A DNA stretch of 31,565 nucleotides from positions 1-31,565 of IMG/VR virus record IMGVR_UViG_3300009507_000075. The stretch is one strand, 5' to 3'. This document shows positions 1 through 31,565 of the stretch, piece after piece. A program made the translations under genes and the position numbers. The notes beneath the pieces are model-generated. The model did not search any database. It was given only the letters and a program-made list of their open reading frames with translations, and was not told the DNA's origin. Origin of the DNA: a virus. Each line of letters begins with the position of its first letter. Within the stretch, counting starts at the first letter, position 1.

Positions 1-168
1 AAACTCAACTCCTGCGGCAGTTAATCTTACTGTCGCAGTCGCACTATCACCACCAATGGCAGTGTATAGTTGTGCGAAGTTTTCATTTATCTTCTGTGCC
101 GCAACTCGGAGGGTATCACCCGTTCCGTCATTTGCCGCAGTTCCTCTGTTTAGTGTCTGTCGTGCCAT
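1..168 (-). CDS. Virion structural protein, N-terminal 56 residues (cut by window edge)
   Basis: The reading frame begins with ATG at 168 and runs off the left edge without a stop. The first residues are MARQTLNRGTAANDGTGDTL, followed by a segment containing NENFAQLYTAIG. This opening is one I recognise from baseplate or tail-fibre-type structural proteins of marine T4-like phages, where it occurs on several otherwise different proteins. A Shine-Dalgarno AGGA lies about 10 bases upstream, and a perfect late promoter sits at 193-200. It follows the gp6 gene and its neighbour in the late baseplate operon, so a structural role is inferred. The specific protein cannot be named from 56 residues. 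Confidence 0.7.
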   Translation of the reverse strand, partial: MARQTLNRGTAANDGTGDTLRVAAQKINENFAQLYTAIGGDSATATVRLTAAGVEF

Positions 169-192
169 TCTATTCAGTCCTGTTGTTCATAC

Positions 193-200
193 TATTTATA
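193..200 (-). promoter_or_regulatory. T4-type late promoter TATAAATA
   Basis: The minus strand reads TATAAATA, a perfect match to the T4 late promoter consensus recognised by the gp55-gp33-gp45 system. It lies in the short gap between the stop of the gene ending at 213 and the start at 168, pointing at the latter. The predicted transcription start is about 187, which gives a short leader containing AGGA. Confidence 0.75.
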
Positions 201-212
201 AGAGTTTATAAG

Positions 213-1211
213 TTATAATGTGAAACTTTTTATATATTGATCAGAGTCTGCACTCCAAAATTGATGTTTGTCTTGATCCATCGTTTCAAACGAGAACGAG
301 TTGCTCAAGTCCATACCATTAGTTCCTACTTCATCTGAATCATCAAATGTGGGTGAACTAGAAATCTGTGCTTCTCGTATAGACGAATACTGATTGTTAA
401 TAGTCTGTATCTGTTCAAGTGAGAAGTCTTCTACAGAAGTAAGTTCTGCATTGATTCTACTCAAGACTCCTGCCGAATCAGTATATAGGTCATCAACAAG
501 GGCAGAAATATCCATGTGTCCAAAGTCTCCAAACGATGCTTCCGAATGAACCGCAATAGGTGGCAGTGGTGCCGGTATTACCTGTGGTGCGGTTAGTGTA
601 TCTGCCACTACTGATACAATCTGAACTTCTGCTCCAACATACATTCCCGCAGGATGAGTAAATAATTTATAAGGTACTACCCACTCACTAAATGCTATGT
701 CTGACTTGATTAATAGTGCAAATGTCTGATACAATTTGTTATCGGTAATGTATCTCTGTCCATCAAGACCTAGAGTAGATTTCTCGTCTCCGATCTTAAA
801 TACATTTTCTTTTGTGTAGACAATCTCTGGATCAATAGTAAAGAATGTTCGGAAGAACTGTTGTATAGAGTACTTAGTACCCTTAGAACGATACAGAATA
901 CTTGAATACTTTGCCGCAGCGCGTTTGTCCGCAAATCCCTCAAAGTAGGATTGTCCCAACAGAAGTTCGTCTTCAATGTAGGACAACAACTCTAAATCTG
1001 TCTGTGTGATATCGCGACTGAGAAACAATTCGTGGATCAATCGTGCGGGTGAATTTTGGACATGTTCCCCCTCATAGTAATGTTCTAACAGACTAATTAA
1101 TTTTGGATACTCAGTCTTAAAAAAGTCAGGCAGGACATTATCAATAGCATGACTGGTAAACGCAATCTCTCTACGTCCGATATCGGTTAACGTATCATTC
1201 TTCTGTGCCAT
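213..1211 (-). CDS. Baseplate-associated structural protein of marine T4-like phages
   Basis: This protein has 332 residues. Its start codon overlaps the gp6 stop by one base (TAATG), so the two are probably translationally coupled. The N-terminal half is a compact segment including FFKTEYPKLISLLEHYYEG (about residues 31-49) and SKGTKYSIQQFFRTFF (about 109-124). I recognise this type of sequence from the structural protein placed directly after gp6 in T4-like phages of marine bacteria. The C-terminal part is rich in Ser, Asp and Thr and less conserved in character. It does not resemble T4 gp8. Position suggests a baseplate wedge or fibre-attachment role (gp7-like is possible), but that is inference. 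Confidence 0.6.
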   Translation of the reverse strand: MAQKNDTLTDIGRREIAFTSHAIDNVLPDFFKTEYPKLISLLEHYYEGEHVQNSPARLIHELFLSRDITQTDLELLSYIEDELLLGQSYFEGFADKRAAAKYSSILYRSKGTKYSIQQFFRTFFTIDPEIVYTKENVFKIGDEKSTLGLDGQRYITDNKLYQTFALLIKSDIAFSEWVVPYKLFTHPAGMYVGAEVQIVSVVADTLTAPQVIPAPLPPIAVHSEASFGDFGHMDISALVDDLYTDSAGVLSRINAELTSVEDFSLEQIQTINNQYSSIREAQISSSPTFDDSDEVGTNGMDLSNSFSFETMDQDKHQFWSADSDQYIKSFTL

Positions 1212-3043
1212 TAGTTAGTGACTCCAGTGGCAATCTCGCGAATAGAAACAAAGGTGTTGGAGATGTCTTGTTCTACAATATCTTCTCTGAAAGGGGTCAA
1301 CGAACTTTCGTTGGCAGGTACAGCACTTACTTTAATGAAATTATTTGCCCCAACAAAGTTATCAACCTGTAATCCAACAATTGATACAACATCACCGCTA
1401 TACGAACCTACGTTATCAACAATCACCTCATTGTCTTCACCATTGAATATTTCTAATTTATTAGTATTCAACTTGTTTCTTAGGACACAAGTCTTATTTT
1501 TAAACAAGAATTGTGATGATGTTATAATGTAATCAACATCGTCTGGGGATTTTAACGGAACCGCAAATCGTAGAGTATGATCTTGTAAGACTGTCGGTTG
1601 TGGCGTAAACCTTCTCTGAACAAAAGTCTGTGAACGAGATGATAAAATAGCGGGAGATACATTATCCACAATGGTTAACAAATTAGAACGTCTGTACGAC
1701 TGTCCAAACTTACCAGTATTATCTGTGAAGTATTTTGTAATAGCACCCTTTACTTTATTTAGAATTGTATTCCTAGACAGTGTTGTCAAACTAGGATTGA
1801 ATTGGAAAAACGTTCGGGTCTCAATAAAAGTTTTGACTGGATCAGTAAACTTGACAATGAACGAAGCAACTGCTAATTGTTTTACAAGGTCTTGAATAGC
1901 ATCTTTTGTATTCTGCTCTACCACCCCGCCTGGCGTGACCTCTGCATTAAAGAGAATTGACAAAAATACTGTACCAAATTCTGGTTCAAGTGCCTCTTCA
2001 CCACCAAATGATTTCATGTCTTTTATCAGTGTGGAGAAATTACGTAGCACCAGTGCAGAGTAATCTACCGCAGTTACCATTCGGTTCTGAGTTGCATACT
2101 GAAAGGGAGCAAACTGTCTAATAGATTCCATAGATTCTTTGGGAGAACCTGCAATAGCATTATCTACAGTTGACACCGACACATCATAATTCTGACCCCC
2201 AACACTAATTTCTGCCTGTGGTTCAAACACTTTAGCAGAGTTAGATGCACGTCCACTTACCGCAAGGTAAGATACAGTAACTTTTGAACCAGTCTTAGGT
2301 GCCTTACCCAAAGTTGTTCCGTTACCAAAGGACAATTCAAACAATCCATTAGGTGTTTCTTTGAGAAAGTACAATGTAGAGTTTTCATTAATATTGTTTG
2401 CATTAATGATATTTGTGTATGGCAGGAATACAGAAGAAGTCGGGTTTTCATAAACACGAACTATCGCGGTGCCAGTATCCATAGTATTATCTGGAACGAT
2501 ATAGACTTCGTTGTCTTCGGCACGAGATACTATGAATGTTTTAACTCTTTCAATACCTTCATATATCTTAATATTTTTATTAGACGATGCGTCTTTAAAT
2601 ATATACAGACCATCACCATTATCATCAGCAGTTAAATCTTCTTGTGTTTGAAAAACAAATTCTTGTTCATCTACCGTTGCGTTGAACTTATATCCCGCAG
2701 GTATTTGTATGGTAGTTGGTGCTCCAGAAACACCAGACAGATTCAACGTCAGATTGATAATTGCCTGTGATGATGTCATACTATCGGGAATATAACCAAT
2801 ACCTTCTGAAAGAGATACCAAAGAACTACGCAACTGTGCGGTTCCGAGGAATGATTCGTTCAAGGCAAAGTTGGCAGTAAGTCCATTGTAATGCGTATTG
2901 TACGCAAGAACATCCAAGATATTTGACAGACCAGATGCTTCAAAGTTATAATCCGCAAACTCATCTTGCTGTGCGAGGTATGTCTTTAAGTTATTCTTGA
3001 TCGCATCAAAATCTAATGATGTTGATTGTATTGTTGTTGCCAT
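1211..3043 (-). CDS. 6: Baseplate wedge subunit gp6
   Basis: This 610-residue protein is close in length to T4 gp6 (about 660). Its N-terminus contains FEASGLSNILDVLAYNTHYN (about residues 55-74) followed by ALNESFLGTAQLRSS, typical of the gp6/baseplate J family. gp6 forms the inner ring of wedges that controls opening of the T4 baseplate on host contact. The gene starts one base after the gp25 stop. gp25 and gp6 are direct structural partners in the wedge, so the order supports the call. The start ATG at 3043 is the only good one and gives the usual MATTIQSTSLDFD opening. Confidence 0.92.
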   Translation of the reverse strand: MATTIQSTSLDFDAIKNNLKTYLAQQDEFADYNFEASGLSNILDVLAYNTHYNGLTANFALNESFLGTAQLRSSLVSLSEGIGYIPDSMTSSQAIINLTLNLSGVSGAPTTIQIPAGYKFNATVDEQEFVFQTQEDLTADDNGDGLYIFKDASSNKNIKIYEGIERVKTFIVSRAEDNEVYIVPDNTMDTGTAIVRVYENPTSSVFLPYTNIINANNINENSTLYFLKETPNGLFELSFGNGTTLGKAPKTGSKVTVSYLAVSGRASNSAKVFEPQAEISVGGQNYDVSVSTVDNAIAGSPKESMESIRQFAPFQYATQNRMVTAVDYSALVLRNFSTLIKDMKSFGGEEALEPEFGTVFLSILFNAEVTPGGVVEQNTKDAIQDLVKQLAVASFIVKFTDPVKTFIETRTFFQFNPSLTTLSRNTILNKVKGAITKYFTDNTGKFGQSYRRSNLLTIVDNVSPAILSSRSQTFVQRRFTPQPTVLQDHTLRFAVPLKSPDDVDYIITSSQFLFKNKTCVLRNKLNTNKLEIFNGEDNEVIVDNVGSYSGDVVSIVGLQVDNFVGANNFIKVSAVPANESSLTPFREDIVEQDISNTFVSIREIATGVTN

Positions 3044-3044
3044 T

Positions 3045-3494
3045 TTATCTTAACCTTGCTAGTGTGGTAGTGAATTCAACTTGCTCTTCCGTATTAACAA
3101 TTTTGAATTTTAAAATTACGTCTAGGGTGTTTCTATCTGGTTGCAGGGATACCTTAATATCTAGTATTTCTGCTCTAGGTTCATATACACCAATACTCTC
3201 AATAATACTTCGTCTTACAATAGAAGACCTTCCTCTATCTGCCAACTCAAATAACTGAGATACCATGTCCGCACCAAAGTCTGGACGAAAAGGTTTCTCC
3301 AAGGAATTGGTCATTATAAGCGTTTTTACTGCTTGTTTAACTGCCCCACTATTCGTCTTCTTGTAGATGTCTCCACCAGTAGGTTTGGGCGAGAAAGTTA
3401 AATCAATATCAGTATAACCTCGTATCCGACTTGCCGTAATGGATGCCGTTTGTAGGTTAGTGTCTTCTTGTGCGAATGCTCTACGTATTGCCAT
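3045..3494 (-). CDS. 25: Baseplate wedge subunit gp25
   Basis: This 149-residue protein belongs to the GPW/gp25 family. It contains KPFRPDFGADM (about 67-77), the RRSIIESIGVYEPRAEI segment with the conserved EPR core at 105-107, and a C-terminal beta-rich stretch. In T4, gp25 nucleates sheath assembly and joins gp6 and gp53 in the wedge core. The ATG at 3494 is preceded directly by TATAAATAGAACT, so a late transcript starting at the usual distance would begin at or next to the AUG. It would then have no ribosome binding site of its own. Readthrough from the upstream gene 20 bases away could also supply it. Confidence 0.92.
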   Translation of the reverse strand: MAIRRAFAQEDTNLQTASITASRIRGYTDIDLTFSPKPTGGDIYKKTNSGAVKQAVKTLIMTNSLEKPFRPDFGADMVSQLFELADRGRSSIVRRSIIESIGVYEPRAEILDIKVSLQPDRNTLDVILKFKIVNTEEQVEFTTTLARLR

Positions 3495-3499
3495 AGTTC

Positions 3500-3507
3500 T
3501 ATTTATA
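3500..3507 (-). promoter_or_regulatory. T4-type late promoter TATAAATA ahead of gp25
   Basis: The minus strand reads TATAAATA, followed by GAACT and then the gp25 ATG. In T4 late promoters the element spans about -13 to -6, so +1 is predicted at the A of the start codon. The same 16-base string TATAAATAGAACTATG occurs on the plus strand at 12253-12268. Confidence 0.7.
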
Positions 3508-3514
3508 TGACTTT

Positions 3515-4108
3515 TTAGTCACTTTCCTTTATTTCTACTAATTCGTTTCCACTCATTAGTGTGTTATTGAAATAAGTTTCCACATCACCATCAAATCTAA
3601 TATCAAAGGATTCTGGTGTGGTAGGGAACTCTATACCAATCTGTGCGGTAAGACTTCCGTCTGGATTGTATTGATCATAATCAAGGTACAGTTTTTTAAA
3701 TCTGATATAATCTTTCAGATACTCAGCAACATCAAATGTCTTCTCTAGACTAATCTTACCTTCCTGATCTATCACTTGATAATACACAAGTCTGCCATCA
3801 GATTTCTTCTGCATGGTCTTGTTGTTCTCATCAACCTCTCGTGGTTTGTAGAGACCCTCAGACACAATCAAACGAATGTCATTGAAATTTTCTGTATTAC
3901 CATTGATGATTCTCATTGCTTCTGCTTGTAAGTACAGGTGCCGCGCAATTTGCTGTCGTGCCGTATTGGTTATAACATGGTTAAATGGTGTCTTGTCTCC
4001 ATATGAACCAAGAAACTTTGCGATTGTAACGCCAGGACCGAGTTTAGTCGCAGACGTAATCTGCCCTTGCTTGTTCGGATTGTATACTGGATCAACTAAA
4101 ATTATCAT
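3515..4108 (-). CDS. Conserved phage protein in baseplate operon, function unknown
   Basis: This is a 197-residue protein that I do not recognise as a named family. The N-terminus is MIILVDPVYNPNKQGQ, followed by a helical stretch ARQQIARHLYLQAEAMRIIN (about residues 51-70) and a C-terminal beta-type segment ending DVETYFNNTLMSGNELVEI. There is no signal peptide or membrane segment. Its start overlaps the stop of the needle gene by four bases (ATGA), and it is followed by gp25. It is therefore co-translated with hub and wedge proteins and is probably a baseplate component or assembly factor. That placement is the only functional evidence. Confidence 0.6.
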   Translation of the reverse strand: MIILVDPVYNPNKQGQITSATKLGPGVTIAKFLGSYGDKTPFNHVITNTARQQIARHLYLQAEAMRIINGNTENFNDIRLIVSEGLYKPREVDENNKTMQKKSDGRLVYYQVIDQEGKISLEKTFDVAEYLKDYIRFKKLYLDYDQYNPDGSLTAQIGIEFPTTPESFDIRFDGDVETYFNNTLMSGNELVEIKESD

Positions 4109-5616
4109 GGTGTAAATCTCTTTCCTCTATTCTCAATTGCATTACCAATTGGTTCAAACCCAAATCTAGATGATGGGGATTTCTTCACTGTTCTACCAAT
4201 GGCAGGTGGACTCTTTATTTTATATCTTGAATTTAATCTTTCTTCGGAAACAAGTATATTCCCAACCAACTCTCTATTCGTATCACTTCTGAATGCAGAA
4301 CGAATCTCTTGGGTTGTTGGTACATGGTTGAATACATCCTCATAATCATCACTAAGTAGTGTCTTAGTTAACAATACATCTCCACCGTCAACCACAACAG
4401 TCCTAATTGCATAGTCACCATTCATTACCTGTCCCACTACCCACTGTGATGTTATCTGTGCTTGGGGTGGTTCTGTGTGACCAGTTGGTAGTGCCATCTC
4501 TTCCTTTGCAAGCATAGGTACATGGAAATTTGCCGACAGAATCTTGGGCACTGTAAATGTTGACGCACCAGTTGCGGCAGTACCCGCAGTCACTGCGGTT
4601 AGTGATGCCTTTGCATTTGATGCGTAGTACGATCTCAATGAAAGGTCTGCCTTGTCTGCGTGGTTTGATTTGATTGCTTCAAGTGCCTTACCATAGAACG
4701 AACCATAGAACACCGCACCAGAATTAAATGGAACCGCACCCTCACCACCTTGGAATACGTTACCTGTGAAGTCCACCATATCACCACCCACGGCACCCCT
4801 CTGTCCTAGAACAGAAACATACTTAGCACCAGTAATGTTTGTAACAGGGGCAGACACCGCAAAGGATTCCTCACCCGAAACAAAGACTGACGATCCTCCT
4901 GCAATTTCTACATTACCCTCAATCGCAGATTTATAATCCAACTTCACTTGATGATTATGTTCACCAAGAATCACATCGGTTTGAGTACTCATGGTTTTGT
5001 TGATCTTACTCTTCTTGACAGTCTCTTCACGATTACCTGTGGTGATCGTTCGGTGATTCTCTAGGATGTTCTCTCGTAGACTACCTGCCACATTAAGATT
5101 ATAGTTACCACCAACATCAACATTATAGTCACCAGTCACCTTCATGTTCAAGTTACCCTGATACACGAGATTACCATTACCCTCAATGATAACAGTCTGG
5201 TCACCACCAGTCACTTCTACCTTGTTGTTTACAGCAGAGATAATAACAGAACCATCTGCTCTCATCTCTACACCCGCACCTGTACGGTGTTTAATTAATA
5301 CTCGTTCACCGCCTGGCGTATCGTCTTGTTCAATAACATGACCAGATATAGTTTCTTGTACTTGGTTGAATGGATACTCGGAAGGACGTTGTGCCTGTAT
5401 GTTCAGAGACACACCAATGTCACCACCCCCAACATAGAGATTGTTTACCTTAGACCCACGAGATGCCTTATTGATTGATGTCCCAAAGTTATACTCTCGT
5501 TTGGGATATTCACCAGTAGGGTCTTGCATACCATCTTGGGCAACACCCAAAGTATTCTCTAGTCCCTCACCGAGTTTAGCAACTCTTAAATCAAAATTGT
5601 CTTTTTTAGTTGTCAC
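4105..5616 (-). CDS. 5: gp5-type tail needle (beta-helix) lacking the lysozyme domain
   Basis: This 503-residue protein starts at a GTG (5616) with GGAG eight bases upstream; the GTGA overlaps the amidase-gene stop. Residues 32-55 carry DPTGEYPKR, resembling the T4 gp5 linker that follows its OB fold (DPTGQYPRR). Residues 81-125 carry EYPF, SGHVIEQDDTPGGERV and MRADGSV, resembling the T4 segment EYPY, SGHIQEFDDTPGQERY that precedes its needle. Residues about 125-215 are beta-helix-like repeats such as VTGDYNVDVGGNYNLNVAG. The T4 lysozyme domain that lies between those two segments is missing. The remainder (about 215-503) is Ala/Ser/Thr-rich and may extend or cap the needle. It should form the trimeric membrane-puncturing spike. 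Confidence 0.85.
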   Translation of the reverse strand: MTTKKDNFDLRVAKLGEGLENTLGVAQDGMQDPTGEYPKREYNFGTSINKASRGSKVNNLYVGGGDIGVSLNIQAQRPSEYPFNQVQETISGHVIEQDDTPGGERVLIKHRTGAGVEMRADGSVIISAVNNKVEVTGGDQTVIIEGNGNLVYQGNLNMKVTGDYNVDVGGNYNLNVAGSLRENILENHRTITTGNREETVKKSKINKTMSTQTDVILGEHNHQVKLDYKSAIEGNVEIAGGSSVFVSGEESFAVSAPVTNITGAKYVSVLGQRGAVGGDMVDFTGNVFQGGEGAVPFNSGAVFYGSFYGKALEAIKSNHADKADLSLRSYYASNAKASLTAVTAGTAATGASTFTVPKILSANFHVPMLAKEEMALPTGHTEPPQAQITSQWVVGQVMNGDYAIRTVVVDGGDVLLTKTLLSDDYEDVFNHVPTTQEIRSAFRSDTNRELVGNILVSEERLNSRYKIKSPPAIGRTVKKSPSSRFGFEPIGNAIENRGKRFTP

Positions 5617-7700
5617 TGATTCATCTCCGATGGACTCAATGGTAAGGAATTTAGGGGATCGGTTGTTTTGTTTTGTTTTCTAAACACAGACTCAACATAA
5701 TCTACCACATCAAAGTATGGGTCAGACTCACTTATGTCAATATCATTGTGACCGAACACTTGACCGCCAGGAAATCTACGATAGAATCCTCTTAAAAACT
5801 TCTCTAATGTTGTAAACTGTTCTCGTGTAAATGCCTGAGAAGATCGGTAGTCTGTTGGGTTATCCTCACCAGTAGAAACATTAATACCACCAACCAGTAC
5901 AATACCTATGGAATATTTATTATGACTGGGTGTGTGATCTCCCTCGGTATTAACGGGTCTGCCTCGTTGCAGTCTACCATCCCTTCTTATCACATAATGA
6001 TATCCAATACCATCATGTTCCATTTCAATTTGCATGTTGTTTATTTCTATAGCACCGATGTCTTTGTTTGTATGAGTATCGGATGCGTGAATCACGACTT
6101 CGGTCACATCTCGTTTCACATTAGTAAATTCTGTATCCAACTCCTCTACCGATGAAACATAGGTAAAGACATCGTTTGGACTATTTTTACCACTCCACTT
6201 AGAGGACTGATCAATAGGTTTGCCTTCATCATAAAGACTTGCATCAATAACAACAGTGCCACCAATAGTGGTATCCAACTGCTTCATCTTATTGTCAATG
6301 GTAGAAATTTCTTGTTGTGCTCTCGCAATCTCTTGTTCGGGAACACCTTGTGCCTTTGCCTTTGCTATCATCTGTATTTGCATATCTAATGTACTAGATG
6401 TGTTTTCGTCTGTAGCAAGGATTCCTTTCATACGATCTGATATATTTTGAGATTTACCAGATATCGTCTTGACTGCTTCTTTTTGTAATCTAGGATTACC
6501 GCTAGTAAACCTTGATAGAATTTGTTGTCTCTCTTGATCAGTCGCGAGAATACCACCATCAACAATCTTACGGATAAAGGATGATGCGGCATTGGACAAT
6601 CCCTCTGCAATATTCTGTAGAGAACCTTGTAATCCTTGGTTTGTCCGCACATCAAATTCTTCATTGAAATCATCCGCTGCATCTTTTGCCTCGTTGATTA
6701 TTGCTCTGACCTCAGTCAAATCCGTTCCTATCACAGTATCCATATCGGGTAAAGTGTCTAGTTCTGCCTTGAGTGACTGATATTCTGTCATTAACTCTTT
6801 GATACCAGTGGAATTCTCAACGGTGTCCTTTACATTCTGAACAAATCCATCTAACTTGTCTATTTGAAGTGCATCTTTTATTCCTGACTCAAGTTCACTA
6901 CCCGCTAAGTCAATCTTATCCTGTACCGCAGTTATCTGCTCATTTAATGCGGCAACTGGTGCCAAAGAACTGAACTGTGCGGTTAGATTACCCGCAAAGG
7001 AAAGAGCACTTGTTACCGCAGAGATTGCTCCCATTAGTCCACCACCCCCCGCAGACTTTGGTTTTAATGAGTCTACAACAGTGGTGAATTCAATAAGGTC
7101 AGAATATGCCTCAGATTTTTTATTCTCCGCAATAGCAATACACTCAGCAACACTTTCCGCAGTACCATCACACACAACCGCAAGTGCAGAAGTAGGATTA
7201 CTTGCCTTGATGGCGGGAAGACCTGTCATAGCATTAACACTTGTTTCCAGAGTGCCAAACCCTCGTGCCTCGTCTGCGGAATCGCGACCCGCACCTCGTA
7301 ATACAGATAGAGTACCACTACCATTAGAGTCTATACTCAATGAATTGAGAACAAGACTCCCTGCCGAATCAGCAGAGGACTTAAATCGTAGGAACTCACC
7401 ATTAGAGTCTGTTACGGTATCTTGGGTGACTACAAGCACATTGCCTAGCACACCATTTGTAGGAAACGTATCGGTGATTGTGCCAACATGACTAGTAATA
7501 ACTTCTTCACTTGAATTAGAAGTTTGTCCTAATGATTTAATGCCACCAACAACTGCACCATCTTGTTGCCCAAGAACAGTATTTCTTTTGACAAAGGTCT
7601 GGTCAACGGACTCGGTTGCCCTAGTTTTTAGGGTACCTGCCTGACTCTTTTTGTCTTCGGTTTTAAGAACAGTGTTTAATTTACGTTTACTAAGTGACAT
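5613..7700 (-). CDS. Hub-associated protein with C-terminal N-acetylmuramoyl-L-alanine amidase domain
   Basis: This 695-residue protein sits between the OB-fold and needle genes. Residues 1-530 are low-complexity and helical, with a glycine run and an Ala/Leu-rich segment near 215-250 and coiled-coil-like stretches after it. Residues about 530-690 match the T7-lysozyme/AmpD-type amidase fold. The likely zinc ligands are H538 (VVIHASDT), H651 (GHNDID) and D660 (SDPYFDV), with Y567 in GIGYHYVIRRDG at the position of T7 Tyr46. The lysine two residues before the third ligand, catalytic in T7 lysozyme (Lys128) and AmpD, is Glu658 here. Its place in the hub operon suggests a tail-carried peptidoglycan hydrolase for DNA entry rather than a lysis enzyme. 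Confidence 0.82.
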   Translation of the reverse strand: MSLSKRKLNTVLKTEDKKSQAGTLKTRATESVDQTFVKRNTVLGQQDGAVVGGIKSLGQTSNSSEEVITSHVGTITDTFPTNGVLGNVLVVTQDTVTDSNGEFLRFKSSADSAGSLVLNSLSIDSNGSGTLSVLRGAGRDSADEARGFGTLETSVNAMTGLPAIKASNPTSALAVVCDGTAESVAECIAIAENKKSEAYSDLIEFTTVVDSLKPKSAGGGGLMGAISAVTSALSFAGNLTAQFSSLAPVAALNEQITAVQDKIDLAGSELESGIKDALQIDKLDGFVQNVKDTVENSTGIKELMTEYQSLKAELDTLPDMDTVIGTDLTEVRAIINEAKDAADDFNEEFDVRTNQGLQGSLQNIAEGLSNAASSFIRKIVDGGILATDQERQQILSRFTSGNPRLQKEAVKTISGKSQNISDRMKGILATDENTSSTLDMQIQMIAKAKAQGVPEQEIARAQQEISTIDNKMKQLDTTIGGTVVIDASLYDEGKPIDQSSKWSGKNSPNDVFTYVSSVEELDTEFTNVKRDVTEVVIHASDTHTNKDIGAIEINNMQIEMEHDGIGYHYVIRRDGRLQRGRPVNTEGDHTPSHNKYSIGIVLVGGINVSTGEDNPTDYRSSQAFTREQFTTLEKFLRGFYRRFPGGQVFGHNDIDISESDPYFDVVDYVESVFRKQNKTTDPLNSLPLSPSEMNQ

Positions 7701-8560
7701 TATGCTATCCTATCAGTCAATCGTCTTGCTTGCAATTCTATGTTCTTTACCGCATTCGGTCTCTGTAAATAGTACTTAGCAAATATTTGACAGATTCCGT
7801 TGTTATCAAGTTTGTCTGATTGTAGCAATCTTATATTAGCACTAGATTGTGTGCCGTTTAATTCGTATGCAACAAATGATAACTGAGTAAGAAATAGACT
7901 ACCACTATTAGAGTATTTCAGCAGGTCATTATATCGTCTATCACTAAACGCACCAATTCCCTTTGATTGAGGGGTGATCCCAGTACGCATACCAGACACG
8001 AAAGAAAGTCCCGCAGTAATACCGATTGCTTGTTTCTCGGTGTATCCTATGTTCAAGAAGAATGCTACCGAACTTTTCTCTCTTGCAAGTTTTGTTACAT
8101 TCTGAATACCACCAGTCTCATCATTTCTGATATCTGACAAGTCGGGTGCTATTGCTCCGGTAAACTTTTGCCACATACTTTCTGGTTTGTTATCCACACC
8201 AGTGTCTTGAACGGATTGCCCCATCTGTACCGCACTAGGAAATTCCACGTGAGGAATTGATCCCAACACAATAGGTGTCTGTGAGTTTGCCCCATCCATG
8301 AACATACCAAATACCAATGCACTTGGTTGTAGTTGTGGCATTCTTCCGATACCAGACGCACCACCTTCGGTAGTAGGAACCACGCATTGTGCCCAAGGCA
8401 AATCTGCTTGGGGAATTAGTCGGGTGGATTCTGTGTGTAATCCATGTACACGAATCTTTACTCGTCCTTCATAACCATATGGGGGTGACGCATCCACAAC
8501 AGTCGCAATGAACCATCGTGTATTGTCTCCATAGAACTCAGATAGAATTGGTTGAGGCAT
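7700..8560 (-). CDS. Baseplate hub OB-fold protein (gp5 N-terminal type) with lysozyme-like C-terminal domain
   Basis: This protein has 286 residues. Residues 10-105 match the gp5/VgrG OB fold: RWFIATVVDASPPYGYEGRV, KIRVHGLHTE, LPWAQCVVPTTEGGASGIG and IVLGSIPHV align with the T4 gp5 N-terminus (NWFVGVVEDR, RVRVVGLHP, LPWMSVIQPIT, IVLGTYGG). Residues about 160-286 resemble the phage tail lysozyme type (SVAFFLNIGYTEKQAIGITA, then LSFVAYELNG and FAKYYLQRPNA). In that family the first helix is normally followed by a catalytic Glu in an ESG motif; here the position reads VSG (V188), so activity is doubtful. Its start overlaps the gp27-like stop by one base, and gp27 is the known partner of gp5. 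Confidence 0.78.
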   Translation of the reverse strand: MPQPILSEFYGDNTRWFIATVVDASPPYGYEGRVKIRVHGLHTESTRLIPQADLPWAQCVVPTTEGGASGIGRMPQLQPSALVFGMFMDGANSQTPIVLGSIPHVEFPSAVQMGQSVQDTGVDNKPESMWQKFTGAIAPDLSDIRNDETGGIQNVTKLAREKSSVAFFLNIGYTEKQAIGITAGLSFVSGMRTGITPQSKGIGAFSDRRYNDLLKYSNSGSLFLTQLSFVAYELNGTQSSANIRLLQSDKLDNNGICQIFAKYYLQRPNAVKNIELQARRLTDRIA

Positions 8561-9924
8561 TACGGAAGTTTCTCCATTTTACACAGGTTCATTGACACCT
8601 TATGTGACGTACCACTAAAGGTGTGTCTTGTATCATAGATAATAAAATCACCAGACTTTGCCTTATCAATTAGGTCTTCTTCAGTGCTATTGCTTGAGTT
8701 TTCTACGTTGTCGTTCGCAACCTTTAGGTTTACGATATCTCCGACAGATGCCTTTGCGATAATTAAACCCGCACCTTCTACCGTTATATTTAGCATGTTC
8801 TTATATAGGTGATTGAGTACTGACTTACTTTCAAGTTTCTTTTTGAACTTGGATGCATCATACTCATCGTGATAACTTTTTCTTCTACCATAAGTCCCCG
8901 TTGATGTCACGGTATGAAATACATGTGAATCATATTCATCAACTGGTTTATCCGCAACTTTAAATGTAGGGTCAAATACATTCTGGTTCTTGCCCAAAAT
9001 ATTAGTACTAGTCATTCTATCTAGTACGTTTCGTATGCTGTGGTGTGTCTTGAATATCTCACCAGTATTAAGATTGGTGTTATTCATCGCGGCACCAATT
9101 GCACCCCGTTGAACCAGTTGCAAAGTATTAGCAGACTTACCCATTGTTATTGCTTTAATAGCAAAGGTCTTTTCAAATTCTGTCTGGGAATCTGCGGTTG
9201 ATACGTTGGCAGGGTTATATGTGTAGGGTAATTGTGTGTTCCACGCTTTTTGTGATAACATGGAATCAAGGCAACCTAAACGCAGATTATCATCATGCAT
9301 TGTTGCATAAGTAAAGAATGGTGCACCAGTCACTGATGTTGCTCTACTGGTTAACCATCTGACCGCATCTATGGGTGAAAGATTTGGGATGATACCCCTC
9401 ATGTTCGTCTGCACTGGAGTAATACTTTCTCCACTAGGTAATGTCAAGTATGATAGGTCAATATTTAACTTCATCTCTGTCGCAAGTAGTTTAATCAGAA
9501 TTTCGTCAATACGACCATTAAACGACCTGCTAAGTTTCTTTAGGGATGATAGGAATGCGTGTTCGTCAAGTAATGTAAATGAATACATACTTGATTTTCC
9601 GTTGTCGTTTGACTTGACTTGGTCTTCTACACCTGTCATAATGAAAGTGCGTGAGAACACAGTGTCCAAAGTATTGTCAACCGATGCCATTTCAATGGTG
9701 AATCTCTCGCTACCTTGGAAACTTATTCGGTCAAATAATGATTTATCGTCAAGAATAACCACCGAACCAGTAAGATAGGGTTTGTCCAGACTCTCAAAGA
9801 TGTTCAGTTCGGCAATAGATGTACGAACATCAAACGTATTGACATTGAGTCCGCCAAGACGATCTGCGGATATTTCCGCTTTTGTAATCTTGAACTGTTG
9901 AGACTGAGTTGTTTTACTACCCAC
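8560..9924 (-). CDS. 27: Baseplate hub protein, gp27-like
   Basis: This 454-residue protein starts at a GTG (9924) with an AGG about 11 bases upstream. The N-terminal half contains FESLDKPYLTGSVVILDD and RTFIMTGVEDQ, and the middle contains NLSPIDAVRWLTSRA followed by GAPFFTYATMHDD. These are the kind of beta-barrel and helical segments seen in gp27/gpD-type hub proteins. T4 gp27 has 391 residues and forms the trimeric torus that binds the gp5 OB domain. Finding this gene directly before an OB-fold protein mirrors the gp27-gp5 order fused in VgrG. The call rests on fold-type features and position more than on close identity. Confidence 0.7.
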   Translation of the reverse strand: MGSKTTQSQQFKITKAEISADRLGGLNVNTFDVRTSIAELNIFESLDKPYLTGSVVILDDKSLFDRISFQGSERFTIEMASVDNTLDTVFSRTFIMTGVEDQVKSNDNGKSSMYSFTLLDEHAFLSSLKKLSRSFNGRIDEILIKLLATEMKLNIDLSYLTLPSGESITPVQTNMRGIIPNLSPIDAVRWLTSRATSVTGAPFFTYATMHDDNLRLGCLDSMLSQKAWNTQLPYTYNPANVSTADSQTEFEKTFAIKAITMGKSANTLQLVQRGAIGAAMNNTNLNTGEIFKTHHSIRNVLDRMTSTNILGKNQNVFDPTFKVADKPVDEYDSHVFHTVTSTGTYGRRKSYHDEYDASKFKKKLESKSVLNHLYKNMLNITVEGAGLIIAKASVGDIVNLKVANDNVENSSNSTEEDLIDKAKSGDFIIYDTRHTFSGTSHKVSMNLCKMEKLP

Positions 9925-9926
9925 TT

Positions 9927-10676
9927 TTAAATTACCTGTTTGTGAAAGTTACTAAACTCACTCACGACTCTACTGACAACATCAGGTTTAAGTACAGAAA
10001 TTTCTTTTAATTGTTGATTCCTATTCTCAACACGATCCCTGTAGGTGACCGCAGTTGCCCCAGAGGGTACATTACCAAAGTCATACAATGGCAAGTCTAC
10101 ATGAACACCGTTAGCATCCTCGTAATGATGAACAGCATCATATTGCAACGACTCTTTAATCAGTGTAGCAGTATAAACCGCACCCTCGGTAGAGGTGTAG
10201 ACTAAAGTTTCTGTCGGAGAATAATTATTATCGTCTACGGTATCAATAACCATTTGACCCATTTCTAGGTTTCGTTTAACAATAGTTCCTACAGTACCAC
10301 TGCTTGTACCAGTTACTATAGTGCCTACCGGAAAGTCCTTTGCAACTATTGAATTGGTCGTAACCATGCGATGCGGATACTTCTCTTTTAAGGTTTTGTT
10401 AATAGCACTCTGATTAACCGGCCAACCAGACTCACGTAAGTGGTCATTCATAAGAAAGAATGTCCAGTAATAATCTGTAGTCCCATATAACTTATAGGAT
10501 AGTGTGTCGGGACGATCACCGGACAATATCGTGTGTGTAGCATAGAAACTAATATTGTCTTTGACTCCATCAATAACATCTACGTACTGACTGATGTCAT
10601 CAAATAGAACTGGTGCTTCATTATTACCAAAGTTATAGGAAATGATTTGCATTTGGGAAAAAAACTTTGTGGTCAT
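9927..10676 (-). CDS. 53: Baseplate wedge subunit gp53
   Basis: This 249-residue protein is somewhat longer than T4 gp53 (196). Residues about 45-80 read HTILSGDRPDTLSYKLYGTT then DYYWTFFLMND, a hallmark of gp53 proteins and related to the LysM-like segment of the family. A beta-rich middle (about 105-170) includes the repeated dyads TIVTGTSSGTVGTIV. gp53 joins gp25 and gp6 in the wedge and connects wedges to the hub. The start overlaps the gp48 stop by one base (TAATG), and a two-base gap separates it from the gp27-like gene. Confidence 0.87.
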   Translation of the reverse strand: MTTKFFSQMQIISYNFGNNEAPVLFDDISQYVDVIDGVKDNISFYATHTILSGDRPDTLSYKLYGTTDYYWTFFLMNDHLRESGWPVNQSAINKTLKEKYPHRMVTTNSIVAKDFPVGTIVTGTSSGTVGTIVKRNLEMGQMVIDTVDDNNYSPTETLVYTSTEGAVYTATLIKESLQYDAVHHYEDANGVHVDLPLYDFGNVPSGATAVTYRDRVENRNQQLKEISVLKPDVVSRVVSEFSNFHKQVI

Positions 10677-11698
10677 TAGAATCCATCCTTTTCAACATCT
10701 TTTCTGTTGAGTGTTCTACTTTCTTGGAATGACAGAGACATCTCTACCTCTTGGAAGTTTCCATCACTATGCATTGCCATCGCAGTATTGTTATAGGTTA
10801 CACTAACATCTCTTAGATAACAAGGTTTTATTTTGGTTGCGATTTCTTCACCATTATATTCTACATTGATCTGAAACTTGTTTGGGAAACGATAACCAAT
10901 AGATATATCATTTGCCCCAGTAATTGGTATGGTAATATTTTCGGGATATAGTTCTGTTCGGAATAGTTTTATAATTTCTTTTACCTCTTCTGCTTCTTTG
11001 GCAGAAGTCGCAATGAACTTAAAGGTAAACGCAAACTCTCGTAAGTTAACACTCTTAAATAGTACACGAGTGTTAGGGTTTGAGGTGACACCTGTGGCAG
11101 ACCTAAATGCACCTTGAACTTCATCTGGTAAAGCAGACACAAGTTTTACTGCACTAACTTTCGCAACATCACCACTTGCCGTACCCTTCAGTCCCGATGT
11201 TAAAGTTTTCATCCCACCATCAATAAGAGCATTAATAGCACTACCTCCGCTCTTGAGAGCACCTTCAACAGAAGCACCCATACCACCCAAGTCCATATTG
11301 TCGTATGCAACCGTATCACGGAATTGTAGACCCACCGGAAGATATAAAGATACCTGTCTTTTTGGGTTAACAGAAGTGAGTAATCGTGGTTTAACCTGAG
11401 TCTGATTCTTTACGGGACCGTTTCTATGAGTATTTATTGCTTTTTGCTGATCTTCACTATTTTTCCCCGCAACCTTTTCAACTCCAGACTCTTCTTCGGT
11501 ATCAATTGCCGCCTTCTTTACCACTTTCTCTGCGGCAGAAAGAAGATTACCCAAGTCGGTCTCTGCTTCTTTCAGTACATTAAATACTATTCTACCTAAG
11601 TAATCGTCTGGATTGTTTAATGGGTACTCAAGGTCTTTTTTCTCAAGAGTAGACACAACCCCTTCAGGTTTGACTTTGGTATTAGTTTCATCTGCCAT
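10676..11698 (-). CDS. 48: Baseplate tail-tube cap gp48
   Basis: This 340-residue protein is close to T4 gp48 (364). The first 100 residues are charged and probably flexible. Then come SLYLPVGLQFRDTVAYDN (about 117-134) and, in the second half, NPNTRVLFKSVNLREFAFTF and EEVKEIIKLFRTELYPENI, typical of the gp48 tube-fold domain. gp48 sits on top of the hub and, with gp54, starts tail-tube polymerisation. It is the first gene of the leftward late operon, 40 bases from a TATAAATA element at 11738-11745. The leader has only a weak GAG Shine-Dalgarno sequence. Confidence 0.87.
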   Translation of the reverse strand: MADETNTKVKPEGVVSTLEKKDLEYPLNNPDDYLGRIVFNVLKEAETDLGNLLSAAEKVVKKAAIDTEEESGVEKVAGKNSEDQQKAINTHRNGPVKNQTQVKPRLLTSVNPKRQVSLYLPVGLQFRDTVAYDNMDLGGMGASVEGALKSGGSAINALIDGGMKTLTSGLKGTASGDVAKVSAVKLVSALPDEVQGAFRSATGVTSNPNTRVLFKSVNLREFAFTFKFIATSAKEAEEVKEIIKLFRTELYPENITIPITGANDISIGYRFPNKFQINVEYNGEEIATKIKPCYLRDVSVTYNNTAMAMHSDGNFQEVEMSLSFQESRTLNRKDVEKDGF

Positions 11699-11709
11699 CT
11701 TAGTTTCTC

Positions 11710-11717
11710 TATAAATA
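11710..11717 (+). promoter_or_regulatory. T4-type late promoter TATAAATA (rightward)
   Basis: This is a perfect plus-strand TATAAATA. The predicted start of transcription is near 11723, about 30 bases before the gp4 ATG at 11754. It drives the rightward late operon from gp4 to the tape measure gene. It lies inside the leader of the oppositely directed gp48 transcript. Confidence 0.8.
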
Positions 11718-11737
11718 AGTTAGAAATTCATTATCTT

Positions 11738-11745
11738 TATTTATA
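11738..11745 (-). promoter_or_regulatory. T4-type late promoter TATAAATA (leftward)
   Basis: The minus strand reads TATAAATA, with transcription predicted to start near 11732, 34 bases before the gp48 ATG. It is the main promoter of the leftward baseplate operon. Its last base overlaps the AAGG ribosome binding site of gp4 on the other strand. Confidence 0.8.
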
Positions 11746-11753
11746 AGGTTTTT

Positions 11754-12251
11754 ATGGCATATTCGGGCAGGTACAAAGTAAAAAATCCAAAGAAGTATGA
11801 AGGAGATCACACAAAAGTTACCTATCGTTCTTTGTGGGAGAGACACGCATTCAAATGGGCAGATGATAACCCAGATGTGTTGAAGTGGTCTTCCGAGGAA
11901 GTCATTATACCATATCTATATGAGGTTGACAATAGGTATCACAGATATTTTATGGATTTGAAGTTGGTGTACAAAGAAGGAACTATGTTGGTTGAGATCA
12001 AACCAGACAAGGAAACTAGGATACCTACAGGCAACAAGAAGACCAAACGGTATCTCAATGAGAGTTTCACCTATGTAAAGAACATTAACAAGTGGAATGC
12101 CGCGCAGGAATACTGTAAGGAACGTGGGTGGGTGTTTAGAATATGGACAGAGAAGAACGAACCATTGAAGACTCTTATTCCCAAATCAACAAAACCGTTG
12201 AAACCCCTCGGAAAAACTTTAAAACCTTTTCGTAAGAAACGGAAAAAATAA
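11754..12251 (+). CDS. 4: Head completion nuclease gp4
   Basis: This 165-residue protein closely resembles T4 gp4 (150). It opens MAYSGRYKVKNPKKYEGD, followed by TYRSLWERHAFKWADDNP and SSEEVIIPY. Likely PD-(D/E)XK nuclease residues are E29, D68 (YFMDLK), E81 and K83 (VEIKP). In T4, gp4 is needed to finish filled heads before tail joining. The C-terminus (about 140-165) is strongly basic with repeated KPL units and could bind DNA. AAGG about six bases upstream supports the ATG. It is the first gene of the rightward late operon. Confidence 0.93.
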   Translation: MAYSGRYKVKNPKKYEGDHTKVTYRSLWERHAFKWADDNPDVLKWSSEEVIIPYLYEVDNRYHRYFMDLKLVYKEGTMLVEIKPDKETRIPTGNKKTKRYLNESFTYVKNINKWNAAQEYCKERGWVFRIWTEKNEPLKTLIPKSTKPLKPLGKTLKPFRKKRKK

Positions 12252-12252
12252 G

Positions 12253-12260
12253 TATAAATA
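12253..12260 (+). promoter_or_regulatory. T4-type late promoter TATAAATA abutting a start codon
   Basis: TATAAATA is followed by GAACT and then the ATG at 12266. Usual T4 late spacing puts +1 at the A of this ATG, so the transcript would be leaderless. It is the same 16-base arrangement as at gp25. Confidence 0.7.
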
Positions 12261-12265
12261 GAACT

Positions 12266-12859
12266 ATGAGTAATATATTCAACAGACTAGAACGACAGGC
12301 ATTCCGTGCGGGTGTGACTCCTCGCACCAAGGAATCTCGTGAGTGGTTCAGAAAGAAAGCATCTAACATGCGGTCTATCAATCGCGAAGCATTGATGAAA
12401 GAAGAACAACTACGAACAAAGACAAAGAGTGGTGTCGTAGGTACAATGCAGATGTTCTTCTATGACCCAAAACATAAAGATACACTTCCGTATTACGATC
12501 TGTTCCCCTTGGTCATTGTTGTGGGACCTGCGGAGGGTGGATTCTATGGACTAAACTTGCATTACCTTCCACCCATTCTACGTGCAAAGATGTTAGATGC
12601 ATTGATGGAGACCTCTGCTAGTAACAAGAGTGATGATGCAAAGTTTGCTATCAACTACAAGAAATTACAGAGTATTGCCAAGTTGCGATACTACGAACCG
12701 TGTTTTAAACATTACTTGAACAAACACGTCAAGAGTAAGTTTGCTGAAGTGCCACAACCTGAGTGGGAGATTGCGACATTCTTACCAACCGCACAGTTCC
12801 GTAAAGCAAACTCACAGAAGGTGTTCTACGATTCAAGACAAAAGATAGGTAAAGGTTAA
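12266..12859 (+). CDS. Conserved T4-like phage protein, function unknown
   Basis: This protein has 197 residues. The N-terminus is basic (NRLERQAFRAG, then REWFRKKASNMR). A central core reads MQMFFYDPKHKDTLPYYDLF, then GFYGLNLHYLPPILR (about 92-106). I recognise this core as widespread in T4-like phages of marine bacteria, but I know of no proven function. It is sometimes placed near head-completion and tail genes, as here between gp4 and a tail-tube-fold protein. Its stop overlaps the next start by one base (TTAATG). A virion or DNA-end-related role would be a guess. Confidence 0.7.
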   Translation: MSNIFNRLERQAFRAGVTPRTKESREWFRKKASNMRSINREALMKEEQLRTKTKSGVVGTMQMFFYDPKHKDTLPYYDLFPLVIVVGPAEGGFYGLNLHYLPPILRAKMLDALMETSASNKSDDAKFAINYKKLQSIAKLRYYEPCFKHYLNKHVKSKFAEVPQPEWEIATFLPTAQFRKANSQKVFYDSRQKIGKG

Positions 12860-13560
12860 TGACATTTGCAATTGATGATTTCAAAGCACAAGTCGGTAAA
12901 GGTGGTGGCATGGCAAGGGGAAATCTGTTTAAGATTTTTCTTCCTCCACTTACAGGTGATGTACGAGAGATGAATCTCTTGTGTAAAGGAGCATCACTTC
13001 CTGGCCGACAAATACTGTCAACCGAAAAACAGATGGGTCTTCTTACAACTAAAGTTGCGTATGGTCATGCAACCGATGATATCCAGTTGACCTTCCATTG
13101 TCTTAATGATATGAAAGTAAGACAATACTTTGAGACATGGCAGAATCTTGCGGTTAATCAAGAGACCCAAGAAGTTGGATACTTTAATGACTATACACAT
13201 CCAGTCATTATCCAACACATTAAGAAGGGAACCGCATTCCCTATCATAAAGAAAGAACTTTATGACGCAGGAAAGATTCCATCTTACCTACGTAGTAGAT
13301 TACCAAGACTAGGACCCCTTGATCTTGCCCAAGGTCAGTTTGATTTGAATCTCATATTCGGAGATGACATCACTTATACTTTAGTCCTAGATAAAGCATA
13401 CCCAACAACATTGAATGCAATTGAGTTGAGTGATGACGGAGAGTTACTTGAAGTATCGGTACAATTATCGTACAAGAACTGGAAGTCTGAAGGTGGAGAC
13501 GCAAAAGATACCGGATTTATTGAAGGTCTGGCAGGCGATCTGATTAGAAAATTTTTATAA
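12859..13560 (+). CDS. Tail-tube-fold protein (gp54/gp19 family), probable tube initiator
   Basis: This protein has 233 residues. ARGNLFKIFLPPL (about 19-31) leads into MNLLCKGASLPGRQI (about 39-53), then a beta-rich middle with DDIQLTFHCLNDMKVRQYF and NDYTHPVIIQH. The NLFK...CKGASLPG pattern is typical of the T4 tail-tube fold shared by gp19, gp54 and gp48. Because it lies between gp4 and the gp26/tape measure genes and close to gp48, gp54 (baseplate-tube initiator) is the better guess, but main tube protein cannot be excluded without seeing the rest of the genome. It overlaps the upstream gene by one base. Confidence 0.75.
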   Translation: MTFAIDDFKAQVGKGGGMARGNLFKIFLPPLTGDVREMNLLCKGASLPGRQILSTEKQMGLLTTKVAYGHATDDIQLTFHCLNDMKVRQYFETWQNLAVNQETQEVGYFNDYTHPVIIQHIKKGTAFPIIKKELYDAGKIPSYLRSRLPRLGPLDLAQGQFDLNLIFGDDITYTLVLDKAYPTTLNAIELSDDGELLEVSVQLSYKNWKSEGGDAKDTGFIEGLAGDLIRKFL

Positions 13561-13584
13561 CATTATTATTATTTGGAGAATATA

Positions 13585-14292
13585 ATGGCATTACCTAAGT
13601 TAAACACGACCCCATCCCACGAGATGGTACAACCATCAACGGGAAAGAAGGTTCTATACAGACCTTACCTTGTAAAAGAAGAAAAGATTCTTCTACTTGC
13701 ATTTGAGGGTGGTGATCAGAAACAAGCAATGAGAGCAATGATTGATGTTGTTGGAATTTGTTGTGAAGATGTAAAACCAAAAGACCTCACAGTATTTGAT
13801 GTTGAGTATATGTTTACGCAGATTCGTTCACGTTCAGTTGGTGAGACTGCTGATATTAATATCAAGTGTGGGTATGAAGAGTGTGGACATTCAACAGAAT
13901 GTAAGATCAACCTACAGGATATTAAAGTTGACCTTCCTGATGTAAGTCCTATAGTTGAATTGACACCAAGTGTCACCTTGGAATTAAAGTACCCATCGTT
14001 TCACGATTTTCTCAATAACTTTTCTGAGGATATGTCAGAAACTGAGTTTGGTTTCAAGATGATCGGTAAGTGTATTAAGACAATTATGACCGAGGACGAG
14101 AGAGTTGATGCGAGTGAGGTTAGTTCTGGAGAGATGCAAGAGTTTATTGATTCAATGACTAACTCACAGTTTGAAAAGATTGGTGAGTTTATGCAATCTG
14201 CACCAACAATGCAACACAACATTGACTTTAAATGTCCAGAGTGCAGTACGGAACAGAATAGAACACTGAAGGGCATCCAAGATTTTTTTTAG
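13585..14292 (+). CDS. 26: gp26-type baseplate hub assembly / tail chaperone protein
   Basis: This protein has 235 residues when started at the ATG at 13585. GGAG at 13575-13578 is well spaced for this ATG, and the upstream TTG in the same frame is not needed. It matches the T4 baseplate protein (gp26) family: PYLVKEEKILLLAFEGGD (about 27-44), then QAMRAMIDVVGICCED and VEYMFTQIRSRSVGE. Two pairs of cysteines (CGYEECGH, and CPEC near the end) could bind metal. T4 gp26 has 208 residues and takes part in hub assembly. The gene ends GAT TTT TTT TAG on a run of eight T, at which a -1 shift into the following open frame is predicted. Confidence 0.87.
   Translation: MALPKLNTTPSHEMVQPSTGKKVLYRPYLVKEEKILLLAFEGGDQKQAMRAMIDVVGICCEDVKPKDLTVFDVEYMFTQIRSRSVGETADINIKCGYEECGHSTECKINLQDIKVDLPDVSPIVELTPSVTLELKYPSFHDFLNNFSEDMSETEFGFKMIGKCIKTIMTEDERVDASEVSSGEMQEFIDSMTNSQFEKIGEFMQSAPTMQHNIDFKCPECSTEQNRTLKGIQDFF
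14283..14292 (+). promoter_or_regulatory. Probable -1 programmed frameshift site T TTT TTT followed by TAG
   Basis: The heptamer T TTT TTT (14283-14289) fits X XXY YYZ in the gp26 frame, and the zero-frame stop TAG follows at once (14290-14292). The -1 frame is open from 14262 to the stop at 14484-14486. Inside it, a perfect 7 bp hairpin (CTTGTAA, loop ACCA, TTACAAG) lies at 14313-14330, 23 bases after the T run. This is further away than usual for a stimulator. Confidence 0.75.
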
Positions 14293-14486
14293 TATGCCTC
14301 TCACACGATAACCTTGTAAACCATTACAAGACTAACTTTGGCATGATGCAACATCATAATTACTCGTTAACAGAACTAGAAAATATGATGCCGTTTGAGA
14401 GGGAAGTTTATGTTGCTTTACTAGTAGAGCATCTTAAAGAAGAAAAAGAACGTCACGAACAAGAAGAACGTCAACGACAGAGATAG
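14289..14486 (+). CDS. Frameshifted C-terminal extension of gp26 (tail assembly chaperone GT-like)
   Basis: The -1 frame encodes 65 residues after the slippery site, joined to gp26 as a protein of about 300 residues. The extension reads LVCLSHDNLVNHYKTNFG, then MMQHHNYSLTELENMMPFER and a charged C-terminus rich in Glu, Lys, Arg and Gln. The part before the first internal ATG (14343) looks like normal conserved protein, which argues for fusion rather than a separate small gene. No convincing ribosome binding site precedes that ATG. The arrangement, a chaperone frameshift directly before the tape measure gene, is the one known from lambda G/GT and many other tailed phages. Confidence 0.72.
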   Translation, partial: LVCLSHDNLVNHYKTNFGMMQHHNYSLTELENMMPFEREVYVALLVEHLKEEKERHEQEERQRQR

Positions 14487-14491
14487 GAATA

Positions 14492-16174
14492 ATGGCAGAG
14501 AAAAGTATAGGTCATCTGATTGAGGTGACCAAACAAGAAAACGCAGAATCACGCAGCGTGACCAAAGAGATGTCATCTGAGGTCAGTGCGTTGTCTAAAA
14601 TGTTTGGTAAGTACTTCAAAGACCTCAAGAACCAAGCAGGTGATAAACTAGAAGAAAAACGAGAGGAGAAAGTAGCAGCGGCAGGTGGTTTACCTGATCT
14701 CGGTCAACTGATGTCTGACACCAAGGGTATGGGTATTCTTGGAATGATCGCAGGTATCACTGCCGCAATTGCGGGTCTCGCAGTGGGTATCGTTGAAGGT
14801 TTTGTTCGTGCCGCAAAATTAATATTGAGTCCGTTTACCAAGACTATGGTAAAAATGGTCAGGTCTATAACAAAATTTATGTTAGCACCATTCAGACTAT
14901 TCGTTAATAAATTCTTCCCCGACACAGGTAAGAAACTTCAGAACCAATTTAACCGTATAAGAAAAGTATTTACTAACGGTATTGCAAGAATTGCAAAGAG
15001 AATTGATAAAATGAAGGATTGGGCAAAAGGTGTTGGTGGAAGACTGACAGCACTTGCTACTAATATCCGTCAAGCATTTACCAATGGTTTCCGAAACATC
15101 AATGTGGCATTTCGTGGTATAGCAGGAAAGTTTAGGAAGTTAACATTCATTGAAAATGCTTCAAAGTTAATTGGTAAATTATTAAAACCATTCTCTGGTT
15201 TTGTTGATGACATCAAGCAACTAAAAGACTCTGTTACAGGTGCGGCAAAGACATCGGGTGATACTGCTTCAAAGATCAAAGATACGATGAAGAAAGTTAA
15301 AAAGGTTTTCACCACACTAAAACAATCCTTTGGTGGATTCTTTAAAATATTCAGAACTCTTGGTCGTGTAGTCTTATTCCCTCTTACTATCATAATGACA
15401 ATGGTTGATGCATTCAAAGGATTCAAAGCAGGATTTGAGTCGGGTGGAATACTTGGTGGTGTCCTTGGTGCAATCAGTGGAGTCTTGATAGGAATTGTTG
15501 GAATGCCACTTGACCTACTCAAGAACATCGTGAGTTGGATAGCAGGTAAACTTGGGTTTGAGAACTTCTCAGAAATTCTGGATTCGTTCTCATTCTCCGA
15601 GATGATTGGTGGTCTGTTCAACTCAATCACCGATACATTATTGGGTTTCATGGACGGTATCAAGGATGACTTTGCGAATATGTCTTTTGCTGGCGCAATT
15701 GCTGAGTTAGGTAAGAAGTTGTGGAACGTAGTTACTAGTGTAATGAAATTCCCTTATGCTGTTGCGGCAGGTGGTGCCGCTGCTCTTGGAGCATTAGTGC
15801 CTGGCGGAAAGGGTCCGATGGAAGCATTCGGTGATGCATTCTCTGCCGTTATGAAGTTCGGTAAGTTTGATACAAATACCTCAGAGAAGATTGCCGGTAG
15901 AGAAGAAAGTCGTGCAGAACTAGAAGCATCAAAAGCAAAAGAAACTGAGATAAAACCCAACCCTCCGGTCAGTGCTAATGCGGTCAAAGATGCTACTCAG
16001 GAAGAAAAGATAGCAAATGAAGGAAAACAGATGAGTGGTGCAATCGCACAACAGATCATTAACGCACCTACCAATACTAACAACAATTCTAATCAAGTCC
16101 ATCATGGTAGTGCAGAAGGTGCAATAGACCCCACTGACGGAATGAGTGGTAGGAAAGAGGCATACTCGGTATAA
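14492..16174 (+). CDS. Probable tail tape measure protein
   Basis: This 560-residue protein is similar in length to T4 gp29 (590), which sets tail length. It begins with a helical, charged stretch (1-65), then a strongly hydrophobic Gly/Ala segment (GMGILGMIAGITAAIAGLAV, about 78-97). A long basic helical region follows, then a second hydrophobic block (about 285-350, including GGVLGAISGVLIGIVGMPL) and a third near 425-440 (AVAAGGAAALGALVPGG). Hydrophobic patches in a long helical protein are typical of tape measures. AGGA lies about six bases before the ATG. The main support is position directly after the gp26 frameshift chaperone; no gp29 similarity could be verified by eye. Confidence 0.65.
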   Translation: MAEKSIGHLIEVTKQENAESRSVTKEMSSEVSALSKMFGKYFKDLKNQAGDKLEEKREEKVAAAGGLPDLGQLMSDTKGMGILGMIAGITAAIAGLAVGIVEGFVRAAKLILSPFTKTMVKMVRSITKFMLAPFRLFVNKFFPDTGKKLQNQFNRIRKVFTNGIARIAKRIDKMKDWAKGVGGRLTALATNIRQAFTNGFRNINVAFRGIAGKFRKLTFIENASKLIGKLLKPFSGFVDDIKQLKDSVTGAAKTSGDTASKIKDTMKKVKKVFTTLKQSFGGFFKIFRTLGRVVLFPLTIIMTMVDAFKGFKAGFESGGILGGVLGAISGVLIGIVGMPLDLLKNIVSWIAGKLGFENFSEILDSFSFSEMIGGLFNSITDTLLGFMDGIKDDFANMSFAGAIAELGKKLWNVVTSVMKFPYAVAAGGAAALGALVPGGKGPMEAFGDAFSAVMKFGKFDTNTSEKIAGREESRAELEASKAKETEIKPNPPVSANAVKDATQEEKIANEGKQMSGAIAQQIINAPTNTNNNSNQVHHGSAEGAIDPTDGMSGRKEAYSV

Positions 16175-16200
16175 AAAAAAAAGGGTCTCCGAAGAGACCC
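16173..16200 (-). terminator. Intrinsic terminator of the gp32 transcript, UUCG tetraloop
   Basis: On the minus strand a 7 bp stem GGGTCTC/GAGACCC closes a TTCG loop (cUUCGg type), followed by ten T (16173-16182). It lies 38 bases after the gp32 stop. The opposite strand has no T run after the hairpin, so it should act only leftward. The T run overlaps the last codon and stop of the convergent tape measure gene. Confidence 0.9.
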
Positions 16201-16237
16201 CTATAACCATGACGGTTTATCCTAAGGCGAGTATTCT

Positions 16238-17161
16238 TTAGTCTTCTGCCGCAAGTTTAGCAAAGTATGACAATGTGTCATCTTCACTACCCGATGCTTG
16301 GATCGTTGGTTCTGGTGCAGTCTGAGAGACTACAGTAGGTTCCGCAGATCGGATCGGTGCAGTCTCGGCAGTCTGAGTCAACAGATCATTCTTTACTGTC
16401 GCACCAGTTCCAGTTGCCTGACCTAACACAACCTCTAGTCGTGATTTTAGATCATCGTAAGACTTGTACGAAGACTCCGCAACAAACTCTGACATATCAT
16501 GCAACTGATTATAAGTTGCTTCTAGTTTAGTCTCATCTGCATCCAATAGTGCCGCAGTTGATTTAAACTCTGACTTATCATAGTTACGATATCCCGCAAC
16601 ATTACGAATCTTCAACTGGAAGTCAGCACCCAACCAGAAATCAAATGGGTTCACCGGAGTTTCGCCAGGAAATTGAGGTTGCATCACATCCATAATCTTA
16701 TCAAAGATTTTCTTACCAAAGTCATAAAGGAATACTTTACCTTCATTGGCAGGATTGGATGGATCACTGATTACCATGATGTTCGCGACATAGTGCAGTC
16801 TACGTTTCTGCTTACGTGCGATCTCTTTATCTTCATCAATCCCAGAGTTCCACAAACGAGAGTTGTGTTCACTCACTGGATCATTGTTACCCAGAGTAGT
16901 CAAAGACTTCTCTACATACCATTGTCCGGTGGGACCTTTAAAGAAATGGTCAAAGTAACGTACCCAAGGTAGTTCTTGACCTTCTGCGGCAGGAAGAAAA
17001 CGAATCTGTGCGAAACCATTACCATTGTCATCAACAGTAGGTTTCCAGAAACGCAGGTCTTCGTATTTGTTTTTAGATTGTGTTACCCCTGAGACTTGCT
17101 GTGCCGCTTGTGCCAGTTTTGACACGTCTAGGGAATTAGATTTTAGGTTTGCAAAAGACAT
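16238..17161 (-). CDS. 32: Single-stranded DNA binding protein gp32
   Basis: The protein has 307 residues when started at 17161 (MSFANLKSNSLDVSKL), with GGAG 9 bases upstream. An in-frame ATG 25 codons earlier gives an unlikely N-terminus lying on top of the promoter. T4 gp32 has 301 residues. The OB-fold core is represented by FWKPTVDDNGNGFAQIRFLP and VRYFDHFFKGPTGQWYVEK, and the tail ends in an acidic segment (SGSEDDTLSYFAKLAAED) that in T4 recruits replication partners. Unlike T4 gp32 (His64, Cys77, Cys87, Cys90), the protein has no cysteine at all: the expected ribbon reads KSLTTLGNNDPVSEHNSRLW. It coats ssDNA in replication, repair and recombination. Confidence 0.93.
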   Translation of the reverse strand: MSFANLKSNSLDVSKLAQAAQQVSGVTQSKNKYEDLRFWKPTVDDNGNGFAQIRFLPAAEGQELPWVRYFDHFFKGPTGQWYVEKSLTTLGNNDPVSEHNSRLWNSGIDEDKEIARKQKRRLHYVANIMVISDPSNPANEGKVFLYDFGKKIFDKIMDVMQPQFPGETPVNPFDFWLGADFQLKIRNVAGYRNYDKSEFKSTAALLDADETKLEATYNQLHDMSEFVAESSYKSYDDLKSRLEVVLGQATGTGATVKNDLLTQTAETAPIRSAEPTVVSQTAPEPTIQASGSEDDTLSYFAKLAAED

Positions 17162-17207
17162 ATTATGTTCTCCGTATATTTGCGTATTAGTTGTATTATG
17201 AGTATTA

Positions 17208-17236
17208 ATTGTATCATAACGTAATTTGAAAGTCAA
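17208..17236 (-). promoter_or_regulatory. Sigma70-like promoter for gp32
   Basis: The minus strand has TTGACT (17231-17236), a 17-base spacer, then TACAAT (17208-17213). It starts just after the gp33 stop (17242) and gives a leader of about 40 bases before the gp32 ATG. It allows gp32 to be expressed separately from the upstream operon. Confidence 0.8.
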
Positions 17237-17241
17237 TACCT

Positions 17242-17514
17242 TTATTTAGTATTTGGTAAACTTTCACTTTTTTCAAGAAAGTTGAGTTTCATTGCTTCAA
17301 ACTCAATCTTCTCTTTGATAGATATCGCGATGTATTTCTTGATATCCTCAATCTCTAGGTTATTCTTTTCACAAAGATAAACCACTGTGTCCATATAAGA
17401 CATAGACTCTTTCTTCACACAGTCTTCAACCATCTTGGTGAACTTCTTCTTGTTCATAAAAGAAGATTCATCGTTAGAAGAATCAACTCCACCCATCTGG
17501 AAATCAACTTGCAT
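17242..17514 (-). CDS. 33: Late promoter transcription accessory protein gp33-like
   Basis: The protein has 90 residues when started at ATG 17514 (MQVDFQMGG), with AAGGA upstream; an ATG 18 bases earlier is possible but lacks a good site. T4 gp33 has 112 residues. The helical body reads FTKMVEDCVKKESMSYMDTV then CEKNNLEIEDIKKYI, a pattern I know from gp33 of marine T4-like phages. gp33 bridges RNA polymerase and the sliding clamp, together with the gp55 sigma factor, to activate TATAAATA promoters, several of which are present here. It lies directly before gp32, as gp33 lies near gp32 in T4. It overlaps the upstream gene by 11 bases. Confidence 0.8.
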   Translation of the reverse strand: MQVDFQMGGVDSSNDESSFMNKKKFTKMVEDCVKKESMSYMDTVVYLCEKNNLEIEDIKKYIAISIKEKIEFEAMKLNFLEKSESLPNTK

Positions 17515-18082
17515 ATTCTTTATCCTTCTCAAATTCTAGTTCCAGTTCGCGAGTCCATACTTGTGCGATATCAGGATACCAAGTGTTGTAAGATCGTTTG
17601 GGAGTTCCGTCAGCATGGTATGCCATAGCAACACACACCTGTTGAATTCGTCCCTCACGTTGTTCACCATAACGAAAGTCTGACCATATACCACCACTAA
17701 TATATTTCTTCATATTAGAGATGTATACCTCAAGGGATATGTACTCTGCTCGTTCCTTCGCGACCTTAGAGGTTTTATAACTCTTCATACCCTTGAGTTC
17801 ATCTTGATTTGACTTCAACCATACCTTAACCTTCTTCCAGTGAAGGAAATGGTCTTCGTCTAAATCTCTGATACTATGATGGACAGACTTACTTCCATCC
17901 GCACCACGTGCTTCACGTGCCTTCGCAAGACGTTCAATTGCCGCTGCCTTCTGTTCTGGAGACATTGGTTTACGTGTGCGTTTCACTTTTTTACGTTCAA
18001 AACCTAACGCATCCAGATTTGCCTTCTTCTTTGCGTCTCTGGTACGTTTTGCTTTTTGTGCGGGTGTAAGTGTCTTTTTCAT
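17504..18082 (-). CDS. Conserved phage protein with basic N-terminus, function unknown
   Basis: This protein has 192 residues. The first 65 are strongly basic with Lys/Arg/Ala-rich helices (LTPAQKAKRTRDAKKKA, MSPEQKAAAIERLAKAREAR), suggesting nucleic-acid or RNA polymerase contact. The C-terminal half contains YISNMKKYISGGIWSDFRYG and AMAYHADGTPKRSYNTWYPD, which I associate with a conserved protein next to gp33/gp32 in marine T4-like phages. The T4 gene in this neighbourhood, gp59 (helicase loader, 217 residues), is similar in size, but I see no convincing match. A good sigma70-like promoter (18093-18121) lies directly upstream. Confidence 0.7.
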   Translation of the reverse strand: MKKTLTPAQKAKRTRDAKKKANLDALGFERKKVKRTRKPMSPEQKAAAIERLAKAREARGADGSKSVHHSIRDLDEDHFLHWKKVKVWLKSNQDELKGMKSYKTSKVAKERAEYISLEVYISNMKKYISGGIWSDFRYGEQREGRIQQVCVAMAYHADGTPKRSYNTWYPDIAQVWTRELELEFEKDKEYAS

Positions 18083-18092
18083 AATATTATAT

Positions 18093-18121
18093 AGTATACA
18101 TTAAACTGCGTTAAAAGTCAA
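18093..18121 (-). promoter_or_regulatory. Sigma70-like promoter
   Basis: The minus strand has TTGACT (18116-18121), a 17-base spacer and TATACT (18093-18098). It overlaps the last codons of the upstream gene ending at 18101 and drives the gene starting at 18082 and then gp33 and gp32. It shares the TATTGACTTT sequence around the -35 box with the gp32 promoter. Confidence 0.75.
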
Positions 18122-18355
18122 TAGCGAATCAACACGAAATGATCTCCAATCGTTAACACCCAAATCAAACACGCGAACCGCAACTTGGTTCTTCTCAGTA
18201 TTTGCATTGGCATCAGTCTTGGGCATCTTATCTTCTGGTATCATATCGGATACCAGTGTTGCCTTCATCTCACGTACTGCACCATCCTTCACCTTAGTGA
18301 ACGATAAGTTTACTGCACCCAGTCTCAGGGTGTTTACTATTTCTTCATAAGTCAT
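18101..18355 (-). CDS. DUF2693-like small phage protein
   Basis: The protein has 84 residues when started at ATG 18355, which has GGAG six bases upstream. That GGAG lies inside the longer reading frame beginning at 18373, so the shorter start is preferred. The pattern VNLSFTKVKDGAVREMKATL, then PEDKMPK and DWRSFRVDSL is typical of a small beta-barrel protein (DUF2693) common in T4-like phages. Its function is unknown. It overlaps the upstream gene by 11 bases. A possible TACAAT -10 box at 18381-18386 lacks a good -35. Confidence 0.75.
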   Translation of the reverse strand: MTYEEIVNTLRLGAVNLSFTKVKDGAVREMKATLVSDMIPEDKMPKTDANANTEKNQVAVRVFDLGVNDWRSFRVDSLLTFNAV

Positions 18356-18551
18356 ATTTTTCTCCATTATCACTTTTCCTATTGTAGTTTAAAAATGTGT
18401 AGTACTTGAAACACAAGAATGAAATATCTAGGCAGAATCCATCATAGAAATTAACACTAATAGATGGGGTTAACCAGAACTCTCTTTCAGATGTCCACTG
18501 ATTTACAAAACGATGTTCACGTTTGCGATCATAGTCATCAATATCGTGCAT
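18345..18551 (-). CDS. Small hypothetical protein
   Basis: This 68-residue frame has a start codon that overlaps the upstream stop by one base (TAATG), the usual coupling in this operon. The N-terminus is charged (MHDIDDYDRKREHRFVNQW). The centre is hydrophobic and aromatic (FWLTPSISVNFYDGFCLDIS, then FLCFKYYTF). It has no strong predicted membrane helix and no recognised family. The frame fits the space between its neighbours exactly, which is the main evidence that it is real. Confidence 0.55.
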   Translation of the reverse strand: MHDIDDYDRKREHRFVNQWTSEREFWLTPSISVNFYDGFCLDISFLCFKYYTFLNYNRKSDNGEKYDL

Positions 18552-19102
18552 TATGCCACACCTTCCTTAAACCATATTGGGGTTTCGGTATTCTTCCACT
18601 TTGCGAAGTCTACCTTCTCTTTGATGTAGTAGAAACGGTATGCTTCTACAGGGTCTTCACGTTTGCAATACTCAGGCATTGCTTGTGCGAATTTGGTAAG
18701 TCTTACGACTTGTTTAATATTACGTGGTGCAAACCACAGGTAACCACCTAACTTATCATAGGTAGCATGAACACGTCCGTATCGTTTCTCATACTCCTTT
18801 GCAGTTGCTTGGAAGTGTTTGAACAACCATCGGTAGTTCTTGTCGTTCTCACGAGTCCAGATATTGGACGGGTGATTGACATGAGATGCTTTGTACAAAT
18901 CGTTTTGACGTGCATCTTCTTTCAGTCTCCATCGTTTGATGTTACGACCATTCTTGGTCTTGTCTGTGTACAACTCACCGTCTAGTACACGATGTGCAGT
19001 AGACAGCATCTGACCGTACTCAGTGACCATCTTGACCACGTGTTTGTCACACATCATCTGTGCGGCAACAATAGGGTCATTGTCTAGGTGAAATATATTC
19101 AT
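18551..19102 (-). CDS. Conserved phage protein (MNIF type), function unknown
   Basis: This 183-residue protein begins MNIFHLDNDPIVAAQMMCDK and continues HVVKMVTEYGQMLSTAHRVL, an N-terminus I recognise from a protein common in large phages and some bacteria. Further conserved-looking parts are SHVNHPSNIWTRENDKNYRW and GGYLWFAPRN. Histidines at about 5, 21, 38, 74 and 77, with several acidic residues, would suit a metal-dependent or nuclease-type site, but this is speculation. Database entries sometimes relate such proteins to pyrimidine-dimer glycosylases; I cannot confirm that here. It overlaps the upstream gene by four bases. Confidence 0.7.
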   Translation of the reverse strand: MNIFHLDNDPIVAAQMMCDKHVVKMVTEYGQMLSTAHRVLDGELYTDKTKNGRNIKRWRLKEDARQNDLYKASHVNHPSNIWTRENDKNYRWLFKHFQATAKEYEKRYGRVHATYDKLGGYLWFAPRNIKQVVRLTKFAQAMPEYCKREDPVEAYRFYYIKEKVDFAKWKNTETPIWFKEGVA

Positions 19103-19380
19103 AGTAACGATATCTCCGCAAGATATTGTTCAACATCACCCATTGTGAGATTACCAATAACATCATTAGTTATGTGTGTATCATAACACAGGTCACCATC
19201 ATTGTCAAGTACCGCAATCTCATAGAGACCTTTTCTGCCTCCAAAGGACATATCATGCTTGACCACAGAGGCACCATAACCATTATCAAATTTATAGACG
19301 AGTTGATACCCATTCAATTCTGGCATATCAAACTTCTCAATTGTGCAACCACCTTGGATTGATTTAACTTCCGATTGCAT
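19099..19380 (-). CDS. Small conserved hypothetical protein
   Basis: This 93-residue acidic protein contains GYQLVYKFDNGYGASVVKHD (about 24-43), then GLYEIAVLDNDGDLCYDTHI and a C-terminal helix GDVEQYLAEI. The YKFDNGYGASVV...GLYEIAVL pattern is familiar from small proteins of many phages, without known function. It overlaps both neighbours (17 bases upstream, four downstream), consistent with coupled translation in an early operon. Confidence 0.65.
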   Translation of the reverse strand: MQSEVKSIQGGCTIEKFDMPELNGYQLVYKFDNGYGASVVKHDMSFGGRKGLYEIAVLDNDGDLCYDTHITNDVIGNLTMGDVEQYLAEISLL

Positions 19381-19606
19381 TATAGTATCCCTCTGCCATC
19401 ACACGATATTTTAATTCATTTGAAACTTGTTCTTTGACATAGAGTTCGGAACCAGTAAACCATTGACACGCATCACGCATATCATTCAGTTCTGATGTAG
19501 GGATGACAGTGTCAATCGGCATCTTCCAGTTCTCCATACCCTCGGTGAGTATATCAAACTTCTCGGTCAGAACGTCAATGCGTTCTTGGGTTGCGAAGGT
19601 AATCAT
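19364..19606 (-). CDS. Small hypothetical protein
   Basis: This 80-residue protein is mostly helical (RIDVLTEKFDILTEGMENW), followed by PTSELNDMRDACQWFTGSEL and EQVSNELKYRVMAEGYYNAI. No family is recognised. Its stop lies inside the next gene and its start overlaps the upstream stop by four bases (ATGA). These tight couplings support it as a real early gene. Confidence 0.6.
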   Translation of the reverse strand: MITFATQERIDVLTEKFDILTEGMENWKMPIDTVIPTSELNDMRDACQWFTGSELYVKEQVSNELKYRVMAEGYYNAIGS

Positions 19607-19821
19607 ACATAAACCTCCGTGTTGAAGACTTCACGTTCCTGATACATACCAGTGACCTCGGTACTCTCTCTACGAGCAACAACATAGGTATTCTCATACC
19701 CATAGTTCTCTAACTGTGACTGGTAGGTAAACGCAGTCTCACGGTCATAACAGGGAGTAAAGAAACCTGCAAGGGGTTTCTCGGTTTCGGCACAACGAAC
19801 TACATAAGTTACTTCAGACAT
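19603..19821 (-). CDS. Small hypothetical protein
   Basis: This 72-residue protein begins MSEVTYVVRCAETEKPLAGF and continues with YDRETAFTYQSQLENYGYEN, which looks like a small alpha/beta protein. No family is recognised. It is the first gene after the strong promoter at 19857-19886, with a leader of about 30 bases containing GAGTG, so it is probably expressed early and strongly. Confidence 0.6.
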   Translation of the reverse strand: MSEVTYVVRCAETEKPLAGFFTPCYDRETAFTYQSQLENYGYENTYVVARRESTEVTGMYQEREVFNTEVYV

Positions 19822-19856
19822 AATATACTCACTCTTCTCATTATCAATACAAGGGT

Positions 19857-19886
19857 ATTATAGCACACTCTTGGGGGCATTGTCAA
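19857..19886 (-). promoter_or_regulatory. Strong sigma70 consensus promoter
   Basis: The minus strand has perfect TTGACA (19881-19886), an 18-base spacer and perfect TATAAT (19857-19862). It drives the genes starting at 19821 and below. The whole promoter lies inside the last ten codons of the 58-residue gene ending at 19858, whose stop codon is part of the -10 box. Confidence 0.9.
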
Positions 19887-20034
19887 GTAAAAACTCCATA
19901 TTTTTTTCAATATATTCATCCAAGGTCAACAAAGGTTCGCCATATGCATCACGTTCTATACAGTTCTCTTGATACATCTCATTTGCGAATATATCAAATG
20001 GGGTACGAGGGTCTGGATTTAGTAGATTTTCCAT
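19858..20034 (-). CDS. Small hypothetical protein, 58 residues
   Basis: ATG at 20034 follows the stop of the previous gene after one base. The frame encodes MENLLNPDPRTPFDIFANEM, then an acidic stretch with LTLDEYIEKNMEFLLDN, and stops at 19858-19860. No family is recognised. There is no clear Shine-Dalgarno sequence apart from GGAAAA, so translation is probably coupled to the upstream gene. The gene fills what would otherwise be a 200-base gap in a region with almost no non-coding DNA. Its 3' end doubles as the promoter for the next gene. Confidence 0.65.
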   Translation of the reverse strand: MENLLNPDPRTPFDIFANEMYQENCIERDAYGEPLLTLDEYIEKNMEFLLDNAPKSVL

Positions 20035-20035
20035 G

Positions 20036-20329
20036 TTATTTTCCTATATGTTTAATGTCGGATTGGGGTATTACTTGATAGGCACCCTTGTTGAATGCAG
20101 GTGCGACAGTGAACTTCTTGGATTCCTCTAGTTTGTATGAGGTATCATTGGTTTGGGTATATCCCATATCATTACGAGAAGGATACTTCTCACGATGGGT
20201 GTCACGGTGTACAGAGACTGATTCTAGGGGTTTAAACTCTGGTTTGTACCGTTTGGTCTTAGTCCACGCATTGGTCTTACGTTTGCGTCCTGATGCATCA
20301 TACCGCATTGCCCCATTGAATGTTTGCAT
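20036..20329 (-). CDS. Conserved early protein, function unknown
   Basis: The protein has 97 residues when started at ATG 20329 (MQTFNGAMRYDASGRKRKTN), with AGAGGA about eight bases upstream. A longer frame from 20434 would run through the promoter and is rejected. The C-terminus KKFTVAPAFNKGAYQVIPQS matches a motif I know from a small basic protein widespread in T4-like phages of marine bacteria. The N-terminal half is rich in Lys and Arg, so nucleic-acid binding is possible. It is the first gene of the leftward early cluster. Confidence 0.7.
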   Translation of the reverse strand: MQTFNGAMRYDASGRKRKTNAWTKTKRYKPEFKPLESVSVHRDTHREKYPSRNDMGYTQTNDTSYKLEESKKFTVAPAFNKGAYQVIPQSDIKHIGK

Positions 20330-20360
20330 ATCATTTCCTCTTTCTCTCACTATTATACAT

Positions 20361-20389
20361 ATAATACACGAATCAGCATACTTTGTCAA
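20361..20389 (-). promoter_or_regulatory. Sigma70-like promoter of the leftward early operon
   Basis: The minus strand has TTGACA (20384-20389), a 17-base spacer and TATTAT (20361-20366). A second TATAAT-like sequence lies just downstream. It drives the gene starting at 20329. Back to back with it, 20 bases away, is the late promoter at 20410 pointing right. Confidence 0.8.
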
Positions 20390-20409
20390 GTACTTTAAGT
20401 AAAAAACCT

Positions 20410-20417
20410 TATAAATA
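20410..20417 (+). promoter_or_regulatory. T4-type late promoter TATAAATA
   Basis: This is a perfect plus-strand TATAAATA. The predicted start of transcription is near 20423, just before the AGGAG ribosome binding site (20425-20429) of the gene at 20437. The leader is only about 14 bases. It drives the rightward operon up to 23190. Confidence 0.8.
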
Positions 20418-20436
20418 GATGAACAGGAGAACAATT

Positions 20437-20703
20437 ATGACAGAACTATTTGACTTTGGGTTTACACTTGTAGATGAGAATGAACTGGACGCAGTGCAGA
20501 ATGCACAGGCACAGGTTAAGAATGTCTCTACATCTGTCTCCGAGACACAAGAAAAATTAGACAGTTTGTTCAATGCGATTCAACCCCTACTGAACAACCT
20601 CAAACAGAACCCAGAGAAAGAGTACATACTCTGGCCAAACAGACTAGAGAAGATAGAACTGTTTGAAGACCATATTCAGACGATCTACTCAGGAACAAAG
20701 TAA
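20437..20703 (+). CDS. Conserved small phage protein, possibly virion-associated
   Basis: The protein has 88 residues from ATG 20437, which has AGGAG seven bases upstream; an in-frame ATG 18 bases earlier would precede the ribosome binding site. An acidic N-terminus (TELFDFGFTLVDENELDAV) is followed by a coiled-coil-like helix (about 20-55) and the motif QNPEKEYILWPNRLEKIELF (about 59-78). I have seen this last motif in small proteins of T4-like marine phages, with no established function. Late promoter control suggests a role in assembly or in virions. Confidence 0.7.
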   Translation: MTELFDFGFTLVDENELDAVQNAQAQVKNVSTSVSETQEKLDSLFNAIQPLLNNLKQNPEKEYILWPNRLEKIELFEDHIQTIYSGTK

Positions 20704-21512
20704 TGATTCTATATAGAACCCAACCTAAGAATTCTATAGAGAACACTATCGTCAATCTCGCGACCAAGGAAAAGTTGCTAGAAGACTTCCGTGATAGTGT
20801 ACCAAAGTTTCAAGGTAAGGATACTAAGTTTTCAGACATAACTACCCTCGTAACAGACGCATCCATCTTGGATGGCATGATTGCAACTTCGGGTTATCAA
20901 AACATTCTTGTGGTACCTTCGTTTCAAGATCACGAATACAGTAGACTAAGAGATCGTAACTATCGTCCAATTAACAGTGCGGGAGACCACCTCTTTCCTG
21001 TTGTACATATGATAAACGAAACGCATGGCAACCTCTATGTTGCACAACCCAAGGTGGGTAATATCTTCACTGAAATATACGAGAAGTATGATGTCAATAT
21101 GATAAGAAGTGATAGTTGGTTCAAAATAGATAGTTCTTTTAAAATGCCTAAGACTGATGTAAAGTTTGATGCTGTTGTCCTACTAGGAAACGAAGGTATC
21201 AAGAGAGGCAGTTTCCGTGCTCAAGATGTCAAGAAGAAGTTTGCAAAGTATTGTACTGACAACTTCCAATTGGTTGATGTCTATCGTGGTGATCTACGGA
21301 AACTTAATGGTGGTAGTAAAGAGAAACCCAATGCTATTAATCGTCTAATTACATCGGTAAACACCCCAAAAGTTATATATTCTCCCAAGGAAAAGTTCGG
21401 TATCTCTTCAGAGGTCTTAGAGCAACTCCAGACCTTGAAAGGACAATTACAGTATCATCGTCTTGTGGACAATTTAAAAACTATAGATCAATGGTATAAA
21501 GTTTATGAGTAA
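20703..21512 (+). CDS. Unknown protein, first of a tandem paralogous pair
   Basis: This 269-residue protein's start overlaps the upstream stop by one base. Its body contains ATSGYQNILVVPSFQDHEYS (about 61-80) and, later, VKFDAVVLLGNEGIKRGSF with KFAKYCTDNFQLVDVYRGDL. The following gene has matching blocks in the same order. The alternation of hydrophobic strands (ILVVPSF, FDAVVLLG) with helices suggests a Rossmann-like alpha/beta fold. A methyltransferase-type fold is conceivable, but no SAM-binding glycine motif is visible. I cannot assign a function. Confidence 0.6.
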   Translation: MILYRTQPKNSIENTIVNLATKEKLLEDFRDSVPKFQGKDTKFSDITTLVTDASILDGMIATSGYQNILVVPSFQDHEYSRLRDRNYRPINSAGDHLFPVVHMINETHGNLYVAQPKVGNIFTEIYEKYDVNMIRSDSWFKIDSSFKMPKTDVKFDAVVLLGNEGIKRGSFRAQDVKKKFAKYCTDNFQLVDVYRGDLRKLNGGSKEKPNAINRLITSVNTPKVIYSPKEKFGISSEVLEQLQTLKGQLQYHRLVDNLKTIDQWYKVYE

Positions 21513-22350
21513 CGATAAGTTTTTTGTTGTAAAGTCTTCGGATGGGGGTGAGGTTCATAGTCGCATTCTCACCCAAGATGGTATCACTGATTTGTACAAT
21601 AAGGTAATGGAAGTCATTGCAGGACATCCCTCTTATGATTACACAGAGGAAGACATGTTCGTCAAGATGCTCATTTTGCAGGGCATATGTGTATCCAACA
21701 TTATCGCAATGATGGGATATTCTAAGATACTTGTAGTACCTTCATTCAGAAACAGTAAATTTCCTTCGTTATATAATCATGGTGACCAAGACGTTAGATA
21801 CAACCTCATCAACAACCTTTGGCCAGTCATCAACTCATTCTTTGGGCAAGACCCACATATATACTACACATTCCCTAGTGACCATGTATCATTCTGTCGC
21901 GACCTTGCCAGAGATTTCCATGTTGACAATGTAGTCTGTAATAAACGATATGTGATGGGAGATGATACATTCTGGGTAGAGAACGAAGGTATTGAGTTTG
22001 ATGCGGTGTTCCTTGCGGGACAACCCATTGATGACGGAGTGACATTTGCAGCGGCAGATATCAAAGCAGACTTTGCGTCTATATGTACCGAGGACTTTGA
22101 TCTCATTGAGATGTATGACGAGGAAGGTGTAGATGGACTTTCACTGCGTAATCACTTAAAGAATAACACATTGAAATCACACGAGATGCCACCAAGACGC
22201 ACCAGACTAACAGGTGAGGAAAAGGACATTCGTGAAATTTGTGAATATATAAATAACAATACTGTAAAGATAAACCCAACAGAAGGGAATCTGGCAAACA
22301 TAGTACCAAGATTGTCAACCCTATTCCAAAGAGAACTAAAAGTTTACTAG
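21505..22350 (+). CDS. Unknown protein, second of a tandem paralogous pair
   Basis: This 281-residue protein overlaps the preceding gene by eight bases. It shares three blocks with it: MMGYSKILVVPSFRNSKFPS (about 68-87), IEFDAVFLAGQPIDDGVTF, and KADFASICTEDFDLIEMYDE. Lengths and block spacing are similar, so the two arose by duplication and have diverged strongly. Function is unknown. A TATAAATA sequence at 22248-22255 lies inside its 3' part and could feed the next small gene. Confidence 0.6.
   Translation: MSNDKFFVVKSSDGGEVHSRILTQDGITDLYNKVMEVIAGHPSYDYTEEDMFVKMLILQGICVSNIIAMMGYSKILVVPSFRNSKFPSLYNHGDQDVRYNLINNLWPVINSFFGQDPHIYYTFPSDHVSFCRDLARDFHVDNVVCNKRYVMGDDTFWVENEGIEFDAVFLAGQPIDDGVTFAAADIKADFASICTEDFDLIEMYDEEGVDGLSLRNHLKNNTLKSHEMPPRRTRLTGEEKDIREICEYINNNTVKINPTEGNLANIVPRLSTLFQRELKVY
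22248..22255 (+). promoter_or_regulatory. Possible internal late promoter TATAAATA
   Basis: This is a perfect TATAAATA within coding sequence (codons for Glu-Tyr-Ile-Asn), about 105 bases before the small gene at 22361. It could be a true secondary late promoter or a chance match in AT-rich codons. No leader feature supports it. Confidence 0.35.
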
Positions 22351-22360
22351 AGGACACACA

Positions 22361-22510
22361 ATGGAAAAGTTAAACGAACTAAAAGAATTAATCGTTGAAA
22401 AACACGATGATCTATATCACTACGCACTACTCAAGGCAAACCTTGGTACCAGAGCAGTAGCATTCATTGAAGGTGTGGTGGTAGCACTATTACTGGTGTG
22501 GATTCTCTAA
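22361..22510 (+). CDS. 49-residue predicted membrane peptide
   Basis: ATG at 22361 is preceded by AGAGGA about nine bases upstream. The peptide has a charged helix (MEKLNELKELIVEKHDDLYH), then a hydrophobic C-terminal segment (AVAFIEGVVVALLLVWIL, about 32-49) long enough to span a membrane once. Its stop overlaps the next start by one base (TAATG). Function is unknown. Its size and layout allow a holin-like, inhibitor or membrane-anchor role, but nothing in the sequence chooses between these. Confidence 0.6.
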   Translation: MEKLNELKELIVEKHDDLYHYALLKANLGTRAVAFIEGVVVALLLVWIL

Positions 22511-23190
22511 TGATTAAGTTTAAAAAGTTTATGACAGAGGGTGTAGATGACCCCGCAATCTTCAAAGCAGTTTTTCTTGCGGGTGGTCCCGGCAGTGGTA
22601 AGTCTTTTATCGTAGGTAAGACAGGACTTCCTGCTCTCGGTCTGAAAGTTGTAAACTCAGATGACGCATATGAAACTGCAATGAAAAAGGCGGGACTTGA
22701 AATGTCTCCCGATAATATTTTCTCAGTTCAAGGTCAAGACATCCGTGGTCGTGCAAAGGCACTTACTGGTAAGAAACAGGCACGATACCTTATGGGTAGA
22801 CTTGGTGTTGTGGTTGATGGAACTGGTAAAGACTTTGAAAAGGTCAAGAAACAAGCAAAAGCAATGAAAGACTTAGGTTATGATATCGCAATGATATTTG
22901 TTAACACTGACCTTGATACTGCAATTGCACGTGATGCCGCTCGTGACCGTACCATTGGTGAGAAAGAAGTTACCAACTACTGGAAGACCGTTCAAAAGAA
23001 CATAGGTGCATTCCAGACTTTCTTTGGTAAACCTAATATGCTTATCGTTGATAACTCTAACGGTAAAGACTTCAAAGTAGAAACTCTCCGTGCGTACAAA
23101 GATGTTAAGAAGTTCTTAGGTAAAGCACCAGACAATGTCAAAGCAAAGGCATGGATTAAACAAGAAAGAGAAAAGAAAAAGAGGACATAA
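22510..23190 (+). CDS. P-loop kinase-like protein (zeta-toxin / polynucleotide kinase type)
   Basis: The protein has 226 residues from ATG 22510, overlapping the upstream stop by one base. A GTG four codons earlier is an alternative start. A clear Walker A motif GGPGSGKS lies at about 25-32, preceded by the strand KAVFLA. VNSDDAYE follows, resembling the substrate-binding Asp region of zeta toxins and small-molecule kinases. GRLGVVVDGTGKD and IAMIFVNTDLDTAIARDAAR are consistent with a Walker B-like strand and lid arginines. The C-terminus is highly basic (KQEREKKKRT). It probably phosphorylates a small substrate or nucleic acid end. The stop codon lies in the loop of the terminator hairpin. 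Confidence 0.75.
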   Translation: MIKFKKFMTEGVDDPAIFKAVFLAGGPGSGKSFIVGKTGLPALGLKVVNSDDAYETAMKKAGLEMSPDNIFSVQGQDIRGRAKALTGKKQARYLMGRLGVVVDGTGKDFEKVKKQAKAMKDLGYDIAMIFVNTDLDTAIARDAARDRTIGEKEVTNYWKTVQKNIGAFQTFFGKPNMLIVDNSNGKDFKVETLRAYKDVKKFLGKAPDNVKAKAWIKQEREKKKRT

Positions 23191-23199
23191 AGTCCTCTT
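23170..23199 (-). terminator. Intrinsic terminator of the leftward glycan operon
   Basis: On the minus strand an 8 bp stem AAGAGGAC/GTCCTCTT (23179-23199) closes a TTTAT loop and is followed by TTTCTTTTC. It lies about 40 bases after the stop of the gene ending at 23240. It overlaps the 3' end of the convergent kinase gene. The plus-strand side has no T run. Confidence 0.7.
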
Positions 23200-23239
23200 C
23201 TAAACTGTCATAACAGTCGTATTATGGTAGTTATTCCTA

Positions 23240-23881
23240 TTAATCCGTTTCTAGTGTCGTATTAATCGGGTTCACCCTCACATTATCTCCAACTGGAATC
23301 TTAATATCAGAATGAGAATGATATAGATTAAAGGTAGTGTGAGGGAATTCCTTGAACATATTAGTCCAGATAGGTCTCCAGTTACTCGCAAGTCTCACCG
23401 TATTGGCAGTACCACGATCACTCTCTAACAGCAAGTCAGTAAAACTCTCCAGATTCATATCAAAGATACTATCAAACCCATAGATGTGTACTTCGGTTGC
23501 CTTCATCTTGGCACATGCATAATGAACTGCCATGTGTCCACAGTTGAAGTTGGTTGCCGCCATAGTCGTGTTACCATCTATTGTGGCATACGCAGGGACG
23601 TGTTGATAGAAACCTTTGATAAGGTGTGAGTATTTAAGATAAAATGTTCCAGACTGTTCCATCCAGATACGAGGTCTTGTACCTAGAATCCAGTCGTACA
23701 TATCTAGTTTGATATGACCTTCCTGTAGTGCCTTCATCATCTTGAAGTCAACCATACAGGTTGCATGAACTTCCTTCCGTGGAATTTCAAAGGGAGGCAT
23801 ATTACAAATAAGCAACTTTCCTGGCGTACCTCTCTTAAAGATACCCGCATTGTCTCCATTGCCCAGAACATTTACTCGCAT
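23240..23881 (-). CDS. Putative glycosyltransferase-like protein (GT42/DUF115-like features)
   Basis: This 213-residue protein begins MRVNVLGNGDNAGIFKRG, a glycine-rich nucleotide-sugar-type loop, followed by LLICNMPPFEIPR and a CMVDFKMM strand. Residues near 113-140 read CGHMAVHYACAKMKATEVHI then YGFDS, resembling the helix-strand-GFD element of sialyltransferase-like GT42 and DUF115 proteins. No exact family could be confirmed. It is the last gene of the operon, four bases after the co-chaperonin gene, and the glycosyltransferase-rich context supports a sugar-related role. Confidence 0.5.
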   Translation of the reverse strand: MRVNVLGNGDNAGIFKRGTPGKLLICNMPPFEIPRKEVHATCMVDFKMMKALQEGHIKLDMYDWILGTRPRIWMEQSGTFYLKYSHLIKGFYQHVPAYATIDGNTTMAATNFNCGHMAVHYACAKMKATEVHIYGFDSIFDMNLESFTDLLLESDRGTANTVRLASNWRPIWTNMFKEFPHTTFNLYHSHSDIKIPVGDNVRVNPINTTLETD

Positions 23882-23885
23882 TATA

Positions 23886-24152
23886 TTACTCTACAATCAA
23901 CTTAATATGGTGACAGTCAATGACCGCACATTTCAATCCATCTAACTCAACAGGCATTGCTTTACTCCAGTCAAGAAAAACCTTATTCTCCACGACTAGT
24001 TGCATCTTGGTAACTTCTTCACCATTACCATACGAGATAACGACTGCGGGTTTGTTACCAGACGAGATATCGTTCTGTAGAATGATACCTCCTGCTGTGG
24101 TTGTCTCTGCTTCTGCCTGTGTCACTAGGACATTATTACCTAATACTCTCAT
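23886..24152 (-). CDS. GroES/gp31-like co-chaperonin
   Basis: This 88-residue protein has a cpn10-like layout: MRVLGNNVLVTQAE at the N-terminus, a mobile-loop-like ETTTAGGIIL (16-25, compare ETKSAGGIVL in GroES), a GNGEEV turn, and a C-terminal CAVIDCHHIKLIVE strand. T4 gp31 (111 residues) replaces GroES to fold the major capsid protein inside GroEL; GroES itself has about 97 residues. This protein is shorter than either. Its start overlaps the nuclease-gene stop by four bases (ATGA). Confidence 0.75.
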   Translation of the reverse strand: MRVLGNNVLVTQAEAETTTAGGIILQNDISSGNKPAVVISYGNGEEVTKMQLVVENKVFLDWSKAMPVELDGLKCAVIDCHHIKLIVE

Positions 24153-24556
24153 AACTCAACTAACTCTCTATTCTTCAAATGTTGTTCTGCGATATCATCT
24201 TTGGATTGACCCATGTAACGCACTGCGTGATGTTCACTAATTAACCAGTCATTAACACTTCGGACTCTGCCCTCACCATCATCAACAAGGAATTCACCAA
24301 GGATTCTTCCGAACTTGCCCTTGCCATCCTTTGTTGTTCTCAGAGTAGGTTCTTCACCTAGACGAGATACGAGGAAGTCTTTTGCGGCAAGACCGTATTT
24401 CTTTTCTTCTTTATCACGAGTTCGTGATTCGGGGGTGTCAACACCAAGTAACCTGATTCTTGATTTCCGTAACCAAACTCCGAACCCCAAATCAATGTCA
24501 ACGTCAACGGTATCACCGTCAACGACACGAACCACTTTTGTTCTGTATTCATACAT
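24149..24556 (-). CDS. Staphylococcal-nuclease-like (TNase) nuclease
   Basis: This 135-residue protein has the SNase fold pattern VVRVVDGDTVDVDIDLGFG (8-26) and RIRLLGVDTPESR (33-45), later KFGRILGEF (81-89). Arg35, Asp40, Glu43 and Arg84 match the catalytic and calcium-binding residues of staphylococcal nuclease (Arg35, Asp40, Glu43, Arg87). There is no signal peptide, so it should act in the infected cell. AGGA lies about eight bases upstream of the ATG. Such nucleases recur in marine T4-like phages, where a role in host DNA breakdown or DNA processing is assumed, not proven. Confidence 0.88.
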   Translation of the reverse strand: MYEYRTKVVRVVDGDTVDVDIDLGFGVWLRKSRIRLLGVDTPESRTRDKEEKKYGLAAKDFLVSRLGEEPTLRTTKDGKGKFGRILGEFLVDDGEGRVRSVNDWLISEHHAVRYMGQSKDDIAEQHLKNRELVEL

Positions 24557-24568
24557 TATTTTTTCCTA

Positions 24569-25219
24569 TCATTTTCTATAATTCCAATGTTGCTGTTCAG
24601 GTTCACCCCAACTATGTAATCGTCCTTCCACATCATGTAGCACTACACACTTCTTATCATCGGGATTGTCGTTATAGAAGTATCTATAACCAAATAACGC
24701 AATGTCTGGTGCCATCTCTTCTATCAACTTTTCACAAAACATCTTACAACCATTGACACGATTAATGTCCGTGTAAGTACTCAGTGCAACATCAACACCC
24801 CTTGAATTAGGTGCACTCCCATAGACCGTACAGTCAATCAAAGTAAAGTCCTCTTGAGATTGTTTCATTCCCGCAAAGAATGTAGGTTCGGGTGGAAGTT
24901 CTTCCAAAATCATGTTAAATGATCTAATTGGTTGAGCATCCACATCAACATATATTCCCCCGAAATCTCTCAATAGTAGCAATCTAATCCTGTCAGATAT
25001 AAACGCCCACTTCAAGTGTCCGCCTGGGTCTGGGTGTGTCATCCAATGATTTAGAAACTCATCATCCGAATAAATATCAAATACCTCATTACCCCAAAGT
25101 TTAACTTCCCAGTCCTGATGTAGTAGTTTCATCTTATCAACATATCTACGACAGTGGTCTGGCATGTCACGATCACCAATCCATATCTGATGAATGATCT
25201 TTGGGATTTTGTGGTTCAT
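24569..25219 (-). CDS. Glycosyltransferase with DXD motif (GT32-type sugar transferase)
   Basis: This 216-residue protein has IPKIIHQIWIG at 5-15 and SDRIRLLLLRDFGGIYVDVD at 75-94. Both are hallmarks of the Gly_transf_sug/GT32 family. The DVD at 92-94 should coordinate the metal and nucleotide sugar. There is no membrane segment, so it is probably cytoplasmic. Its start overlaps the upstream stop by one base. It probably adds one hexose-type sugar to the glycan built by this operon; donor and acceptor cannot be read from sequence. Confidence 0.87.
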   Translation of the reverse strand: MNHKIPKIIHQIWIGDRDMPDHCRRYVDKMKLLHQDWEVKLWGNEVFDIYSDDEFLNHWMTHPDPGGHLKWAFISDRIRLLLLRDFGGIYVDVDAQPIRSFNMILEELPPEPTFFAGMKQSQEDFTLIDCTVYGSAPNSRGVDVALSTYTDINRVNGCKMFCEKLIEEMAPDIALFGYRYFYNDNPDDKKCVVLHDVEGRLHSWGEPEQQHWNYRK

Positions 25220-25413
25220 TAAAAATTATTCTTAATCGTATGAATCTTCTCTTCTGCGTTTGCTATTAGTTCAATCTGTGTTTCAATAGCACCTATGATA
25301 TCTGGATGTTCTCCGATACCCACACTACTCTTTAGGTAGATATTGATGTTTGCCTTCGCAACCGCAATTTCGCCTTCAAGTCTCTTGATTAATGCTTCTA
25401 GTAGTATATTCAT
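25219..25413 (-). CDS. Small conserved helical protein of marine phages
   Basis: This 64-residue protein is almost wholly helical: MNILLEALIKRLEGEIAVAK, then YLKSSVGIGEHPDIIGAIET and a final helix. The VGIGEHPDI turn between two helices is a motif I recall from small proteins of marine T4-like phages. Function is unknown. It has AGGA upstream and ATGA overlap with the preceding gene. It sits between two glycosyltransferases with coupled translation on both sides. Confidence 0.7.
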   Translation of the reverse strand: MNILLEALIKRLEGEIAVAKANINIYLKSSVGIGEHPDIIGAIETQIELIANAEEKIHTIKNNF

Positions 25414-26063
25414 TCCATTTGTCCTTTTATGGTATCCTTACCTTTTCCACCAGTATGGTGGACTATCTTGGGATTCTTTACGTTAATACCATCTATATAG
25501 TCTAGTCTTAACGTGTTATATGTGTGAGGCATGGGTTCAATGCAAGTCATCTTCAATATGGCATCACCACCCATAATGAGATATAGTACCTCTTGGTCAC
25601 CTTGTACGGGATTGCGGATACACTCGTCTGCCCATGACTTTAGAATGTTGGGTGTGCCTTCAACCACAACAACACCAGAGTTGTACCATACACCCATATC
25701 CGGTCTACGTAACGTCCAAGGTCTATCCTCTACCATAGAGAGTTTACCTTTAACACTCCACTTGAATATGTCTTCTATGTTGTCTTTGATTTCACAATCG
25801 GTGTCAATCCAACATACTTTGTCCACACCATCTAATTTAGATGCGTCCAGTATCGCACGAGGTTTCTTGAACCACCCCTTTGCCTCACTCTTGATATCTA
25901 TTACTAGATCAAAGAATGGTTCCATCTTCTTGCGAGTTTCGGTAGTCATACCAAAATCAGCAAGTACCACGGGTAGGTTGTTATGCTTACGATAGTTCTC
26001 TATGAACCAAGGTAACTGCCATGCGGTATTCTCATCGCATCCAGTTAGAAATGTATTATGCAT
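25410..26063 (-). CDS. GT8-like glycosyltransferase
   Basis: The protein has 217 residues from the ATG at 26063 (MHNTFLTGCDENTAWQLPWF), which overlaps the previous gene by eight bases. An in-frame ATG 39 bases earlier is possible. KVCWIDTDCEI carries the DXD (about 87-89), GVWYNSGVVVVEG and GDQEVLYL follow, and the C-terminal IVHHTGGKGKD resembles the metal- and donor-binding HxxGxxKPW-type element of GT8 enzymes. It is probably a retaining sugar transferase acting in the cytoplasm on the same product as its neighbours. Confidence 0.78.
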   Translation of the reverse strand: MHNTFLTGCDENTAWQLPWFIENYRKHNNLPVVLADFGMTTETRKKMEPFFDLVIDIKSEAKGWFKKPRAILDASKLDGVDKVCWIDTDCEIKDNIEDIFKWSVKGKLSMVEDRPWTLRRPDMGVWYNSGVVVVEGTPNILKSWADECIRNPVQGDQEVLYLIMGGDAILKMTCIEPMPHTYNTLRLDYIDGINVKNPKIVHHTGGKGKDTIKGQME

Positions 26064-26703
26064 TGATAATTTCATACCCTTCTTTCCAATTGTGTTTCGC
26101 AAGACACCCTTCTTCTACTTGTATCGTGGTAAACGTGTCTCTCGCCTCTGCAATGAAAGGATACCACTCTTGTAACCAAGGGAATGTTGTTTTGTTTAAA
26201 TATACATCTGTAGGTTTTGCATACATCGGTGCATTCTCCACCAACAGTCTTCCACCTGCGGGAGTAACCATGTACGCATGTGCGCCTGGGAAATAATTTT
26301 TAGTTGTTAGGGGATTGATACCCAACATCTTCGGAGTGTTCCACTTACCGTATGATGGGTGTCCAAGATTCATTACATAGTTAGGATGTGCGGGGGGAAT
26401 CTTGTCAACCATGATTGCGTCATGTTCAAAAATGACAAAGTTCTCATTACCCTTAGAACACGCTTCCCACAATGCGTAGTGTGATAAGAATGCAGAAATA
26501 CAATTTAAATTACGGGAATATTTCTCGTCAAATTGTATAGGGTCAATGCCTCTGGTCTTTAACAATTCCACAGGATTATCTGCGGGGGTGATTGCATCAA
26601 ACTTCTCAATCTCTAGTCCATGACGTTTACCCGATTCAATACATCTATTAGCAACTTTAACGGACGATGGATTATCTTTTATTGTAATTACATATGCTTT
26701 CAT
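26056..26703 (-). CDS. GT25-family glycosyltransferase (LPS-type), copy 2
   Basis: The protein has 215 residues from ATG 26703, which overlaps the preceding stop as ATGA. The longer frame is rejected because it runs back into the upstream gene. It starts MKAYVITIKDNPSSVKVANR, then has CISAFLSHYALWEAC and NFVIFEHDAIMVDKIP with the acidic EHDA motif of GT25 (LpsA/LOS-type) enzymes. GAHAYMVTPAGGRLLVENAP is typical of the family's second half. It is a diverged tandem copy of the next gene upstream. Confidence 0.85.
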   Translation of the reverse strand: MKAYVITIKDNPSSVKVANRCIESGKRHGLEIEKFDAITPADNPVELLKTRGIDPIQFDEKYSRNLNCISAFLSHYALWEACSKGNENFVIFEHDAIMVDKIPPAHPNYVMNLGHPSYGKWNTPKMLGINPLTTKNYFPGAHAYMVTPAGGRLLVENAPMYAKPTDVYLNKTTFPWLQEWYPFIAEARDTFTTIQVEEGCLAKHNWKEGYEIINA

Positions 26704-27413
26704 TTTGTTGTGGTTGATCTCAACCCTCTCTGTATCGTTGTGTAGTATGGATATACAACTTCTAACCAAGGGAAGAACTGTTTGTTCATCAGTGCATCAT
26801 TTGGCCACATTCCCACTTCTCTTACCTTATCTAGTAGTTTCTTAGCACCCTTGGGTGAGATCATATATGCAGAGTTTCCTGCAAGTCCCTGCGGTACATC
26901 CATGTCATCTATCGTAGGTACTGGTTGTACCCCAACATAGGACGATACCTTCTCATGGAACACACCAGACCTTCTGGTTGCACCCCTTGGATCATTAAGA
27001 CCTATTATACCACCCTTCCAGTCAGAAGTCAATACCTCTGGCCAGAATTGTCTAGTAAAGAATGCATCATGTTCTAGGACTACAATAGTCTCATCAAGGT
27101 CAATTGCCTTCTGCCATGCTCTCATATGAGATACCATACACGCAATTCTATTGTTGTGGTTTGCAGTCGGATAGTGGGTGAGTCGTAGTCCTGTTTTCAT
27201 ATCAAGACCGTCTTGTCGTGGTTCAATAGGATATGACCACGGAGTACCTGTAAACCCCAAGTCCCTAATGTCAGTACCAATGGTGTCAGGAATCGTGGCA
27301 GGAAGAATGATAGGTTCTAGTTTACTTGAGGTTTTCTTAATGGATTCAATCACATGACGAGTCGCGACTGTAGACTCGTGATTGTTTATCATACTAATTA
27401 TGAATGCTTTCAT
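26700..27413 (-). CDS. GT25-family glycosyltransferase (LPS-type), copy 1
   Basis: The protein has 237 residues from the ATG at 27413 (MKAFIISMINN), chosen because the tandem copy begins at the same point; two codons more are possible. It contains IACMVSHMRAWQKAIDLDET and VVLEHDAFFTRQFWP with the EHDA acidic motif, then NSAYMISPKGAKKLLDKV. The family includes lipopolysaccharide glycosyltransferases. The block order is the same as in copy 2. It overlaps the upstream gene by 20 bases. Confidence 0.85.
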   Translation of the reverse strand: MKAFIISMINNHESTVATRHVIESIKKTSSKLEPIILPATIPDTIGTDIRDLGFTGTPWSYPIEPRQDGLDMKTGLRLTHYPTANHNNRIACMVSHMRAWQKAIDLDETIVVLEHDAFFTRQFWPEVLTSDWKGGIIGLNDPRGATRRSGVFHEKVSSYVGVQPVPTIDDMDVPQGLAGNSAYMISPKGAKKLLDKVREVGMWPNDALMNKQFFPWLEVVYPYYTTIQRGLRSTTTK

Positions 27414-28158
27414 CAACATCTCTTACATACTCCCACCTGTCTGACAGGTAACAACCACCATGATAACTTTTGTGGTACATTCCAAATGGTTCTGATAGTA
27501 CTTGGTACCATCCTTCTTCCGCACTTTTTAATTTCTTACCTTTATATAGACTATCCACTAAGTCAGTATCCCAACAGTCCCTTGGGTGGATTATTAAGGC
27601 ATCATTAATATAATAGATTGTCTCCTCACCCATATCCTTGAGTTCGTTGTACCCATGATTACCATAGTAGTTCATACAGTTGAACCCTATTGGTATCATA
27701 TCACCATAAGACTTCTCTAGCAATTCTTGCCAAGGTATGGTCTCAGACAAGATAGTATCAAAACGAGTGCGAATAATCATATCATACTCTTGGGGTATGG
27801 TCTTCATCATCTCGTTGTGGATTATGATTTGTTTATGCCAGTTTGCGGATGCGTAGGCATGTTTCTTTTGAGAATGGTCTATACCATCTTCTTCCCACTC
27901 TTGTATGATACGAGGAAATATATGTCTTCTCAGATGACTTGCGTCATCGGGATAGGGTTCGGTGTCAAAGACTGGATGATACAGATTCTCTGGTTCATCA
28001 AAGTAGTAATCTACGGTGGTATCCACCGTGTCTTGATTATTCCATGAACCAGTGAACATCTTATCGTGGGGAATTACTCGCTGTGTTCTATCAATCCATT
28101 TCTGATCACAGTTTTCGTTCCACCTTCCAGATAAACATAATGCTGTCTTCACTACCAC
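27394..28158 (-). CDS. Putative glycosyltransferase-like protein (LSGR...RTRFD type)
   Basis: This 254-residue protein begins MVVKTALCLSGRWNENCDQK and has YDMIIRTRFDTILSETIPW (about 125-143), then FNCMNYYGNH and TIYYINDALIIHP. The N-terminal LSG loop followed by a distant RTRFD is a combination I associate with poorly described sugar-transfer proteins in capsule clusters and large phages. The RFD could play the DXD role. The family is not confirmed. It overlaps the upstream fused gene by seven bases. Confidence 0.5.
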   Translation of the reverse strand: MVVKTALCLSGRWNENCDQKWIDRTQRVIPHDKMFTGSWNNQDTVDTTVDYYFDEPENLYHPVFDTEPYPDDASHLRRHIFPRIIQEWEEDGIDHSQKKHAYASANWHKQIIIHNEMMKTIPQEYDMIIRTRFDTILSETIPWQELLEKSYGDMIPIGFNCMNYYGNHGYNELKDMGEETIYYINDALIIHPRDCWDTDLVDSLYKGKKLKSAEEGWYQVLSEPFGMYHKSYHGGCYLSDRWEYVRDVDESIHN

Positions 28159-29498
28159 TCACGCAAATAAGTCTCTAGGTCTTCGGGTGTGCCAAGACCC
28201 CACATCTCTTCTACATTATGTGTGAATATCTTCTTACCCATCAAGATTGCTTGATTGAATACAGGACACACATAGAACTCACCATTCACTCTCTTGTCCA
28301 TTGCGATCATATCCTTGGCAGAATCTACGTAGTCTCGTCCCTTTTTCCAGTAGTAGAACCCCACAGTCGCATTGTCACTGATTGGGTTCTTCTCTGCAAC
28401 CTTGGTAACCATGCCATCTTTGTCAACCGCAGCGTAACTCCATTTAGGATGTGTTGCTTTGAAAGTAACAATACCACCATCCGCATTCAGTTCATTCATC
28501 TTGTAGATGAAGTCAAGTGAATTCCAGTTCACCCACTGGTCAGAGTTTGCGATAAACAATGGTTGGTCATTGTCAATATATTCCTCGGCAAGTAGTGTCG
28601 TACATGCGGCACCTTCGGTCACACCATCCACCTCTACAATCTTACAGTCGGGTGCAATTAGACTCAACATATTGTCTAGGTGATACTTCTCACGATGTTC
28701 CTTCTGTACAATAAAGATGTAGTTCGCATCAATGTTGATGTTCTCTACCACAGTCTGAATCATTGGTTTGCCGTTGACATCAATCAGTGGTTTGGGAAAG
28801 GTGTATCCTGCTTTAGAGAAACGACTACCCGCACCCGCCATCGGTATTAATATATTCATCTTCTTATTCACCCACTTTGCCCTCGTATCTCTGGAACCAC
28901 TTACTTGTTTTACGATATCCATATTGATATCATCTGGAGAATCTACTCGTATGATCTGTGTATGAGGAACACCAGAATGGTATGCCGATGCAAGACCTTT
29001 TGGTGAGTCCTCAATGATCACACACTCTTCGGGATATACTCCGTACTCTGACATTACGTTCCACCACATTTGAGGATGTGGTTTAGGATTGTCCACATCA
29101 GTGCTAGACTGTATCATATCTACATAGGATTGTATTTCTAACCCATGCACACATTTCATCACAGTTTTATCCATTGCATTAGAACAGATCGCTATCTTGT
29201 ACCCATCCTGTTTTAGATTAGCAAACACCTCTGTAATGTCGGGGTTAGGCATAATGCTATTCAGTTTTATATACGTGCGAGATTGTTTGGCGATGCTAAC
29301 CCTCCTTTGCATCTCTCCCACAATACCCATCATTTCCAACTTATCTATTGTCGGAAGTCCGTCATATTTTGACAGATGGTCTTCTAGGGTAATTCTGGAA
29401 TATCCATTATCTTCTAATGCTTCGTTCAGTGCATAAAAGTGCATCTTCTTGGTGTCAACAAGAACCCCATCCAAATCAAATAATACTAGTTTAATCAT
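28152..29498 (-). CDS. Fused HAD phosphatase and sugar nucleotidyltransferase
   Basis: This protein has 448 residues in two domains. Residues 1-200 are a HAD hydrolase: FDLDGVLVDT at 7-16 (Asp8 nucleophile, Asp10), ICSNAMD at 104-110, and VIIEDSPKG at 160-168. From Met214 a nucleotidyltransferase begins, MNILIPMAGAGSRFSKAGY, then FPKPLIDVNGKPM, with NSD at the metal site. The second domain resembles NTP transferases of capsule and LPS clusters. One polypeptide could dephosphorylate a sugar intermediate and activate a sugar-1-phosphate, as in heptose-type pathways. Which sugar is made is unknown. Its stop overlaps the gene starting at 28158. Confidence 0.87.
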   Translation of the reverse strand: MIKLVLFDLDGVLVDTKKMHFYALNEALEDNGYSRITLEDHLSKYDGLPTIDKLEMMGIVGEMQRRVSIAKQSRTYIKLNSIMPNPDITEVFANLKQDGYKIAICSNAMDKTVMKCVHGLEIQSYVDMIQSSTDVDNPKPHPQMWWNVMSEYGVYPEECVIIEDSPKGLASAYHSGVPHTQIIRVDSPDDINMDIVKQVSGSRDTRAKWVNKKMNILIPMAGAGSRFSKAGYTFPKPLIDVNGKPMIQTVVENINIDANYIFIVQKEHREKYHLDNMLSLIAPDCKIVEVDGVTEGAACTTLLAEEYIDNDQPLFIANSDQWVNWNSLDFIYKMNELNADGGIVTFKATHPKWSYAAVDKDGMVTKVAEKNPISDNATVGFYYWKKGRDYVDSAKDMIAMDKRVNGEFYVCPVFNQAILMGKKIFTHNVEEMWGLGTPEDLETYLREW

Positions 29499-30114
29499 TT
29501 TCCCTCACAGCAATAATGTAACTGTCACCCTTACTGGTCAACTTTCGGTGATCATATCGTGTAACACTGTGTTTGTTAATTTCTTCAACGAACAGGTCGT
29601 TTTCTTCCTTAATGTATCTTCCTGCCTTCTGGTTAAACCAATTGTTTGATTTTATTTCCTGATCTGACATAAGTTCCATTGCCCAGACATCCTCAATAAA
29701 GTATGTTCCATCTTCATTAAGTCTACCATACAAGTTTTGAAAAGTCAAGTGGTTTGCTTTTGGCCAATGTGCACCATCATCAATAATGAAGTCAAACTTC
29801 ACGTCACCCCATTCCTTCTGAATCAATCCACCAAGGGTATTGGATGTGGAATCCGATTTCAACCAATGTACACGTTCTTTCTTTAGAATACCAATGGTTT
29901 TGGGGTTTGTTCTCTCAAAGATGTCAATCGTATAGATGTTTGCATTAGGAAAGTACTCGTGTAACGCACTAGTAGATGCTCCAAGATAGGTACCAACTTC
30001 TAGTATGTTTATCGGATCGGTTCTGCGTGGTTTGAAGTATGGTTCGTACACCAAATGATAGTGATGTTTTGCACCCTTGTCGCAATCGTATTTGTCAAAT
30101 AAGTCTTTAAGCAT
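29491..30114 (-). CDS. Class I SAM-dependent methyltransferase
   Basis: The protein has 207 residues from ATG 30114, which overlaps the sulfotransferase stop by eight bases; a longer frame to 30150 is out of keeping with operon spacing. KYDCDKGAKHHYHLVYEPYF lies near the start, then the SAM motif INILEVGTYLGAST (about 35-48), YTIDIF, and FIIDDGAHWP. The combination resembles macrocin-type sugar O-methyltransferases. In this operon a sugar O-methylation is the likely reaction. Confidence 0.8.
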   Translation of the reverse strand: MLKDLFDKYDCDKGAKHHYHLVYEPYFKPRRTDPINILEVGTYLGASTSALHEYFPNANIYTIDIFERTNPKTIGILKKERVHWLKSDSTSNTLGGLIQKEWGDVKFDFIIDDGAHWPKANHLTFQNLYGRLNEDGTYFIEDVWAMELMSDQEIKSNNWFNQKAGRYIKEENDLFVEEINKHSVTRYDHRKLTSKGDSYIIAVREND

Positions 30115-30805
30115 TCCAGTAGTTCCTTGTCGCACCTGTATCAAAATCAAATCCCCAATAGTCTATGTCTTTCTTATACCAATCAGCGATTATTTGTATT
30201 GTCTTATCATTGTATATATCTCTGTAAGAAGTACCGTATCCAGTCTTGCCTTTATCATTAGGCACACGAGTAATGTTACGAGGGTTTGGGTCAGTCAGTA
30301 GACCGAAGTAAAGTTTCACATCTTCGTTGTAGTTCTCAAACCGTAGGATGTGACACCGATTGTTTCCTTCTTCGTCACACACGTGTTCGTATGCATTATA
30401 CCAACCACGTATTGCACGGTGCCACATATATTCAACACCACCCCACTTGTGACGTTCCTCTAGGAATGCCTCAAAGGATGAAGTGTCTGCATAGTTTTCT
30501 GGTTGAGTTCCTTCGTATTCCATTACCTTCTTTGCGAACATATAACGAGAACACACTCTGTCCCAAGGATTACGAACGATTGCGACTGCTTGGTGTGTTT
30601 CTTTTAAGTCTTGTTTCCAGTCTCTCCAACGTGCATGTTCGTACCCTGCATGGTCTTTGGTGTCATGCATCTTCTGTGTAACACCCTGCACATATGATGC
30701 ATTCTTTAAGTTGTTTGGGTGTCCCAGTAAAACCTTACGTCTAATCTGGTCATTCTTTCTTATTGTCATCCCACCATTTTTAGGGATGTGTATGAACATC
30801 TTCAT
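30107..30805 (-). CDS. PAPS-dependent sulfotransferase-like protein
   Basis: The protein has 232 residues from ATG 30805, which overlaps the upstream stop as ATGA. HIPKNGGMTI (6-15) matches the 5'-phosphosulfate loop, and IVRNPWDRVCSRYMF (about 76-90) matches the 3'-phosphate site of the sulfotransferase 2 family. The last third carries CHILRFENYNEDVK. It should transfer sulfate from PAPS to a sugar or other acceptor. Finding it among glycosyltransferases points to sulfation of a carbohydrate. PAPS would have to come from the host. Confidence 0.87.
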   Translation of the reverse strand: MKMFIHIPKNGGMTIRKNDQIRRKVLLGHPNNLKNASYVQGVTQKMHDTKDHAGYEHARWRDWKQDLKETHQAVAIVRNPWDRVCSRYMFAKKVMEYEGTQPENYADTSSFEAFLEERHKWGGVEYMWHRAIRGWYNAYEHVCDEEGNNRCHILRFENYNEDVKLYFGLLTDPNPRNITRVPNDKGKTGYGTSYRDIYNDKTIQIIADWYKKDIDYWGFDFDTGATRNYWNA

Positions 30806-31338
30806 TCTCTTTCCCACTTGACATAGTATCTGTTCTTGTCGGGCATGAACTCTGTTACTTCATATCCGAATCGTTTTGCTAACAAAAGATGGTGTTCTAA
30901 TCTCCAATGGAAGAACGGAACATCCTTTACTTTTGTATTACCGTGGTCACGGTGTGCGGGATTACATCTCCAATAGATGCGAGACTTCTGTTTGAGTGCG
31001 TTGACCATTCCCTCGGTCTGGTCTCGTATTGTATCATAGTTGCCAAAGTTAATACTACCCAATGCAAACGCAACATCATACTTCTTTTCAGATTCAAAGT
31101 ATTCAATCGGTACTTGTTCGTCAGACCCTATGTCTGTAATATCAATTCCATGCAAGTCGGCAATATGACGCTTAAAAGGATTGAGACCACAACCAACATC
31201 CAGAACTGATTCCCCTTCTCCAATTTCTTCAATTAATCTAAATCCTGTCCAGTAATATCCATCTAACCCCGCAGTGCGGGACATCGGCCAATCATATGTA
31301 AAGTAGTCTTTCAACCATTTTCTTGTGTGGGCATCCAT
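30802..31338 (-). CDS. Small SAM-dependent methyltransferase-like protein
   Basis: This 178-residue protein has SAM motif I SVLDVGCGLNPFKRHIADLH at about 44-63 and the strand KYDVAFALGSINFG, which stands in the motif IV position. TGFRLIEEIG precedes motif I. The C-terminal part contains WRLEHHLLLAKRFGYEV, a normal end for class I methyltransferases. The substrate is unknown; a sugar is likely from context. Its ATG lies 28 bases inside the previous gene. Confidence 0.8.
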   Translation of the reverse strand: MDAHTRKWLKDYFTYDWPMSRTAGLDGYYWTGFRLIEEIGEGESVLDVGCGLNPFKRHIADLHGIDITDIGSDEQVPIEYFESEKKYDVAFALGSINFGNYDTIRDQTEGMVNALKQKSRIYWRCNPAHRDHGNTKVKDVPFFHWRLEHHLLLAKRFGYEVTEFMPDKNRYYVKWERE

Positions 31339-31565
31339 ATATAATAATCTCGTTTGCCATCGTTGTGTTTCTCAAGTCCATGTTTCTCAATGAACTCCAT
31401 GCTAAATTTATTCTGTAGAGCAATCTGTGATTTCATAACCTTGTCATTCTTATAGTGTCTGTAGTCAGGGTAGGTAATGTCCCATCCACCTGCTTCTTTC
31501 CACCAGTCAAAACAATCATCATCGGGTCTTATCACTATATGTATAGGGCATTTATACTGAGTCAG
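31311..31565 (-). CDS. C-terminal part of an unknown protein (cut by window edge)
   Basis: The frame is open from the right edge to the stop at 31311, giving at least 84 residues. A GTG at 31535 could start a 74-residue protein. However, the codons before it (LTQYKCPIHI) read as plausible protein and no ribosome binding site is seen there, so the gene probably begins beyond the window. Visible motifs are VIRPDDDCFDWWKEAGGWDI and a charged C-terminus (FIEKHGLEKHNDGKRDYYIW). No family is recognised. A near-late-promoter TATAAATG sits at 31548-31555 on this strand. Confidence 0.6.
   Translation of the reverse strand: MTQYKCPIHIVIRPDDDCFDWWKEAGGWDITYPDYRHYKNDKVMKSQIALQNKFSMEFIEKHGLEKHNDGKRDYYIWMPTQENG

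Follow-up and report, generated by a model that had tools for sequence, protein, structure and literature searches.

A cassette of glycosyltransferase, methyltransferase and sulfotransferase genes is under strong purifying selection in many uncultured marine phages. In the window, the whole 31.6-kb stretch of IMG/VR DNA analysed here (31,565 nucleotides), which encodes T4-like baseplate genes and gp32, the cassette belongs to a phage-encoded operon that would be expressed late and would assemble and decorate a glycan on a virion surface protein (such as a tail fibre or head protein), a reading that we consider to stand close to an even chance. A broader proposal is held more tentatively: in a widespread group of uncultured marine T4-like phages, phage-private enzymes would make a sulfated, methylated glycan that coats the virions late in infection and gives the particle an acidic sugar surface.

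Layout and enzyme content of the operon

The minus strand from 31565 to 23240 is occupied by a single tightly packed operon in which, judging from start and stop positions, most neighbouring cassette genes overlap by a few bases and the others nearly abut. Nine enzyme genes lie on this strand in the interval 24569-31565, together with a small phage gene and an ORF, P0010, that is truncated by the contig end; the operon runs on past that end. Leftward of 24569, it carries on along the same strand with genes for a nuclease, a GroES-like protein and P0011, after which comes a terminator-like hairpin at 23201-23177. The features, from the contig end leftward, are as follows.

31311..31565, minus strand: P0010, C-terminal 84 amino acids of a P-loop protein whose 5′ end is lost at the contig boundary
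30802..31338, minus strand: P0009, predicted small class I SAM methyltransferase (PF13489, Methyltransf_23, weak, 0.019; clear SAM motif)
30107..30805, minus strand: P0008, predicted carbohydrate-type PAPS-dependent sulfotransferase (PF03567, Sulfotransfer_2, 8e-8; PHROG 3347)
29491..30114, minus strand: P0007, predicted SAM methyltransferase, Methyltransf_24 (PF13578, 4e-6; PHROG 21658)
28152..29498, minus strand: P0006, predicted fusion of a HAD phosphatase (beta-phosphoglucomutase-like; PF13419, HAD_2, 8e-35) and a sugar-1-phosphate nucleotidyltransferase (PF00483, NTP_transferase, 1e-10)
27394..28158, minus strand: P0005, predicted GT-A-fold glycosyltransferase (AlphaFold model; no Pfam family)
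26700..27419, minus strand: P0004, predicted GT25 glycosyltransferase (PF01755, Glyco_transf_25, 5e-12)
26056..26703, minus strand: P0003, predicted GT25 glycosyltransferase (PF01755, Glyco_transf_25, 9e-11)
25410..26075, minus strand: P0002, predicted GT8/Nucleotid_trans-like glycosyltransferase (PF03407 and PF01501 in aligned members)
25219..25413, minus strand: P0012, small phage protein (PHROG 1811)
24569..25219, minus strand: P0001, predicted GT32-type (DXD) glycosyltransferase, accessory (PF04488, Gly_transf_sug, 1e-10)
24149..24556, minus strand: thermonuclease-like endonuclease, within the operon (PHROG 452)
23886..24152, minus strand: GroES-like co-chaperonin, within the operon (PHROG 3188)
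23240..23881, minus strand: P0011, core cassette protein, DUF115/MptE-like, putative glycosyltransferase (weak PF01973 in the family)
23177..23201, minus strand: terminator-like hairpin with a T tract, end of the operon

The initial annotation had placed at least nine coupled genes with family motifs in the interval 24569-31565, and profile matches and gene positions bore out nine enzyme genes there. Pfam profiles recovered the HAD and NTP transferase fusion, both GT25 proteins and the GT32-type protein, with the GT8-like protein being recognised through aligned family members; the one PAPS sulfotransferase (PF03567) and two SAM methyltransferases (PF13578, and a weak PF13489 match plus the SAM motif) were likewise found. 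Two further glycosyltransferase-like proteins had been claimed, of which one, P0005, is present in the interval, while no second was found inside it and the candidate P0011 lies outside. The terminator said to follow the operon does exist as the hairpin, but the end of the interval is not the end of the operon, as three genes follow.

Sugar activation would be provided by P0006, which matched 4evw and beta-PGM in the PDB and is ∼49% identical to glycan-cluster proteins of Synechococcus phages. Against a PF01755 cut-off of 24, the two GT25 proteins scored 46.6 bits (P0004, with a conserved EHD motif) and 42.4 bits (P0003, with a conserved acidic EHDA motif and a dN/dS of 0.10-0.15). In the P0002 family, PF03407 was matched by 12/20 and PF01501 by 11/20 aligned members, a W.DTDC motif is conserved, and the best PDB sequence match of P0002 was glycogenin (E 0.005). 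The AlphaFold model of P0005 (pLDDT 88) gave 109 PDB matches at E≤0.001, the top ones being GT-A glycosyltransferases, to which Foldseek assigned a probability near 1 with modest TM-scores of 0.3-0.44; R130 is invariant and D126 nearly invariant in the family, and the model identifies P0005 as a predicted GT-A-fold glycosyltransferase. P0001 was absent from the relatives retrieved with the sulfotransferase and was found elsewhere only in the near-identical strain L117; it was, therefore, rejected as a core cassette gene and is regarded as accessory.

Assignment of P0011 drew on its family. PF01973 was matched weakly by 9 of 37 aligned family members (best E, 0.0032), with no match above the cut-off for P0011 itself, and the AlphaFold model (pLDDT 90.6) weakly resembled viral DUF115 and GT29 models and had no confident match in the PDB. 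P0011 was not assigned to the DUF115/MptE-like family and is a putative glycosyltransferase. At least 534 related stretches are present in IMG/VR. A host origin was considered and rejected because the matches in cellular bins (n = 6) were mostly phage contigs: three (L107, L108 and L110) have gp32 adjoining the cassette and one (L109) has cassette genes, while L106 and L111 carry too few markers for an origin call. No cellular relatives of P0011 were recognised outside phage contigs.

The sulfotransferase P0008 scored 33.1 bits against PF03567 (curated cut-off, 22), a profile matched by 19/19 aligned family members. Its 5′-PSB and 3′-PB motifs (F.HIPKN.G and RNPW....SR) were kept in at least 95% of 88 homologues, and dN/dS was 0.08-0.11; by profile and motif, this protein is a predicted carbohydrate-type PAPS sulfotransferase. 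PDB sequence searches produced no match with the single sequence of P0008 and, with a profile, weak matches, some of them due to chance. Synthesis of PAPS by the phage is not claimed, as the single APS kinase match, restricted to relative G016, was to a short P-loop protein that also fits general AAA families. A VLDVGCG motif is conserved in the P0009 family (dN/dS, 0.08-0.12). Homologues of P0010 are complete in relatives and have a conserved TGAPGSRWSGV motif; a full-length homologue had no match in Pfam, and this family is possibly a second sulfotransferase-like enzyme.

Conservation and late promoter words in relatives

Searches of IMG/VR detected 76 sulfotransferase loci, forming ∼45 groups at 80% identity, while just one distant match was found among 50,697 phage records. 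Among uncultured marine T4-like phages, related cassettes occur in ∼45 sulfotransferase lineages; sequenced isolates hardly ever carry one. The nearest records to a near-complete relative (G001), by capsid protein, were phage C48C1 (71%), the OM43 phage Melnitz (64%) and pelagiphage HTVC008M (61%).

Comparison of gene order on clustered ORFs revealed a compact cassette (GT8, sulfotransferase, methyltransferase, GT25, GT25, P0002, P0011) and an extended form, to which the window lineage belongs. In relatives with the extended form, the preceding genes, with which the operon would continue beyond the right end of the window, encode HAD, carbamoyltransferase, radical SAM/SPASM, GT25, GT8, ferritin-like, amidotransferase, cupin and two P-loop proteins. 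The cassette stays intact while the flanking genes vary between lineages.

Co-occurrence was counted in 40 sulfotransferase-seeded loci flanked by ≥5 kb on each side. As this count cannot test whether the sulfotransferase itself is core, P0011 served as the seed of a second set (41 loci with 8 kb upstream). These counts are not of independent events, the loci being related within each set and the two sets partly overlapping: the first set had GT8 in 40/40, GT25 in 39/40, methyltransferase in 38/40, and P0002 and P0011 each in 33/40, and the second had at least two GT25 genes in 40/41, P0002 in 33/41, methyltransferase in 32/41 and the sulfotransferase in 26/41. The P0011-seeded counts indicated that the glycosyltransferases are core and that sulfation is frequent but optional, with the sulfotransferase absent in 15/41. 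The thermonuclease-like gene was upstream of P0011 in 40 of these 41 loci.

For pairs with estimable dS, dN/dS of the cassette genes ranged from 0.05 to 0.19, with dS being saturated for P0010 and most P0007 pairs, and catalytic motifs are conserved across the cassette families. Recurrence of the same order and content in many contigs, together with these motifs and dN/dS values, places the cassette beyond chance association.

The sequence NATAAATA/TATAAATA is the late promoter of S-PM2 and T4 (PMC2984593). In relatives with the extended cassette, 9/9 distinct upstream sequences carried TATAAATA ∼45-60 bases ahead of the ferritin-like gene, which heads a segment that continues, in relatives, into the genes of the window. 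The word was also found within 200 bp upstream of 12/15 compact cassettes headed by a small gene, c11, where random positions would give 0.4; c11 might own this promoter in the compact form. In G001, TATAAATA occurred 25 times on the coding strand versus 5 times on the other strand. As only 8 of the 25 coding-strand copies were in the structural module, the word is a mark of late transcription and not of structural genes in particular. No copy was detected inside the window's own cassette, as expected if the window's promoter lies past the contig end. The best reading of these patterns is that the cassette would be expressed late, from a promoter that, by comparison with relatives, would lie beyond the window's contig end.

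Candidate acceptors of the glycan

In the proposed route, the HAD/nucleotidyltransferase fusion would activate a sugar phosphate, and sugars would be added sequentially by the GT8-like protein, the two GT25 proteins, the GT-A protein P0005, the GT32 protein and probably P0011. The chain would receive methyl groups, and sulfate from host PAPS; carbamoyltransferase and amidotransferase may attach further groups in longer relatives. The acceptor protein would be modified in the cytoplasm during virion assembly, for which the absence of any recognised flippase, polymerase or polyprenyl-phosphate transferase among the cassette genes is expected. We infer both that all of the enzymes serve one glycan and that a virion protein is the acceptor. 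A route of activation, chain building, sulfation and methylation, as suggested by the initial annotation, is supported by the families, motifs and selection, while the choice that it had offered between virion and host surface comes down to a lean. This lean to virion decoration is due to the conserved T4-type late promoter words and to P0011 having no recognised cellular source.

Other observations touch on a virion acceptor. The nearest annotated phage relatives of the GT25 proteins sit in proteins named 2OG-Fe(II) oxygenase, a point counted in favour of a virion protein. Lysyl hydroxylases, which modify proteins, are known to combine GT25 with a 2OG-Fe(II) oxygenase. Counted against a virion acceptor were the status of GT8 and GT25 as classic families of the LPS core, where the enzymes also work without a flippase, the fit of late timing to a host surface altered late in infection, and the position of the cassette in G001, which is not adjacent to tail-fibre genes. 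A collagen-like acceptor was rejected, as no run of ≥8 G-X-Y repeats was found in G001.

The same pathway could instead extend, methylate and sulfate the host LPS core or O-chain during infection, blocking superinfection or the re-adsorption of progeny to debris, and this we regard as a substantial possibility, although one short of even. GT8 and GT25 are LPS-core families, G001 has UDP-glucose dehydrogenase- and epimerase-like genes (read from ORFs), O-chain modification has been inferred for related pelagimyophages (PMC7029224) and P-SSM2-type LPS clusters have been explained likewise (PMC2984593). A late promoter, however, implies action once most of the superinfection risk is past, P0011 is without a recognised cellular relative, and the cassette has no recognised acyltransferase or membrane glycosyltransferase. 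A virion protein is slightly favoured over host LPS as the acceptor.

Radical SAM/SPASM, ferritin-like, amidotransferase, cupin and carbamoyltransferase genes in longer relatives resemble those of natural-product clusters, and the operon might yield a soluble glycosylated, sulfated small molecule rather than a macromolecule-bound glycan; this is improbable, given that glycosyltransferases are the most constant part and that no scaffold-making synthase was recognised. T4 glucosylates hydroxymethylcytosine, and the enzymes could by analogy modify phage DNA, producing glucosylated or hypermodified bases. Such a role is less probable still: the sulfotransferase, GT25 and GT8 families are not known for DNA modification, no match to thymidylate synthase/hydroxymethylase (PF00303) was obtained in 15 of the 16 relatives searched, many of them fragments, and G001 has a ThyX-like ORF instead. 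Least credible of all is that most of the genes have no function beyond filling the head in headful packaging, an idea raised for cyanophage LPS clusters (PMC3037559), which is contradicted by the selection data (dN/dS as above), as well as by intact motifs, conserved order and the conserved late promoter word.

Relation to known phage clusters

Sugar routes with several enzymes are less unusual in phages than the initial annotation had stated, since LPS-annotated clusters are known in marine T4-like phages, including P-SSM2, with 24 genes (PMC2984593), and S-SSM7 and S-SM2 (PMC3037559), and LPS-related genes are present in pelagimyophages (PMC7029224). Host LPS was inferred to be the product in all three reports. 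The role of these clusters has been a question since their discovery, with their functionality being questioned (PMC3037559), and that of phage sulfotransferases has been called unclear (PMC10580990). Conservation of the core and of the late promoter word, together with strong purifying selection, argues that the cassette works, and works late, so that its target becomes a testable question. If virions do carry sulfated sugars, this would bear on how abundant ocean viruses adsorb, decay and are recognised.

A partial resemblance to the Campylobacter capsule phosphoramidate pathway was set aside. The amidotransferase of longer relatives, which lies outside the window, best matches gamma-glutamyl-CDP-amidate hydrolase (NF045546), but its 54.9 bits are far under the curated cut-off of 250 bits; glutamine kinase was not recognised, leaving the amidotransferase alone, and weakly, matched.

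Among sequenced records, phage C48C1 (Kyanoviridae), for which a literature search found no paper, is the nearest. It shares, besides the capsid protein similarity given above, a P0011 homologue (60%) and nuclease and carbamoyltransferase/radical SAM neighbours, but neither the sulfotransferase nor the two GT25 proteins had a match there. HTVC008M, from a related T4-like marine lineage, groups a P0002 homologue (31%) with methyltransferase, carbamoyltransferase and UDP-glucose dehydrogenase genes but lacks matches for the sulfotransferase, the two GT25 proteins and P0011; sulfotransferases are not mentioned in the main text of PMC7029224. The cyanophage LPS-like clusters (P-SSM2, S-SSM7 and S-SM2, and by homology S-CAM9, S-PRM1 and B23) differ in having other glycosyltransferases; no P0008 or P0011 homologue was found in these isolates, and the regions read did not show the extended set that includes amidotransferase, cupin and ferritin-like genes. 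They are alike in being marine and T4-like and in combining runs of glycosyltransferases with sugar-nucleotide enzymes, as the window also does, and the proteins ∼49% identical to the P0006 fusion are those of S-CAM9, S-PRM1 and B23. The combination of a sulfotransferase cassette, a late promoter word and evidence of selection was not found described in the literature searched, which left most subscription papers outside. The sulfated, late-promoted and conserved cassette is a new form of the LPS-like clusters already known in marine T4-like phages.

Genes within and beside the cassette

The operon and its borders hold two further features:
window 23886-24556, nuclease and GroES-like gene, inside the glycan operon
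window 20703-22350, + strand (opposite to the operon), two related ORFs in tandem

The last operon gene, encoding a DUF115/MptE-like putative glycosyltransferase, was preceded by the upstream nuclease in 40 of the 41 loci seeded with it. The tandem ORF pair, neither member of which had a Pfam match, also adjoins the cassette in many relatives. Cassette-bearing phage contigs were detected in public MAG bins (L107 to L110), indicating that these bins hold either misbinned phage DNA or DNA of those hosts' phages.

Candidate glycan acceptors and further genes in relatives

Relatives of the window phage contributed the following:
G001 118975-125005 (L093/L094), two tail-fibre-like ORFs of 870 and 1135 aa
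L112:2702-3532 (G016), APS-kinase-like protein (PF01583, 30.7 bits)
L012:7072-7623, amidotransferase of the longer relatives

Both tail-fibre-like ORFs of G001, a near-complete relative, contain long pentapeptide-like repeats (xG[ND][YF]x) in which Tyr, Asn, Ser and Thr are abundant; these ORFs are possible glycan acceptors. In G016, a phage with a sulfotransferase, the APS-kinase-like protein, which matches AAA families as well as PF01583, adjoins a nucleotidyltransferase-like protein beside UvsX.

Likeness to known systems

Putative CsgG-like and curli-repeat-like ORFs were observed in G001 (28228-29765; L089:8228-9765), a similarity to pelagimyophages, for which such genes have been reported (PMC7029224). 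The amidotransferase, with conserved GICHGAF and WHPE motifs, most resembles an enzyme of phosphoramidate synthesis in Campylobacter, gamma-glutamyl-CDP-amidate hydrolase.
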